A DNA stretch of 64,000 nt from NCBI GenBank assembly GCA_001464425.1, contig LNEK01000044.1, positions 129,001 through 193,000 on the forward strand, in the 5' to 3' direction. The stretch comes from Alphaproteobacteria bacterium Ga0077535. Its GTDB lineage: Bacteria > Pseudomonadota > Alphaproteobacteria > Caulobacterales > Aquidulcibacteraceae. The translations under genes were made by a program, and so were the position numbers. Shown piece by piece: positions 1-64,000 of the stretch. Position 1 is the stretch's first letter; each line of letters opens with the position of its first letter. The notes beneath the pieces are model-generated. The model did no database searches and was not told where the DNA came from. It was given only the letters and a program-made list of their open reading frames with translations.

Positions 1-711
<711 letters not shown>

Positions 712-762
712 CGCGGCCGATTGGGAGTTCCGTGCTTTGCGCTTGCGCGCTATGAATAACCT

Positions 763-1320
763 ATGACCCCCGGCCCAACTCTCACCACCGCGCGCCTCAT
801 TCTCCGCCCGCCGGCGCATCAAGACTTCGACGGCTTCGCGCAGATGGCCACCGAAGAAGAGACGATGCGCTTCATCGGCGGCGTTGCGCCGCGCGATGCG
901 GCGTGGCGCGGGATGGCTTCGCTAGCGGGATCGTGGGCTCTCTTAGGGTACGGCATGTTCTCGGTGCTACGTCGTGACACCGGCGAATGGATTGGCCGTT
1001 TGGGTCCATGGCGGCCGGGCGGTAAGGAAGGCTCGTGGCCGGGCGATGAAGTTGGCTGGGGCGTGAAGCAGAGCGCGGCGGGGCAGGGCTTCGCCTACGA
1101 AGGCGCCGTCGCCGCGATTGATTGGGCGTTCGATACGCTGGGCTGGGATCACGTCATTCACTGCATCGACAAGAAGAATGCGCCGTCGATCAAGCTGGCG
1201 CAGCGGCTGGGATCGCAGTTGGAACGCGAGGATCATCGCCTCGCGCCGCCGTTCGAGGAGCACATGGTCGATCTCTACGGCCAATCCAAAGCCGCATGGA
1301 AAGCCCGCCAACGCACCTGA
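763..1320 (+). CDS. GNAT family N-acetyltransferase (RimJ/RimL-like)
   Basis: The 185-residue protein has the layout of the RimJ/RimL-like GNAT family, which transfers acetyl groups from acetyl-CoA to amines: an N-terminal strand TTARLILRPP, a central acetyl-CoA binding region (about residues 95-115, with a QSAAGQGFAYEG loop) and a C-terminal NAPSIKLAQRLG segment typical of this family. The substrate cannot be told. It resembles the GNAT at 2822-3367, so the two flank the M28 peptidase as paralogues. It begins 52 bases after the lipoprotein gene. Confidence 0.88.
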   Translation: MTPGPTLTTARLILRPPAHQDFDGFAQMATEEETMRFIGGVAPRDAAWRGMASLAGSWALLGYGMFSVLRRDTGEWIGRLGPWRPGGKEGSWPGDEVGWGVKQSAAGQGFAYEGAVAAIDWAFDTLGWDHVIHCIDKKNAPSIKLAQRLGSQLEREDHRLAPPFEEHMVDLYGQSKAAWKARQRT

Positions 1321-1388
1321 TCATCGCTTCGCGCTTGCATCCTCCGTCCGCGCCGCCACTTTGGGCGCAGCAAGTTTGGGGACGGCAT

Positions 1389-2825
1389 ATGCGGAAAATT
1401 GCGGTGGTGATGGCGGCGCTTGCGTTCGCCTCTGGGGCGAGTGCGCAACAACAGCAGCAGCCAGGTTTTCAAGTCGCGATCGCGCCGCAAGCGCCGCCTG
1501 CTGTCGCTCCGATTAGCGCCGAGCAACAGCGCACGGTCGATCGCTTGCGCGCCGCGGCGCTCGAAAGCGATCTGGCGTGGGACATCGTCGAAGATCTGGT
1601 CACCGAAGTTGGTCCGCGTCTCGCGGGTTCGGAAGCCGAAGCGCGCGCGCGTGATTGGGCTGTCGCCATGTTGCGGGAGAACCGCTTCACCAATATCCGC
1701 ATCGAGCCGTTCACGATCCCGTATTGGGATGCAATACGCGAAGAAGCTTCGATCGTTGGCCCAGCGCCGCAGCCGATGGTGATCGCAGCGCTCGGCGGCT
1801 CACCTTCAACACCGCAAGGCGGACTGGAAGCGCAAGTCGTGCGCTTTCCCGATATGGCCGCGCTCGAAGCTGCGCCGAACGCCAGCGTTGCTGGCCGTAT
1901 TGTGTTCATCGACGAACGCATGGGCCGCACGCAGGATGGCTCGAGTTATGGCGCTGCTGTCGCCAAGCGCGGGCGCTGCGCGCCGGTGGCGCAAGCCAAA
2001 GGCGCCGTCGCGTGCCTCATCCGCTCTGTCGGCACTGACCCCCACCGCTTCGCGCACCAAGGTGGCTCATCGCGCCAAGCGCTCGGCGCATCGCTGCCTG
2101 CTGCTGCGCTGTCGCCGGCCGACGCCGATCTGCTCGCGCGCCGCGTTGCGCGTGGACCGACGCGCGTGCGCCTCAACATCGAAGCGGACATCCGCGAGAA
2201 TGCGCCGTCCGGCAACGTCATTGCTGAAATTCGGGGCCGCGAGCGGCCGGATGAAATCGTGCTGATCGCCGCTCACCTGGATTCTTGGGACATGGGGCAG
2301 GGCGCCCTTGATGATGGTGCGGGCGTTGCGGTGATCACCGCCGCGGCGCGCTTGATCCGCGATCTGCCGCGCCGCCCGCGCCGCACCATCCGCATTTTGC
2401 TCGCCGGAGCCGAAGAGAACGGCGTGCACGGCGGCGCCGCGTATGCGCGTGCGCACTCAAGCGAGCCTCACATTGTTGGCGCTGAAAGCGATTTCGGCGC
2501 GGGGCGCATTTATCGCTTCCGCACGCGCTTTGCGGAAAACGCGTTGCCCTATGGCCGCGCCATTCAGCGCCAGCTCGCGCCGCTCGGCATTATCGCTGGT
2601 GACAACGCGGCCAACGGCGGGGCCGACACGGGCGATATGCGTCAAGCCGGTATGCCGGTGGTGGACCTCTCGCAGGATGGTCTCGACTATTTCGATTATC
2701 ACCACACGCCAGACGATACGCTCGACAAGATCGATCCGGAGGCGCTTCGTCAGAACGTCGCCGCGTGGGCGATTTTCACCTATCTGGCCGCCGATAGCGA
2801 TTGGGTGTTCACTACGCCGCAATGA
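1389..2825 (+). CDS. Exported M28 family zinc metallopeptidase
   Basis: A 478-residue secreted or periplasmic peptidase. A signal peptide covers residues 1-19 (ending ASGASAQ) and is followed by a Gln-rich stretch. Residues about 120-250 look like a PA-type insert. The M28 catalytic domain shows the expected zinc ligands and catalytic residues: H296 and D298 in AAHLDSWD, bridging D309, catalytic E342 with ligand E343 in AEENG, D368, and H439 in DYHHTPDD. Such enzymes are usually carboxypeptidases or aminopeptidases that trim peptides. The frame is open further upstream (from 1122), but that part overlaps the GNAT gene; the ATG at 1389 gives a clean signal peptide and is chosen. The stop overlaps the next start (ATGA). 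Confidence 0.93.
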   Translation: MRKIAVVMAALAFASGASAQQQQQPGFQVAIAPQAPPAVAPISAEQQRTVDRLRAAALESDLAWDIVEDLVTEVGPRLAGSEAEARARDWAVAMLRENRFTNIRIEPFTIPYWDAIREEASIVGPAPQPMVIAALGGSPSTPQGGLEAQVVRFPDMAALEAAPNASVAGRIVFIDERMGRTQDGSSYGAAVAKRGRCAPVAQAKGAVACLIRSVGTDPHRFAHQGGSSRQALGASLPAAALSPADADLLARRVARGPTRVRLNIEADIRENAPSGNVIAEIRGRERPDEIVLIAAHLDSWDMGQGALDDGAGVAVITAAARLIRDLPRRPRRTIRILLAGAEENGVHGGAAYARAHSSEPHIVGAESDFGAGRIYRFRTRFAENALPYGRAIQRQLAPLGIIAGDNAANGGADTGDMRQAGMPVVDLSQDGLDYFDYHHTPDDTLDKIDPEALRQNVAAWAIFTYLAADSDWVFTTPQ

Positions 2826-3367
2826 GCCTGTTCGATCCCAACGCCACCCCGCGCATCGAGACGGAGCGTCTCGTTCTGCGCGGATGGCGCGAGGACGATC
2901 TGGATGGCTTTGCCGCCATGATGTCGGACGCCGAGGTGGCGCGCTTTCTCACCGGCAGCCAACGCCCAATGGCGCGCGCCGAAGCGTGGCGCGATCTTGC
3001 GCTGTTCGTCGGCCACTGGGCGCTGCGTGGTTACGGGCTGTTCGCGGTGGAAGAAAAAGAGAGCGGCGCATTCGTTGGCCGCGTCGGCGCTTGGCAGCCG
3101 GAATGCTGGGTCGGGTTTGAGTTGGGTTGGGGGCTGGCGCGTCCGTATTGGGGCAGGGGCTATGCATTCGAGGCCGCGCGCGCGGCCGGCGATTGGATAC
3201 TGAGCGCGTTCCCGCTCGACCGCATCGTCAGTCTCATTCACATCGACAACACGCCGTCGCAAAATTTGGCTACGCGGCTTGGCATGAAGGCGGGTGAGCA
3301 AACGCTACACGCCGGTATGTTGCACGACGTGTGGGACATCTCACGGGCGGATTGGAGTAAGGCATGA
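2822..3367 (+). CDS. GNAT family N-acetyltransferase (RimJ/RimL-like)
   Basis: A 181-residue GNAT acetyltransferase. It has ETERLVLRGW near the N-terminus, a GRGYAFEAARAAGDW acetyl-CoA binding loop and helix, and the family C-terminal pattern HIDNTPSQNLATRLGM. The start ATG at 2822 overlaps the stop of the M28 peptidase by four bases, implying translational coupling; the frame continues upstream to 2801 but inside the peptidase gene. Its stop in turn overlaps the ATG of the following membrane protein. Substrate unknown. It is a relative of the GNAT at 763-1320. Confidence 0.9.
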   Translation: MSLFDPNATPRIETERLVLRGWREDDLDGFAAMMSDAEVARFLTGSQRPMARAEAWRDLALFVGHWALRGYGLFAVEEKESGAFVGRVGAWQPECWVGFELGWGLARPYWGRGYAFEAARAAGDWILSAFPLDRIVSLIHIDNTPSQNLATRLGMKAGEQTLHAGMLHDVWDISRADWSKA

Positions 3368-3753
3368 GCAGCGCAATGTGGAGCAAGATCGTCGCGGGCG
3401 TGATGATCGCCAGCGGGCTGCTGACTCTGACGATGCTCTACGCGGCGGTCGCGCCCGCAGCGGCGGTGCAGCAGATGTTTGGCGAAAGTGTTGGCGGCGC
3501 GATGGAAGCCGTCGTCGTCCGCAATTGGGGCGTGCTGATCGGCTTGATGGGCGGGCTCCTGATCTTCGGCGCGCTGAACCCTGGCTCACGCCGGCTCGCA
3601 CTCGTTATCGCGGGCGCCAGCAAGATTGCGTTTATCGGGCTTATTCTAGCGCAGAGCGATCGCTACCTCGGCGGCCTCGGTGCGGCGATCGCGATCGATA
3701 GTGTCATGATCGTGCTGTTCGCGATCTTCTTGCTGACCTGGCGGCGCGCCTAG
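3364..3753 (+). CDS. Small four-helix integral membrane protein, unknown function
   Basis: A 129-residue protein with four predicted membrane segments (about residues 8-30, 52-70, 77-96 and 103-125) joined by short loops and ending in RRA. No family is recognised with confidence. It starts in a four-base overlap with the upstream GNAT gene, so it is probably co-translated with the peptidase/GNAT group. Its stop codon overlaps the stop of the minus-strand LytTR gene through the shared palindrome ctag, so the two converge with no space for a terminator. Confidence 0.75.
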   Translation: MSSAMWSKIVAGVMIASGLLTLTMLYAAVAPAAAVQQMFGESVGGAMEAVVVRNWGVLIGLMGGLLIFGALNPGSRRLALVIAGASKIAFIGLILAQSDRYLGGLGAAIAIDSVMIVLFAIFLLTWRRA

Positions 3754-4529
3754 AACCAGCCTGCATCCCGCAGCGGCTTCACGTTCGGCCGGCTGACGGG
3801 CGCTTCAACGCCGCCCTTCAAAATAAGCGTCACGCGCTCGCCGTCGCGGCGCACGCTTTCGACCCCATCGCGCGCGACCCACCAGGAGCGATGTGTCTGC
3901 GCGCCTTCGAGGCCTTCCAATTCCGTGATCGCATCGGAGAGGCGCAGCAATATCAGGTCAGCGCCCTTTGATGTGTGCAGGCGCAGATAGTGATCTTCGG
4001 CTGAGATCGCATAGATGATCGCGCCTTTGAGCTTCGCCGGCAGCCGCTCAAGAAACCGCACCGGCGGTGTCGCCGCGCCGGCGGCTGGCGCATGCGTCAC
4101 GGCGCCGGCCTGTCCGGTAAATGCGCGATCGACGAGCCACGCAATCGCGGAGATCGCCACCGAAATGCCAAGCACCAAGACGTAAAGGCGTGGCCAGTAT
4201 GATACCGGAACCGGCTGCTGGATCGCCGCTTGCACGACGATGATCGTGACGGTTACGGCCACGCCCACGAGCGCTATGACGATGATCCGGTTGAGAATCG
4301 GACTGAGCTTCGGCGCAACACGTCTCAGCATCTCGCCGAGGAACGGCCCGCCGAACCAACCCTCGCCGACGAGCGCAAGCCAATAAAGAAATGCGCCCCA
4401 AAGCGGCAGGCCGCTCGTGGCGCCAAAGGGGTTGGTGAAAGTGAGGAACGCGCTGATCGCGGCGACCGAGAGGACGCTGCGCGTCAACGGCGTTACCATC
4501 TGCGCGGACTGATTTGTGGACTGTGTCAT
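3750..4529 (-). CDS. Membrane-anchored LytTR DNA-binding regulator (copy 2)
   Basis: A 259-residue protein with about four membrane segments in residues 15-135 and a LytTR DNA-binding domain in about residues 155-259 (AISAEDHYLRLHTSKG, THRSWWVARDGVES, SRPNVKPLRDAGWF). LytTR domains bind direct repeats in promoters; membrane-tethered versions without a receiver domain are known in alphaproteobacteria. The DNA-binding half is nearly identical to that of the gene just upstream, while the membrane part has diverged, so this is a tandem duplication. The frame is open to 4688, but that region lies inside the neighbour, and the ATG at 4529 is 23 bases after its stop. No regulated target can be named. 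Confidence 0.85.
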   Translation of the reverse strand: MTQSTNQSAQMVTPLTRSVLSVAAISAFLTFTNPFGATSGLPLWGAFLYWLALVGEGWFGGPFLGEMLRRVAPKLSPILNRIIVIALVGVAVTVTIIVVQAAIQQPVPVSYWPRLYVLVLGISVAISAIAWLVDRAFTGQAGAVTHAPAAGAATPPVRFLERLPAKLKGAIIYAISAEDHYLRLHTSKGADLILLRLSDAITELEGLEGAQTHRSWWVARDGVESVRRDGERVTLILKGGVEAPVSRPNVKPLRDAGWF

Positions 4530-4552
4530 CGGAAGCGCCGCGTCATGCTCGT

Positions 4553-5395
4553 TCAGTACCAGCCGGAATCGCGCAGCGGCTTCACGTTCGGCCGGCTCAC
4601 AGGCGCTTCGGCGCCGCCCTTCAATACCAAGGTCATCCGGTCGCCCTCGCGCCGCGCGCTTTCGACGGCATCGCGCGCGACCCACCATGAACGGTGTGTC
4701 TGTGCGCCCTCAAGCCCTTCCAGTTCCACTATGGCGTCTGACAGCCGCATCAGGATCAGGTCCGATCCCTTTGAGGTGTGAAGCCGCAAATAATGGTCCT
4801 CTGCCGAGACCGCGTAGATCACTGCGCCCCTCAGCTTCGGGGGAAGGCGCTCCATGAAACGTACCGGAGATGTCGCTGCGCCTGCCGGCGAAGCGTGCGT
4901 CACGGCCCCCGGGCGAGACGCCAGCATCATAATGCCGGTCATCGCTGCGGTGATCACCAACACCGCGCTGTAGAGGGAGGGCAGGGCCTGGAGGCTGAAC
5001 TCCGAACCGAACAAAGCCGTGTACGCGATCACGAGCACTGTGACAGGGACCGACACCGCAATCGCGAGCAGTGCGCCGAAAATCCAAGAATTTGCGCCAG
5101 CGCGCGGGATCAGCAGAACGAACCTGGTCACAAAGCTCGCGACGACCGAGCCGCCCATGATCAGCGGCACCCAATACAGCAGCCGCACGAGGAGCGGTTG
5201 ATCTTCGGTGCCGAGAGCGCCGAGCAGCGCCAGCACGACGCCTGCCGCCGCGGAGATTGCGAGCCCGCGGCTCCAATCCGTCCAGCCGCGCGCCTGCGCC
5301 AGCGCCGCAACTTGCGAAGCGTGAGCCGCCGGAGCCGGCGTTTCACGATCAGTGTCAGGCTTCTGGCGTAGTTCCGAGGGCAAAGGCGGCTCCAT
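4553..5395 (-). CDS. Membrane-anchored LytTR DNA-binding regulator (copy 1)
   Basis: A 280-residue protein: a soluble Pro/Ala-rich N-terminus (1-40), about four membrane segments (45-160) and a LytTR domain (about 180-280) containing AVSAEDHYLRLHTSKG and SRPNVKPLRDSGWY. It is the first gene of a two-gene minus-strand unit with its paralogue at 3750-4529. A DUF2306 gene starts 41 bases away on the opposite strand, so the two probably share a short divergent promoter region. What the membrane part senses is not evident from the sequence. Confidence 0.87.
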   Translation of the reverse strand: MEPPLPSELRQKPDTDRETPAPAAHASQVAALAQARGWTDWSRGLAISAAAGVVLALLGALGTEDQPLLVRLLYWVPLIMGGSVVASFVTRFVLLIPRAGANSWIFGALLAIAVSVPVTVLVIAYTALFGSEFSLQALPSLYSAVLVITAAMTGIMMLASRPGAVTHASPAGAATSPVRFMERLPPKLRGAVIYAVSAEDHYLRLHTSKGSDLILMRLSDAIVELEGLEGAQTHRSWWVARDAVESARREGDRMTLVLKGGAEAPVSRPNVKPLRDSGWY

Positions 5396-5436
5396 CGGGT
5401 CAGTGTCTAGCAGATCAAACGCCGGATACGCACGCC

Positions 5437-5961
5437 ATGAAGAACGTCGCCGAAACCCCCGCCCGCCGCTTGCCCATGCAGTGGCTGCCGCTCATTATTC
5501 TGGCGGCGGCGCTGCTGCCGTTCAGCGGCTATATCCTCACGGCGGCCAGCGGCGCGTCTTTGCATCCGCCGCGCTGGGAGCTGTGGGCGCGAATCTCTCC
5601 GACGCTCCAACTCCACATTGCCGCAGCGCTGACCGCGCTTGTCATCGGCAGCGTGCTGATGCTGCGCCCCAAGGGCAGGGCTGTGCATAAAGTTTTGGGC
5701 TGGACCTGGGTCGCGGCGATGGTGGTGACGGCGGTGAGCTCGTTCTTCCTCACCGGCCTCAATGGCGATGCGTTCTCGCTCATCCATATTCTCAGCGGCT
5801 GGACGCTCGTTGCGCTGCCGATGGGCGTCTATGCTATCCGGCGCCGTAATGTGGAGAGGCACCGCCGCACCATGAGCGGCATGTTCTATGGCGGGCTGCT
5901 CTTCGCTGGCGCGTTCACGTTCCTTCCCGGTCGCTTCATGTTCGAGATGTTCTTCGGCTGA
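5437..5961 (+). CDS. DUF2306-type membrane protein
   Basis: A 174-residue integral membrane protein with four or more membrane helices. Features match DUF2306: a helix with LHIAAALTALVIGSVLML, conserved histidines in GRAVHKVLGWTW and FSLIHILSGWTL, and the terminal HRRTMSGMFYGGLLFAGAF. The family is uncharacterised; the conserved histidines in the membrane are suggestive of haem or metal binding, but that is only inference. The frame is open upstream to 5257, inside the LytTR gene on the other strand; the ATG at 5437 is preferred because it gives a normal-length protein. It lies divergent to the LytTR pair. Confidence 0.82.
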   Translation: MKNVAETPARRLPMQWLPLIILAAALLPFSGYILTAASGASLHPPRWELWARISPTLQLHIAAALTALVIGSVLMLRPKGRAVHKVLGWTWVAAMVVTAVSSFFLTGLNGDAFSLIHILSGWTLVALPMGVYAIRRRNVERHRRTMSGMFYGGLLFAGAFTFLPGRFMFEMFFG

Positions 5962-6021
5962 CAGCCGCCCGGATTTGCAGATTTCCCTGGGGCTGAATCG
6001 GGCCTATGTAGCTCGCATCCC

Positions 6022-7287
6022 ATGACCAGCCTGCTGCGCAACGTCGCTGCGCTCATCATAGCCATCACGATCCTACAGCTCGCAGGCGGGCTGCTGGGCG
6101 TGCGCATTCCGCTGGCCTTCGTCGAAGAGGGGCATTCGCGCACCGCGCTTGGCCTGATCGCAGCATCATACTCGGCCGGCTTCATGATTGGCGCGATGGT
6201 GGCGACGGCGCTGCTGGCGCGCGTCGGCCATATCCGCGTTTATGCGGCGTGCGCGGCGATCTTTTCGGTGGCGACGCTTTCACTGCACTTCACTGATGCG
6301 GTTTGGTCTTGGGGCATCGCACGGATGGTTGCGGGCGCTTCAGTGGCGCTGATGTTCGCCGCGATCGAAAGCTGGATGAGTTATTCGATCGGCACGCGCG
6401 TGCGTGGTGAAGTGATGAGCGTCTATATGGTGCTCACCAAAGGCGCGCTGGCGCTGGGGCCGTTCTTCGCCTTTGGATACGCGCCGATCGAAGCTGAGCC
6501 GTGGATGATCGCCGCGGCGCTTGCTGCGCTCTCGATGGTGCCGATCTGTTTTACCTCTACCGCGCAGCCCGATCCGCCGAAGGCGCAGCCGCTCGCGCTG
6601 GTCGAACAATTCGCAACTGCACCGGCTGCAGTGATCGCGAGCTTTGGGGCAGGGCTCGTGAATGGCGGCGTGCTTGCGCTTGCGCCGCTCTATGCGTCTC
6701 AACACTACGGCGCCAACGCGGCGGCTGAATTCTACTCAGCCGCTTTTGTTGGTTCGCTGTTGCTGCAATGGCCGGCTGGGCGCTTATCGGATCGTGTCGA
6801 CCGCCGGATGGTGATTGCCGGGCTTGCAGCTCTTGCGGCTCTGGCGTCGTTCGGGCTTGCGCTGTGGAGCGGGCAATTGCAGGCGTGGTCAGCAATCTTG
6901 CTGTTTTTTGTTTGGGGCGCCGGCGCGCTGAGCTTTTACGGCATCGCCGTCGCGCACATGGCCGATCGCGCCGATGCTGGAAAGCTCGCTCAATCGTCCG
7001 CAGGTTTGCTGTTCGTGTGGGCGAGCGGCTCGGTGATCGGCCCGCTGCTGCTCGGGCCGCTTGTTGATTTGTTCGACGTCGCGGGCATGTTCTGGTTTGC
7101 CGGGTTTGCGGCCGTTGCCGTGTGCGCTGCGATGTTTTGGCGGCGTAACACCCGCGAAGCGGCCGTCTCGAAGGAAGAATTTGCGCCGCAGATTGGCACC
7201 AGCGTCGCGGCCGGCGAGATTGTCTATGGCGATGAGGACGCCGCAAGCGACGCTGGCGCGATTGCAGGCGTCACGAATCCACGCTAG
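6022..7287 (+). CDS. MFS transporter
   Basis: A 421-residue protein with twelve hydrophobic segments in two groups of six. It carries the major facilitator motif regions: the loop after helix 2 (ALLARVGHIRVYAA) and the corresponding loop in the second half (GRLSDRVDRRMV), the latter being a good copy of the MFS cytoplasmic signature. The C-terminal 45 residues are hydrophilic. The overall pattern resembles the YcaD-like branch of drug/sugar-type MFS proteins, but the substrate is unknown. The gene stands 10 bases before chrA, so they may be co-transcribed. Confidence 0.87.
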   Translation: MTSLLRNVAALIIAITILQLAGGLLGVRIPLAFVEEGHSRTALGLIAASYSAGFMIGAMVATALLARVGHIRVYAACAAIFSVATLSLHFTDAVWSWGIARMVAGASVALMFAAIESWMSYSIGTRVRGEVMSVYMVLTKGALALGPFFAFGYAPIEAEPWMIAAALAALSMVPICFTSTAQPDPPKAQPLALVEQFATAPAAVIASFGAGLVNGGVLALAPLYASQHYGANAAAEFYSAAFVGSLLLQWPAGRLSDRVDRRMVIAGLAALAALASFGLALWSGQLQAWSAILLFFVWGAGALSFYGIAVAHMADRADAGKLAQSSAGLLFVWASGSVIGPLLLGPLVDLFDVAGMFWFAGFAAVAVCAAMFWRRNTREAAVSKEEFAPQIGTSVAAGEIVYGDEDAASDAGAIAGVTNPR

Positions 7288-7296
7288 CGCCGCGGG

Positions 7297-8592
7297 GTGC
7301 TGGTTCCGCTTTCCACCTTGTTTGCAGAGTCTCTGAAGATCGGCTGCTTGGGTTTCGGCGGCCCGGCAGGGCAGATCGCGCTGATGCACCGCGTCTTCGT
7401 CGATGAGCGCAAATGGATCGATGACACGCGTTTCCAGCACATGCTGGCGTTCTGCATGCTGTTGCCTGGCCCGGAAGCGCAGCAACTTGCGACGTATATC
7501 GGCTGGCGTTTGCGTGGCTGGGCCGGCGCGCTGATCGCAGGCTGGATGTTCGTGCTGCCCGGCGCGCTGATCGTGCTGGCGCTGAGTTGGCTCTACGTGA
7601 ACTACGGCGAAGTCCCGCTCGTCGCCGCTGCGTTCGATGGCATCAAGTGCGCCGTTGTTGCGCTGGTCGCCGAAGCGTTGCTCAAAGTCGGCAAACGCGC
7701 ACTGAAAACACGAACCGCGCTGCTGATCGCTGTTGTTACGTTTTTCGCATTAGTTCTCGGTGCTCCGTTTCCGTTGGTGATCATAGCAGCGGCATTTGTC
7801 GGCGCGCTCCAACCCTCCCCCTTGGGGAAGGGCAGGGTGGGGGGCGATGCAAACACGTCGTCGCTGGCAGAACTTGATAGCCCCTCACCCCAACCCCTCC
7901 CCCAAGGGGGAGGGGCTTTGAGCCAGGCTTTCCTCTGGCTCATTCTCTGGCTCGCGCCGCCAGCCATCATCGCGCTCACGCTCGGCACGGATCACGTGCT
8001 CTTTCAGATCGCGCTGCTGTTCTCGATCCTCGCGTGTGTCACGTTCGGCGGCGCTTACGCGCTGCTTGCGTATCTCACCACTGAAGCGGCCGCGCGTGGA
8101 TGGCTTACGCCAGCACAAATGATCGATGGCCTTGGTCTCGCCGAAACCACGCCGGGCCCGCTGATTTTGGTCAATGAGTTCGTCGGCTTTCTCGCTGGTT
8201 GGTCGAGCGGTGGGCTTGCACTAGCAGTCGCCGGCGCCGCGATCGCTCTTTGGTGCACGTTCGCACCGTCGTTCGTGTGGATTTTTGCCGGCGCGCCTTT
8301 CGCGGAGGGCCTGCAGCGCAACCAACGCGCAGCCGGCGCGCTTAACGCCATCACAGCGGCAGTGCTGGGCGTCATCGCCAAGCTTGCGCTCTTCTTTGCC
8401 GCGCACGCGCTATTCGCGCGCCAGATCAGCGTCGGCCCGACGGAATTCCCAGACCTAGCCTCCGCCCATTGGTGGATGGTGGCGCTTGCCGTGGCGGCGG
8501 GCGTGGCGCTCATCCGGTTCAAGGCGAATTTGCTGCTGGTTTTGGCGGTTTGCGCGGCGGCGGGGTTGGCGGCGCAGCTTCTCAGCCTGTAA
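7297..8592 (+). CDS. chrA: ChrA family chromate efflux transporter with in-frame repeat insertion
   Basis: A 431-residue membrane protein of the CHR family, which exports chromate in proton-driven antiport. Each half has the family pattern: KIGCLGFGGPAGQIALM with LLPGPEAQQLATYIGW in the first, and FGGAYALLAYLTTEA with GLAETTPGPLILVNEFVGF in the second. It starts with GTG at 7297. The linker between the halves (about residues 173-206) is encoded by an inverted-repeat element (7813-7916) and reads as Pro/Gly-rich low-complexity sequence. The reading frame survives, so the protein may still work. CHR-family proteins are widespread and not all have been shown to move chromate. Confidence 0.9.
   Translation: MLVPLSTLFAESLKIGCLGFGGPAGQIALMHRVFVDERKWIDDTRFQHMLAFCMLLPGPEAQQLATYIGWRLRGWAGALIAGWMFVLPGALIVLALSWLYVNYGEVPLVAAAFDGIKCAVVALVAEALLKVGKRALKTRTALLIAVVTFFALVLGAPFPLVIIAAAFVGALQPSPLGKGRVGGDANTSSLAELDSPSPQPLPQGGGALSQAFLWLILWLAPPAIIALTLGTDHVLFQIALLFSILACVTFGGAYALLAYLTTEAAARGWLTPAQMIDGLGLAETTPGPLILVNEFVGFLAGWSSGGLALAVAGAAIALWCTFAPSFVWIFAGAPFAEGLQRNQRAAGALNAITAAVLGVIAKLALFFAAHALFARQISVGPTEFPDLASAHWWMVALAVAAGVALIRFKANLLLVLAVCAAAGLAAQLLSL
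7813..7916. repeat. Inverted-repeat element inserted in chrA
   Basis: Two GC-rich arms, 7813-7845 and about 7881-7916, are inverted copies of each other. Each contains its own small palindrome built on CCCTCCCCCTTGGGG, and about 35 bases separate the arms. This type of CCCTCCCCC/GGGGGAGGG palindrome is a common intergenic repeat in GC-rich alphaproteobacteria (recalled, not searched). Here it sits inside a coding sequence and is translated in frame as PLGKGRVGG and PLPQGGG. No other full copy was noticed in the window. Confidence 0.75.
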
Positions 8593-8594
8593 GA

Positions 8595-8616
8595 GAGCCC
8601 CCTGATTTGAGGGCTC
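8595..8616 (+). promoter_or_regulatory. Hairpin covering the sucC ribosome-binding region
   Basis: The perfect arms GAGCCC (8595-8600) and GGGCTC (8611-8616) enclose a ten-base loop and end one base before the sucC ATG. The only Shine-Dalgarno-like sequence for sucC (tgaggg, 8607-8613) overlaps the right arm. The hairpin could act as the chrA terminator or could mask the sucC start. Both are inference from sequence alone. Confidence 0.4.
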
Positions 8617-8617
8617 C

Positions 8618-9811
8618 ATGAACATCCACGAATACCAAGGCAAGGCCGTCCTGAAGAGCTTCGGCGCGCCGGTTCCGCGCGGCTATCCGGCGTTCACCAC
8701 CGAAGAAGCTATCGACGCGGCGGCGAAGCTCGGCGGTTCGGTATGGGCGGTGAAAAGCCAGATCCACGCCGGTGGCCGCGGCAAGGGCAAATTCAAGGAA
8801 GCCGAGGCGGGCGAGAAGGGCGGCGTGCGCATCGCCTTCAAGCCGGAAGATGTCGGCCTCTACGCGCAGCAGATGCTGGGCCACACTTTGGTGACGTTGC
8901 AAACGGGCGATGCGGGCCGCGTGGTCAATCGCATCTACATCGAAGAAGGCGTGAAGATCGCCAAAGAGTTTTATCTCTCCGTGCTGGTTGATCGCGAGAC
9001 TGGGCGCGTTGCCTTCGTCGCGTCCGAAGCTGGCGGCATGAACATCGAAGAAGTGGCGCACGATACGCCGGAAAAAATCTCCACCGTGGCCATTGATCCC
9101 GCGACGGGCCCGACAGCTGCCGACGCCGCCAAGATCGCCGCAGCGTTCGGCATCTCGGGCGACCAAGCCGCGCAAAACGCTGATCTCGTCAACAAGCTCT
9201 ACACCGCGTTCGTGAAGAGCGACATGAGCATGCTTGAAATCAATCCGCTCATCGTCACTGAAGATGGCAAGCTGATCTGCGGCGATGCGAAAGTGAGCTT
9301 TGATTCCAACGCCGGCTATCGCCACCCGGAATGGGCGGAACTGCGCGATCTCGCTGAAGAGGACGAGCGCGAGATCGAAGCCTCGAAATACGATCTTTCC
9401 TACATCGCGCTCGATGGTGAAATCGGCTGCCTTGTCAACGGCGCCGGCCTCGCCATGGCGACGATGGACATCATCAAATTGTTCGGCGCCGAGCCGGCGA
9501 ACTTCCTCGACGTCGGCGGCGGCGCCGATAAGAACAAAGTCGAAGCCGCCTTCAAGATCATCCTCGCCGATCCGAAAGTGAAAGGCATTCTGGTCAACAT
9601 TTTCGGCGGCATCGCCCGCTGCGACGTCATCGCCGAAGGCGTGATCGCGGCAGTGAAAAGCGTCGGCTTGCAAGTGCCGCTCGTGGTTCGTCTCGAAGGC
9701 ACCTACGTCAACGAGGGCAAAGCCATCATCAAGAACAGCGGCCTGAACGTGATCAGCGCCGATGATCTGGAAGATGCTGCGCGGAAAATCGTGACTGCTG
9801 TTAAGGGGTAA
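8618..9811 (+). CDS. sucC: Succinyl-CoA synthetase beta subunit
   Basis: This 397-residue protein is the ADP/GDP-forming succinyl-CoA synthetase beta chain, which with SucD converts succinyl-CoA to succinate while making ATP or GTP. It begins with the family signature [16 protein letters not shown], has the ATP-grasp domain ([17 protein letters not shown], then [13 protein letters not shown]) and the C-terminal ligase domain with [14 protein letters not shown] and [15 protein letters not shown]. Length is usual for the family. It heads the sucC-VOC-sucD group; the start codon is preceded by a hairpin. Confidence 0.98.
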
Positions 9812-9817
9812 TCGCCA

Positions 9818-10186
9818 ATGATCGGCTACGTCACACTCGGCACCAATGATCTCGAACGCGGCGCGAAGTTTTATGACGCGATCGCCGCCGTGCTCGGCAC
9901 CAAGCGCATGATGGAATGGCCGGGCGCGATTGCGTGGGGCACGCCTGGCGGCAGCGCCGGCATCGGGCTCACCAAGCCGTTCAACGGCGAAGCAGCGACT
10001 GTCGGCAACGGCGTCATGGTTGCGCTTGAGTGCGTCGACGAGGACCAGATCAAGCGCGTCTACGAAACCGCGCTCGCCAATGGCGGCACGTGCGATGGCC
10101 CGCCTGGCCCGCGCGGGGAGGGCTTCTACGCCGCCTATTTCCGCGATCCGGACGGCAACAAGCTCAACGCCTTCAAAATGGGCTGA
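9818..10186 (+). CDS. VOC superfamily (glyoxalase/bleomycin resistance-like) protein
   Basis: A 122-residue single-domain protein of the vicinal oxygen chelate fold. It starts MIGYVTLGTNDLERGAKFYD, the usual first beta-alpha unit, and ends with the family pattern AAYFRDPDGNKLNAFKM. Members bind a metal and act on small molecules, or serve as binding proteins; the substrate here is unknown. It lies six bases after sucC and about 100 bases before sucD, thus inside a TCA operon. Whether it is linked to succinyl-CoA metabolism or is a passenger cannot be decided from the sequence. Confidence 0.85.
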   Translation: MIGYVTLGTNDLERGAKFYDAIAAVLGTKRMMEWPGAIAWGTPGGSAGIGLTKPFNGEAATVGNGVMVALECVDEDQIKRVYETALANGGTCDGPPGPRGEGFYAAYFRDPDGNKLNAFKMG

Positions 10187-10288
10187 GTCCAGACCCGAGG
10201 TCAGGGTTTGCAAGGGCGACGGTGTGGGCTATGCCGCGTCCGAAATTCCATTGTTCGCCAAGGCCAGAAGCGCCTTCCGGGGGCCCCA

Positions 10289-11173
10289 TTGTCCATTCTC
10301 GTCAACGCATCGACGCGCGTCATCTGCCAGGGCTTCACCGGCAAGAACGGCACGTTCCACTCTGAGCAAGCCATCGCTTACGGCACCAAGATGACCGGCG
10401 GCGTGAGCCCAGGGAAGGGCGGCCAGACGCACCTTGGCTTGCCGGTGTTCGACACCGTCGCTGAAGCGAAGGAAAAAGTCGGCGCCGACGCCAGTGTGAT
10501 CTACGTGCCGCCAGCGGGCGCAGCCGCCGCCATCGAAGAAGCGATCGACGCTGAGATCCCGTACATCGTCTGCATCACCGAGGGCATTCCGGTGCTCGAC
10601 ATGGTGCGGGTGAAGGCGAAGCTGCAAAAATCGAAGTCGAAGCTGCTCGGCCCGAACTGCCCCGGCATCCTGACGCCGAACGAGTGCAAGATCGGCATCA
10701 TGCCGGGCCAAATCTTCAAGAAGGGCAAGATCGGCGTCGTCTCGCGCTCCGGCACGCTGACGTACGAAGCGGTGTTCCAAACCACCAATGAAGGCCTCGG
10801 CCAATCGACCGCCGTCGGCATTGGCGGAGACCCCGTGAAAGGCACCGAGTTCATCGACGTGCTCGAACTCTTCCTCGGCGACGATGAAACTCAAGCCATC
10901 ATCATGATCGGCGAAATCGGCGGCAGCGCCGAAGAAGACGCCGCGCAATTCCTTGCCGACGAACGCAAAAAAGGCCGCTGGAAGCCGACGGTTGGCTTCA
11001 TCGCCGGCGCCACCGCGCCTCCGGGCCGCCGCATGGGCCATGCTGGCGCGATCATCTCCGGCGGTAAGGGCGATGCGCCGTCAAAGATCGCCGCGTTCGA
11101 AGCCGCCGGCATCACCGTCTCACCGCACCCGGCCGCGCTCGGTCGCACGATGACGGAACTGCTGAAGGGCTAA
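10289..11173 (+). CDS. sucD: Succinyl-CoA synthetase alpha subunit
   Basis: A 294-residue succinyl-CoA synthetase alpha chain, partner of SucC. It has the CoA-binding Rossmann part ([30 protein letters not shown]), [20 protein letters not shown], and the phosphohistidine loop [17 protein letters not shown] with the active-site histidine at 251. The frame extends upstream, but only the TTG at 10289 gives the family N-terminus ([14 protein letters not shown]). A TTG start means reduced initiation unless it is coupled to upstream translation. No strong ribosome-binding site is visible apart from a G-run at about 10278-10283. Confidence 0.97.
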
Positions 11174-11188
11174 CCGGGAGCCGCGCCG

Positions 11189-11887
11189 ATGGCTGAAGAG
11201 TTCGACTGGCGGGATGTGCCCGACGGACTGATCCCATTTCCGGATGCCGAGACCGTCTTCGGCGGCGACGTCCAGGCGCACAGAAAAGTTCTACTGCCGC
11301 TCATTTCCATTCCGGCAGAATGGGTAGACGAAACCTTATCTGGTCTGCTGCATTTCGTGACGCCGATTGAGCCGTACGATGGCCTGCTTGGCGAAGAAAC
11401 ACAGGAATTCCATAGCGGCTATTGCAAGACAAATTGGATTGCGTTTCGCGTGACGGAGTCCAAGTACGAATTTCTTGGAGACTTCCGCTATTTCAAAATA
11501 AACAAAGGCTTCGAGGGCCAGCACGCCGAAGCGAACGCAAAATTTTTGGCGGACCGCTACTCCGAAATCGAAGCCGACTTCGCCGAAACGAAAGCGAACT
11601 ACAAAGCCACAGGTAAGCTTCAGCGCCGGAACCGCATTGCCGGCGTCTGGATGAACGCCGTCGGGGGCGCGGCACCGGCCGCCAATTGGACCGCCTTTAG
11701 CGAAACGCTGGAACTGGAAGATGGCGACCTGGGGCAGGTGGCCCATCCGCTGACCACTGATGGCCGCAGATTTAGGTTCGTTGGTGAGGTCAGCGCCAGT
11801 TCCTTTCGAAAGGACGGCGCCGACGGGGTGTTGCTCTTCTACGACCCAGAGAGCCGGACCGCGCTTCTGACCTTTGAATGGACTTAG
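11189..11887 (+). CDS. Unrecognised soluble protein between sucD and sucA
   Basis: A 232-residue protein starting 15 bases after sucD. It has no signal peptide or membrane segment, is acidic and rich in aromatic residues (Trp, Phe, Tyr), with a charged helical middle (about residues 110-145) and a beta-rich C-terminus ending LLFYDPESRTALLTFEWT. I recognise no family. Its codons use more A/T at third positions than the neighbouring suc genes, which suggests a later insertion into the operon. It is followed by a possible terminator hairpin before sucA. It reads as a real gene: an uninterrupted frame, correct spacing and a protein-like composition. Confidence 0.75.
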   Translation: MAEEFDWRDVPDGLIPFPDAETVFGGDVQAHRKVLLPLISIPAEWVDETLSGLLHFVTPIEPYDGLLGEETQEFHSGYCKTNWIAFRVTESKYEFLGDFRYFKINKGFEGQHAEANAKFLADRYSEIEADFAETKANYKATGKLQRRNRIAGVWMNAVGGAAPAANWTAFSETLELEDGDLGQVAHPLTTDGRRFRFVGEVSASSFRKDGADGVLLFYDPESRTALLTFEWT

Positions 11888-11952
11888 GGCTCAATAAACC
11901 AGCAGCCCTGCGCCATTGCAGCCCTTCATTCCTTTACCGACGCACATTAGAA

Positions 11953-11976
11953 GGGGCGCCGCCGGGGGCGCGGCCC
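11953..11976 (+). terminator. Possible terminator or attenuator before sucA
   Basis: GGGGCGCC (11953-11960) can pair with GGCGC and CCC in 11967-11976 around a six-base loop, with a two-base bulge. The hairpin is followed by TATATTTCCCTTT. It lies between the unrecognised gene and sucA and could end or attenuate transcription from sucCD. The stem is imperfect, so confidence is limited. Confidence 0.35.
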
Positions 11977-12022
11977 TATATTTCCCTTTCGCGCCCGTGA
12001 TTTCCGAGAGGTCAGCGCCATC

Positions 12023-14968
12023 ATGGCGGACGACGCCCGCAGCTTGCCCAACACCGCCATGCTGGAAACCAGCTTTCTCTATGGCGCCAACGCGACTTTC
12101 ATCGAGGAAATGGCGGCGCGTTACGCTGCCGATCCGAATTCGGTCGACGCCTCGTGGCGCACGTTTTTCGATCAAGTGCGCGACGATCCCGAAGCCGTGC
12201 GCGCCGCCGTGCTCGGGCCTTCTTGGTTCCGTCCGGAGCTCGCGCAGCCGCAGACGACTGAAACGACGCGTCTGATGGATGGCAATTGGGGCGGCTTGGC
12301 TGAACGTCTTGAGAAGAAGGTTGCTGCGCGTCTGCCTAGTAGCACTTCAGCTCAAGATGTGCAGATCGCCGCGCGCGACAGCATTCGTGCGCTGATGATG
12401 ATCCGCGCTTATCGAACGCGCGGACATTTGAACGCCAATCTCGATCCGCTTGGTATCGAAACGCGGCCGCCGGCGCCGGAGCTTGATCCCGCGTCGCACG
12501 GCTTCGGCCCGAACGATCTCGATCGCCCGATCTTCATCGACGGCGTGCTTGGCCTGGAGACAGCCACCGTCAACGAGATGCTGGCGATCCTGAAGCGGAC
12601 TTATTGTTCGACCTTCGGCGTCGAGTTCATGCACATCACCGACCCAGCCGAGAAAAGCTGGCTGCAGGAGCGCATCGAAGGGCCGGACAAGGAAATCAGC
12701 TTCACGCTCGAAGGCAAACGCTCGATCCTGAAGAAGCTGATCGAAGGCGAGAGCTTCGAGAAGTTCGTGCACAAGCGTCATCCCGGCACGAAGCGCTTCG
12801 GCCTCGATGGCGGTGAAGCGATGATCCCGGCGCTCGAGCAAATCATCAAACGCGGTGGCGCGCTTGGCGTTGAAGATATCATTCTCGGCATGGCGCACCG
12901 CGGCCGCCTCAACGTGCTCGCCGCCGTGATGGGCAAGCCGTACCAAGCGATCTTCCATGAGTTTCAGGGCGGCTCAGCGACGCCGGATGACGTGCTCGGC
13001 TCCGGCGACGTGAAGTACCACCTCGGCGCATCGAGTGATCGCGCGTTCGATGGCAACAACGTCCACCTCTCTCTAACGGCGAACCCTTCACACCTTGAGA
13101 TCGTCAACCCCGTCGTGCTCGGCAAAGCACGCGCCAAGCAAGCGCAGCGCGCGACATGGACGGAAGAGGGCCAGGCGCTGCACGATCTGCGCGCGCGCGT
13201 GATGCCGCTGCTGATTCACGGCGACGCTGCGTTCGCGGGGCAGGGCGTTGTGGCTGAGTGCTTTGCGCTCTCTGGTCTGCGTGGCTACCGCACCGGCGGC
13301 ACCATGCATTTCATTATCAACAACCAGATCGGCTTCACGACGGCGCCGCACTATTCACGCTCGTCGCCGTATCCGAGCGATGTCGCGCTGATGGTGCAGG
13401 CGCCAATCTTCCACGTGAACGGTGATGATCCGGAAGCCGTTGTCTTCGCAGCGAAAGTCGGCACCGAATATCGCCAGCTATTCGGCAAAGACGTCGTCAT
13501 CGACATGTTCTGCTATCGTCGCTACGGCCACAACGAAGGCGACGACCCAACCATGACGCAGCCGATCATGTATCGGCGCGTGAAAGATCAGCCGACGACG
13601 CTGACCATCTACGCCGAGCGCTTGCTGAAAGAAGGCGTGGTCACTCGGGCTGAGATTGACGAGTGGCAGAACGACTTCAACGCTTTCCTCGACGGTGAGT
13701 TCGACGCTGGCAAAGCTTATCGCGTCAACAAAGCCGATTGGCTGGACGGCGTTTGGTCCGGTTTTGCGCTGCCAGTGGATGATGATCGCCGCGGCAAAAC
13801 CGAAGCTCCGCTCGATGCGCTGCGCCGCGTCGGCCGCGCCATCACAGAGATCCCGGCCGATTTCGAAATGCATAAAACCGTGCAGCGCGTCATCGAAGCG
13901 CGGCGCAAGGCGGTTGATGAAGGCGAAGGCGTCGACTGGGCGCTTGCCGAGCACCTCGCGTTCGGCACGCTGCTCGATGAGGGCTTTAATGTGCGCCTCA
14001 GCGGCCAGGATTCCTGCCGCGGCACGTTCAGCCAACGCCATTCACACTTCATCGATCAGCAGACGGAAGCGCGCTACACGCCGCTGAACAATATTCGCGC
14101 CGGCCAAGCGCATTACGAAGTGATCGACTCGCTGCTTTCGGAAGAAGCGGTGCTCGGCTTCGAATACGGCTACACGCTCGCCGACCCGAAAACGCTGACG
14201 CTCTGGGAAGCGCAGTTCGGCGACTTCGTGAACGGCGCGCAGGTGGTCATCGATCAGTTCATCTCGTCCGGCGAGCGCAAATGGCTGCGCATGTCCGGCC
14301 TCGTGATGCTGCTGCCGCACGGCTATGAAGGGCAGGGACCGGAGCACTCTTCAGCTCGCATGGAGCGCTTCCTGCAGCAATGCGCGGAAGATAATATGCA
14401 GGTGGTCAATTGCACGACGCCTGCGAACTATTTCCACGCGCTGCGCCGCCAGATGCACACGCCGAAATCGCTGCTGCGTCACAAGAAGGCGGTTTCATCG
14501 CTCTCGGAAATGGCTGAGGGCACGACGTTCCACCGCGTGCTTTGGGATGATGCCCAGCTCGGCGGCGTCCACACTACGCTGAAGCTGAAGCCGGACGGTG
14601 AGATCAAGCGCGTCATCCTCTGCTCGGGCAAGGTCTATTACGACTTGCTCGATGAGCGTGAGAAGCGCGGGCGCGACGATGTTTATCTGTTGCGCGTCGA
14701 GCAGCTTTATCCGTGGCCGATGAAGTCGCTGATCCACGAACTGGCGCGTTTCCCAAATGCGGAACTGGTTTGGTGTCAGGAAGAGCCCAAGAATATGGGC
14801 GGCTACACGTTCGCCGATCCCTGGATCGAGCTGACACTGCAGAAACTCGACATCGCCGCCAAACGCGCGCGCTATGCCGGCCGTCCGGCCAGCGCCTCGA
14901 CCGCGGCAGGCCAGATGAGCAAGCACTTGAAGGAACTTGAAGCGCTTCTCGAAGAAGCGTTGGGCTGA
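12023..14968 (+). CDS. sucA: 2-oxoglutarate dehydrogenase E1 component
   Basis: A 981-residue thiamine-diphosphate dependent E1 enzyme that decarboxylates 2-oxoglutarate and passes the succinyl group to SucB. The N-terminus has the E1o-specific motif FLYGANATFIEEMAARY, which is followed by the thiamine-binding core (GMAHRGRLNVLAAVMGKPY, YRRYGHNEGDDPTMTQP) and the transketolase-like C-terminal domain (EYGYTLADP, LPHGYEGQGPEHSSARMERF). Length is in the normal range. It is the first gene of the odh part of the cluster, 135 bases after the preceding gene; AGAGG at 12007-12011 is a rather distant ribosome-binding site. Confidence 0.98.
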   Translation: MADDARSLPNTAMLETSFLYGANATFIEEMAARYAADPNSVDASWRTFFDQVRDDPEAVRAAVLGPSWFRPELAQPQTTETTRLMDGNWGGLAERLEKKVAARLPSSTSAQDVQIAARDSIRALMMIRAYRTRGHLNANLDPLGIETRPPAPELDPASHGFGPNDLDRPIFIDGVLGLETATVNEMLAILKRTYCSTFGVEFMHITDPAEKSWLQERIEGPDKEISFTLEGKRSILKKLIEGESFEKFVHKRHPGTKRFGLDGGEAMIPALEQIIKRGGALGVEDIILGMAHRGRLNVLAAVMGKPYQAIFHEFQGGSATPDDVLGSGDVKYHLGASSDRAFDGNNVHLSLTANPSHLEIVNPVVLGKARAKQAQRATWTEEGQALHDLRARVMPLLIHGDAAFAGQGVVAECFALSGLRGYRTGGTMHFIINNQIGFTTAPHYSRSSPYPSDVALMVQAPIFHVNGDDPEAVVFAAKVGTEYRQLFGKDVVIDMFCYRRYGHNEGDDPTMTQPIMYRRVKDQPTTLTIYAERLLKEGVVTRAEIDEWQNDFNAFLDGEFDAGKAYRVNKADWLDGVWSGFALPVDDDRRGKTEAPLDALRRVGRAITEIPADFEMHKTVQRVIEARRKAVDEGEGVDWALAEHLAFGTLLDEGFNVRLSGQDSCRGTFSQRHSHFIDQQTEARYTPLNNIRAGQAHYEVIDSLLSEEAVLGFEYGYTLADPKTLTLWEAQFGDFVNGAQVVIDQFISSGERKWLRMSGLVMLLPHGYEGQGPEHSSARMERFLQQCAEDNMQVVNCTTPANYFHALRRQMHTPKSLLRHKKAVSSLSEMAEGTTFHRVLWDDAQLGGVHTTLKLKPDGEIKRVILCSGKVYYDLLDEREKRGRDDVYLLRVEQLYPWPMKSLIHELARFPNAELVWCQEEPKNMGGYTFADPWIELTLQKLDIAAKRARYAGRPASASTAAGQMSKHLKELEALLEEALG

Positions 14969-15010
14969 CATTTCGCGCCGCGCGCTCTAGGTACGCGGCA
15001 GGAGACGTAG

Positions 15011-16225
15011 ATGACCGATATTGTTGTGCCGACCTTGGGCGAGAGCGTCAGTGAAGCGACCGTCGCCAAATGGATGAAAAAGGCCGGCGACGCCGTGAAG
15101 AAGGACGAGACGCTCGTCGAGCTCGAGACGGATAAGGTTTCGGTCGAAGTCTCCGCGCCTGAAGCTGGCGTGTTGAGTGAGATCGTCGCTGCCGAAGGCG
15201 CGACGGTCGGCATCGGCGCGATCCTGGGCCGCATGGGCGGAGCAGGGGCGCAGCCCGCACAAGCCGCGCCAAAAGCTGAGGCGCCAAAGCAGGAAGCGCC
15301 GAACGCCGCGCCGCAGCAGGCCGCGAGTAACACGTCAGCCGCCAAGCAAGCGCCGCCGTCCGTGCAGCGCATCGCAGCGGAAGCGGGCGCTGATCTGTCG
15401 GGCGTCACCGGCTCCGGCAAGGATGGCCGCGTCACCAAGGCCGATGCGCTGGCGATCATCGAAAATCGCAGCACGCAGAACACGCAGCAGCCAGCGCATC
15501 CGCCGCTTCAAGCGCGCGTGGTCGGTGAGCAAGAAGAGCGCGTGCCGATGACGCGCCTCCGCAAAACCATAGCGCGGCGTTTGAAGGAAGCGCAAAACAG
15601 CGCAGCGATGCTGACGACGTTCAATGAAGCCGACATGTCGGCGATCATGGCCGCGCGCAATAAGTACAAGGACGTGTTCGAGCGCCGTCACGGCGTGAAG
15701 CTGGGCTTCATGGCCTTCTTCGTGAAGGCTTGTATCGCAGCCTTGAAAGAAATCCCGAACGTCAACGCCGAGATCGATGGCGATGACATCATCTACAAGA
15801 ATTTCTACGACATCGGCATCGCCGTCGGCACCGATCGCGGCCTGGTCGTACCGGTGGTGCGCGATGCGGATCATAAATCGATGGCTGGCATCGAGAAGGA
15901 AATCGGTGAGCTCGGCCTCAAAGCCCGTGATGGACATTTGAAGATCGAGGATTTGCAGGGCGCGACGTTCACGATCTCGAACGGCGGCGTTTATGGCTCG
16001 CTCATGTCAACGCCCATCCTGAACGCGCCGCAGTCCGGCATTCTTGGCATGCACAAGATTCAAGAGCGCCCGGTGGTCGTCGATAAGCAGATCGTCATTC
16101 GTCCGATGATGTATCTGGCGCTCTCCTACGATCACCGCATCGTTGACGGCAAAGAAGCCGTCACATTCCTGGTGCGCGTGAAGGAAGGCCTGGAAGATCC
16201 CGAGCGTATGCTGCTCGATCTCTGA
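15011..16225 (+). CDS. sucB: Dihydrolipoyllysine-residue succinyltransferase (E2o)
   Basis: A 404-residue E2 subunit of the 2-oxoglutarate dehydrogenase complex. Domains in order: a single lipoyl domain (1-77) with the lipoylated lysine at 42 in ETDKVSVEV; an Ala/Pro/Gln-rich linker; an E1/E3-binding domain (about 118-152, [19 protein letters not shown]); and a catalytic acyltransferase core ending with [13 protein letters not shown], in which H375 and D379 are the catalytic pair. A good ribosome-binding site (caggaga) precedes the ATG. It follows sucA by 42 bases and supplies the core to which E1 and E3 bind. Confidence 0.98.
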
Positions 16226-16531
16226 TCAGGCTATCGCGCGCGTATCTTCGAACGTGTTGCTGCGCGAAGCTGAAGCGCGGCGGTAGCGGGCCTCTAACCG
16301 GCGATCTTCTTCATCGAGTGCAGCGCGGTGTGCGCTTTCACGTGCGTTCGCGTGTTCGAGGCCGCGAGCGAGTCTCGCAAAATATTGGCCAGCAGGAACG
16401 AGGCCGTTATCGTCTGCTGCACAGCGAAGTTTTTCTACGCGCATCTGGCGATCTCCATGTCGCCCGCCCGCACAACCAACATGGTAAACCAAATCTTGTT
16501 GCGTATTTCGCGGCCGGATCGATGTGGATAA
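16226..16531. other. Intergenic region after sucB, with one consensus DnaA box
   Basis: About 300 bases separate sucB from the next minus-strand gene. A perfect DnaA-box nonamer (TTATCCACA on the minus strand) lies at 16523-16531. A minus-strand frame of 72 codons (16444-16226) is open, with a charged Arg/Ala/Glu-rich product, but its codon use is not clearly that of a gene and no ribosome-binding site is seen, so it is not called. No tRNA or clear terminator is visible. Confidence 0.5.
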
Positions 16532-16867
16532 CTATTTGCTCTCCTTGTGCAGCACGGTCAGCGCAAGGCAGGCGAGTGCGATGAGCGCGAATAGCAAGCC
16601 GCCTGTATCGAACGCGGCGCCGGAAGCTCGCGATGCTGTAAGCGGCAAGACCAGCAGGCCAGCCGCAAAGCCCCAAGCGCCCGCGAGCAAGCGCAAACCG
16701 CCAGACATTTTTCGCAGCGTGCGATAGCTCGCGATCACAAGCGTGATCGCGGTGGCGGCATAAATCCATGCGCTGACGCCCGTCGCGAACTGGAAATACG
16801 CGTTGACCGCGAACATCGCGCCCGCCAGCAGCGCCGCCCAAGCACTGACCTTACCCATCCACATCAT
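16532..16867 (-). CDS. Small integral membrane protein, unknown function
   Basis: A 111-residue protein with four predicted membrane helices (about 8-26, 30-47, 57-76 and 88-106), starting MMWMGKVSAW. The frame is open far upstream, but the ATG at 16867 follows a strong ribosome-binding site (ggaggg) and begins right at the first helix. No family is recognised. It is transcribed away from the next membrane protein gene, with 152 bases between them that contain an 18-base palindrome. Confidence 0.72.
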   Translation of the reverse strand: MMWMGKVSAWAALLAGAMFAVNAYFQFATGVSAWIYAATAITLVIASYRTLRKMSGGLRLLAGAWGFAAGLLVLPLTASRASGAAFDTGGLLFALIALACLALTVLHKESK

Positions 16868-16951
16868 CTCATTCCCTCCCGCCGTGCGACGTCTCGGCCG
16901 AACTCGCCTCAAAGAAGAGCGCTGATTCCAAAGCCATTCTTCGGCCCATTG

Positions 16952-16969
16952 GCGCAGACGCGTCTGCGC
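16952..16969. promoter_or_regulatory. 18-base perfect palindrome between divergent genes
   Basis: GCGCAGACGCGTCTGCGC is perfectly symmetrical and lies between two divergently transcribed membrane protein genes. It is followed one base later by TATAGATTAAT, which could be the -10 element for the plus-strand gene, about 40 bases before its ATG. The layout is that of an operator, though the same bases could also form a short hairpin. No cognate regulator gene is adjacent. Confidence 0.5.
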
Positions 16970-17019
16970 GTATAGATTAATCCAGCCGCTCGGGGGAGTG
17001 GCGCGGGAGGGGACCCCCA

Positions 17020-17526
17020 ATGAGTCATATTCTGCGTTGGCCGGCCATTCTGGTGCTACTTGCCCTGGTTTTGTTCGCCGCCTTGGGCGCGTTGGCGGGA
17101 GCTGGTTTTTTGACCGGCTTCGTCGCGCCGATCGAGCAAGTTCAGGACGTGCAAGCCGAAGCCGCCGCGAGCGGCGCCGCGCAAGCGACTTGGCTTGACG
17201 TTGGCCTCTTCGCCGGCGCTGCAATCTTTTTCCTGATCGCCGCCGTGCGCCTCATTCGGCGCACGCAGGCCTTCTTCATGTGGCTCCTCGGCTTTGCCTG
17301 CTTCGCGGGCCGCTGGATTTGGGCGCAGCAACAAAGCGGCGCGGATTTGCTCGCGACAGTGCAGGGCGTTGATCTCAACGCTTACACGCAGCCGGCAGTG
17401 CTTGCGGAAAACACGGCCGGCACTGAAGCGCAGCTTGGCATTCTGGCGATCGTGCTCATCGTCGGCTTGTTGGCGCTGATCGTCGACGCTGCGGACCGTT
17501 CGTATTGGGACAAGCAAGGCGCCTAA
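17020..17526 (+). CDS. Membrane protein of unknown function in the suc/lpd region
   Basis: A 168-residue protein with a first hydrophobic segment at about 7-33, two central helices (about 61-100) and a C-terminal helix (about 140-160) before a short charged tail RSYWDKQGA. The residues between the helices include a hydrophilic Ala/Gln-rich loop. A ribosome-binding site (gggagggg) precedes the ATG. I do not recognise the family. It lies 27 bases upstream of the Lnt-like gene and is probably co-transcribed with it. Confidence 0.72.
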   Translation: MSHILRWPAILVLLALVLFAALGALAGAGFLTGFVAPIEQVQDVQAEAAASGAAQATWLDVGLFAGAAIFFLIAAVRLIRRTQAFFMWLLGFACFAGRWIWAQQQSGADLLATVQGVDLNAYTQPAVLAENTAGTEAQLGILAIVLIVGLLALIVDAADRSYWDKQGA

Positions 17527-17553
17527 CGCTATTCCGCTGCGAGGGGAGTGCGG

Positions 17554-18942
17554 ATGCTTTTGCTGGGGCGCATCGTCGCCGCTTTACTCTCTGGTGCGCT
17601 GCTTGCCCAATCGCTTGGGCTGAATCCGTTTTGGCCGCTGGCATGGATCGCGCCAATCCCGCTGCTGATCGCAGCAATGGGCGCTTCTCGGGTTGGCGCT
17701 TTTGCTTACGGTGCGCTCGCTGGCGCTGTGTCGATGGCGCTGATGCTTTCCTATTTCATGGAGCTTGGCGGGCCGGCTTCCGTCGCGATCATCACGTTGA
17801 GCAGAGCTCTGATGTGGGGCGGCTTTGCTTTGGCGGTAAGAAGCGCCGCGAAGCATTTGCCGGATTGGGCCGGCGTTTTCGTGTTTCCGGCGTTGTTTGC
17901 CGGAGTTGAGACATTGATCGCCGCGGTCTCGCCGCACGGTTCGGCCGGGGCGATTGCCTATAGCCAGATGGATTTCGTTTATCTGATCCAAGTCGCGGCT
18001 CTGGGCGGCGCCCCGGCGATTACGTTCGTGCTTGCGCTGCTGGCGTCGATGATCGCGTATTTGGTGGTGAAGCGCGCGTTCGTTGCGGCGCTTATGCCTT
18101 TGGCGCTGGTCGGTGGCGCGCTGGCGTTTGGACTTTGGCGCGTGCCGCCGACGATGTCCGGCGAGCGTGTGAACGCAATGCTGCTGGCGGGCGATCAGTT
18201 CGCGGGCGTTCCGGCGGATTGGCAGGCGGTCTGGGCTGGTTATACGCCGCTCATCGAACGCGCCGCCGATCAGGATTTCCGGATCGTGTTGTTGCCTGAG
18301 AAGATTGCGCGATTTGATCCAGACGAGCGCGGCGCCGCGATCGTGCGGCTCGAGGAGATCGCGCGCCGCCGTGATCTGTTGCTCGTGGTCGGCGTCGATG
18401 ACGATACGGGCGAGGGGCGTTTCAATCGCGCCTTTGCGTTCGGGGCCAACGAAACCGAGAGCTACGACAAGCGCCACATGATCCCTGGCTTTGAGTCGCA
18501 CTTCGCAATCGGCCAGCGCGATCTCACCGTCGAGCGGGATGGGATCCAGTTCGGGGTGGCGATCTGCAAGGACATGGACTTTCCCAATCTCGCGCGCCGC
18601 TATGCGGGCGTGACGGCGATGCTGGTTCCGGCTTGGGACTTTGGCCGTGACGCTTGGCTGCACAGCCGCATGGCGATGCTGCGCGGGGTCGAGAATGGCT
18701 ATGCGATCGTCAGGAGCGCTCGTGACGGCGCCCTGACGGTGAGTGACGCCTACGGCCAGGTGACCGCCGAAGCGCCCAGCGGGCCGCTCACGGCCTACAA
18801 CGTCGCTATTCCGCGCGAAGCGCCCGGCCCGACGCTCTATGCCAGGTTTGGCGATGTGTTTGGCTGGGCGATGCTGGCGCTGGCGATTGGGTTGATTGGA
18901 TGGAGCTTCTGGCGGCGCAGGCGTTTGGGGCAGGGCGGCTGA
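17554..18942 (+). CDS. Lnt-like membrane protein with carbon-nitrogen hydrolase domain
   Basis: A 462-residue protein with an N-terminal block of membrane helices (about residues 1-195), a nitrilase-fold domain (about 205-425) and a final membrane helix followed by a basic tail. This is the layout of apolipoprotein N-acyltransferase (Lnt). The Glu-Lys-Cys triad can be placed: E249 in LLPEKIARF, K306 in SYDKRHMIPGFE and C338 in GVAICKDMDF. The residues after the cysteine differ from the usual Lnt pattern (C-Y-E), and the protein is about 50 residues shorter than E. coli Lnt (512). It may be a divergent Lnt or a relative with another acceptor. GTG at 17548 is also possible, but the ribosome-binding site gagggga favours ATG 17554. 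It lies between sucB and lpd. Confidence 0.8.
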   Translation: MLLLGRIVAALLSGALLAQSLGLNPFWPLAWIAPIPLLIAAMGASRVGAFAYGALAGAVSMALMLSYFMELGGPASVAIITLSRALMWGGFALAVRSAAKHLPDWAGVFVFPALFAGVETLIAAVSPHGSAGAIAYSQMDFVYLIQVAALGGAPAITFVLALLASMIAYLVVKRAFVAALMPLALVGGALAFGLWRVPPTMSGERVNAMLLAGDQFAGVPADWQAVWAGYTPLIERAADQDFRIVLLPEKIARFDPDERGAAIVRLEEIARRRDLLLVVGVDDDTGEGRFNRAFAFGANETESYDKRHMIPGFESHFAIGQRDLTVERDGIQFGVAICKDMDFPNLARRYAGVTAMLVPAWDFGRDAWLHSRMAMLRGVENGYAIVRSARDGALTVSDAYGQVTAEAPSGPLTAYNVAIPREAPGPTLYARFGDVFGWAMLALAIGLIGWSFWRRRRLGQGG

Positions 18943-19053
18943 GCGCCAAACGTTTGCTAGGCATCCACAATCGCGCATTGATCGCGCGGCGCTGCTGATT
19001 ATGTTCCGGCCATCTCTCGCGCCGAAGCGCCTCACACGATCCCCGGAGCTTTC

Positions 19054-20451
19054 ATGTCGTACGATCTCGTCATTATCGGGGGCGGCCCCGGCGGCTACAA
19101 TTGCGCGATCCGCGCCGGCCAACTCGGGCTGAAGACCGCGATCATCGAAAGCCGCGGCAAACTTGGCGGCACCTGTTTGAACGTGGGCTGCATTCCCTCG
19201 AAAGCCTTGCTGCACGCGAGTGAGTATTTCGAAGCGGCGGCGAAGACGTTTCCGTCGATGGGCGTGAAGATTAGCGGCCTCGAACTCGATCTTCCGCAAA
19301 TGCTGAAGCAGAAGGAAGATGCGGTCGAAGGGCTGACCAAGGGCGTTGAGTTCCTGATGCGCAAGCACAAGGTCGATTATGTCAAAGGCTTTGGCCGCAT
19401 CGCCGGCCGGGGCAAAGTCGAAGTGAAGCTCGCCGATGGCGGCGCGCAAACGCTTGAGACCAAGAACATCGTCATCGCGACGGGCTCGGTGCCGACGCCG
19501 CTGCCGGGCGTCGAGATCGACGAAGAACGGATCGTCACTTCGACAGGCGCGCTTTCGCTGAAGCAGGTGCCTGGGAAGATGACCGTCATCGGCGCCGGCG
19601 TTATCGGACTGGAGCTGGGTAGTGTTTGGCGCCGGCTTGGCGCGGAAGTCACGGTGGTGGAATTCCTCGATAAAATCACGCCGACGATCGACACCGAAAT
19701 CTCGACGGCCTTCCAGCGCACGCTGAAGAAGCAAGGCATGAAGTTCGAACTCGGCCACAAGGTTGCCGGCGTTGAAAAAACTAGCGGCGGATTGTTGGTT
19801 TCGATCGAGCCTGCGAAGGGCGGCGCGGCGCGGACTTTGGAAGCCGACGTCGTGCTGGTTGCGATTGGGCGCAAGCCCTTCACGGAAGGCTTAGGGCTTG
19901 AGAGCGTTGGCGTGAAAACCGATCAGCGCGGTTTCATTTTGAACGATCACTTCAAGACGAACGTCGATGGCATTTACGTCATTGGCGATTGCACGACGGG
20001 GCCGATGCTGGCGCACAAGGCCGAAGACGAAGGCATCGCGGCCGCGCAGATCATCGCGGGGCAGTGGGGGCACGTGAATTACGATGTGATCCCGAACGTG
20101 ATCTACACCGATCCGGAAGTCGCCACCGCTGGCAAGACTGAAGAAGAGCTGAAGGCGGCTGGTGTCGAGTACAAGGTCGGCAAGTTTCCGTTCATGGCCA
20201 ATTCGCGCGCGCGCACCAATCACGAAACCGACGGAATGGTGAAAGTGCTGGAAGAGGTCGCGACCAAGAAGGTTGTCGGTGTTCACATGGTCGGCAGAGG
20301 TGTCGGCGAGATGATTGGTGAAGTGTGTGTGGCGATGGAATTTGGCGCCAGCGCCGAAGATATCGCCCGGACTTGCCACGCGCACCCGACGATGTCTGAA
20401 GCCATCAAGGAAGCCGCCAAGGGCGTTGATGGCTGGACGATGCAGGCGTGA
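19054..20451 (+). CDS. lpdA: Dihydrolipoyl dehydrogenase (E3)
   Basis: A 465-residue FAD enzyme that reoxidises dihydrolipoamide on SucB and reduces NAD+. It shows the FAD motif IIGGGPGGYNCAIRAGQLG, the redox-active cysteines C41 and C46 in GGTCLNVGCIPSK, the NAD motif VIGAGVIGLELGSV, and the C-terminal interface HAHPTMSEA with the proton-relay residues H444 and E449. Length is usual. Although separated from sucB by three genes and about 2.8 kb, it completes the 2-oxoglutarate dehydrogenase set. In some organisms the same E3 also serves pyruvate dehydrogenase; whether this one does cannot be seen here. Confidence 0.97.
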   Translation: MSYDLVIIGGGPGGYNCAIRAGQLGLKTAIIESRGKLGGTCLNVGCIPSKALLHASEYFEAAAKTFPSMGVKISGLELDLPQMLKQKEDAVEGLTKGVEFLMRKHKVDYVKGFGRIAGRGKVEVKLADGGAQTLETKNIVIATGSVPTPLPGVEIDEERIVTSTGALSLKQVPGKMTVIGAGVIGLELGSVWRRLGAEVTVVEFLDKITPTIDTEISTAFQRTLKKQGMKFELGHKVAGVEKTSGGLLVSIEPAKGGAARTLEADVVLVAIGRKPFTEGLGLESVGVKTDQRGFILNDHFKTNVDGIYVIGDCTTGPMLAHKAEDEGIAAAQIIAGQWGHVNYDVIPNVIYTDPEVATAGKTEEELKAAGVEYKVGKFPFMANSRARTNHETDGMVKVLEEVATKKVVGVHMVGRGVGEMIGEVCVAMEFGASAEDIARTCHAHPTMSEAIKEAAKGVDGWTMQA

Positions 20452-20544
20452 GCGCCGACATCCGACTGTGAAAATTGCCGAACGCTAACTTTGCAGGCGC
20501 ATGCGCATGGGTTCCACTCCCGGCGTTGAGCGAGGGAGAGTGCC

Positions 20545-21072
20545 GTGCTGGTTTTGACGACGGAGCGTCTGGCGTTATTGGCGCTCGACCGTGAGCTTTC
20601 GGCGCTGCAGGCGGGCAGCCGCACTGCGTTCTTCAATGCGATTGCGGTAACGCACGAGGCGCTGTGGCCACCGCTGCCGTTTGAACCAGCGTCGTTCGAA
20701 TGGGCGGCGCGCCACCTCGCGCACGATCCGGACGGGCAGGGCTGGTACGGGTGGTCGCTGCTCGCAAATGAAGGTGAGCGTTCGCCGCCGCGTATCGTTG
20801 GACTCGGCGCGTTGATTGGCCGGCCGGACGAAGACGGCGAGGTCGAGCTCGCGTTTGGGCTGCTGCCTGAGTACCGCGGCCGAGGCTTTGGCGGGGAGAC
20901 TGTGCAGGCGTTGGCGCAATGGGCGCTTGCGAATGGCGCGCGGCGCGTTGTGGCGTATCTCGATGCTGAGGATGTGCACGCGGCGCAGACGCTGGCGCGC
21001 AATGGGTTTGCCGATACTGGTGAGCCGCCATATCCGGGTGTGGCGCGCTGGGCGCTGAGCGCCTCGGCTTAG
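20545..21072 (+). CDS. GNAT family N-acetyltransferase
   Basis: A 175-residue acetyltransferase of the GNAT family. It has the N-terminal strand LVLTTERLALLAL, a central beta-bulge (VELAFGLLPEYRGRGFGGETVQ, with the R/Q-x-x-G-x-G/A type acetyl-CoA loop as RGRGFG) and a final helix and strand after AQTLARNGF. It starts with GTG at 20545 behind gagggagag. The closest functional type is RimJ/RimL-like, but the acceptor is unknown. Its stop overlaps the stop of the minus-strand lipoprotein gene. Confidence 0.85.
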   Translation: MLVLTTERLALLALDRELSALQAGSRTAFFNAIAVTHEALWPPLPFEPASFEWAARHLAHDPDGQGWYGWSLLANEGERSPPRIVGLGALIGRPDEDGEVELAFGLLPEYRGRGFGGETVQALAQWALANGARRVVAYLDAEDVHAAQTLARNGFADTGEPPYPGVARWALSASA

Positions 21073-21458
21073 TTTTCGGCGGCGCCTTCGCCGATCATGC
21101 CTTGAACGGCGGTGTTTGCGGCGCATTGGATGAGCGCGTCCCGGGTCGTCGGATCGATGTTCTCGGCGCTACGGGCCGCGCCTTCGATACTGCCGCTCTG
21201 TACGGCTTCGGTGACAACGCCGGTGATGTCTTCGACATGCTCGCGCGTGACGCGCGCGCCCAGTCGTTCCTGAACACAGCCGCAGAACGCTTCTGATTGG
21301 CCGGCGAGCACGCAGGCGGTGCGCGTGTCGACGGCGCTCGAGGCCATATCAATCGCCTGGCCGCCAAGCTTGGCCATGTCTTCCTGCGCTTGCTCGAGGT
21401 TGGAAGCATCGCAAGCGGCGAGCGTGAAGAGGGCGGCGAGGGCGATCAGAGTTCTCAT
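21069..21458 (-). CDS. Putative lipoprotein, third gene of an HTH cassette
   Basis: A 129-residue protein with a lipoprotein signal: MRTLIALAALFTLAAC, the lipidated cysteine being residue 16. The mature part is helical and acidic with further cysteines in TACVLAGQSEAFCGCVQ and LIQCAANT, a pattern that could form disulfides. No family is recognised. ATG 21464 is an alternative start two codons earlier; 21458 gives the neatest signal. It follows the winged-helix regulator by 38 bases on the same strand and may belong to its transcript. Confidence 0.72.
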   Translation of the reverse strand: MRTLIALAALFTLAACDASNLEQAQEDMAKLGGQAIDMASSAVDTRTACVLAGQSEAFCGCVQERLGARVTREHVEDITGVVTEAVQSGSIEGAARSAENIDPTTRDALIQCAANTAVQGMIGEGAAEN

Positions 21459-21496
21459 GAGCATGTTATGGACCAACCAGGCGCTGGCGGTCCAGA

Positions 21497-21799
21497 TCAC
21501 TCGGCCGCGCTGAGCAATGTCTGTATGCGGTTTAAGTACGCAATCCAGGCGGCGCGGCCTTGCTTGGTGAGATGCACGAGTGTCAGCGGTTTTTTGCCGG
21601 AGAAGGTTTTCTCGATGCGCACGTAAGCGGCTTCTTCGAGTTTGGAGAGGTGCGTAGATAGGTTGCCGTCCGTGGCGTTGACCTTGGCCTTGAGCTCCAC
21701 GAACGGCGCAGGGGAGACGGTCGAAAGATACGCCATGACTCCCAGCCGCAAGCGGCCGTGGATCACATCGTCGATCTCGGTGTGGTCGAACTTGCTCAC
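21497..21799 (-). CDS. Winged-helix transcriptional regulator (HTH_34/MarR-like)
   Basis: A 100-residue regulator consisting of one winged-helix domain. The segment FVELKAKVNATDGNLSTHLSKLEEAAYV is the DNA-recognition unit, followed by the wing KTFSGKKPLTLVHLTKQG and a dimerisation helix; this is typical of the short winged-helix family often encoded beside a small membrane protein. It starts with a GTG that overlaps the stop of the upstream membrane protein (gtga), so its amount is tied to that gene's translation. A likely operator lies upstream of the membrane protein gene at 22429-22445, suggesting autoregulation. Confidence 0.85.
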   Translation of the reverse strand: MSKFDHTEIDDVIHGRLRLGVMAYLSTVSPAPFVELKAKVNATDGNLSTHLSKLEEAAYVRIEKTFSGKKPLTLVHLTKQGRAAWIAYLNRIQTLLSAAE

Positions 21800-22413
21800 A
21801 CGATCGCCGAAGGTTCGCGCTTCAGCAGGATGACGCCCGGCCAAGCCAGCACCAGCAAGCTGCCGATCGCGGCGACGAGATAGGCCCAGCTTTCATTGGC
21901 GAACAAACAGAGTGTGCCGGCGACGGAAATCGAGAGCCACGCGAACGCGCGTAGCCAAGCTTGATCGGTCATCATCGAGACCGCAAACAACGCCGCGCCA
22001 TAAATCGCGAAGGCGGCGCCGAAAATGGCGTTTGGCGCGGTCGGATCCCCGCTGACGATCATGCGCGCGATGGATCCGGCGACGATGGCGAGCAGGGCCA
22101 GCCCGGCGCCACTCCAAACGGCGCGCTCGGCGCGGGCGCCGATCGTGGTGAGACCGGGCTTTTCGCGCGTCCGCATCCGCAGCAGCGTCATGCCGATGGC
22201 GGCGATAATGCCGTAGCTGATCCAGACGATCCCATAGCCGGCATTACCAATGCCGAAGCGATCTTCAACCACGCTCCAATGCGCTGAAAACGCCAAGCTG
22301 TTGAGCACGCCCCAGAACAAGAGATAGGCGCCGCCGAGCAGCGGCGCGTTGCGGCCTTCTTCTGCGAGTGTGCGGGCGTAGGCGATATCTTGCAGCATTT
22401 CCTCGCGGGTCAT
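21796..22413 (-). CDS. Membrane protein encoded with its winged-helix regulator
   Basis: A 205-residue protein with a soluble N-terminal helix (MTREEMLQDIAYARTLAEEG) followed by about six membrane segments. No catalytic motif is seen. Proteins of this shape are often found directly upstream of a short winged-helix regulator, as here, where the two genes overlap by four bases. The promoter region holds a symmetrical ACTTTG-N5-CAAAGT site 16 bases upstream of the start. The likely role is a membrane component whose level is set by the regulator, but its actual function is unknown. Confidence 0.8.
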   Translation of the reverse strand: MTREEMLQDIAYARTLAEEGRNAPLLGGAYLLFWGVLNSLAFSAHWSVVEDRFGIGNAGYGIVWISYGIIAAIGMTLLRMRTREKPGLTTIGARAERAVWSGAGLALLAIVAGSIARMIVSGDPTAPNAIFGAAFAIYGAALFAVSMMTDQAWLRAFAWLSISVAGTLCLFANESWAYLVAAIGSLLVLAWPGVILLKREPSAIV

Positions 22414-22428
22414 GCGCGCCTCCAGCTA

Positions 22429-22445
22429 ACTTTGAAATGCAAAGT
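22429..22445. promoter_or_regulatory. Probable operator ACTTTG-N5-CAAAGT
   Basis: A perfect inverted repeat with six-base arms and a five-base spacer lies 16 bases before the start of the membrane-protein/winged-helix operon. Its position over the probable transcription start and its AT-rich symmetry suit binding by the winged-helix dimer encoded in the same operon. This assignment is inferred from position. Confidence 0.5.
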
Positions 22446-22641
22446 AGATGAGCAAAACACTAACGTCAAGGCGCTCGAAGTCTTTGCGAGATGTCAGAGG
22501 AGGGGAGTGGCGCGCTTCAGCGCGAGAAGGACCGTTTGAATTGATAGCGCGAAAGTCGACGGTGTTCGTAGCGGGAGCGGGGGCAACGAATGACCGGAGC
22601 GCGCATCGTGATCCTTGGTCTACATCATCACTAGAACGGCG

Positions 22642-22667
22642 AAGGGGGACGCTTGCGCATCCCCCTT
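22642..22667 (-). terminator. Hairpin terminator of the histone-like gene
   Basis: Read on the minus strand, an 11-pair stem (AAGGGGGATGC against GCGTCCCCCTT, with one G-U pair) closes on a GCAA tetraloop. It begins ten bases after the stop of the histone-like gene. The G-U pair would be a C-A mismatch on the other strand, which supports minus-strand function. No long U-tract follows, so it may act as an RNA-stabilising end or a Rho-assisted terminator. Confidence 0.65.
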
Positions 22668-22677
22668 GCCAACTTCG

Positions 22678-22926
22678 TTACATGGCAGCCGCGACGACCT
22701 TCTTGGTCTTGCGGGCAGTCTTGCGCTTCGCAGTCTTGCGAACCGTCTTCTTCGCTGCCGGCTTGCGGGCCGTCTTCTTCGCGCTCTTGCGCTTGGCAAC
22801 CTTCTTCGTCGCCTTCTTCGCGGTCTTCTTCGCCGTCTTGCGCTTGGCGGCCTTGCGGACGGTCTTGCGGGCGGCGGTCTTGCGGGCCGGCTTTTTGGCC
22901 GAGGCCTTCTTTACTTTCTTAGCCAT
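22678..22926 (-). CDS. Lysine/alanine-rich histone H1-like protein
   Basis: An 82-residue, extremely basic protein: 30 lysines and 9 arginines, almost all other residues being Ala, Thr or Val, with no acidic and no aromatic residues. The sequence is built of degenerate short units such as KKTARKPAAKKTVRKTAKRK. This resembles the tails of bacterial histone H1-like and AlgP-type proteins, which bind DNA without sequence specificity and condense the nucleoid. The frame is open well upstream, but the ATG at 22926 follows gaggaa and begins the low-complexity protein. An AT-rich leader precedes it and a hairpin follows. Such proteins are fast-evolving, so the exact role is uncertain. Confidence 0.85.
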   Translation of the reverse strand: MAKKVKKASAKKPARKTAARKTVRKAAKRKTAKKTAKKATKKVAKRKSAKKTARKPAAKKTVRKTAKRKTARKTKKVVAAAM

Positions 22927-23144
22927 CTTAGTTTCCTCATCTTTACTTGTGTTGGTACTGGGTTGGATGGGAGTTGTTTGACTCTCCGAGGATTTTTTTG
23001 CGCTAATTTGGTTTGCAAGTAGTTTCCGCAAGTACTCGTGCGAATTTTTCTGCATGCACGTTTTTTGTTTGCGCGAATGCTCTGCGAAAACTCTGCGGCC
23101 CTTGATTATCAAGGCGCGTAGCGTTTTGCGCGCGCTCGAAAACG
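22927..23144. other. AT-rich leader region of the histone-like gene
   Basis: This 218-base gap between xerC and the histone-like gene is clearly more AT-rich than its surroundings, with runs such as ggatttttttgcg and cgttttttgttt. It most likely contains the promoter and a long leader of the histone-like gene, but I cannot fix a -35/-10 pair. A 13-base palindrome, CTTGATTATCAAG, lies at 23101-23113. The region is open in frame with the histone-like gene, but its composition does not resemble a coding extension. Confidence 0.5.
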
Positions 23145-24059
23145 TCACGCGCGCGGATGTGCGCGACGATACAGCTGCAAAATTTTTTTCGCTTCGACGC
23201 TCGCATACGTCTGAGTCGTCGACAGTGATTCGTGTCCGAGCAGCTCTTGGATTGCTCGCAAGTCGCCGCCATTGGCGAGCAGATGCGTTGCGAATGAGTG
23301 CCGCAAAGCGTGCGGAGTCGCGCTCGAAGGCAGTCCAAGACGCATGCGCAAACGCTGCATCAGGTCCTGAGCCATGCGCGGAGAGAGTGCGCCACCGCGT
23401 GTGGCACGGAACAAAGGCGCGTCTTCGGTGAGCGCGAAGGGGCAAAGCTCGGCGTAGTGCTGGGCGGCTTCGCGGGCGGCGGCGAGCAGCGGGACGATGC
23501 GTTCCTTGCCGCCTTTGCCGGTGATGCGCAGCGTCTCCGGCAGTGGCAAATCGGCGCCGGTGAGCGCCAAAGCTTCGCTGATGCGAAGGCCGGCGGCGTA
23601 AAGGAGGGTGATCAGCGCCGCGTCGCGCGCGCCGATCCATTCTTGGCTGGCGGTGTCCGTGGCTTCGGAGATCAGGTTCTGCGCCGCTGCTTCTGACACG
23701 GGCCGTGGCAAGCTGCGCCTCAGCTTTGGGCCGCGCACGAGCGCCAGGCGCGCATTGGTGACGCCGTGGCGGCGCTCGAGATAGCGATAGAAACTGCGGA
23801 TGGCGGCGAGCGCACGCGAAATCGAGCGATCGGCAAGTGCATCGGGGCCTTGGCGACGGAACGCCAGATATGCGCGTAAATCGCGGGGTTCGAGCGTTGC
23901 TAGGTCTTGCGCTGTCGCTTCGCCGCCGAGGTGGTTGAACAGAAAACCGAGGAAGGCGGAGACATCGCGCTCGTAGGCTTCGACCGAGTTCGCCGCAAAG
24001 CGCCGCTCATCGCGCAGATGCGCGATCCAGGAGCTGAGGAGCGTGGCGGCGGTGGTCAT
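23145..24059 (-). CDS. xerC: XerC-type tyrosine recombinase
   Basis: A 304-residue site-specific recombinase. Residues 1-110 form the SAM-like core-binding domain and 115-300 the catalytic domain. All catalytic residues are present: R159 in GLRISEAL, K182 in GKGGKERIVP, H250 and R253 in HALRHSFATHLL, H276 in LLGHESL and the nucleophile Y285 in TTQTYASV. Length and motifs match XerC/XerD enzymes that resolve chromosome dimers at dif rather than phage integrases. The neighbouring priA supports a housekeeping role. XerC is preferred over XerD from general similarity only. Confidence 0.9.
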   Translation of the reverse strand: MTTAATLLSSWIAHLRDERRFAANSVEAYERDVSAFLGFLFNHLGGEATAQDLATLEPRDLRAYLAFRRQGPDALADRSISRALAAIRSFYRYLERRHGVTNARLALVRGPKLRRSLPRPVSEAAAQNLISEATDTASQEWIGARDAALITLLYAAGLRISEALALTGADLPLPETLRITGKGGKERIVPLLAAAREAAQHYAELCPFALTEDAPLFRATRGGALSPRMAQDLMQRLRMRLGLPSSATPHALRHSFATHLLANGGDLRAIQELLGHESLSTTQTYASVEAKKILQLYRRAHPRA

Positions 24060-24105
24060 GGGTAGAAGTTAGCGGCGATTGCTAAAAATTACTCACCGCT
24101 CGCGT

Positions 24106-24212
24106 CGTCATCCTGGGGCGCACGCAGTGCGAACCCAGGACCCAGGGGATCGTAGAGCTGTGTGTTTGCCCCTGGGTCCTGGGCTCTCGCTGACGCCAGC
24201 CCTAGGATGACG
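24106..24212. repeat. Long imperfect inverted repeat between xerC and priA
   Basis: The 107-base element starts CGTCATCCT and ends AGGATGACG. The left arm (24106-24149) and right arm (24171-24212) are inverted copies with a few mismatches, including a 14-base perfect stretch CCAGGACCCAGGGG, separated by 21 bases. Elements of this kind (GTCATCCTGGG...CCCAGGATGAC) are scattered between genes in related alphaproteobacteria; this is recalled, not searched. It could fold into a strong hairpin and end transcripts from both sides. Confidence 0.8.
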
Positions 24213-24267
24213 AAGAGGGGTGGGTGAGGCGCTTTCGCCGAATCTCCGGAGCCCCTAGATTCATCCG

Positions 24268-26547
24268 ATGTCCTCGACTGCCCGCCGCCGCGCCATGGAT
24301 GCGCTGAAGCGCCAGCGCGCGCCCGCGCCGGCTGGGCCGCTGTTTGCGGTGGCCGAGGAGGGGGCGGAGTTCGTCCACGATACTTTGGACAAGGTGGCGG
24401 TGCTTTTTCCGCTCCCGCTGCCGGAGCCGTTCGATTATCGGGCGCCGACATCGCTGGGCCTCCAGCCCGGCATGCATGTGATCGCGCCGATCGGGTCGCG
24501 GCTGGTGCGCGGCGTGGTGTGGAGCGTCGAGCGCGAGCATCCCGGTGCGGCAAACTTGAAAGCGATCGAGGAAGTGCTGCCCGGCTCGCCGGTGCCGGAG
24601 ATGTCGCGCGCGTTCATCGATTGGGCCGCGAAGTATCTGGTGCGCCCGCCTGGCGATCTCGTGCGCATGGTGGTGCGTTCGCCGGAAGCGTTGTTTCCGC
24701 CGCCGACGTACACAGTGATTGCGCCGACTGGTGAGCCGCCGCCGAAGCTGACTGAAGCGCGCAAGCGCGTGATGGAGGAAGCGGCGAAAGAGCATGTGAG
24801 CGCGGCCGAGCTGGCGCGGCGGGCTGAGACGTCTTCAGCGGTCGTTAAAGGCTTGGTCGATTGCGGCGCGCTGACCAAGCTGGAGATCAGCGAAGACCCG
24901 CCATTCCCGCCGCCGAACCTAGAGATGTCCGGCAAGGCGCTCTCGGGCATCCAGCAAGCCGCCGCTGATGAAATGTGCGTCACAGTGCGTGCCGGCGGTT
25001 TTCACGTGGCGCTGCTCGATGGCGTGACCGGCTCGGGCAAGACGGAAGTTTATCTCGAAGCGGCGGCCGAGGCGCTGAAGCTTGACCCGACGGCGCAGGT
25101 GCTAGTGCTGTTGCCGGAAATCGCGCTGACGCAAGCAGCGATGAGCCGGTTCAATGCGCGCTTTGGCGTAACGCCGGTGGAATGGCATTCTGCGATTCCA
25201 CAAAAGGCCCGCCGCCGCGCCTGGCGAGAGATCGCGGCAGGGCGGGCCCGGCTCGTTGTCGGCGCGCGCTCGGCGCTGTTTTTGCCTTATCCGAACCTGA
25301 AGCTCATCGTCATCGATGAAGAGCATGATTCTTCTTATAAGCAGGAAGAGGGCGTCATCTATCAGGCGCGCGATCTGGCGGTGGCGCGGGCGAAGCTCGG
25401 CGATTGCATGGTGATCTTGGCGAGCGCCACACCATCTTTGGAAACGCTCGTTAACGCGCAGTCCGGCCGCTACGCGCATGTGAAGTTGCCATCGCGCCAC
25501 GGCACGGCGGAATTGCCGGACGTGGAATTGGTCGATTTAAAGATCGATGCGCCGGAGAAAGGCCGCTGGCTTTCGCCGAAGTTGATTAAGGGCGCGGCCG
25601 AGGCGCTGCTGCGCGGCGAGCAATCGCTCTTCTATATGAACCGCCGCGGCTACGCGCCGCTCACTTTGTGTAAAGCCTGCGGCCATCGCATGCGCTCGCC
25701 CGACAGCGATTCATGGTTGGTTGAGCACCGTTACTCTGGGCGACTCGTGTGCCACCTCACCGGCTTTTCGATGCCGAAGCCGAAGGAGTGCCCCGAGTGC
25801 TTGGCGCCGGATAGCTTCACTTCGATCGGGCCGGGCGTAGAGCGCATTGAAGAAGAGGTGCGCTATTTTTTCCCGAATGCGCGGATCGAGATTTTCTCAT
25901 CCGACACCACGCCGAACGGCGACGCCGTCCGCGATTTGGTGGCGCGCATGGAGAAGAACGAGATCGATATTCTGATCGGCACGCAGATTGTCGCCAAGGG
26001 TCACAACTTTCCGAACTTGACGTTCGTTGGCGTCGTCGATGCCGATCTCGGTCTGAAGGGCGGCGATTTGCGCGCGGGTGAGCGCACGTATCAGCTGGTC
26101 AGCCAAGTCGCGGGCCGGGCGGGCCGTCACGAGAAAAAGGGCAGGGCGCTCATTCAAACCTACGCGCCGCACGAGCCAGTGATGCAGGCGCTGCTGGCGC
26201 AGGATCGCGATGCATTCTTCGCGGCGGAGATTGCGGAGCGCGAAGCGGCGGGCATGCCGCCTTATGGGCGCTTGGCGGCGGTGATCGTCTCCGCGCCGGA
26301 TGAATTGCTCGCGAACGATGCGGCAAAGCTGATGGGGGAGAAGGCGCCGGTGGTTGAGGGGCTCGATCTTTGGGGGCCCGCGCCTGCGCCGCTTTCGGTG
26401 ATCCGGGGCATGCATCGGCGCCGGTTCTTGATCCGCGCCAATCGCGGCGTTGATGTCAGCGCCTTCCTCGCGGCGTGGGCGAGCCGCGTGAAACTGCACA
26501 GCGCTGTGCGCGTGCAGATCGATGTTGATCCGTATAGCTTCTTGTGA
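24268..26547 (+). CDS. priA: Primosomal replication restart helicase PriA, one zinc site lost
   Basis: A 759-residue helicase that reloads the replisome at stalled forks. It has the N-terminal 3'-end binding domain (PLPEPFDYRAP), a winged-helix part, Walker A GVTGSGKTEV with K258, the DEEH box at 350-353, the helicase C motifs (LIGTQIVAKGHNFPNLTFVGVVDADLGLK is split over motifs V-VI region) and the C-terminal domain. Of the eight zinc-binding cysteines of E. coli PriA, C468, C471, C508 and C511 (site 1) are present. At the site 2 positions there are S477, S480, C495 and T498, so that site cannot form. It is followed by a tightly coupled 52-codon gene. Confidence 0.95.
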   Translation: MSSTARRRAMDALKRQRAPAPAGPLFAVAEEGAEFVHDTLDKVAVLFPLPLPEPFDYRAPTSLGLQPGMHVIAPIGSRLVRGVVWSVEREHPGAANLKAIEEVLPGSPVPEMSRAFIDWAAKYLVRPPGDLVRMVVRSPEALFPPPTYTVIAPTGEPPPKLTEARKRVMEEAAKEHVSAAELARRAETSSAVVKGLVDCGALTKLEISEDPPFPPPNLEMSGKALSGIQQAAADEMCVTVRAGGFHVALLDGVTGSGKTEVYLEAAAEALKLDPTAQVLVLLPEIALTQAAMSRFNARFGVTPVEWHSAIPQKARRRAWREIAAGRARLVVGARSALFLPYPNLKLIVIDEEHDSSYKQEEGVIYQARDLAVARAKLGDCMVILASATPSLETLVNAQSGRYAHVKLPSRHGTAELPDVELVDLKIDAPEKGRWLSPKLIKGAAEALLRGEQSLFYMNRRGYAPLTLCKACGHRMRSPDSDSWLVEHRYSGRLVCHLTGFSMPKPKECPECLAPDSFTSIGPGVERIEEEVRYFFPNARIEIFSSDTTPNGDAVRDLVARMEKNEIDILIGTQIVAKGHNFPNLTFVGVVDADLGLKGGDLRAGERTYQLVSQVAGRAGRHEKKGRALIQTYAPHEPVMQALLAQDRDAFFAAEIAEREAAGMPPYGRLAAVIVSAPDELLANDAAKLMGEKAPVVEGLDLWGPAPAPLSVIRGMHRRRFLIRANRGVDVSAFLAAWASRVKLHSAVRVQIDVDPYSFL

Positions 26548-26705
26548 TGGCTGACGCGCCACCACCTCGGCGCCGCGTGCGCATGTGGCTGCTCGCCATC
26601 TATGTGGTCTTCGGCTCACTTGCGCTGCTTGGGGCGATGTTGGCAGTATCGGTTTTGCTCATCCCTGAGCGCGGAATAATCACGCTGCCGGTGGAGCGTC
26701 CATGA
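26547..26705 (+). CDS. 52-residue single-helix membrane microprotein
   Basis: This short gene starts with the A of the priA stop (TGATG) and ends in an ATGA overlap with the SDR gene, so it is coupled on both sides. The product begins with a proline/arginine-rich segment (MADAPPPRRRVRM), has one hydrophobic helix (about 13-39) and a short tail ending LPVERP. By the positive-inside rule the N-terminus should be cytoplasmic. No family is recognised. The exact overlaps on both sides are the main argument that it is real. Confidence 0.65.
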   Translation: MADAPPPRRRVRMWLLAIYVVFGSLALLGAMLAVSVLLIPERGIITLPVERP

Positions 26706-27484
26706 CCTACAGACCCTTCGATTTGACCGGCCGCGTTGCGCTTGTCACAGGCGGCAATGGCGGCATTGGCCTTGGTATGGCGGAAGCTCTGGCGCAAGCG
26801 GGCGCTAGCGTCGAGATTTGGGGCACCAATCCGGCAAAGAACGCGGCCGCGCTGGAAAAGCTGAAGGCGCACGGCACGAAAGTGAATGCGCGCGTTGTTG
26901 ATGTGTCGAAAGAAGAGAACATCGTCGCCGGCTTCAATGCGACGCTTGCGGAGTTCGGCCGCATCGATTCGTGTTTCGCTAATGCCGGCATGAGCAATCG
27001 CTGGAAGAGTTTTCTGGATATTGGCGGCGAGGATTATCGCAGGCTGATGTCGATCAACCTCGATGGGGTGATCTGGACGTTGCGCGAAGCGTGCCGGCAC
27101 ATGAAGGCGCGCGCGGAAGCGGGCGATCCTGGTGGCTCGGTCGTCGCGGTCGCGAGCCTTGGCGCTTTATTCGGTGCGGCGCGCAATCAGGATTATACGG
27201 CGACGAAGGCGGCGGTGATTTCCGTCACCAATGGCATCGCCGTCGAGTTCGCGCGTTACGGCGTGCGCGCTAATTCGATCCTGCCCGGCTGGATCGCTAC
27301 GGAGATGACGGGCGCGGCCCAAGAGAATGACGTCTTCACTAAGAACGTGATCGCGCGTGTGCCGTCGCGACGTTGGGGAAGGGCGGAGGAGTTTGGCGGC
27401 ATCGCCGTCTATCTCGCCAGCGATGCGTCGAGCTTTCACACAGGGGACTCGATCCTGATCGATGGCGGGTATTCGAAGTTCTGA
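26702..27484 (+). CDS. SDR family oxidoreductase
   Basis: A 260-residue classical short-chain dehydrogenase/reductase. The nucleotide-binding TGGNGGIGLG is at 16-25, NAG at 94-96, and the catalytic S152, Y165 and K169 (YTATK) are in place; PGWIATEMT and the terminal GDSILIDGGYSKF also fit the family. The residue context after the second strand (EIWGTN) lacks a clear acidic residue for NAD, so cofactor preference is open. The substrate is unknown. The ATG overlaps the preceding microprotein stop and its own stop overlaps the next start, so it lies inside a coupled run of four genes that starts with priA. Confidence 0.92.
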   Translation: MTYRPFDLTGRVALVTGGNGGIGLGMAEALAQAGASVEIWGTNPAKNAAALEKLKAHGTKVNARVVDVSKEENIVAGFNATLAEFGRIDSCFANAGMSNRWKSFLDIGGEDYRRLMSINLDGVIWTLREACRHMKARAEAGDPGGSVVAVASLGALFGAARNQDYTATKAAVISVTNGIAVEFARYGVRANSILPGWIATEMTGAAQENDVFTKNVIARVPSRRWGRAEEFGGIAVYLASDASSFHTGDSILIDGGYSKF

Positions 27485-28035
27485 TGCTGCGTTCTCTAGC
27501 CTTCGCCGTTGCGATCATGCTGGCGCCGGCGGCTTACGCGCAGGAGCGCCGAGCGGAGGCTGATCTCCCTGAAGTGCGGGCGACAGCGGAAGTGATCTTC
27601 GAAGCATTGCCGCCGGACATAGCGGGCTCTGCCGGGTGGGACGCGATAAGCATTCGCATCTCGCGCCTGGTGCATTGGCACGTGTACGGGCCCGACCCGC
27701 GCGACCGGTCTCTGGGCGTGCTTGTGCGGCGGCATGGCTGGATCGAGGGCGTTGAGCAGGACGTCGATCTCACATTGGAAGGCGACGATGCTGGCGTGCG
27801 CTCGCTCGCATTCGGCTACCTCTTTCTTGGCCTCGATCTTCTCACGGCCTTGCGAGAGCGGGGTGCAGCGTTTTCTTTCCAGGCCGACTACGAGACGTAT
27901 TCAGAGTACATTGTTTCTGCGCCTGGCCGTGAGCCGGCCCTTTTGACACTGACGCGTAGGTGTACTCCGCCGGGATCGCGCGCGCGGTATCGTTGCGAGA
28001 ATGGCGCGACGCTGACGTTCGGCGCGCTCGACTAA
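27484..28035 (+). CDS. Exported protein of unknown function
   Basis: A 183-residue protein with a signal peptide (residues 1-20, ending AYAQE). The mature part is mixed alpha/beta and contains two cysteines near the end (LTRRCTPPGSRARYRCENGA), probably a disulfide. I recognise no family. The start overlaps the stop of the SDR gene by one base (TGATG). The stop overlaps the minus-strand regulator gene by four bases, so the two converge tightly. Confidence 0.78.
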   Translation: MLRSLAFAVAIMLAPAAYAQERRAEADLPEVRATAEVIFEALPPDIAGSAGWDAISIRISRLVHWHVYGPDPRDRSLGVLVRRHGWIEGVEQDVDLTLEGDDAGVRSLAFGYLFLGLDLLTALRERGAAFSFQADYETYSEYIVSAPGREPALLTLTRRCTPPGSRARYRCENGATLTFGALD

Positions 28036-28331
28036 ACGTCGTCTTCGCCGACTTGTCCGCCTTCGCCTTCGAGACGGCGGAGTTGTTTTACATCCTTACG
28101 CGTGAAGCGCAGGCGCACACCGGCGCCGAGATCATCTTCATCGAGAAACACCGCGCCGGCCGTCTCAAGCGCGTGCTTCAAGGCTGCCCGCGCGTCTTCG
28201 CCCGGATCGACATCGCCGGTTTCAAAGGCGCGGATCGCTGGCTTCGGGACGCCCGATGCGCTGCAAAGCTGTGCGCGTGGCCATTGCACCAATGCGCGCG
28301 CGGCGCGGCAGAGGGGGCCGGTGATTTCCAT
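28032..28331 (-). CDS. Small HTH (XRE-like) transcriptional regulator
   Basis: A 99-residue protein starting MEITGPLCRAARALVQWPR, followed by QLCSASGVPKPAIRAFETGD, the helix-turn-helix of an XRE-type domain found in many short alphaproteobacterial proteins of this shape; the C-terminal part predicts short strands and a helix. The frame is open up to 28436, but the ATG at 28331 matches the usual N-terminus of these proteins. It is alone on its strand, with a stop overlapping the exported protein gene. The regulated genes are unknown; self-regulation or control of the divergent gene at 28457 is possible. Confidence 0.75.
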   Translation of the reverse strand: MEITGPLCRAARALVQWPRAQLCSASGVPKPAIRAFETGDVDPGEDARAALKHALETAGAVFLDEDDLGAGVRLRFTRKDVKQLRRLEGEGGQVGEDDV

Positions 28332-28456
28332 GTGCGGGCTCCAGTCTCTCGCCAGTATGCGACACGCGTTGGCGCCTTTGAAGTCCGGAAGTGGCGAGCG
28401 CGCTGGTTTGAGACGCGGCAAAGTCTGCGTCGTCAATCCACTCGCGGAGACACGAA

Positions 28457-28927
28457 ATGAACCCGCTTCAAGCCGCGCGCGGTTTAGCTGTCGCGCTGGG
28501 AGTTTTGCTGATGCCTAGTGCAGCTCACGCTTCGCCCGAACAAGATCGCGCCACGGTCGCCGCGCTCGATACTGCGTATCAGGCCGCGGTTGAGCGCAAC
28601 GACGCTGAAGGCATGGCGCGCATTCTGCATCCAGACATGATTCTCGTCGTCGGCCGCGGCACGGTCTATACGCGCGAGGATATCCTGCGCTCAGCGCGCG
28701 AACGCGACATTGAGTATGAGCGTCAGGTCGAAGAAGAGGGCACGCAGACGGTGCGGCTCTACGGCGATGATACGGCGGTCGTGACAGCGTTGCTTTGGCT
28801 GAAAGGCGTCACGCGCGAAGGCGAAGCGTTCGATCGGCGCTTGTGGTTCAGCGACACGTACGTACGCACGCCAGAAGGGTGGCGCTACGCGTTTGGGCAA
28901 GCTTCGCTCAGCTTGCCGCCGGAATAG
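28457..28927 (+). CDS. Exported SnoaL/DUF4440-like protein (NTF2 fold)
   Basis: A 156-residue protein with a signal peptide (about 1-25, ending AAHAS). The mature 130 residues fit the NTF2-like/DUF4440 pattern: a first helix DRATVAALDTAYQAAVERNDAEGMARILHP is split by the family's typical ND-x-x-G-M turn, followed by curved strands ending in YVRTPEGWRYAFGQAS. Members either bind small molecules or are isomerase-like; no catalytic residues can be assigned here. The end of the gene overlaps the stop of the convergent MATE gene by 20 bases. Confidence 0.8.
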   Translation: MNPLQAARGLAVALGVLLMPSAAHASPEQDRATVAALDTAYQAAVERNDAEGMARILHPDMILVVGRGTVYTREDILRSARERDIEYERQVEEEGTQTVRLYGDDTAVVTALLWLKGVTREGEAFDRRLWFSDTYVRTPEGWRYAFGQASLSLPPE

Positions 28928-30257
28928 CGAGTTTGCGCTTGAACGTCCGCGAGAGCAGCCACATCGCCAGCGCGCACTGAAGCACGACTGAGGCGACGGA
29001 GAGATACCATACGTATTCTAGGCGCATGTTCGGCAGGTACGACAGCCAGATCGCGGGTACGACGAAGGTCACCATCCGCGTAGCGCTAGCGAACATGGAA
29101 GGGCGGGTGTCGCCCATGCCTTGGAAGAGGCTGCCGCCGGCCATGACGAGCCCGCTGAACACGAAATTCCATGAAACGACTTTCAGGTACTCCGCCGTGA
29201 TGGCGAGCACTTCCGGGTCGTCGGTAAACGGGCGCGCCATCAATTCGGGTGCGATGTGGCAGAGTAGTGAGAGCGTCAGCATGATGCCGGAGCCGATCAG
29301 CGCCGTGACTTTGAAGGTCTCGCGCACGCGGTCGTAGCGTTTGGCGCCGAAGTTTTGCCCTGCGATCGGCGCGGCGGCGAAGGCGATCGCCATGGCGGGC
29401 AGGAAGATCGATTGCATGATGCGTCCGCCAATGCCGAAGCCGGCCTGCGCCTCGGCGCCAAAATCGCGGATCACCCAATAGATCACCACGAAGATTACGA
29501 ACATCAGCAGAAACTCGATCGACGTCGGCAGGCCGATGAAGATGATGCGCTTCCAAGCGCCGAACTTTGGCTTCAGCGTGCGCAGGCGGAGTCGAAGATA
29601 CGACTGCACGCGCGGAAACATGATGACGAGGCCGATGGCGCCGACAATCGATGCGATCGTGCTGGCCCAACCGGCGCCTGCAGCGCCGAGCGCGACACCT
29701 GTACCGACACCCGCGATCAGGACCGGCGCGAGGATGGCGTTGATGATGACGGTCGCTGTTTGCAGCACCATCGTCGGCATGGTCACGCCAGCGCCGCGCA
29801 AGGCCGAGACCATCGCTTGCGTGGGAAACATCAGCGCGAGTGAGGGTATGAAGGCGTAGAGATAAGCGCGGCCCTCTGCGGCGCTCGCCGCGTCTGCCGT
29901 GAGCGCATCGACGCCTGCGCCGCCGAACGCGTAGCCGAGCACTAACATCAACACGGAACCGGCGAGCGACATCGAGATCGCCTGATCGGACATGAGATTT
30001 GCATCGGCTTCGTTCTTGGCGCCGACGGCCTGCGCCACCGTCGCCATGACGCCGATGCTGATCAATTGTGACGCCGCCAGCGCCAGGAAGAAGACGTTGC
30101 CCGCCGCACTGACGCCGGCGATCGACGCATTGCCAAGGCGGGCCACGAAATAGAGGTCGATGATGAAGTAGAGTGTCTGGAAGATCAGGCTGATGCCAAT
30201 AAAGGCCGCCATGCCAAGCAGATGCGCCGTGATCGAGCCCTGGGTTAGATCACGCAC
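28908..30257 (-). CDS. MATE family efflux transporter
   Basis: A 449-residue membrane protein with twelve helices in two homologous halves, the pattern of multidrug and toxic compound extrusion antiporters. Each half contains typical MATE segments, for example FQTLYFIIDLYFVARLGNAS near the N-terminus and GGRIMQSIFLPAMAIAFAAAP at the start of the second half, followed by GQNFGAKRYDR. It starts with GTG at 30257. The substrate and driving ion are not known. It is downstream of the TerC-lipoprotein genes on the same strand but separated from them by a hairpin. Confidence 0.92.
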   Translation of the reverse strand: MRDLTQGSITAHLLGMAAFIGISLIFQTLYFIIDLYFVARLGNASIAGVSAAGNVFFLALAASQLISIGVMATVAQAVGAKNEADANLMSDQAISMSLAGSVLMLVLGYAFGGAGVDALTADAASAAEGRAYLYAFIPSLALMFPTQAMVSALRGAGVTMPTMVLQTATVIINAILAPVLIAGVGTGVALGAAGAGWASTIASIVGAIGLVIMFPRVQSYLRLRLRTLKPKFGAWKRIIFIGLPTSIEFLLMFVIFVVIYWVIRDFGAEAQAGFGIGGRIMQSIFLPAMAIAFAAAPIAGQNFGAKRYDRVRETFKVTALIGSGIMLTLSLLCHIAPELMARPFTDDPEVLAITAEYLKVVSWNFVFSGLVMAGGSLFQGMGDTRPSMFASATRMVTFVVPAIWLSYLPNMRLEYVWYLSVASVVLQCALAMWLLSRTFKRKLAIPAAS

Positions 30258-30295
30258 GAGGTTCGACCTTATTCATTTGACGCCGGCTCGCGGCG

Positions 30296-30316
30296 CCTCG
30301 CGCGTTGCGCGCGAGG
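30296..30316 (-). terminator. Hairpin between lipoprotein and MATE genes
   Basis: CCTCGCGCG (30296-30304) and CGCGCGAGG (30308-30316) form a perfect nine-pair stem with a three-base loop, ten bases downstream of the lipoprotein stop on the minus strand. No U-tract follows. It probably ends or protects the TerC-lipoprotein transcript. Confidence 0.5.
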
Positions 30317-30325
30317 AGGCGGCGC

Positions 30326-30853
30326 TCAGTTAAAGCGCAGCCGAGCGCAGACTTGGTCTGGGCTGAAAGGGATGGCGCCCAATTCGCCGTTCTGCAGAGT
30401 CTCGAACTCGATCGCTTGCTTCAGTCCAACGATCAACACCGCGCCATCCGCTTCGTGCACGCCAAGCACCGCCGGGCCTTCAGGGCCGCAGATGAAAGGC
30501 GTGCCGCGATTGCTGCCGGGTGTGGCGTTGTAGAGCATGGGCGCTTCGCCGCCGGTGAGGCCCATGATCTGCGCCAGTGGGCCGTCCGGCGCTTGGGCGG
30601 CAAGGTCGTTATTGGTGTGGTTGCCTTGTTGGAAGTTCAACGTGGCGCCGTTGGCGTGGCGCAGCGCCAGCGGCACGACCGGGTCCATGCCTTCGGCAGC
30701 ACGCTGTACGGCCGCGCGGTCCATATACATCGTCTCACCGACAGCGAGTGATGTTGCAGCGTCAGCAGCGGTTAGCGTTGTCGTCGTCATCGGCCCGGAG
30801 GCGGCGCAAGATGCGACGAGCAGCGCCGCGGCGATCACAAGCGGTGTGCGCAT
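30326..30853 (-). CDS. Putative lipoprotein downstream of terC
   Basis: A 175-residue protein with a lipoprotein signal, [16 protein letters not shown], the lipidated cysteine being residue 16. The mature part is Thr/Ala-rich at first, then a compact domain with two cysteines (PFICGPEG and PDQVCARLRF). No family recognised. Its ATG overlaps the stop of the TerC gene (TGATG), so the two are translated together; this suggests a partner function at the membrane, although no data support it directly. Confidence 0.75.
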   Translation of the reverse strand: MRTPLVIAAALLVASCAASGPMTTTTLTAADAATSLAVGETMYMDRAAVQRAAEGMDPVVPLALRHANGATLNFQQGNHTNNDLAAQAPDGPLAQIMGLTGGEAPMLYNATPGSNRGTPFICGPEGPAVLGVHEADGAVLIVGLKQAIEFETLQNGELGAIPFSPDQVCARLRFN

Positions 30854-31665
30854 CAATGTGTCTCCGTCCCAGTGGCGGCCTTCGCCGCCTTTCGCGCCTG
30901 CGCGCCACGAGAGAGCATGTTGAGCCCTTCGACCAGCGCCGAGAACGCCATGGCTGCGTAAATGTAGCCCTTCGGCACGTGGACGCCGAACCCTTCAGCA
31001 ATCAGCACCATGCCGATCATCAGCAGGAAGCCCAGAGCAAGCATTACGACTGTGGGATTTTTGTGAATGAAGTTGCCGACCGGATCGGCTGCCAGAAGCA
31101 TCACGGTGACGGCGATGATCACGGCGATGACCATGATCGGCACGTGGTCGGTCATGCCGACGGCGGTGAGGATCGAGTCGATCGAGAACACGAGGTCAAG
31201 CAGAATGATCTGAAAGATAGTCGCGCCGAAATTGGAGACGACCACCTGTTTCTTGTCCAGCACGTCAGTCGTTGGGGTCGGATCGACCGTGTGGTGGATT
31301 TCTTTTGTGGCTTTCCAAACGAGGAACAAGCCGCCCGCGATCAGGATGAGGTCGCGCCACGAGAACGCGGTTTCGAACGTCGGATTGCCATGGTCATCGA
31401 TGCTGCCGACGAAACCGAGGTCGAATACCGGTGTCGTGAGCGTCACGATGATCGCGATAGTGGAGAGCAGGCCGAGGCGCATGACGAGCGCGAGCCCGAT
31501 GCCGATGCGCCGCGCGCGCTTGCGCTGTTCGGCGGGCAGCTTGTTGGTCAGGATCGAAATGAAGATCAGGTTGTCGATGCCGAGCACGACTTCCATGATC
31601 ACCAGCGCAATCAACGCGGCCCAGGCAGCCGGGTCAGACAGAAGCGGCGCGATTTCCCAATCCAT
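30853..31665 (-). CDS. TerC family integral membrane protein
   Basis: A 270-residue membrane protein with seven to eight helices. The TerC signature is clear: [20 protein letters not shown] in helix 1-2 and the related [19 protein letters not shown] in the second half, each with an acidic residue in the membrane. The family includes tellurium resistance TerC and manganese exporters such as Alx/MeeF. The frame runs open to 31911; the ATG at 31665 starts [15 protein letters not shown], the usual family beginning. It is followed by an overlapping lipoprotein gene. Confidence 0.92.
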
Positions 31666-31849
31666 TCGTGAATCCCTCTTTCGCGGATCGATGTAAGGTA
31701 TTGCGGTCAGGCCGGGAAGGGCGTCCGCTCGGGAACGTCCAGCTTGCAGTTCGGCGGGTGGAAGCGGACGGCCGCCGCCGCTACCCTTGCCGCCACGCGG
31801 CGGCCATAATGGGCGGACGTGGTGATGTAGGACGTCGAGGACTAAGCCG

Positions 31850-32659
31850 TTGCAGCTGCCTATCCTTCGGACTTTGGCTCTCGTTACGGTGGGCAACGCG
31901 GTGTTGCGCAAGCGCGACGCCGGCGGCTTCTGGCCGAACGATCCGATGTTCCGCTACACCGCTTCGCTCGATTTTATGACGCCGCGTGAGAACGGCAATC
32001 TTGCGCACGCTGCGGCAGGGCCGGACGTTTGGTTCAAAAAACTGGCGTCGCGCGGTTGCACGGGATTGCGCATGCACAGCGCGCCGATGCGGCAAGATCC
32101 AAAGCTTGGGGCAATTCCTGAACACAAGCTGGTCGGCATGGTCGGCGGCGGTCCGCGCTGGTTGATCGAGCCGGTGTACGGCGATCATTCCGAATTGTGG
32201 GAAGGCTTTGATCGCATCGGCGATAAGGACGCGGCGGATAAGAAAATCTGGCTCACGGCGTACGTGCTCATCGGCGAAGCGCAATCGGCGCCGAAAGTGG
32301 ACGCCGATATTCGCGGCGCCAGCCTCGATCTGCGGGCGGCGCTTACCGCAATCGAGAAGGTCGCGCGTTCCATGCCGGACGCGCCGTTCGCCGATGCCTT
32401 TGTAGGCGCGCGTGCAGCGCTTGAAGGAAAGGGCGGCGCGCCGCCGCCCGATTTCGTGCGCTTTACGACTCTGAAGCCAGAAGCGGTGCGTTTGCTGCAG
32501 GCCGCTGGCGGCGCTTGGGTGTTTGGCGCGATGGGCAGCTGGAATGACTTGTCGCCTGATGCGGCGCTGAAGCCGCGTTATCAGCAGACTTCGAAGGACC
32601 TGTTCGTGGCATTGCAGCGGGCGGTGCTGGTCGTCGCTAATTCGACTTACGGACGCTGA
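31850..32659 (+). CDS. Unrecognised soluble protein
   Basis: A 269-residue protein with no signal peptide and no membrane helix. The middle has [20 protein letters not shown] and the C-terminus a helical segment ending [11 protein letters not shown]; Trp and Gly-Gly motifs are frequent. I recognise no family. The only start that keeps the whole frame is TTG at 31850; GTG codons some 40 and 50 bases later are alternatives. It lies 184 bases from the divergent TerC gene, and that gap shows no clear motif. Codon use is like that of the housekeeping genes, so it is probably a real gene. Confidence 0.72.
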
Positions 32660-32883
32660 GTTTCGCGGCCGATATCGAGCAGGGCGTCCCACATTTCATC
32701 GGCGAAGCGGATCACCATGACGCCGGCTTTCGCTTGCGTTTTCGCCGTCGATAAATCGACGAGCGCGGCGCCCAGATTTCCATCCTCCGCGCCAGTGACC
32801 GCTTCGAGGACTCGCACACTGGCAAGCTCGAAGCGGTCAAGGGCGCTGGTGAGGGCCTGAGCGGCGTGGGGGATCGCCGTCAT
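32647..32883 (-). CDS. Small protein with flagellar rod/hook C-terminal motif
   Basis: A 78-residue protein. Its C-terminal half (DLSTAKTQAKAGVMVIRFADEMWDALLDI) resembles the C-terminal helix of flagellar rod and hook proteins, where the pattern is roughly A-x-x-x-Y/F-x-A-N-x-x-V-I-x-x-A-D-E-M-x-x-x-L-L-D-I. The N-terminal half has the SALDRFELASVRV shape of the opposite rod helix. Such short FlgC/FlgE-like proteins without a central domain occur singly in alphaproteobacteria. No other flagellar gene is in the window. It converges with and overlaps the end of the unrecognised gene before it by 13 bases. Confidence 0.6.
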   Translation of the reverse strand: MTAIPHAAQALTSALDRFELASVRVLEAVTGAEDGNLGAALVDLSTAKTQAKAGVMVIRFADEMWDALLDIGRETQRP

Positions 32884-32959
32884 GTAGGGGACACTACACG
32901 GCTTGGTTTAAGGTCTCGTTCAGAAAGCTGGTGAATGCGTGAAAACCAAACTCCGAGCT

Positions 32960-34669
32960 TTAGACGTGAATGTCCCGATCCTTGGTCTCTGGCCAGAATA
33001 AGAAGGTGATGGCGATGGCGATCGCCGTCACGATCACTGGAAACCAGAGGCCCATATAAATAGAGCCAGTCGCGGTGTTGATGGCGAAGACGGTTGCCGG
33101 CAGCAGCCCGCCAAACCAACCGGTGCCGACGTGATAGGGAAAGCTCATCGCTGTGTAGCGGATGCGGGTGGGGAAGAGCTCCACCAACGCCGCCGCTTGC
33201 GGGCCGTAGAGCGCGCACGCCGCGACGATGAAGAGCGCCATCATGGCGATGACGCCCCATTTCTCACTGAACACGCGCGCGATCTCGGCGAAGCTCCAGT
33301 TTTGCATCGCGCCGGACGCTGACGTCGGATAGCCAGCTGTCGCCAACGCTTCGCGCAGGCGCTCGGAGAACGCCGTGCGGGCGGCGCGGATTTCGCTGGC
33401 GCTGAGGCCAACGGCGCTGACGCTGCGAACGCGGATGTCGTCACCGATGACCACCTCCGCCATCTCACCGATTGGGGCGTTGAGCGTCGTGTAGGAAATG
33501 CCTGTGCTTGAGAGCGCGCCCTTGGCGATGTCGCAGGCGGTGGCGAATTGCGCCGCGCCGCCAGTGAGGTCGAGCTGGAAGGTGCAGTCGTCCGGGTTAG
33601 CGTAGACGATGACCGGCGTTGTCTCGGAGGCTTCCGCCAGCGCGGGGTTGCCGGCGCGAGTGATGTAGTGGAAGCCGGGGAAATAGAGCGCGAGCATCAA
33701 CACCATGCCGAACAACATCACCGGCTTGCGGCCGAGCGTGTCGGAGAGGCGCGCGAAGAAAATATAGAGCGGCGCTGAGATCAGCACGACCGTGATCATG
33801 ATCAGGTTCACGGTCTGGCTGTCGATGCGGAGAATGCGCTCGAGGAAGAATTGCGAATAAAAGTGCGCCGTGTACCAGACGACGCCCTGCGCCATCATCA
33901 CACCGAACAAAGCGATCAGCACGATGCGCAAATTGCGCCATTCGGTGAAGCTTTCGGCGTAGGCGCGCTTGGTGGTTTTGCCTTCTTCTTTGAGCTTCTT
34001 AAAAGCGGGGCTTTCTTCCAGCTGCAGCCGGATCCAGACGGAAACGCCGAGAAGGGCGATCGAAACCAGAAACGGAATGCGCCAGCCCCATTCGCGGAAC
34101 GCCTCTTCACCGAGATAAGCGCGCACGCCGAGCACGACGCCAAGCGCGCCTATAAGGCCGATCGAAGCTGTCGCTTGAATCCAGCCGGTTGCGGCGCCGC
34201 GCCGGTGCGCCTGTGCATGTTCGGCGACGTAGATCGCCGCGCCACCATATTCGCCGCCAAGCGCGAAGCCCTGCAGCACGCGCAGCGTCACCAACAGGAT
34301 CGGAGCCCAGATGCCGATCGTTGCAGCTGTGGGCAAAAGACCGATAGCAAATGTGGAAAAGCCCATGATCAGAATAGTGATCAGGAAGGCCCCCTTGCGG
34401 CCGGTGGAATCGCCGATCTTGCCGAAGACGAGCGCGCCGATCGGGCGGACGATAAAACCGACGGCAAACGTGAGCAGCGTGAAGACGAAGGCTTGCGCGT
34501 CAGGCAGGCCGGCGAAGAAGTGCGGCGCCATGACCGAGGCGAGCGCCCCGTAGACGAAGAAATCGTACCATTCGAACACGGTGCCAGCGGCGGAGGCGGC
34601 CACGACCTGGCGCATCTTGGCGGGCGATACATCAGGGCTGGTGGGCGCCGGTGCGCTGGTGTCGGTCAT
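32960..34669 (-). CDS. MFS transporter, metabolite:H+ symporter type, with extracytoplasmic insert
   Basis: A 569-residue transporter of the MHS branch of the MFS (ProP/KgtP-like). The N-terminal half has the family marks AGTVFEWYDFFVYG, GALVFGKIGDSTGRKGAFL and LRVLQGFALGGEYGGAAIY. A hydrophilic segment of about 125 residues (about 345-470), with two cysteines, is inserted between helices in the second half and should face the periplasm; typical MHS proteins are about 430-450 residues. The substrate is unknown, though related proteins carry organic acids, proline or betaine. It is divergent to the atp operon. Confidence 0.9.
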   Translation of the reverse strand: MTDTSAPAPTSPDVSPAKMRQVVAASAAGTVFEWYDFFVYGALASVMAPHFFAGLPDAQAFVFTLLTFAVGFIVRPIGALVFGKIGDSTGRKGAFLITILIMGFSTFAIGLLPTAATIGIWAPILLVTLRVLQGFALGGEYGGAAIYVAEHAQAHRRGAATGWIQATASIGLIGALGVVLGVRAYLGEEAFREWGWRIPFLVSIALLGVSVWIRLQLEESPAFKKLKEEGKTTKRAYAESFTEWRNLRIVLIALFGVMMAQGVVWYTAHFYSQFFLERILRIDSQTVNLIMITVVLISAPLYIFFARLSDTLGRKPVMLFGMVLMLALYFPGFHYITRAGNPALAEASETTPVIVYANPDDCTFQLDLTGGAAQFATACDIAKGALSSTGISYTTLNAPIGEMAEVVIGDDIRVRSVSAVGLSASEIRAARTAFSERLREALATAGYPTSASGAMQNWSFAEIARVFSEKWGVIAMMALFIVAACALYGPQAAALVELFPTRIRYTAMSFPYHVGTGWFGGLLPATVFAINTATGSIYMGLWFPVIVTAIAIAITFLFWPETKDRDIHV

Positions 34670-34889
34670 CGCTTATTTCCCCCCGCCTCAATCGGCGCTT
34701 TTGTCGCTGATGCGCCGACCCCGGGGCCGGTTGTCAAGCCGGAACGCACCGTGTTACTCCGCGCGCGCGTCAATGAACCCGCGCGAACGCATCGCTGCGG
34801 TCTTTGGCGTTTGGGATTTCCCCAAGCGGCGCAATCGAAGCCAGCGGGCGTCCAGTTGGACTGCCAGCGGCGGAAGCAGCGAGACAGAC
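34670..34889. other. Divergent control region between the MHS transporter and atpH
   Basis: These 220 bases hold the promoter for the atp operon and that of the transporter. TTGTCA at 34731-34736 resembles a -35 element; 16-17 bases later only a weak -10 candidate (GTTACT, around 34753) is seen. No strong hairpin or operator is visible. Confidence 0.4.
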
Positions 34890-35450
34890 GTGGCAGAGAC
34901 CTTCGATGGCGAGGCTTCCGAAGCGGCGGCGCGCTATGCCCGGGCCATCTTCGATTTAGCCAAGGACGCCAAACAGTTAGAGGTGGTGGAGCAGGACTTT
35001 GTGAAGTTCGCCGCCGCTTGGAAGGAAAGCGCTGACCTGCGCGCTGCCGCCCGCTCGCCGCTGATTGACCCCCAGGAAAAAGCCGACGCGCTGACCGCTG
35101 TCGCCGCCAAAATTGGGGTCTCGGATTTGGGCCGCAAAGCCATCGGCGTCGTCGTTATGAATCGCCGCGCGGCCGAGCTGCCGACGATCGCCGCCGCCTA
35201 CCGTACTCTGGTCGCCCGCGAGCGCGGCGCCCGCCAAGTTGAGATCGTCTCCGCCCGGCCGCTGGCCGAGGCCGAAAAAGCCGCCATCGTCGAATCCCTG
35301 AGCAAGCAGCTCGGGGCCAAGATCGAGGCCGAAACCAGTGTCGATGAGAGCCTGATCGGCGGGTTTGTCGCCCGCGTCGGTTCCCGCCAGTTCGACGCTT
35401 CCGTCAAAGCTAAGCTGGACGCCCTGCGTCTGGCCCTGAAATCCGCCTGA
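34890..35450 (+). CDS. atpH: F1 ATP synthase delta subunit
   Basis: A 186-residue delta subunit, which links the F1 head to the peripheral stalk. It has the family N-terminal helix RYARAIFDLAKDA, the middle MNRRAAELPTIAAAYRTL and the C-terminal pattern DESLIGGFVARVGSRQFDASVKAKLDALR. The frame is open upstream, but GTG at 34890 yields the normal length (about 180-186). It starts the atpH-A-G-D-C operon; in alphaproteobacteria the Fo genes are encoded elsewhere, as seems the case here. Confidence 0.96.
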   Translation: MAETFDGEASEAAARYARAIFDLAKDAKQLEVVEQDFVKFAAAWKESADLRAAARSPLIDPQEKADALTAVAAKIGVSDLGRKAIGVVVMNRRAAELPTIAAAYRTLVARERGARQVEIVSARPLAEAEKAAIVESLSKQLGAKIEAETSVDESLIGGFVARVGSRQFDASVKAKLDALRLALKSA

Positions 35451-35461
35451 AGGGGTAAGTA

Positions 35462-36997
<1,536 letters not shown>

Positions 36998-37006
36998 GGA
37001 AACCGC

Positions 37007-37885
37007 ATGCCGAGCTTAAAAGAGTTCCGCGTCCGCATCGCCAGCGTGAAGTCCACGCAAAAGATCACCAAAGCGATGCAGATGGTGGCGGCCGCGAAGC
37101 TGAAGCGGGCGCAGAGCCAAGCCGAAGCGGCGCGGCCCTATGCGCAACGCATGGCGCGCGTGATCGCCAATCTGGCGGCTGCGGTATCGGGCGATAGCGC
37201 GCCGCTGTTGCTGCGCGGCACCGGCAACGAGCAGGTGCATCTGCTGGTCGTGATGACGAGCGAGCGCGGGCTGTGCGGCGGCTTCAACACGCAGATCGTC
37301 CGCGCGGCGCGCGAGAAGATCAACGAGCTGATCCGCGCCGGCAAGACGGTGAAGATTCTCGCGGTCGGCAAGAAGGGCCGCGATCAGCTGAAGCGCGATC
37401 ATGCCGATAAGATCGTGCGCTTCATTGATCTCTCGGGCTTCCGCAACATCAACGCCGATGCGTCGGGCGTGGTGCGTGAGGCGGTGCTGGAAATGTTCGC
37501 GGCGGGCGAGTTCGATGTCGCCACCTTGTTTTTCTCGCAATTCAAATCAGTGATCAGCCAAGTGCCGACGGCGCTGCAACTGATTCCGGCGCGCGCGCCG
37601 GCTGGCGTGACGCCGCCCGATCTGAAGGGCGCGGTGTATGAGTATGAGCCGAACGAGGAGGAAATCCTCGAAGCTTTGTTGCCGCTTTATCTAAACGGCC
37701 AAATCCTGCAGGCGCTGCTTGAAAACCAAGCCGGCTTCTACGGCGCGCAGATGAGCGCGATGGACAACGCCACGCGCAACGCCGGCGATCTGATCAAGAA
37801 GCTGACCACCCGCTACAACCGTCAGCGCCAAGCCAACATCACCAAGGAGCTGATCGAAATCATCTCCGGCGCCGAAGCTCTGTAA
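37007..37885 (+). CDS. atpG: F1 ATP synthase gamma subunit
   Basis: A 292-residue gamma subunit, the rotating central shaft. The N-terminal helix begins [23 protein letters not shown] in family style (first part shown), and the C-terminal helix includes [20 protein letters not shown] and ends [15 protein letters not shown], both diagnostic. Middle domain: [15 protein letters not shown]. Length is usual. Followed by the ohr gene after 11 bases, whereas in most bacteria atpD comes next. Confidence 0.98.
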
Positions 37886-37896
37886 GGACGAACGCT

Positions 37897-38315
37897 ATGG
37901 CAGACGCACTTTACAAGACCAAAGCTATCTCCCAAGGCGGCCGCGCCGGCGGCAAGGTCGCGCTGGCGGAAGGCGGGCTCTATTTTCACATGGAGCACTC
38001 CAAGGGCCTTGGCGGCACGGGCGAAGGCTCGAACCCAGAGCAGCTCTTCGCGCTCGGCTACGCCAATTGCTTCAACTCGGCTGTCGCGTTCGTCGCCGGC
38101 CAAAAGAAGATTGATGCGTCGAAGGCGGTGGTGACGTGCGAAGTCGGCATCGGCCGCGAAGAAGGCGGCCTTGGCTTGTCGGCGAAACTGACACTGGCGA
38201 TCCCGGGCATGGATCGCGCGCAGGTGCAGGAGCTGCTCGATGCAGCGCACCAAGTTTGCCCGTATTCGAAAGCCACGCGGAACAATATTCCGGTTGAGCT
38301 CGTGGTGGAAGGCTA

Positions 38316-38316
<1 letters not shown>
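37897..38316 (+). CDS. ohr: Ohr/OsmC family organic hydroperoxide reductase
   Basis: A 139-residue thiol peroxidase of the Ohr type, which reduces organic and fatty-acid hydroperoxides using lipoylated proteins as electron donors. Both redox cysteines are present: C58 in GYANCFNSA and C121 in VCPYSKATRNNI; the catalytic arginine (R16) and E48 also fit. It is inserted between atpG and atpD, 11 bases after atpG, and is presumably transcribed with the operon. No OhrR regulator is next to it. As Ohr depends on the lipoamide/Lpd system, it could be linked with the E2/E3 enzymes encoded earlier in the window, but only loosely. Confidence 0.93.
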
Positions 38317-39866
<1,550 letters not shown>

Positions 39867-39867
<1 letters not shown>

Positions 39868-40340
39868 TGGCCGCCGCCGGCCTCACGCACAGTCAGCTCG
39901 CGGCGAAGCTCGTCGTCGAGGGCTCGCTTGCGAGCATTGCCGGCAACGTCCAAGGCAAAATGCCGATCGCGCCGATCGTGCTGAGTGAGCTTGAACGCGC
40001 GGACATCAAGTTGCAGCAGGGCGGGACGACGTTGTTCTACCCGCTGCCGCCGACGGGCGTGTTCTTTGACATGCACGGCGCACAAGCCGTGGTGTGGTTC
40101 ACCGAGGCCGATTACACGCGCGGTCTGCAAACGCTGGAAGCTGCGATGAAAGCGGCGTTTCCGCGTACGCGCCAGCTGAGCGACGAAGCGAGCCCGCAAG
40201 AGAAGGACGTGCGCGTCCGCAGCTTCGAGGTCGATTTCGGCAATAGCCGCCTTGCACTGGTCAACGCAGAGTATGGCGGCGCGCGGGCTGAATCTAAGCG
40301 CTTTATCGTGCGCATCGTCGCACAAGTGCGGAAGGGCTGA
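39867..40340 (+). CDS. Unrecognised protein A of a paralogue pair inside the atp operon
   Basis: A 157-residue soluble protein whose start overlaps the atpD stop. It contains a helix LTHSQLAAKLVVEGSL, a motif GGTTLFYPL followed by FFDMHGAQAVVWF, and SPQEKDVRVRSFEV. It is clearly homologous over its full length to the next gene, sharing GGT-x-L-x-YPL, FFDM-x-G, V-x-W and PQE-x-D-x-R-x-R. No catalytic motif, signal peptide or membrane helix is evident. I do not recognise the family. Overlap with atpD indicates co-translation with F1, so a role in assembly or regulation of ATP synthase is a reasonable but untested guess. Confidence 0.78.
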
Positions 40341-40344
40341 GCCG

Positions 40345-40818
40345 ATGGCGAAGATCAGGCACAGCGAACTTGCCGTGATGCTGGTGATGGATGGCAGCCT
40401 GCGCGTCCTGAAGGGCGAGCAGCTCAAAGGCCAGGTGCCGGTGAAGCCGGAAGTGCTTTCGGATCGCGAAGCGCAGGATCTAGGCCTGCCGCCGGGCGGC
40501 ACGGTCCTGTGCTATCCGCTGGGCGAGACGCCGCTGTTTTTCGACATGGCCGGCTCGCGCATGGTGATTTGGTATAGCGGCGCCGATGCTGACCGCGCCA
40601 CGCCGTTGCTCGATGCGGAACTGAAGCGTGCCTATCCGGGCGGCGTGAAACAGGTGATCGACACCGAACACCCGCAAGAGAGCGACCTGCGTATTCGCGC
40701 TTACGATGTGAAGTTGAGCGATGGGCTGATGGCGACGATCGAGGTCAGCTACACCAAGCCCGGCGCCGACAAGCCGAAATTCTCGGCGCTCATCGTTGGC
40801 ATGGCGATCAAGAACTGA
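40345..40818 (+). CDS. Unrecognised protein B of a paralogue pair inside the atp operon
   Basis: A 157-residue protein, the same length as its upstream paralogue. It begins MAKIRHSELAVMLVMDGSLRV and shares the motifs GGTVLCYPL, FFDMAGSRMVIWY and HPQESDLRIRAYDV; the C-terminal strands EVSYTKPG and ALIVGMAIKN correspond as well. The ATG at 40345 lies four bases after the stop of copy A, and atpC follows eight bases later. The two copies differ in charge and in the surface helix after the VVW/VIW motif, so they may form a heterodimer. Function unknown. Confidence 0.78.
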   Translation: MAKIRHSELAVMLVMDGSLRVLKGEQLKGQVPVKPEVLSDREAQDLGLPPGGTVLCYPLGETPLFFDMAGSRMVIWYSGADADRATPLLDAELKRAYPGGVKQVIDTEHPQESDLRIRAYDVKLSDGLMATIEVSYTKPGADKPKFSALIVGMAIKN

Positions 40819-40826
40819 GGATTGTA

Positions 40827-41228
40827 ATGGCTGACAAGCTCACCTTCGCTTTGGTCTCGCCGGAGCGCGAACTGTTCAACGGTGAAGTCGACCACGTCGT
40901 CGTGCCGGGCGCCGAGGGCGAGTTCGGCGTGCTGCCGAACCATGCGCCGGTGATGAGCGTGATCAAGCCGGGCGCGCTCAAGGTCATCAATGACGGGGCG
41001 GAGCGGCGCATCTTCGTCAATGGCGGCTTCGCCGACGTGACGCCGGAAGGGCTCACCGTGCTGGCGGAAGAGGCGATCGATCTTGCCGATATCGAGCCGG
41101 CGCAACTTGAGCAGGATTTGAAGAACGCCAGCGAAGATTTGCGCGACGCCAATTCCGACGCTAAGCGCGAAGCCGCGCAACGCGCGTTGACGCGCCTTGA
41201 GACGATCCGGACCGCATTGGCGGGCTGA
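40827..41228 (+). CDS. atpC: F1 ATP synthase epsilon subunit
   Basis: A 133-residue epsilon subunit, the inhibitory and coupling element of the rotor. The beta-sandwich domain holds LVSPERELFNGEVDHVVVPGAEGEFGVLPNHAP in family order (only partly conserved elsewhere), then FVNGGFADVTPEGLTVLAEEA and a helical C-terminal hairpin (about 90-130). It closes the atp operon. Eight bases separate it from the preceding unrecognised gene. Confidence 0.96.
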   Translation: MADKLTFALVSPERELFNGEVDHVVVPGAEGEFGVLPNHAPVMSVIKPGALKVINDGAERRIFVNGGFADVTPEGLTVLAEEAIDLADIEPAQLEQDLKNASEDLRDANSDAKREAAQRALTRLETIRTALAG

Positions 41229-41312
41229 CGCCTGGTCTGCACAATAATACCTGGATACTTAATCGCGGATTGGGTTGCGTTCTCGCCGGAGCGCTGACCA
41301 CAATCGCGCCGC

Positions 41313-42272
41313 ATGCTGCCGCATCCGCATCTTTGGCCCGCCATCATAGGCGTTGCTGTCGGCCTCACCTTGGTGACGTGGGGGTGCGTCTGGCTGTGCA
41401 AACGCTGGCGGACGCTTTCACCGCGCGTGCGGTGGGGGCTCTTCGCTGCAATCGCCGTGTTCGAGATCGCGATCTGGCTCAATGTCTATGCTTGGTCCGT
41501 TGAGCCGAACCAGGTCGCGGTGCGCCGGATTGAGATTGTCAGCGCCGATTGGCGCGGCGCCCCGCTCACCATCGCTGCTATTGGCGACACACATGTCGGC
41601 GGCCCGCATGTCGATGCGGCGCGTATGGGGCGCATCGTCCGCCGTGTGAACGAGCTTCGTCCCGAGCTTGTTGTGCTGCTCGGAGACTACGCCGCCGGGC
41701 ACGCGCCGGAAGCAGAGCGCACCCCCGCTGAGAACCAGGAAATCCTAGGCGGCGTGGCGACGCTTGCGGGCTTGCGCGCGCGCTACGGCGCGGTTGCGGT
41801 CATTGGCAATCACGATAGTTGGTACAGCCGCTCCAGTATTACGGCTGCGCTCCAGAACGCGGGCGTTGGCGCACTTTGGAATCGGCACGTCGTCATTCGC
41901 CGCAGCGGCGGGCCGATCGTGCTGGCGGGCATTGCCGATGCTTGGACGGGTGACCCTGACTTCGCTGCCGCGCTCGATGGCGCACCAGCGGATGCGGATA
42001 CGATCATCCTAAGCCACTCGCCCGATCCGTTCACGAACATGCCGGATGGCCCAGCATTGATGCTCGCTGCGCACAGTCATTGCGGGCAGGTGACGATCCC
42101 GTTCTTCGGCAGACCGGTCTTGCCGATCGATAACCGGCGCTATGCGTGCCATCTGGTCGAAGAAAACGGCCGGCGCATGTATGTGACCGGCGGAATCGGC
42201 ACGAGCATCTTGCCGGTGCGCTTTCTCAATCCGCCGGAAATCGTGCTGATCACGATCCGCGCACCTAACTAA
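41313..42272 (+). CDS. Membrane-bound metallophosphoesterase (YkuE/YaeI-like)
   Basis: A 319-residue protein with two N-terminal membrane helices (about 8-28 and 38-58) and a calcineurin-like phosphoesterase domain. The metal-binding signatures are all present: IGDTHVGG, LLGDYAAG, VIGNHDSWY, ILSHSPDPF and AAHSHCGQV. Family members such as YkuE/YaeI act at the membrane on phospholipid or UDP-linked substrates. The substrate of this one is not evident. It follows the atp operon after about 85 bases and converges with the alpha/beta hydrolase gene, the stops overlapping by four bases. Confidence 0.92.
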   Translation: MLPHPHLWPAIIGVAVGLTLVTWGCVWLCKRWRTLSPRVRWGLFAAIAVFEIAIWLNVYAWSVEPNQVAVRRIEIVSADWRGAPLTIAAIGDTHVGGPHVDAARMGRIVRRVNELRPELVVLLGDYAAGHAPEAERTPAENQEILGGVATLAGLRARYGAVAVIGNHDSWYSRSSITAALQNAGVGALWNRHVVIRRSGGPIVLAGIADAWTGDPDFAAALDGAPADADTIILSHSPDPFTNMPDGPALMLAAHSHCGQVTIPFFGRPVLPIDNRRYACHLVEENGRRMYVTGGIGTSILPVRFLNPPEIVLITIRAPN

Positions 42273-43111
42273 GCGCCGGCCGAGCTTTCGCCCCAGCTGA
42301 ACAGCGTCAGCGGTTTCTTTTTGCGCGCTGGCTTGGTGGTGATGCCGCATGCGGTGAGCCACTGCAGCGTCATCTTTGCGACGTCCGGCGCTTCCGGTTC
42401 GCCGACGAGCCAATGGCTCATCTCTGGAAATTCATGGAAGTGTGCTTGCGTGCCTGGGAAGCGCGCGATCACACGGCGTACTGTGCTCGACGGATTGACG
42501 CGGTCCTTGCCGCCGGCGATCGCCAGCACCGGCGCGCTGATGCGATAGACCGGCGCTTGGCTTGCCATCGAATGATCGGCCCACCATTGCACCGCTTCGC
42601 GAATGGCGCGGCCGCTCTCCGGCACGAAGCGCGCGAAGGTGCGGCGTGCATCTTCGCGTTCGAGCCGATCGAGCGTAGTGGCGCGGGCGACGCGATAATC
42701 TGGCGGCACAGGGCGGCGCCAATAATCGCCGAGCAAACTCAAACCGAATTGGTGGCTTTGTTCATCGAGCGTCGTTGGCGGCACGCCCCACGGCGCGCTG
42801 GGCGCCAGCAGCACGAGGCCGGCGATCGGTGCGTGCATCGCTGCAAGTTGTGAAACCAAACCACCGAGCGAGTGGCCAACCAGCACTGGCGGCGCGCGCA
42901 GCGTGCGCACGTAGTGCGCGACGGCTTTGGCGTAATCCTTGAGACCAGTTTGCGCGAGCTGTTCGAGATCGGCGCCGCGCTCGTGGTGCGGCAAGTTCGG
43001 TGCGTGCGTTTCAAAGCCCGCGGCTTCGAACGGCTCGCGAAACGCGTCGAACGCCCAGCCGCCGCAGAACGCGCCGTGCACGAACACCACAGGTGTCGCC
43101 GGCGCCTTCAT
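42269..43111 (-). CDS. Alpha/beta hydrolase
   Basis: A 280-residue enzyme of the alpha/beta hydrolase fold. It begins VVFVHGAFCGGWAFDAF (oxyanion-hole HG), the nucleophile is in VGHSLGGLVSQLAA, an acidic residue follows AIAGGKDRVNP, and the catalytic histidine is in FPEMSHWLVGEP. The C-terminus is basic. The substrate is unknown; the architecture suits an esterase or lipase-like enzyme. The frame runs into the rppH gene, so the ATG at 43111, 28 bases after the rppH stop, is chosen. Confidence 0.9.
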   Translation of the reverse strand: MKAPATPVVFVHGAFCGGWAFDAFREPFEAAGFETHAPNLPHHERGADLEQLAQTGLKDYAKAVAHYVRTLRAPPVLVGHSLGGLVSQLAAMHAPIAGLVLLAPSAPWGVPPTTLDEQSHQFGLSLLGDYWRRPVPPDYRVARATTLDRLEREDARRTFARFVPESGRAIREAVQWWADHSMASQAPVYRISAPVLAIAGGKDRVNPSSTVRRVIARFPGTQAHFHEFPEMSHWLVGEPEAPDVAKMTLQWLTACGITTKPARKKKPLTLFSWGESSAGA

Positions 43112-43139
43112 GCGCGGTGTGCCCGATGCAGGCGAAAGA

Positions 43140-43640
43140 TCACTTGGCTTCCCCACCACTGAACTTCTTAAACCGTCGCACGACCTCTTCATAGGTCGGA
43201 CGCTTAAACGGGATCACCAGCCCAGGCGCCGTGTCCAGGGCGGCCCAGCGCCAGTCGCTAAACTCCGGCGTATGTGTATCGAGTCTGATGTCAGCGTCAC
43301 GACCTTTGAACCGTAAGGCGAACCACTTTTGCCGTTGCCCCAAATAGCGGCCGCGCGGCTTCATTTTCGTGCGCACGTCGATGGGGAAATCGTAATAGAG
43401 CCAATCTTGCGTCTCTTCGAGCAGATCGACGTGCTCTGCCCTTACGCCAATCTCTTCTTCAAGTTCGCGAATGGCGGCGTCGTAAGGTTTCTCGCCGCGA
43501 TCAACGCCACCCTGCGGCATCTGCCATTGATACGGGCCTTCGGTGGCGACGCGTTTGCCGAGAAACACCAGGCCATCGCGTTGAAACAGCGCCAGGCCGA
43601 CATTCGGACGATAGAGTTTCGGATCTTTCTGCGTGCTCAT
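43140..43640 (-). CDS. rppH: RNA pyrophosphohydrolase (Nudix)
   Basis: A 166-residue Nudix hydrolase of the RppH type, which removes pyrophosphate from RNA 5' ends to start mRNA decay. It opens YRPNVGLALFQRDGLVFLG, typical of RppH; the Nudix box (G-x5-E-x7-REx2EExG) occurs around residues 44-66, preceded by WQMPQGGVDRGE. LGQRQKWFALRF and FSDWRW are also RppH marks. Its stop lies upstream of the hydrolase; its start overlaps the stop of the deacetylase gene by four bases, so it belongs to the same minus-strand unit. Confidence 0.95.
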   Translation of the reverse strand: MSTQKDPKLYRPNVGLALFQRDGLVFLGKRVATEGPYQWQMPQGGVDRGEKPYDAAIRELEEEIGVRAEHVDLLEETQDWLYYDFPIDVRTKMKPRGRYLGQRQKWFALRFKGRDADIRLDTHTPEFSDWRWAALDTAPGLVIPFKRPTYEEVVRRFKKFSGGEAK

Positions 43641-44842
43641 CTGCGCGCGGCGCGCGCGTTGAGCACGGCCGATGCGGGCGCGAGCTGATACCCGCGGCTT
43701 TCAATGTCACGCGCCCAACGGCCGACCTGTTCCATGGTCACAGGATAAGCAAAGCCGGCGCCGATGGCGCTCTGATTTTGCAGCGCCAGCGCTTCAAGAT
43801 TCAGCAATTGATCGTCGATCGCGTCGGCTTCGCGGCGGGCATCGATGATGCGGTCAGCTGCGGTGATCGGCAGTTGCGCGCGCTGTGCTTCGACGCTGAG
43901 CGCCGTGCGTTGGCCAATGCCGGAAGAGATGAACACGAGTCCGCGGCGACGGAGCGCTTGCACCACCGGTTGCGATGCTTGCGCTGACGTTGCGAAGCGT
44001 GCGCCTTGGTAGTTTGTGACACCGAAATAGCCGCTGCCGCGCGAGAGCAATTGCTCAAGCCGGCTGACGTTTTGCTGTGCAGGGCCTGCGGCCAGCAAAG
44101 TTTGCGGGCCGGTGTCGTCAGCATCAGGATCGAACGGCTCCATCGGCAGTTCGAGCATGACTTCGTGGCCGTGCGCGCGGGCGCGGTCGATCCAGCTTTG
44201 CAGGTTCTGCGCGTAGGGCACGAAGGAGAGCGTCACTTCCGGCGGCAGCTCTTCGATCGCTTGCGTTGTCGCGCGTGCGTTAAAGCCGAGGCCGCCGATG
44301 ACGACGGCAATCATCGGCCGGCCCTGCTGGGCGGTGAACGGGCGCGCATAGGCTTGCGCCGGCGTGCGGCCGTTGGCGGCGATGATCGGCAGCGGACCAT
44401 GCGGGCCGCTCTCTGTGAGCCCAGCGATTGGCGCACGCGGCAGCGGCGCGACGCGTGGTGCGCGGGAGGTCTCCGGCGATTCCACAACAGCGACACGCAA
44501 TTCGCCGTTCGCATCGATCTCGCCGACTTCGCCGGAGAACTCGGGCAATTCGTCGAGGCCGAAGGTTTGGTAATCGTCCGTGCCTTCAGTGGCGTCGGCG
44601 AATGAAATCGTCGGCGCATCAGCGGCGGCGTCATCCGGCGCAAGCGAAAGAACGCGCCGCGGCCCGGCCGCCTCAGGATCGCCGAAAAATTGGATCGCGC
44701 CGAATGCGCCAAGCGCTAGCACGCCCGCTGCGGCAAGCGCGGCGAGCTTGTGGTTGATTTGCAGGCCTCGTTTCAGCTGCGATCTAGGCGCTTGAGCGGG
44801 CCGACGAACCGTCGCTTTGGCGCTGGCTTTCGGGCGAATCAT
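43637..44842 (-). CDS. Divergent polysaccharide deacetylase family protein (YibQ-like)
   Basis: A 401-residue protein with a cytoplasmic basic N-terminus, one membrane helix (about 33-52), a Pro/Glu-rich linker and a periplasmic domain (about 175-395) of the divergent polysaccharide deacetylase family (DUF610). Marks: IAVVIGGLGFN, LSFVPYAQNL, VMLELPMEPFDPD and the final LAPASAVL. In alphaproteobacteria this gene commonly sits between ctpA and rppH, as here, which points to cell-wall maintenance. Enzyme activity has not been shown for most members. Confidence 0.9.
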   Translation of the reverse strand: MIRPKASAKATVRRPAQAPRSQLKRGLQINHKLAALAAAGVLALGAFGAIQFFGDPEAAGPRRVLSLAPDDAAADAPTISFADATEGTDDYQTFGLDELPEFSGEVGEIDANGELRVAVVESPETSRAPRVAPLPRAPIAGLTESGPHGPLPIIAANGRTPAQAYARPFTAQQGRPMIAVVIGGLGFNARATTQAIEELPPEVTLSFVPYAQNLQSWIDRARAHGHEVMLELPMEPFDPDADDTGPQTLLAAGPAQQNVSRLEQLLSRGSGYFGVTNYQGARFATSAQASQPVVQALRRRGLVFISSGIGQRTALSVEAQRAQLPITAADRIIDARREADAIDDQLLNLEALALQNQSAIGAGFAYPVTMEQVGRWARDIESRGYQLAPASAVLNARAARR

Positions 44843-44865
44843 AGCCCGCGAAGATCAACGAATTC

Positions 44866-44897
44866 GCGCGGCCCGTCACTAGGTCGACGGGCCGCGC
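44866..44897 (-). terminator. Strong hairpin between ctpA and the deacetylase gene
   Basis: The arms GCGCGGCCCGTC (44866-44877) and GACGGGCCGCGC (44886-44897) pair perfectly over 12 bases with an eight-base loop. The hairpin is 23 bases downstream of the ctpA stop and 24 bases upstream of the next start on the minus strand. The bases after it are only weakly T-rich, so it may be a partial terminator or an mRNA processing/stability element. Confidence 0.6.
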
Positions 44898-44920
44898 TTA
44901 CGATCGTTGGTGTTGCGAAA

Positions 44921-46237
44921 TTAGCCGGCGCGTTGGCGCAGACGCTCAGCGACGGTGCCTTGGCGCAGGAAGTCCATGGCGCGGCTCAGCTGGTAGTCTT
45001 CTTCGGTGTCCCAGTTTTCCGGCGGCTGATCCTCCGGCATGTGGACAGCGCGGCGTTCCGCGCCCGAATCGTTGTCCAGCGCGTTCGGCAAGTCAGCTTC
45101 GCTGATGCCGAGGCGTTGCAGGCGCGCAATGTCTTCGGCGCTGATGCGGCGGGCGGCCACTTCCATGTCCGGCGTGATGCCAGCGCCTTGGATCGAACGG
45201 CCAGCCGGCGTGTAGTAACGCGCGGTGGTCAGGCGCAGCGCGCCGTCACGGCCGCCTTGCAGCGGGATCACGGTTTGCACCGAGCCTTTGCCGAACGAGT
45301 CGACGCCGACGATCAGCGCGCGGTTGCGATCCTGCAGAGCGCCGGCGACGATTTCCGCAGCCGAAGCGCTCGCGCCATTGATCAGCACCACTACCGGCAC
45401 GCCGGCGAGGTCATCACCGCGGCGGGCGTTGTAGCGTTGGACGTCTTCCGGTTGGCGGCCGCGCGTGGAAACCACTTCGCCGCCGTCGAGGAAGGCGTCT
45501 GAAACTTCGATGGCTTGGTCGAGCAGGCCACCCGGATTGTTGCGCAGATCGACAACGACGCCGCGCAGGCGTCCGCCGGTGTCACGGCGAACCTGGCGGA
45601 TCGCGTCCTGCAGCATCGAGCCGGTGCGCTCGTTAAACGTGGAAATACGGATGATGCCGATGTCGCCTTCAACGCGCGCAACGACGGCGCGGACGTTGAT
45701 GATCTCGCGCGTCAACGTGACGTCGAACGGATCAGTGTCTTCGCGCGCTACGGTGACAGTGATCGAGCTGCCGCTTTCACCACGCATGCGGCGCACAGCT
45801 TCGTTCAGCGTCAGGCCGACAATGCTTTCGCCGTCGATGGCGGTGAGATAGTCGCCGGCTTGAATGCCGGCGCGCGCGGCCGGGGTGCCGTCGATCGGCG
45901 AGACGACGCGCACGACGCCGTCTTCGCTGGTGACTTCTATGCCGAGCCCGCCGTATTCGCCGCGGGTCTGGGTTTGCATTTCGCGATACTCGGTCGCGTT
46001 CATGTAGGAGGAGTGCGGATCGAGCGAGGCGAGCATGCCTTGAATGGCCGCTTCCATCGCCTCTTCGTCGTTGATCTCGGTGACGTAATCCTGCTCCACG
46101 CGCGAGAGCACGTCGGCAAAGAGTTCGAGCTGCCGGTAGATGTCGCCGCGATCGCGGTCTTCAGGTGCGGACCACGCGAGCGCGCCCACAAGTGCCGCCA
46201 TGCCGGCGATTGGCGCCGCAACCCAAGCTAACCGCAT
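44921..46237 (-). CDS. ctpA: Carboxyl-terminal processing protease (S41)
   Basis: A 438-residue periplasmic serine protease. An N-terminal signal/anchor (about 1-24) precedes a helical region, the PDZ domain (about 85-160, with the GLGIEVTSEDG and AGIQAGDYLTAIDG elements) and the S41 catalytic core, in which the serine lies in NGASASAAEIVAGAL and the lysine in SFGKGSVQ; DLRNNPGGLLDQAI is also typical. CtpA enzymes cut exported proteins including peptidoglycan hydrolases. Following the EnvC-like gene by 38 bases, it forms part of a cell-wall cluster. Confidence 0.95.
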   Translation of the reverse strand: MRLAWVAAPIAGMAALVGALAWSAPEDRDRGDIYRQLELFADVLSRVEQDYVTEINDEEAMEAAIQGMLASLDPHSSYMNATEYREMQTQTRGEYGGLGIEVTSEDGVVRVVSPIDGTPAARAGIQAGDYLTAIDGESIVGLTLNEAVRRMRGESGSSITVTVAREDTDPFDVTLTREIINVRAVVARVEGDIGIIRISTFNERTGSMLQDAIRQVRRDTGGRLRGVVVDLRNNPGGLLDQAIEVSDAFLDGGEVVSTRGRQPEDVQRYNARRGDDLAGVPVVVLINGASASAAEIVAGALQDRNRALIVGVDSFGKGSVQTVIPLQGGRDGALRLTTARYYTPAGRSIQGAGITPDMEVAARRISAEDIARLQRLGISEADLPNALDNDSGAERRAVHMPEDQPPENWDTEEDYQLSRAMDFLRQGTVAERLRQRAG

Positions 46238-46275
46238 CCTACGTACTCCCCAGGCGTATTACGCCCGATCAAGCG

Positions 46276-47427
46276 TTAACCGGCTCTAACGCTACTCGCG
46301 GCGGTTAACCCCCGCCCGTTAAGCCAGCGCCCTGGATCGACCGCTCGTCCATCCCGGCGCACTTCTACATACAATTCCGGCGCCGGCGTGTCAGATGCTG
46401 CCATTTCCGCGATTGGCTGGCCCGCACGCACCGTATCGCCGACCCGGGCGGTAACTGATCCCAGGCCGGTGAGTACGAGAGCGTAACCACCATCGAAGTT
46501 GATGATCAAGACTTGGCCGTAGCTCCGGAACGCTCCGGCGTAGGTAATTTCACCTGCGGCGGGAGAAACCACCTGCGCCCCGGCCCGGGTGCGCAAAACC
46601 ACCCCCTGGGACGGCGATGCGCCATCAATGCGGGCGCCGAAGGCGCGGGTAATGCTGCCGTCGGCCGGCGCCAGCCAGGCGGCCGGAACTACGGATGGGC
46701 CACTGCTCGGCGTGGAGGGCGTCCGGCGGCTGCTGGCGGAGGCGCGCTGGGTGAGTTCTCGAAGGTTTCGGGCTTCGGCGGCAAAGGTGCGGGCGCGGCG
46801 GTCCGCGGCGGCGGCGTCGTTGGCCAATTGGGCCTGGGCGGCGCGCCGGCGGGCGGTCAGCGTGACGAGTTCAGCGCGCTCTGAATCGATGGCTGCGTAG
46901 GCGTCGGCCAGCACACGCTGTTCTTCGAGGACAGAGCTTTCCAACTGGCGCGCCTGCGCCAGGGTTTGTGCACTTTCGCGCTCGCGCTGCGCGAAAGATG
47001 GCGCGAGGGCCCGGGCCGCGATGCCATTTCGGACAGCGCGCGGATCGGCGCGGCGGCTGGCGAAGGCGGCGCCGATGAGGGCGCGTTCGAATGCATTTTG
47101 AGCTTGGCTGCGGTCGGCGGTGCTCGCGACGATCTGCGTGCGGAGTTCAGTGAGCCGAAGTTCCGCGGCGGTCGCGGCCGCTTCAGCCTCGGTGCGGCGC
47201 CGGCCAGATTCCACCAAGCGTGCATCGAGCGCCTGCACCTCGCGGCGCGCAGCAGTGGCTTCGCGGCGCAAGCGTTCAGCGCGCTGCGTTTCGGCGCGGC
47301 GATCGCGTTCGGCTTGTGTGGCGGTGCGCGCAGTTTGCGCGTCGGCGGCCGCGCTCGTCAGGAGCAGCGAAAGCGCCCCAGCCGCGCAAGCGACAAGAGC
47401 GCGGACGCGTTTTGCGTCTCGAGCCAT
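46276..47427 (-). CDS. EnvC-like murein hydrolase activator with degenerate M23 domain
   Basis: A 383-residue exported protein: signal peptide (about 1-30), long coiled coil (about 35-235, Arg/Ala/Glu-rich) and a C-terminal LytM/M23 domain (about 265-375). The zinc ligands of active M23 peptidases are missing: the usual histidine motifs read ALVLTGLG and LYVEVRRD. This is the case for EnvC-type activators, which switch on amidases at the septum instead of cutting peptidoglycan. It sits beside ctpA and the deacetylase gene, the usual alphaproteobacterial arrangement. Confidence 0.92.
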   Translation of the reverse strand: MARDAKRVRALVACAAGALSLLLTSAAADAQTARTATQAERDRRAETQRAERLRREATAARREVQALDARLVESGRRRTEAEAAATAAELRLTELRTQIVASTADRSQAQNAFERALIGAAFASRRADPRAVRNGIAARALAPSFAQRERESAQTLAQARQLESSVLEEQRVLADAYAAIDSERAELVTLTARRRAAQAQLANDAAAADRRARTFAAEARNLRELTQRASASSRRTPSTPSSGPSVVPAAWLAPADGSITRAFGARIDGASPSQGVVLRTRAGAQVVSPAAGEITYAGAFRSYGQVLIINFDGGYALVLTGLGSVTARVGDTVRAGQPIAEMAASDTPAPELYVEVRRDGRAVDPGRWLNGRGLTAASSVRAG

Positions 47428-47454
47428 GTTCCATACCCATATCGCCCGAGAACT

Positions 47455-47925
47455 TCAGTCTCGGTGATAAGGAGTACCGCACAATATCGTCACAGCTCGG
47501 TAAACCTGCTCGGCAATCATCACCCTTACGAGCCGATGTGGCCAAGTTTGTCTGCCAAAAGCCAGCTTTTCATCAGCGTTATCCTTAACGCTTTGCGAAG
47601 CGCCGTCGGCGCCGCCGATCCAGAATGTGGCGCATGGAATGCCGTCATCGCGCCAGCGCGCGAGCTTTTCGGCAAGTTGGCGCGAGGTCCATTCAGCGCC
47701 GCGCTCGTCCAACAGAATTTTGCGCGCATCGTCAGGCGTGGCGCGATAGAGCGCCGCCGCTTCCGCGCGCTGATCGCCAGCAGGCTTGCCTTCAACCTCG
47801 GTGAGTTCCACGCCCTTGAAGCCGAGCTGCTTTCCCGCAGCGGCGGCACGCGCGACATAGTCGGCGCTCAGCGCAGCTTCGGGCCCATCGCGTAGGCGGC
47901 CCACAACTGCGATCTGAATCCGCAA
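47455..47925 (-). CDS. rlmH: 23S rRNA (pseudouridine1915-N3)-methyltransferase
   Basis: A 156-residue SPOUT methyltransferase that modifies pseudouridine 1915 of 23S rRNA in helix 69. It has the family start MRIQIAVVGRLRDG, the SAM-binding FWIGGADGAS (usually IGGxxGxx) and the diagnostic C-terminus VMIAEQVYRAVTILCGTPYHRD, split at CGTPYHRD. Length is exactly typical. It follows rsfS with three bases between, the conserved rsfS-rlmH pair. Confidence 0.96.
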   Translation of the reverse strand: MRIQIAVVGRLRDGPEAALSADYVARAAAAGKQLGFKGVELTEVEGKPAGDQRAEAAALYRATPDDARKILLDERGAEWTSRQLAEKLARWRDDGIPCATFWIGGADGASQSVKDNADEKLAFGRQTWPHRLVRVMIAEQVYRAVTILCGTPYHRD

Positions 47926-47928
47926 AGC

Positions 47929-48345
47929 TTAGCTCGGCAGCGATGGGGTGGTGTGGTTGCCCGACCAGATCTTCTCGATGGCGTAGAACGAGCGCACTTC
48001 CGGACGGAAGAGGTGGATCACCACGTCACCGGCATCGACTAACACCCAGTCCGCCTGCGGCATGCCTTCGACGCGCACGTCCTTAACGCCCGCGTCCTTC
48101 AATTTGCTCATGACGTGTTCGGCCAGCGCGCCGACATGGCGCGCCGAGCGGCCGGAAGCCACTACGAGCATATCCGCGAATGAGGATTTGCCGCGGATGT
48201 CGATCGAGACAATCTCTTCAGCCTTATCGTCTTCGAGCGAGGTCAGCACGACTTGCGTCGCGGCTTCGACATCGATCCCCGGCGCGGGCCGGTTGGGATC
48301 GCGCTCGGTTTTCACGGCTTGGGGCGCGGCCGATTCGCGTTTCAT
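47929..48345 (-). CDS. rsfS: Ribosomal silencing factor RsfS
   Basis: A 138-residue member of the RsfS/Iojap family, which binds ribosomal protein L14 and blocks subunit joining under nutrient limitation. Typical segments: SLEDDKAEEIVSIDIRGKSS, FADMLVVASGRSARHVGALA and the end DWVLVDAGDVVIHLFRPEVR. The N-terminal 25 residues are charged and probably disordered. It lies 51 bases after nadD and directly before rlmH on the minus strand, a widely conserved order. Confidence 0.96.
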   Translation of the reverse strand: MKRESAAPQAVKTERDPNRPAPGIDVEAATQVVLTSLEDDKAEEIVSIDIRGKSSFADMLVVASGRSARHVGALAEHVMSKLKDAGVKDVRVEGMPQADWVLVDAGDVVIHLFRPEVRSFYAIEKIWSGNHTTPSLPS

Positions 48346-48396
48346 GTCAGGCGACAGGTGCTGGGTTCCTTCTGTGACCCTCGAAGGTCAACGCTA

Positions 48397-48948
48397 TCAC
48401 TTCCGCTTGGGTTTCGCCAATCGGGCGCCCCTGGCTTTGCGCAGGGCCGTCGAAGATTGGGAATTGTGACGGGCGTTCAAGTGCGTCCAACCTTTAGGCG
48501 CCGAAAGGCGGTCGGCGGGGGACGCGCCGGGCCGGGCGATAATGGCGATGGGGAGCGCCGCAGCCACCTCCCGCCAATTTCGCCATTTGCGGAAACTCGC
48601 CAGATTATCGGCGCCCATAATCAGGGTGAATTCCACACCCGGGTAAAGCTGCTTGAGCTTGCGGATCGTCTGATACGTGAAGGCGCAGCCGAGCCGCTGC
48701 TCAAGATCGGTCACGATCATGCGCCCGCCGTGCGCCTGCTCTTGCGCAGATTGCATGCGCGCGTCGAACGGGCTCGACTTGGGCTTCAGCGGATTTTGCG
48801 GAGAGACGAGCCACCAGACGCGGTCGAGCCCGAGGCGCGCCAGCGCCGTCTCGGCTACATGCGCGTGGCCTTCATGCGCCGGATCGAAGCTGCCGCCGAA
48901 CAAGCCAATGCGCATACCTGGATAGGCCAGGGGCAAATTACGCCTCAT
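48397..48948 (-). CDS. nadD: Nicotinate-nucleotide adenylyltransferase
   Basis: A 183-residue nucleotidyltransferase of NAD synthesis that joins nicotinate mononucleotide and ATP. It shows the GGSFDPAHEGH nucleotide-binding motif, WWLVSPQNPLK, FTLIMGADNLASFRKW and the family's end HNSQSSTALRK. The protein starts with about ten extra residues (MRRNLPLAYPG) before MRIGLFGGSFDP, which could be an alternative start. In related genomes obgE-proB-proA precede nadD; here a TerB-like gene on the other strand lies between obgE and nadD and proBA are absent. Confidence 0.95.
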   Translation of the reverse strand: MRRNLPLAYPGMRIGLFGGSFDPAHEGHAHVAETALARLGLDRVWWLVSPQNPLKPKSSPFDARMQSAQEQAHGGRMIVTDLEQRLGCAFTYQTIRKLKQLYPGVEFTLIMGADNLASFRKWRNWREVAAALPIAIIARPGASPADRLSAPKGWTHLNARHNSQSSTALRKARGARLAKPKRK

Positions 48949-49030
48949 GCGGGTCGCCGCGTGCTCATCGCGCCTATATAACCCTGCTAAGAACGCGCGT
49001 CACATGTGGCGTAGCGATTGGGTCGCATTG

Positions 49031-50520
<1,490 letters not shown>

Positions 50521-50545
50521 TTATATGGCCCCAGCGGCGTGCGCC

Positions 50546-53500
50546 TCAATCGCTTTCGCGCCGCCAACGCAGCGAAACGCGCTGATCGCCGTTGCCGAGG
50601 AAGCTTGTGATCAGCACCAGGCGCGGCCGGATCGTGTATTCGACACGCGTTTGCGCCTGCCCAAGTCCGGTGCGCGCGACCTCGACATAGACATTGCGCG
50701 TCAGATAGACGCCGCCAGCGACAAGAAAGCCACCATCCTCGTCCTGGCGCACATTGAAGCGATCGAGCCCGGCTGCCGCGCGAGCGGCGTCCACCAGATC
50801 GAGTGAGGCTTGCCCCGAAAGCGCCGCCAAGCTCGCCGCGAGCTGCGCCGCTTCGAGTGCCGAAAGATCTTCAACCGAGCGCCCGAACAGCACTTGCGGC
50901 AGGATTTCGTCCTCGGGGAGCCCCGGATTGCTGGTGAAGCTGATTTCCGGATCGCGCGCCGTGCCGCTGAGGCGCAGGTACGCTGTCAAATCCGGGGTGT
51001 CGCGTGTTGCGGTGAGCATGATCTCGGCGTCGAGCGGATCGCCGTCGAAGGAGATTGTCGCGTCGTCGATTTCGAACGGCTGGCCGGAGAGTGAGAGCGT
51101 GCCGCGCACCGCCCGCGCCGTGCCGAAGATGCGTGGGTTACGCGCCGTGCCGGCCAGCTGCAGATTGAGCGACCATTCCGCGTCGATGCCGCGCCCGCGC
51201 GTGAACACCCGGCCCGGCGCGCGGATGCGCACATCCAAAGTGGTGCGGCTGTCACGCACCGGCGCGGCTATCTCTTCCTCGTCCTCATCTTCGAAGCCGG
51301 GCCGGTTGATCTCGATGACTTCGATCGTGGGAATCCCGGCCTCAGGATTGCTGGCGATATCGACTTCCGCCTCGATGATGTTGATCTCGCCGTTCAAGCG
51401 CGACTGCAGTCCTTCCCAGCGCAGGGAGAGTTCGCCATTGGCGCGCGCGCGTGCGTCAGGGCGGTCGGCGATCAGCATGTTGCTCACCGTGACGGCGATA
51501 TTGCCTTCGCGCGCATTGGCGCTGCCGCCTGTCGCGGTGAGGCGGCCGCCACCGGGGCCGGACGCGGTGAAGTTTTCGATCGTCACGCCGCGCTCATCCA
51601 GCGCCACGCGCGCGTCGAGATCGACTAGGGTTACGCCGGTGAGCTTATCTTCAAAGCGGCCATCAACAATTTCGAGGAAGCCATCACCCGCGAGATATCC
51701 GGCGCCGAACTCGATCTCGCCTTCGCCGTTGAGTTGGCCGGTGAGTTGTTGATCCTGCAGCCGGGCCGCGGCCCACAATGAATCCGCCGGCCCGCGCACC
51801 GTCCATGTCGCCCGTCCGCGCCGCTCCGGCGCCAATGCGATGCGGATTGGATCAACTCCGGTGACGACTGGCGCATCTGCTTCAAAGCGCGCGACAAGGC
51901 CTTCGGTGGATGTTGCATCGACGACGGCACGCAATCGATTGGGATCGAGATTGCCAACGATGTGCATATCGAGCCGGCCGCGTTGGCGGCCTGCGAAGCG
52001 AGCGTCATCAAGTGTGATGTCAGCATCGCCACTCAAGCCGCCGCCATTGTTGGCGAGATTGATCCGGCCATCGATGCGGCCTTCCGCACGCTCGCCCCAA
52101 ATTGCGGCCAGCGGGCCGAGCGGCGCATCGTCGATCTGGGCTTGGCCGCGCAGCGCCCGGCCGCGCTCTTCCCACTGCGCGCGGACAATGCCATCGCCGA
52201 GCGCAACATCGAGGCTGGCGGTCGTGGTGTTGTTCTGAATGCGCGCCGTGATCGGCGCGCGGGTGAACACATCCGTTTCGGCAAGTTCGCCGCGGCCTTC
52301 GATGCGCAGGTCGGTCACGCCACGCGCAAAGCTCGCTGTGCCTGTGCCGGCGAACGCCAGCGGCGCATCGCGCAGGCGGCCGCGCATATCGAACTCGGCG
52401 GCGATGGCGTTGAACGGGCCGGTCGCACGCAGCGTCGCTGCCCGCACGCGCAGATCGCCTGCGCGCGCACCCATGATCTGCGCATCGAGGTTCAGCATGT
52501 CGGGCGTTAGCGAAAGATCGCCGGCTAGGCGCCCAGTGACGCCAGCAATCAAGCCATCGATCGCGCCGTTGACATCGAGTTCGGCGCTCACGCCGCCGGC
52601 GCCGATGCTGGCGTTGCCTTGCGCCTGCAGCGCGCCGAGCTGACCGTCGAGTTCGGTCAGCGTGATGACGCCTTCGTCGATGCCAATCAAAGAAGAGGCG
52701 ACAAGCGGTTGGCCCGAGGCTTGGCCCTCAACTTCAGCCCGCCCCGCATAGCCGCCGCCGCTCGGCGCCAAAGTGAAATTCACCACCGGCTGTTCGACGA
52801 CGACGCCGCCCGCGCTGAAACTCGAGAGCGAGGCCACCGCCGTGACGGTGGGCCGCGCGATCCGGCCGGTGATGCGGCCCGTCGCATCGAGAGCGCCGGC
52901 GATTTGCGCGCCGCCAATATCAAGCGGCCCGCGCGCAGTCGCTTCCAGTGAGAGGTCCGCTTCACCGCGCACAATGCGGCCAACGACGCCCGCGCGAAGG
53001 TTTTGCCCGTCTATGCGCGCATGCGAGACGGTGATGCCGCCATTCTCGTACGCGAAGCGCCCATCCAGGCGCGGCGTCGCGCCCAGCAATTGCGGCACGA
53101 TTGAAGGCGCGCCGCCAATCCCGGCGCCCTGGCCTTGCACCGTTGTCGTCCAGACACGCCCTTGCTCCGTCTGCTCGGCGAAGGCGCGAAAGCGGCCGCC
53201 AGCCTCGCCCGAGAGATCGGATACGATCGCGCCGAGGCGTCGCACGCGCCATTCGCCGCTGAACTCACCCGTACCGCCGGTCGCCCAGCCTTGCGCGCTC
53301 AGCGCCAGTGCGTCTCCGGTGAGTTCGCCTTGGCGTAACTCGAAGCGGCCGCGGCGGCGGTCGTACTGCAGATCGGTGCGCAGTCGCGCTTGTGCGAACA
53401 GCGGCGGCGAATCTTCCGGCGCGCGCAGATCGCTGGTCAGTGCAAAGCGTTCGGCGTTGAGCGAGGCCTCTACCGGGCCGGTAAGCCTCACGCGCTGGCC

Positions 53501-54634
53501 AAGCGCATCGATCTGCTGTGCGTCGAGCGTGCCGCGTATCGCGGTGGTGCCACGGGCGCGGCGAAGCTCGCCTTCCAGCCGTGTCGCGCCAAGCTCGAAC
53601 GGCGCTTCAAACGCGATGTTGGAGAGCCTTTCGCTGGTTGCGGTGAAGCGGGCAGGCCCGACAAGTTCGCGCTCCTCGTCAAGTTCGCCGCTTATCTCCA
53701 CGGCCAGGAACGGCGTTTGCGCGCGGGCGCTGAAGGCGCCGACCCGGTCGCCATTGGCGGTGAATTGAGCGCTATCGCCAATCCGGCGCGTCAGCGTTTC
53801 AAGGCGTGGCAAAATGTCGAACTGAGCTTGGCCGGCCGCTGTCCACGTCGTCGGCGTCCAGCTTGCTTCGCCTTGCAGCAATTGCGCCGCGCCGATCTGC
53901 GCTTGATAGCGCGCCGCTCCGGTCTGCGCATCGCCCGTACCGACAGCGGTGGCGCTGATGCCTTCCTCAGCGACGCCAAGCGCGCGCGCGAAGATGCCGC
54001 CCGGCGCGCTCGCGGCGTCGAGGTTGAGCTCGTAGTTCTCATCGGGGCTATAGGCGACGATCAGACGATCTGCGTCAGAGTCCGTGCGCCGCAATTCGAT
54101 GTTGAGCGCATCGACGGATCTATCTTCAAAGGTGAAGCCCAGCTGCGCGGTGAAGGCCGCAGCTTCACCGAAGGCCGCCTCATCAAGAATGATCTCGTTG
54201 ACGCGCACATCACCGAGGAAGACGTCAATCGTCGCGCCGCTGGAGGGGCGCTTCTCCAGCAGACGCGGCTGGCGGTGCATCACCAGCGAGTCGATCTGGC
54301 CGGCGCGAATGCGTACGGCGCCGAACAAAATATCTTGCGGCCGCCAATCGAGCGCCAGGTTGCTGGCTTCCAGCCAAACGCCTTCCTCATCTGCGATGCT
54401 GATGCGCTCAGCCCGCAGATTGCCGAGCCAGCTGCCACTCACCCCGTCGACGGTGATGCGCCCCAAGCGCCATACACGCTGGCCGTCCGCGAGTTCATCC
54501 ACCACCCACGGCGCTGCCGGCCCGAGCGCGACGAACATGCCGCCTGCGAGCGCAACGCCGCTCGCCACGTAGGCCCACTTGCGCCAGCGCTTAAGTTTGG
54601 GCTTCGGCGCGGCTGGTTCTTCGGGCGCGCTCAT
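50546..54634 (-). CDS. tamB: Translocation and assembly module protein TamB
   Basis: A 1362-residue AsmA-like envelope protein. One N-terminal membrane helix (about 18-38) anchors it in the inner membrane; the rest is a very long beta-rich, repetitive periplasmic stretch of the kind that forms a hydrophobic groove. The last 350 residues form the DUF490/TamB domain, with FTSNPGLPEDEILPQVLFGRS, characteristic of the family, and an end that resembles an outer-membrane strand (VEYTIRPRLVLITSFLGNG). It is somewhat longer than E. coli TamB (1259). The start overlaps the tamA stop (TAATG); the two form the TAM complex, implicated in phospholipid transport and outer-membrane protein assembly. Confidence 0.95.
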   Translation of the reverse strand: MSAPEEPAAPKPKLKRWRKWAYVASGVALAGGMFVALGPAAPWVVDELADGQRVWRLGRITVDGVSGSWLGNLRAERISIADEEGVWLEASNLALDWRPQDILFGAVRIRAGQIDSLVMHRQPRLLEKRPSSGATIDVFLGDVRVNEIILDEAAFGEAAAFTAQLGFTFEDRSVDALNIELRRTDSDADRLIVAYSPDENYELNLDAASAPGGIFARALGVAEEGISATAVGTGDAQTGAARYQAQIGAAQLLQGEASWTPTTWTAAGQAQFDILPRLETLTRRIGDSAQFTANGDRVGAFSARAQTPFLAVEISGELDEERELVGPARFTATSERLSNIAFEAPFELGATRLEGELRRARGTTAIRGTLDAQQIDALGQRVRLTGPVEASLNAERFALTSDLRAPEDSPPLFAQARLRTDLQYDRRRGRFELRQGELTGDALALSAQGWATGGTGEFSGEWRVRRLGAIVSDLSGEAGGRFRAFAEQTEQGRVWTTTVQGQGAGIGGAPSIVPQLLGATPRLDGRFAYENGGITVSHARIDGQNLRAGVVGRIVRGEADLSLEATARGPLDIGGAQIAGALDATGRITGRIARPTVTAVASLSSFSAGGVVVEQPVVNFTLAPSGGGYAGRAEVEGQASGQPLVASSLIGIDEGVITLTELDGQLGALQAQGNASIGAGGVSAELDVNGAIDGLIAGVTGRLAGDLSLTPDMLNLDAQIMGARAGDLRVRAATLRATGPFNAIAAEFDMRGRLRDAPLAFAGTGTASFARGVTDLRIEGRGELAETDVFTRAPITARIQNNTTTASLDVALGDGIVRAQWEERGRALRGQAQIDDAPLGPLAAIWGERAEGRIDGRINLANNGGGLSGDADITLDDARFAGRQRGRLDMHIVGNLDPNRLRAVVDATSTEGLVARFEADAPVVTGVDPIRIALAPERRGRATWTVRGPADSLWAAARLQDQQLTGQLNGEGEIEFGAGYLAGDGFLEIVDGRFEDKLTGVTLVDLDARVALDERGVTIENFTASGPGGGRLTATGGSANAREGNIAVTVSNMLIADRPDARARANGELSLRWEGLQSRLNGEINIIEAEVDIASNPEAGIPTIEVIEINRPGFEDEDEEEIAAPVRDSRTTLDVRIRAPGRVFTRGRGIDAEWSLNLQLAGTARNPRIFGTARAVRGTLSLSGQPFEIDDATISFDGDPLDAEIMLTATRDTPDLTAYLRLSGTARDPEISFTSNPGLPEDEILPQVLFGRSVEDLSALEAAQLAASLAALSGQASLDLVDAARAAAGLDRFNVRQDEDGGFLVAGGVYLTRNVYVEVARTGLGQAQTRVEYTIRPRLVLITSFLGNGDQRVSLRWRRESD

Positions 54635-56445
54635 TAGAACGCCTGGCCGATGCTGATATAGAGCGCGTAGTCATCGCTCGAGAATTCGTCGTCGAGCGGC
54701 ACGGCAACGTCAAAACGGAGCGGCGCAAATCCGAGATCGTAGCGCAGGCCAACGCCGACGCCGAAGCTGAGGTCGCCCGCGTCCGCCCAATCATCGAACG
54801 CCGTCCCGCCATCAATGAACGCCACTGCGCCAAGCCGTGATGCAAAGCGCCAACGCGCTTCGATCGAGCCTTCGACCACGCCTTGGCCGCCAGGCGTCAG
54901 CCCAAGCAGATCGCGTTCGAGCGGATAAATGGAATTGTATTCATAGCCGCGCACTGAGCCCCCGCCGCCCGCGTAGAAGCGTCGATCCGGCGGCACATCG
55001 TCAGCGCTGCCAGCGACGGCTTCCAGCCACCCGGCGCGGATGCGCGCAGCAAGCGTGAGTGTGTTCTCGCGTCCGAAAGATTCGTAACCGCGCGCTTCCG
55101 CCGAAGCACGCACGAAGCCGAGCGTCGCGTCGCCCGAGGAAACGGAGGGCTCCACCCGCACTTCCAAGATCGAACCATCGAGCGGGTCGAGCGTGAGTTC
55201 GGTGGTGTCGTGACGCAGGTTGTAAAAGCCGCTGAGCACCACGGCCTCGTTCACGCTGCCCACGAGATCGTCGTATTGGTCGGCGGAGAGCCGCAAGCCA
55301 TAGCTGCGGCCAAGGCGCAGCCGGGTCGAAGCATCGACGTTGGCGTAGAGCGCAAGGCCCTGGCGTGTGTACGCCGCTGGCGCTTCGCGCTCGGCGCTGA
55401 CGCCGATCGTGACAGCATGGCCGAGCCCCGCCGCATGCGGGCGGACCAGCGCGACCGAAAGCTCTTGCTGCAGTTCGGCCAAAGTGGCGGACGTGATCAG
55501 CGAGTCGGCGCGGCCGGTGAAGTTGCGGCGCGTCCACTGGCCGACGACACCAGCGCCCTCCGTGGTGGAATAGGAGAGGCCGAGTTCGTAGGCGTTGCGG
55601 CGCGCTGGTTCGATTTCAAGGATAACATCACGCACGCCATTGGCGTTAGGTTGGTCCAACCGCGTGGAAACGCTGGTGACGGCGCCGGTAGAGCTTAGGT
55701 CCCGCCGTAATCGGGTCAGCGCGTCTGGCGAATAGGTTTCGCCGTGCCCCCAATTTTGCAGATCGTCGATGAAGCCTGGCCGAAAAATAGTGCTGGGCTC
55801 GGCGCGCACATCGCCGAGATAAGCGCGTGCGCCCGCGTCGAACTGATATGCCGGTGTAACCGAGTTCGCGGCGTGATCGACGACGACGCGCCGTGGCTGC
55901 GCCGCAGCGTCCGGATAGCCGCCGTTGTGCAACGCTGCCAATGCGGTGGCTTCCGCCTCCAACACAGCGCCCGAACGCGCGGGCGCGCCTTCCGGTACGA
56001 GGCTCAGCGCATTGCGTGCTTCCAGATCAGTCGCCGAATCCGGTGTCGCGTCGGCGTAAGCAAGCGATGGATCGGCGAAGCTGAAGCGCTGCCCTGCTTC
56101 GATGATCAGGCGTGCAGCCGGCGGCTCTTCTGTAGCTTCCGGCGTGACCGTGGCGCCGTAATAGCCCTCCGAGCGCAGCCAGACGCGCGCACGCGCGGCA
56201 GCTTCTTCGGCGATGCGTTCCGCATCGAACAAGCTTGATGGCCGCTCGCGATCGGGCAGGAGATCGCGAATGGTGTCGCGCATGTCCTTATCGCCGCCTT
56301 CAACGACGACGGGCGAGTCGGCCCACGCTGCCGGCGGCGCCGCAAGAGCGACGGCCGCGGCTAGGGCGGCTGGGAGGACAGGAAATAGGCGCATCGCGAG
56401 CTGTCGCCAGACTCGCGCCGCGCCGGTTAATGCTTCATCAACCAT
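54634..56445 (-). CDS. tamA: Outer-membrane protein TamA (BamA/Omp85 family)
   Basis: A 603-residue Omp85-family protein. After an N-terminal signal region, three POTRA domains (about 45-245) are followed by a 16-strand barrel (about 255-603). The barrel contains FYAGGGGSVRGYEYNSI, the RGY motif of Omp85 proteins, and ends in an aromatic residue (YISIGQAF), the usual outer-membrane signal. The given start (ATG 56445) leaves a long n-region before the hydrophobic signal; the ATG at 56394 (MRLFPVLPAALAAAVAL) gives a more classical signal peptide and may be the true start. Partner of TamB downstream. Confidence 0.95.
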   Translation of the reverse strand: MVDEALTGAARVWRQLAMRLFPVLPAALAAAVALAAPPAAWADSPVVVEGGDKDMRDTIRDLLPDRERPSSLFDAERIAEEAAARARVWLRSEGYYGATVTPEATEEPPAARLIIEAGQRFSFADPSLAYADATPDSATDLEARNALSLVPEGAPARSGAVLEAEATALAALHNGGYPDAAAQPRRVVVDHAANSVTPAYQFDAGARAYLGDVRAEPSTIFRPGFIDDLQNWGHGETYSPDALTRLRRDLSSTGAVTSVSTRLDQPNANGVRDVILEIEPARRNAYELGLSYSTTEGAGVVGQWTRRNFTGRADSLITSATLAELQQELSVALVRPHAAGLGHAVTIGVSAEREAPAAYTRQGLALYANVDASTRLRLGRSYGLRLSADQYDDLVGSVNEAVVLSGFYNLRHDTTELTLDPLDGSILEVRVEPSVSSGDATLGFVRASAEARGYESFGRENTLTLAARIRAGWLEAVAGSADDVPPDRRFYAGGGGSVRGYEYNSIYPLERDLLGLTPGGQGVVEGSIEARWRFASRLGAVAFIDGGTAFDDWADAGDLSFGVGVGLRYDLGFAPLRFDVAVPLDDEFSSDDYALYISIGQAF

Positions 56446-56529
56446 AGGCTCTGGGCTGCACCCCAGACCCGCGCGAAATGTCTCATGAAATCAGAGACAA
56501 AGAAACCCGCAATGGCGTCTTGCCGGGGT

Positions 56530-57444
56530 TTAACCCCAGGGGCCACGTTTGCGCGTCGGCCCGGCGCTCCAGGGGCCTGCCGGCGAGGCGTTCGCTGGCC
56601 GCCCGAAACGGCGCGCGAGTTCCATCAACTGGGCGATGCGGTTGCCGGTGTTTGGGTGCGTTGAGAACAGATTGTCTGCGCCGCGGCCGGCCAGCGGGTT
56701 GATGATGAAGAGGTGCGCCATCGCCGGATTACGCTCGGCGTCCATGTTCACGCGCTGGCGCGCATAGCCCTCGATCTTTTGCAGCGCGCTGGCCAGTGCT
56801 TCGGGCTCGCCGCCGATCTCGGCGCCGATGCGGTCGGCCTCGTATTCGCGCGCGCGGCTGATCGCCATCTGCACCACTGACGCGGCGATCGGCGCCAACA
56901 GCATGATCAGAATCCCGACAATTGGATTGCGATCGCGGTCGCCGAAGAAGAGCGCAAAGTTCGCCAGCATGGCAACGGCGCCGGCGATGGTGGCGGTCAC
57001 TGTCATTGTCAGCGTGTCGCGATTTTTAACGTGCGCAAGCTCGTGCGCCATGACACCGCGAATTTCCTCACGCGTCAGCAAGCCCAGCAGGCCGCTGGTG
57101 GCGGCGACGGCGGCGTTTTCCGGGTTGCGCCCGGTGGCGAACGCGTTCGGCTGCGGATTGTCGATGATGTAAATCTTCGGCGCCGGCAGGCCCGCGCGTT
57201 GCGCCAGCGCCAATGTGTCCTGAACGTAAGCCTGCACGCGCGGATCAGAATGTCGCGGATCGACCTCCTGCGCCCGGAAGTGACGCAGCACCATTTTGTC
57301 GGCGTTCCAATAGGCGAAGATGTTCATGCCGCCCGCGACCAGCAGCGCGATCAGCATGCCGCCGGTGCCGCCCACCAGATAGCCGACGCCGCCAAACAGC
57401 GCCGTCATCGCAGCAAGCAGCGTGTACGTCTTGAGATGGTTCAT
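56530..57444 (-). CDS. htpX: Membrane zinc metalloprotease HtpX
   Basis: A 304-residue inner-membrane M48 protease for quality control of membrane proteins. It begins [19 protein letters not shown] (family N-terminus, two helices), and the catalytic zinc motif is in [18 protein letters not shown]; the third ligand glutamate is in [15 protein letters not shown]. Two further helices follow the active site. ATG 57444 is chosen because gaggag precedes it; a GTG at 57456 is possible. The gene is divergent to the SDHAF4-like gene, with about 50 bases between. Confidence 0.96.
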
Positions 57445-57497
57445 CGCACTCCTCACGTCTCGGAACTATGATATTGAAATCGCCGGAGCCGGATTCA

Positions 57498-57677
57498 ATG
57501 AGTGAGAACAGCGACGTTTCGCGGAAACTGACGCCGGAGGCGGAGCGCGCGCTGGCCGAGGCCGCGGCGCGCCGCGCGGAGGCCGAGAAGCTCGCGACGG
57601 AACATGGCGGCCCGTCGGGCCCGGAGCCGACGCGCTATGGCGACTGGGAACGCAAAGGCATCGCGACCGACTTTTGA
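57498..57677 (+). CDS. SDHAF4/DUF1674 family succinate dehydrogenase assembly factor
   Basis: A 59-residue protein of the DUF1674 family, homologous to eukaryotic SDHAF4 (Sdh8), which helps assemble flavinated SdhA and limits ROS. The N-terminal helix is charged (EAERALAEAAARRAEAEK), and the diagnostic C-terminus GPEPTRYGDWERKGIATDF is intact. An earlier ATG at 57468 would add ten residues; 57498 (MSENSDVS) fits the family length. The sdh genes are not in the window. It is divergent from htpX. Confidence 0.88.
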   Translation: MSENSDVSRKLTPEAERALAEAAARRAEAEKLATEHGGPSGPEPTRYGDWERKGIATDF

Positions 57678-57780
57678 TTAATGGCCCGCACGCGCGGGCG
57701 AAGTTCGCGCGCCGGTGGCGAAGCTGCTTCACGCCTGTTCGGACCTGCGCAAGAGTGCGTCATTAAGGTGGAGAAGCCGC

Positions 57781-58164
57781 ATGCGCGCGCTCGTATTGTT
57801 TGCCGCTCTGGCGTTGGTCGCCGCTCCGGTGCTGGCGATCCCAAGCGTTGCCTACGCCGATGGCATCGAGCGTCCGCAGCAACCGCGCCCGCGGCCACGT
57901 CCGCGCCCCGCGCCGCCGCCGGCGCCCGTGCCGCTCGCGCCGCAGGGCCCCGAGGAAGTGACGCTGTCACAATCCTTCTTCGCCGGCGCAGGCGGCGGGG
58001 TGGGCGTCGATGTCGCAGCCTCCAGCTATTACTCGAGCACGACCGTGGTGATCCGCGGCGGCCACGCGCAAGCCTCGGCGTTCGCTTACGCCTCGGCCCG
58101 CGCGGGCGCGCGCAGCGGCGGCTGGGGCCGCGGCGGCGGGCATGGCGGGTGCGGTTGCCGTTAA
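57781..58164 (+). CDS. Exported proline- and glycine-rich protein
   Basis: A 127-residue protein with a signal peptide (about 1-26, ending SVAYADG). Then follow a proline/arginine tract (PRPRPRPRPAPPPAP), a Ser/Tyr/Ala-rich middle (SSYYSSTTVVIRGGHAQASA) and a glycine-rich C-terminus with two cysteines at the very end (GHGGCGCR). The composition suggests a surface or periplasmic structural protein. I recognise no family. It lies between the SDHAF4-like gene and kup; codon use is normal for the region. An upstream in-frame start at 57715 would not give a signal peptide. Confidence 0.7.
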   Translation: MRALVLFAALALVAAPVLAIPSVAYADGIERPQQPRPRPRPRPAPPPAPVPLAPQGPEEVTLSQSFFAGAGGGVGVDVAASSYYSSTTVVIRGGHAQASAFAYASARAGARSGGWGRGGGHGGCGCR

Positions 58165-58240
58165 GGCGCCGCCGCTAACCAAAGCACAAGGCCTCAAGGC
58201 GCATGCATTTGCCCCACTAGGTGAAAGGGCGTAAACGCGC

Positions 58241-58256
58241 GGCCCGGGTGCGGGCC
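58241..58256 (+). promoter_or_regulatory. Small hairpin in the kup leader
   Basis: GGCCCG and CGGGCC pair perfectly around a GGTG loop, 30 bases before the kup ATG. It could be a leader structure or the end of the upstream transcript. The ribosome-binding site aggggaa lies after it and is not masked. Confidence 0.3.
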
Positions 58257-58285
58257 CAATCCGCCGCCCAATAGGGGAATTCTTT

Positions 58286-60235
58286 ATGGCGCAGGCCCCA
58301 GCCGAAGCGCCCCAACCGAATGCGTCTTCAAACGGTGGCGACAGTGGTGGTCGCGGCCGCGCCGTTGCGCACGGCGGTTTTTGGACGCTGTTGATTGGGT
58401 CAGTTGGCGTCGTTTACGGCGACATCGGCACGAGCCCGCTTTATGCGCTGCGCGAGTGCCTCCGCATTGTCACCGGAGATTTCGCGCGCGCGCCTGAGCG
58501 CGGTGAAGTTATCGGCATCGTCTCGCTCATTTTCTGGGCGCTGATTATCGTCGTTACGATCAAATCTGTTTTTCTGCTGCTCAGGTTCGATAACAAAGGC
58601 GAGGGCGGTACGCTTTCGCTCATGGCGCTGGTGCGCAAGGCGTTCGCGAAGCCATCGGCGTTTTTGTTGGGCGCCGGCATGCTTGGCGCGTCCTTGTTCT
58701 ATGCTGACGCGCTCATCACGCCTGCGATCTCCGTTATCTCGTCAGTCGAAGGTCTGAAAGTCGTCCCCGGCATCGGCGCCTACATCGAGCCATGGGTGCT
58801 GCCGATCAGCATCGTGATTCTGATCGGTCTATTTTTTGTGCAGAGCCGCGGCACAGCCAAGATCGGCGCCTTGTTCGGGCCAATCACTCTGGTTTGGTTC
58901 TTGGTGATGGCCGCGCTCGGCTTGCTTCACATCTCGGACGATCCCGAGATCGTCGGCGCGTTGTCGCCGCTGCCGGCTCTGAATTTCTTCTTCACGCATG
59001 CAGGCCTCTCTTTCGTCGTGCTTGGCGCGGTGTTCCTTTCGGTGACAGGCGCTGAGGCGCTCTATGCCGACATGGGCCACTTCGGCCGCAAGCCGATCAG
59101 CAGGGCGTGGGTGTTCATCATCCTGCCATGCCTGACGTTGAATTATTTGGGCCAAGGCGCGCTGGCGCTCGCGCATCCCGAGGCGATCGACAATCTCTTC
59201 TTCATGCTCGCGCCGGATTGGGCGCGGCTGCCTGTCGTGCTGCTGGCGACGATGGCGACGATCATTGCGAGCCAAGCCGTCATCACCGGTGCGTTCTCGA
59301 TTACCCAGCAAGCCATTCAGCTCGGCATCCTGCCGCGCATGGAAATTCGACGCACATCGGAGACGCAGGCCGGCCAAATTTTCATGCCGCAAGTCAACTG
59401 GTTGATGCTCGCGGGTGTGTTGATCCTGGCGCTGGCGTTTGGCTCCTCAAGCCGTCTCGCCGCTGCGTATGGCATTGCCGTTTCGGGTGAGATGCTTGTC
59501 TCGACGGTCCTGGTGTTCTTCGCCATCTGGAAATTGTGGAAGCGCCCGGTGTGGTTGGCGGCGCTGATCTGCGTTCCGTTCGCGCTGATCGAGCTGACGT
59601 TCTTTTCGTCCAACATGCTGAAAGTGTGGAGCGGCGGCTTTGTGCCGATCATGCTGGCGCTTGGCCTCGTGCTCATCATGTGGACGTGGGTGCGTGGCAC
59701 CCGGCTGCTGCAGGAAACCGTGCGGCGCGATGAGCCGCTCGCAAAACTGTTCGAGACGCTCTCGCACCATCCGCCGCATCGCGTGCGCGGCGCCGCTATC
59801 TTTTTGACCGGCGATCCGGAAGTCGCGCCGGCGGCGCTCATGCACAATCTGAAGCACAATCAGGTGCTGCACGAGCAGCTGATCATCCTGACGGTGAAAA
59901 CGATCAACGCGCCGCGGGCGCCGGAAGGCGAGCGCGTCAAGGTCGAAGATTTCTTGCCTGACGTGAAGCGGGTGACGCTCACCTTCGGCTTCATGGAAAC
60001 CCCGAACGTCGTCAAAGCGCTAACCGAAGCGCGCAAGCACGGCCTGAAGTTCGACATCATGAAGACGAGCTTCTTCCTTTCGCGCCGCACGATCGTGCCA
60101 AGCGAACGAAGCGGCATGCCGCTTTGGCAGGATCACCTCTTCATCTTCCTGGCCCGCAACGCCACCAACGCGACGGACTTCTTCCACATCCCGTCCGGCC
60201 GGGCGGTCGAGTTGGGCAACCAGGTGATGGTCTAG
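58286..60235 (+). CDS. kup: KUP/HAK/KT family potassium uptake protein
   Basis: A 649-residue potassium-proton symporter with twelve membrane helices (about residues 30-460) and a cytoplasmic C-terminal domain. The N-terminal signature VVYGDIGTSPLYALRE is intact, as are FNKGEGGT-type residues after helix 2 (RFDNKGEGGTLSLMAL) and FFVQSRGTAKIG. The C-terminal domain contains AIFLTGDPEVAPAALMHNLKHN. It is probably monocistronic: it has its own leader with a ribosome-binding site (aggggaa) and converges with the DUF2236 gene. Confidence 0.96.
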   Translation: MAQAPAEAPQPNASSNGGDSGGRGRAVAHGGFWTLLIGSVGVVYGDIGTSPLYALRECLRIVTGDFARAPERGEVIGIVSLIFWALIIVVTIKSVFLLLRFDNKGEGGTLSLMALVRKAFAKPSAFLLGAGMLGASLFYADALITPAISVISSVEGLKVVPGIGAYIEPWVLPISIVILIGLFFVQSRGTAKIGALFGPITLVWFLVMAALGLLHISDDPEIVGALSPLPALNFFFTHAGLSFVVLGAVFLSVTGAEALYADMGHFGRKPISRAWVFIILPCLTLNYLGQGALALAHPEAIDNLFFMLAPDWARLPVVLLATMATIIASQAVITGAFSITQQAIQLGILPRMEIRRTSETQAGQIFMPQVNWLMLAGVLILALAFGSSSRLAAAYGIAVSGEMLVSTVLVFFAIWKLWKRPVWLAALICVPFALIELTFFSSNMLKVWSGGFVPIMLALGLVLIMWTWVRGTRLLQETVRRDEPLAKLFETLSHHPPHRVRGAAIFLTGDPEVAPAALMHNLKHNQVLHEQLIILTVKTINAPRAPEGERVKVEDFLPDVKRVTLTFGFMETPNVVKALTEARKHGLKFDIMKTSFFLSRRTIVPSERSGMPLWQDHLFIFLARNATNATDFFHIPSGRAVELGNQVMV

Positions 60236-60240
60236 AGCCT

Positions 60241-61119
60241 TCAGCGGTAAAGATAGTTCGCCGGCAGCCCAAGCCGAACGCAGGCCTGCGCCGGCGGGGC
60301 CTCTTCAAGCACGAAGCGCTCTGAAACCGCACCGATCGCGCGCAGCAACGTCGCTTCGCCATGCCGCAAACCGTACTCGCGTCCGAGTCCAAGCAGATCG
60401 CGCGCCCAAGCCGGCGTGATCTCGACGGCGGCGCGGATCATCATGCGCTGCACCCCGCGCAGCGGCAGGATCGGCGCGCTGCGGACAATGTCGAGAAACT
60501 CAAACACGATGTCGGAGCGTTCGAGCTTCACCCGCATCTGATCGAAATATGCCTCCATCGCCGCTGCCGATTTCGGCACGCCGATAGCGCCGTAGAGCGC
60601 GGCTGCTTCGGCGCCTTCTGCATAAACAGCGTCCAACTCCTCTGCCGCCAGGGGTCGCACGAAGCGACGATAGGCTTCAAAGAAGCCAAAGCCGGCGGTG
60701 GCTTGCACCCAGTTCAGAAGCTCCTCGTCATTGGCGCGATACGGAACGCCCGCGGGCGTCAGGCCTTCAACGCGTTCGTGCCCGCGCACCACGCCTGTGA
60801 TCATCGCCCGGGCGGTGTCAGCCGGTGCGTAAATCGTGACCCACGCGGCATAGCCGGTGCGGCGCATGCGCGTGACGGGATCGCGGCGGAAGCTGGTGTG
60901 TTCCCAAACGCCGGTTCTTACGCGGGGCTCGGCCAGTTCGAGGATCACCGCCGCTATCCCGCCGACGATCAGCGCGACCGGGTTCTTCATCACACGCCAG
61001 GTGGTGGAGTTCGGCGCAAACAAGGCCGGCGCGCCGGCAGGCGCACTGAAATCCACCGGGCGCATGCCGGGCGGCGGCGCGATGTAGTCGCGTAACAGTC
61101 GATCCAAGTTGCGGCGCAT
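60241..61119 (-). CDS. DUF2236/MpaB-type oxygenase-like protein
   Basis: A 292-residue protein of the DUF2236 family (MpaB/latex-clearing Lcp-related group, many of which bind haem). Conserved family segments are visible: WRVMKNPVALIVGGIAAVILELAEP (first helices), VWEHTSFRRDPVTRMRRTG, then RGHERVEGLTPAGVPYRANDEELLNWVQATAGFGFFEAYRRF in consecutive parts, with conserved histidines. The activity of this member is unknown. It converges with kup (five bases apart) and is divergent to the first 2OG oxygenase gene. Confidence 0.85.
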   Translation of the reverse strand: MRRNLDRLLRDYIAPPPGMRPVDFSAPAGAPALFAPNSTTWRVMKNPVALIVGGIAAVILELAEPRVRTGVWEHTSFRRDPVTRMRRTGYAAWVTIYAPADTARAMITGVVRGHERVEGLTPAGVPYRANDEELLNWVQATAGFGFFEAYRRFVRPLAAEELDAVYAEGAEAAALYGAIGVPKSAAAMEAYFDQMRVKLERSDIVFEFLDIVRSAPILPLRGVQRMMIRAAVEITPAWARDLLGLGREYGLRHGEATLLRAIGAVSERFVLEEAPPAQACVRLGLPANYLYR

Positions 61120-61160
61120 GGGTGTGAAACCTTACCATGCCAACGCCTGAAAGGAGCACC

Positions 61161-62099
61161 GTGTCCGCACCCGACCTTACGTCATTGCAGCAACGCGCCG
61201 TCGGCGGCGACGCGCGCGCGCAATATGAGCTGGGCGCGATGCTGCTCGTCGGACGCGGCGCGCCGTGGGCGCCGCAGCAGGCCTACAAGCTGATCGATGC
61301 GGCGGCTGCGCAGAACCAGGCGGACGCGCTGCGCCTGTCCTCGGTGCTTTCGGCGCTAGGTGAGGGGCGCGCGCAGGATTGGTCGCAGGCGCATGAGCTT
61401 GTCGTTCGCGCCGCCGACGCCGGCGATGCACGCGCGCAGCGCGAGCTCGCCGTTCTCGGTGCGCCGTTCGATGTGCAAGCCTGGCTCACGCCGCCAACGC
61501 CGACGCAACATTTTGACGCCCCACGCGTGCTGACGTTTGAAAAATTTATCTCGCCCGAGGCCTGTGATTGGATCCGCGCTCTCGCCGCGCCGCGTCTTGA
61601 GGCAGCGCGCGTGAAGAACCCGGAGCGGGGTGGCGCCAATTCCAATCAGTACCGCAGCAATACCGGCATGGGCTTGAGTGTGCTCGATACGGACTTAGTG
61701 GTGCAGCTCACGCACGCGCGTATCGCCAACGCGATCGGCGTGCCTGTGGCGCAGCAGGAGCCAACCAACGTCCTGCACTACGAACCTGGCCAAGAATACA
61801 AGCCGCATTTCGACTTTATCGATCCCGGCGTCGCGCACTTCGCGCAGGAAGTGCAGCGTCTTGGGCAGCGCACGGTTACCTTCCTGATCTATCTCAACGA
61901 CGATTACGAAGGCGGCGCCACGGCGTTTCCGCGGCTCGATTGGAGTTTCAAAGGCAAGAAGGGCGACGCGTTGGCGTTCTGGAACGTTACCGACGGCCGC
62001 CCCGATCCGCTTACGCTGCATGCCGGCACGCCGACGACCAATGGCGTCAAATGGTTGTTCTCGAAATGGGTGCGCGATCGCGCCCTGCCTTTGGTTTGA
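61161..62099 (+). CDS. Sel1-like/2OG-Fe(II) oxygenase (prolyl 4-hydroxylase type), copy 1
   Basis: A 312-residue two-part protein. Residues 1-110 form Sel1-like helical repeats (QRAVGGDARAQYELGAMLLVG, then VRAADAGDARAQRELAVLG); residues 120-312 are a 2-oxoglutarate/Fe(II) dioxygenase of the P4H alpha type. Iron ligands are H and D in HFDF and a histidine in TLHAGTP; the lysine of GVKWLFSKWV should bind 2-oxoglutarate. Start GTG 61161 follows AAGGAG; ATG 61137 is an alternative. The tandem copy downstream shares this layout. The hydroxylated target is unknown. Confidence 0.88.
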   Translation: MSAPDLTSLQQRAVGGDARAQYELGAMLLVGRGAPWAPQQAYKLIDAAAAQNQADALRLSSVLSALGEGRAQDWSQAHELVVRAADAGDARAQRELAVLGAPFDVQAWLTPPTPTQHFDAPRVLTFEKFISPEACDWIRALAAPRLEAARVKNPERGGANSNQYRSNTGMGLSVLDTDLVVQLTHARIANAIGVPVAQQEPTNVLHYEPGQEYKPHFDFIDPGVAHFAQEVQRLGQRTVTFLIYLNDDYEGGATAFPRLDWSFKGKKGDALAFWNVTDGRPDPLTLHAGTPTTNGVKWLFSKWVRDRALPLV

Positions 62100-62108
62100 G
62101 GGCTAAGG

Positions 62109-63041
62109 ATGGACCCTCGCCTCCTAAAACCCGCCGCTCCGACTGATCCGCGCACGCAAGTGCGCCAAGCGCATCTGATGCTGACTGGCAAACTCCCGTC
62201 ATTCGGCAACGAGGCGATCAAACTGGTGGAAGCGGCCTGCGCACAAAAATCAGCTGAGGCGCTGCTCTACCACGCAGCGCTCGCCGCGCGTGGGCACGGC
62301 CGCGCGCAAAACTTCGATGACGCGTTCAGGTATGTGCAGGAGGCCGCAGCGCTCGGCGATACCCGCGCTAAGGGCCAACTCATGGCCCTGGAAAACAAAT
62401 TCGACCGCGAAGCATGGCTCACGCCTGCCGCTTTGCAGCAGCATCACACTGCGCCGCGTGTGTTCACGGTGGAGAACTTCATCTCCAAGCCGGTGTGCAA
62501 TTGGTTGGTGAAGCAGGCGCGCAAGAACCTTCAGCGCGCCACTGTGCAACTCGCGGCCAAAAGCGGCGCCGCCGCGGTCGACAACGCCCGTTCCAATTCA
62601 GTGGCGGGCTCGCATCCGCTACAACCGGACTTGGTGATGCAACTGGTGAACCAGAAGATCGCCGCTACGATCGGTGTGCCCGTGGCGCATCACGAAACCA
62701 CCAACATTCTGCACTATGCACGTGGCGAGCAATACATCCCGCACTTCGACTTTTTCACCGAGGCGGAAGAGGCGGGTTTCGCGCACGAGCTGCGCACCAT
62801 TGGCCAGCGCATTTGCACCTTTCTGATCTATCTCAACGATGGCTATGAGGGCGGTGAGACGAACTTCCCGCGCCTCGATTGGCGCTTCAAGGGCAAGCTT
62901 GGCGATGCGTTGATCTTCTGGAATCTCTCTGCTGACGGCCAGCGCGAGCTGCTTTCGCTGCATGCCGGCCTGCCGGTGACGAAGGGGGAGAAGTGGCTCT
63001 TGTCGAAATGGGTGCGCCAGCGCCCTGTGCCCGTGGCTTAG
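62109..63041 (+). CDS. Sel1-like/2OG-Fe(II) oxygenase (prolyl 4-hydroxylase type), copy 2
   Basis: A 310-residue paralogue of the gene ten bases upstream, with the same plan: helical Sel1-like N-terminus (VEAACAQKSAEALLYHAALA, VQEAAALGDTRAKGQLMALE) and a prolyl 4-hydroxylase-type dioxygenase domain. The metal ligands are in HFDFFTE and SLHAGLP, and the 2-oxoglutarate-binding lysine is in KGEKWLLSKWV. FLIYLNDGYEGGETNFPRLDW matches the corresponding part of copy 1 almost residue for residue, so the pair arose by duplication. Substrates unknown; hydroxylation of prolyl or other residues in a protein is likely from the family. Confidence 0.88.
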   Translation: MDPRLLKPAAPTDPRTQVRQAHLMLTGKLPSFGNEAIKLVEAACAQKSAEALLYHAALAARGHGRAQNFDDAFRYVQEAAALGDTRAKGQLMALENKFDREAWLTPAALQQHHTAPRVFTVENFISKPVCNWLVKQARKNLQRATVQLAAKSGAAAVDNARSNSVAGSHPLQPDLVMQLVNQKIAATIGVPVAHHETTNILHYARGEQYIPHFDFFTEAEEAGFAHELRTIGQRICTFLIYLNDGYEGGETNFPRLDWRFKGKLGDALIFWNLSADGQRELLSLHAGLPVTKGEKWLLSKWVRQRPVPVA

Positions 63042-63105
63042 CGGCGCCGTTGATCTGAACCGCGCGCTGTGAAAGGAAGGCCGCGCATTTCGCGCGGGAA
63101 TCATC

Positions 63106-64000
63106 ATGTCTCAGCCCAAGGTCAAGAAGGTCGTGCTCGCCTATTCCGGCGGCCTCGACACCTCCATCATCCTGAAATGGCTTGAGGAGACGTACGGCTG
63201 CGAGGTCGTCACCTTTACGGCTGATCTCGGCCAAGGCGAAGAACTCGCGCCCGCGCGCGAGAAAGCGCTGAAGATGGGCGTGAAGCCCGACAACATCTTC
63301 ATCGATGATCTGCGCGAAGAGTTCGTGCGCGATTTCGTCTGGCCGATGTTCCGCGCCAATACTTTGTACGAGGGGCAGTATCTGCTTGGCACCTCGATCG
63401 CGCGGCCGCTGATCGCCAAGCGCCAGATCGAGATCGCCAACATGGTCGGCGCCGACGCGGTGTGCCACGGCGCAACCGGCAAGGGCAATGACCAGGTCCG
63501 GTTCGAGGTCAGCTATTACGCGCTGAAGCCGGACGTGAGAGTGATCGCGCCGTGGCGCGAGTGGAGCTTCGAGGGCCGCCCCGATCTTATCGCTTATGCC
63601 AAGAAGCACGGCATCCAGATCGCGCAAGGCAAAGAGCAAGCCGCGCCGTTTTCGATCGACGCGAACCTGCTGCACACGTCGAGCGAGGGCCTCGCGCTCG
63701 AAGATCCTGACGTCGAAGTGCCGGAGATCGTCACCAAGCGCGGCGATCGCCGCACCATCACGCCGGAAGAGGCGCCCGATCAGGCCGAGACGGTCACGCT
63801 CAGCTTCGAGCGCGGCGATCTCGTCGCCATCAACGGCAAGCCGATGAAGGCGCATGAATTGCTCGCGGAGTTGAACCGGCTCGGCTCGAAGCACGGCATT
63901 GGTGGCCTCGATCTGGTCGAGAACCGCTATGTCGGCATGAAGTCGCGCGGCTTCTACGAAACGCCGGGCGGCACCATCCTTTGGTACGGCCACCGCGCGA
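63106..64000 (+). CDS. argG: Argininosuccinate synthase, N-terminal part
   Basis: The first 298 codons of argininosuccinate synthase, the gene running past the window end. The enzyme joins citrulline and aspartate with ATP in arginine synthesis. The ATP-binding P-loop is [18 protein letters not shown], and typical segments follow: [51 protein letters not shown] and [19 protein letters not shown]. The ATG at 63106 gives the normal N-terminus. It follows the oxygenase pair by 64 bases and need not be functionally linked to it. Confidence 0.97.

Follow-up and report, generated by a model that had tools for sequence, protein, structure and literature searches.

A probable species-private membrane microprotein gene between priA and an SDR gene, with a putative part in relaying translation, in Alphaproteobacteria bacterium Ga0077535

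We analysed a 64,000-nucleotide stretch of contig LNEK01000044.1 from Alphaproteobacteria bacterium Ga0077535 (called the window here, always at its full length) and found, between priA and a gene for an SDR-family oxidoreductase, a 52-codon frame that is best read as an orphan membrane microprotein, a type already known. The small membrane-peptide frame joined exactly to both neighbours, as a sequence-only reading had described it, is present and real as sequence; it is probably coding, representing a real but species-private gene. We favour, with moderate confidence, the interpretation that it is a species-private small gene lying in a changeable priA-SDR slot and that it also relays translation to the SDR gene.

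Organization of the priA-SDR locus

The features of the locus are as follows.

24268-26547, plus strand: priA, primosomal protein N' (759 aa), with its stop TGA at 26545-26547
26547-26705, plus strand: 52-codon microprotein frame between priA and SDR, with TGATG at the 5' end and ATGA at the 3' end
26586-26663, plus strand: predicted single membrane helix, microprotein codons 14-39 (hydropathy, AlphaFold)
26655-26682, plus strand: weak promoter-like TTGCTC-N16-TAATCA within the microprotein frame, spotted by eye
26690-26696, plus strand: GGTGGAG, Shine-Dalgarno-like, 5 nt upstream of the SDR ATG, read from the sequence
26702-27484, plus strand: SDR-family oxidoreductase (260 aa), Pfam adh_short_C2 at 189.8 bits (cut-off 27)

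The product of priA matched NCBIfam NF004070 at 1053.9 bits (cut-off 921) as well as Pfam PriA_3primeBD and PriA_C, both of which exceeded their cut-offs. The SDR was assigned no specific substrate, because its NCBIfam matches all fell under their curated cut-offs. The microprotein frame, a single copy in its own genome, starts with the ATG at 26547-26549 and ends with the TGA at 26703-26705. Its first base is also the last base of the priA stop (TGATG), and its last four bases, ATGA, are at the same time the first four of the SDR gene (ATG at 26702-26704). Thus both the -1 and the -4 nt stop/start overlaps that mark termination-reinitiation coupled gene sets are found here, and the length of 52 codons between two genes lies within the 15-70 codons of ismORF-type bacterial microproteins.

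Upstream of priA, the gap between a xerC-like gene and priA was bimodal in the relatives, measuring 83-196 bp in six of 20 congeners and 925-1115 bp in the other 14, with several of the long gaps containing an ORF of about 310 aa; the gap in the window (24060-24267, 208 bp) belongs to the short kind. Further upstream, at 22678-22930 on the minus strand, we noted a repetitive, lysine/alanine-rich C-terminus, presumably similar to histone-H1-like proteins.

Predicted properties of the microprotein

The translated frame, MADAPPPRRRVRMWLLAIYVVFGSLALLGAMLAVSVLLIPERGIITLPVERP, comprises a short basic proline-rich N-terminus, followed by a single, highly hydrophobic helix and then by a short tail. 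Its maximum 19-residue Kyte-Doolittle (KD) mean was 2.51, and AlphaFold, run on the single sequence, gave one helix spanning residues 7-42 with a mean pLDDT of 81 and a pTM of 0.46. Both the single membrane helix and the basic, proline-rich N-terminus claimed earlier from the letters alone were therefore borne out, and the potential membrane helix is a further property of ismORF-type microproteins. Since positive charges (RRRVR) precede the helix, the sequence suggests that the N-terminus would be inside and the C-terminus outside. No Pfam or PHROG match was obtained up to E 10, and the top NCBIfam score of 12.8 bits is meaningless against a cut-off of 100.

Coding potential of the frame

A frame that bridges the two genes is not rare by itself, because 4.4% of Markov sequences of the same length and matched phase yielded one. 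When the ATG was granted, 39% remained open, a proportion favouring the view that the 154 nt amount to an ordinary spacer left open by accident. The hydrophobicity of the product, however, stands against such an accident: values as high as that of the microprotein occurred in just 0.2% of open Markov frames and, among the ORFs of 45-70 aa in the window (190 small ORFs, 16 of which belonged to neither class), a KD mean of at least 2.0 was reached by none of the 137 inside long ORFs and by one of the 37 outside them, the one being the microprotein. The hydrophobic helix is the best coding evidence for the frame. Apart from the microprotein, no two-sided bridge beginning with ATG was found in the window; two others, of 28 and 11 codons, begin with GTG.

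Codon usage is weak evidence for coding and is poor for the host genome. The codon log-odds score of the microprotein, 0.05 per codon, was lower than that of 95% of 91 gene windows, and 20% of 218 out-of-frame windows scored at least as high; ten hydrophobic gene windows scored 0.31-0.83. The score from synonymous codons only, -0.06, was below that of 97% of 89 gene windows and was reached by 42% of the 218 out-of-frame windows. Such usage looks noncoding and again favours an accidental spacer, but the frame has the best codon log-odds of its own six frames, and its TGATG start sits exactly on the priA stop, both of which argue against chance. Poor codon adaptation was common to several other private ORFs found between priA and the SDR gene in congeners.

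Distribution in the family and order

A search of 60 genomes of the family (30 of them from the genus of the window, the own genome being counted) detected the microprotein at E≤0.001 in the own genome only, the best match elsewhere having an E of 0.0108; this is the taxonomic restriction expected of a de novo gene. At the DNA level, the frame matched one further genome at E≤0.001, G048, where the aligned piece of 46 nt (E 9e-4) is too short for a copy of the frame. Among 398 genomes of the order, nine, including the own one, matched at E≤0.01, with the best non-own match at E 3.7e-4 per genome. The weak matches in family and order are at about the chance level for that many genomes. Eight weak-match loci were checked over about 1.5 kb on each side (one locus being shorter) and showed no PriA match and no significant SDR match nearby. 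In addition, no relative was found in the genome_contigs and viral contig collections at E≤0.001 or in plasmids at E≤0.1, and a literature search, as far as the text of the sources was available, found no description of a small gene located after priA. Judged from these searches, the microprotein is private to the window genome among the genomes searched.

Looking for the small frame after priA in relatives had been suggested as a check; it was found in none of the 16 congeners in which priA and the SDR gene are adjacent. A disrupted frame with that adjacency kept had been named as grounds for refutation. The outcome is of the refuting kind, the adjacency being kept without the frame in 16 of the 20 congeners compared, and it counts against a conserved function and not against a private gene in the window genome. 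A conserved microprotein was rejected on the basis of its presence in one of 60 family genomes and the chance level of the order-wide matches. In particular, the idea that the microprotein is a conserved partner of either PriA or the SDR draws on gene order and coupling only and is largely refuted, retaining very little probability: none of the 16 syntenic congeners has the frame behind its priA, none of the 59 further family genomes searched matches it at E≤0.001, and neither PriA nor SDR was matched in the 3.1-kb locus that gave the best weak match across the 398 genomes of the order.

Variability of the interval between priA and the SDR gene

Up to 20 kb around priA was examined in 20 of 29 congeners; nine were left out (priA missing or broken, short contigs, contig ends). 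The gaps between priA and the adjoining SDR gene in 16 of the 20 were 10, 43, 69, 339, 363, 376, 376, 457, 540, 580, 712, 722, 1245, 1316, 1428 and 1546 bp, the 712-bp value being approximate because the PriA frame of that genome (G052) is broken near its end, and the gap in the window is 154 nt. In G052, the PriA match is split between two frames, with overlapping pieces that cover 1-692 and 685-759.

We found that the content of this slot was mostly unrelated between congeners, with DNA similarity at E≤1e-3 detected only within the pair G042-G056 and within the group G036-G043-G052. The former pair carries acyl-CoA dehydrogenase genes, identified in the slot of G042, and the latter group carries ORFs that are weakly TPR-like, the copies of G036 and G043 scoring under the Pfam cut-off and the G052 copy matched to these as DNA only. 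Further slots contained ORFs of 95-180 aa that matched no Pfam family, except for two sub-threshold matches of the one in G045; the three of these ORFs that were searched, from G058, G033 and G038, were each private to one of the 60 genomes at E≤0.001. The slot of G041 contains, on the opposite strand, a HepT-like RNase/nucleotidyltransferase pair of the toxin-antitoxin type (L107:8218-8839). In the PriA tree of 21 genomes, the window groups with G038 (100/99), yet the slot of this nearest relative holds an unrelated 126-aa ORF on the opposite strand; another supported pair, G036 and G050, combines a filled 722-bp gap with a 43-bp gap. Turnover of the slot is therefore fast, since close pairs in the tree differ in slot content. 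The position of the microprotein after priA, which had been called unexplained, is thereby placed in context: the priA-SDR interval is a slot whose contents differ in most congeners. The notion that this slot is uniquely hypervariable was unsupported, as gap sizes elsewhere in the neighbourhood show a similar spread (86-2416 and 299-2849 bp being two examples).

When slots were compared with one another, the best match of the window's slot was 24 nt (E 0.001) on the opposite strand of G043. The frame as a remnant of a relative's slot content or of an SDR promoter was considered and rejected, the slot comparison having given just this 24-nt match. A homologous noncoding ancestor, as would be looked for in the sisters of a de novo gene, was not found, the congeners having no alignable slot sequence, and the microprotein is accordingly not filed as a de novo gene. 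Horizontal acquisition from some unsampled donor, instead of origin in place, would agree with the foreign-like codon usage and with the other slot contents that look gained or lost whole, such as the HepT/nucleotidyltransferase pair and the acyl-CoA dehydrogenase genes. The searched collections of genome contigs, viral contigs and plasmids hold no match, however, and an imported gene would not usually fit so exactly between its neighbours, making this origin quite improbable.

Putative promoter and overlaps at the SDR start

In nine of the 17 genomes with adjacent priA and SDR genes, a -10-like hexamer ends 5-7 nt ahead of the SDR ATG, with a TTG 17-18 nt further upstream. By chance, both boxes would be expected in 0.2% of sequences; the nine genomes are related, and the recurrence therefore represents conservation and not nine separate events. 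A tenth genome, G033, is one base short of the rule (CATAAC). The geometry of the element suggests a leaderless SDR mRNA, and the available text of a study of Caulobacter crescentus reports leaderless mRNAs for 375 genes, or 9.6% of coding sequences (PMC4117421). The window genome does not have this promoter-like element before the SDR gene, which is preceded instead by the Shine-Dalgarno-like GGTGGAG and the bridging frame. A consensus promoter scan returned no sites and did not recover the TTGCTC-N16-TAATCA within the frame, which as a possible substitute SDR promoter is a candidate lead only. Promoter loss through an 11-nt deletion between two CAT triplets was also considered; the spacing fits poorly and we do not claim it.

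Among the genomes without both boxes, G031, G043, G036 and G052 have frames of 759, 252, 247 and 194 codons, respectively, that stop 3-10 nt before the SDR gene, which fits a rule of own promoter or coupling. The rule is not clean, because G041 and G034 show neither the element nor an adjacent upstream stop, whereas G050 shows both. In G050 (L102), the element is kept and a 15-codon TGATG...ATGA frame bridges priA and the SDR gene exactly.

The ATGA overlap is little evidence alone, because the SDR gene begins with ATGA in 12 of the 17 genomes and any in-phase upstream frame ends there. Frames of 12-81 codons end at the SDR start by a -4 overlap in G038, G056, G042, G050, G033 and G054, and seven of the 12 genomes with an ATGA start, the window among them, have such a frame of 10 codons or more. 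At the other end, TGATG or TAATG occurs at the priA stop in five of the 17 genomes, giving frames of 52 codons in the window, 15 in G050, 95 in G033, 109 in G054 and 111 in G058. Of the exact coupling signals claimed by the sequence-only reading, the overlaps themselves (TGATG, ATGA) hold, but the 3' ATGA is not specific. That accidental frames reach the SDR start in relatives as well is a further point for the window frame being an open spacer; the missing promoter element in the window speaks against this, and together with the outlying helix leads us to regard a chance frame as unlikely.

Proposed translational relay

In our favoured interpretation, ribosomes finishing priA would reinitiate at TGATG and make a 52-residue single-pass membrane peptide with its N-terminus inside, and would then reinitiate again at ATGA on the SDR gene, so that priA, microprotein and SDR would form one coupled unit. 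The bridging frame would thereby take over the work of the lost SDR promoter, and the peptide itself would be a young product. Because the promoter element is missing while GGTGGAG and the bridging frame are present, SDR translation in the window is probably relayed from priA. In the available parts of the reporter studies, most gene pairs tested with TGATG/ATGA overlaps showed coupled translation (PMC6728339), and a spacing of about 20 nt almost abolished reinitiation (PMC10666635); coupling over 154 nt would therefore require a bridging frame. By eye, no Shine-Dalgarno-like motif was seen upstream of the microprotein start. Removal of the Shine-Dalgarno sequence lowered reinitiation by 60-90% or wholly in four of five Escherichia coli pairs, according to the accessible text of PMC6728339, and by this analogy the missing motif speaks for a low efficiency of reinitiation at the microprotein.

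The frame may alternatively be translated solely to pass ribosomes from priA to the SDR gene, its peptide being without function. This would agree with the weak codon adaptation, the lack of homologues in the collections searched, the distance dependence of reinitiation (PMC10666635, in the part available) and the 15-codon bridge of G050, which encodes a peptide too short for a membrane helix. A pure relay, however, has no need of a helix so far above the hydrophobicity of chance frames (0.2% of open Markov frames; none of 137 window ORFs), and we consider this alternative possible but somewhat doubtful.

Comparison with known systems

The following comparisons refer to those portions of the cited papers that were available. 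The ismORFs of Fesenko et al. (PMC11188072) are intergenic frames of 15-70 codons that are hydrophobic, potentially transmembrane and mostly without an assigned function, and the microprotein shares their size, intergenic place and hydrophobic potential membrane helix. The ismORF families, however, were called by purifying selection across Enterobacteriaceae and lie free, whereas the window frame has no homologue in the collections searched and overlaps both neighbours. The de novo emerging transmembrane ORFs of yeast described by Vakirlis et al. (PMC7005711) are likewise young and species-restricted with a predicted helix, but the host of the window frame is bacterial, the frame uses an operon junction and no homologous noncoding sequence was found for it. 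The coupled overlapping pairs of Huber et al. (PMC6728339, PMC10666635) have the same overlap types, TGATG and ATGA, whereas in the window one short private frame carries both overlaps in series and spans 154 nt, the coupling being putative.

Implications

On a broader view, the priA stop may be a landing point for gene birth in this genus, directly behind which private small genes, often membrane proteins, repeatedly settle or arise and are immediately translated by reinitiation; the window frame would then have captured the SDR gene, its relay replacing the promoter of the latter. We regard this generalization as speculative and rather unlikely. If the microprotein is translated, it would represent a very young, species-limited frame expressed without its own promoter or a strong ribosome site, through reinitiation where a conserved replication gene stops, with expression of the next gene then being taken over in turn. 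The slots of the congeners, whether empty, short, long or filled with unrelated content, form a ready comparison series on how new small genes get expressed.
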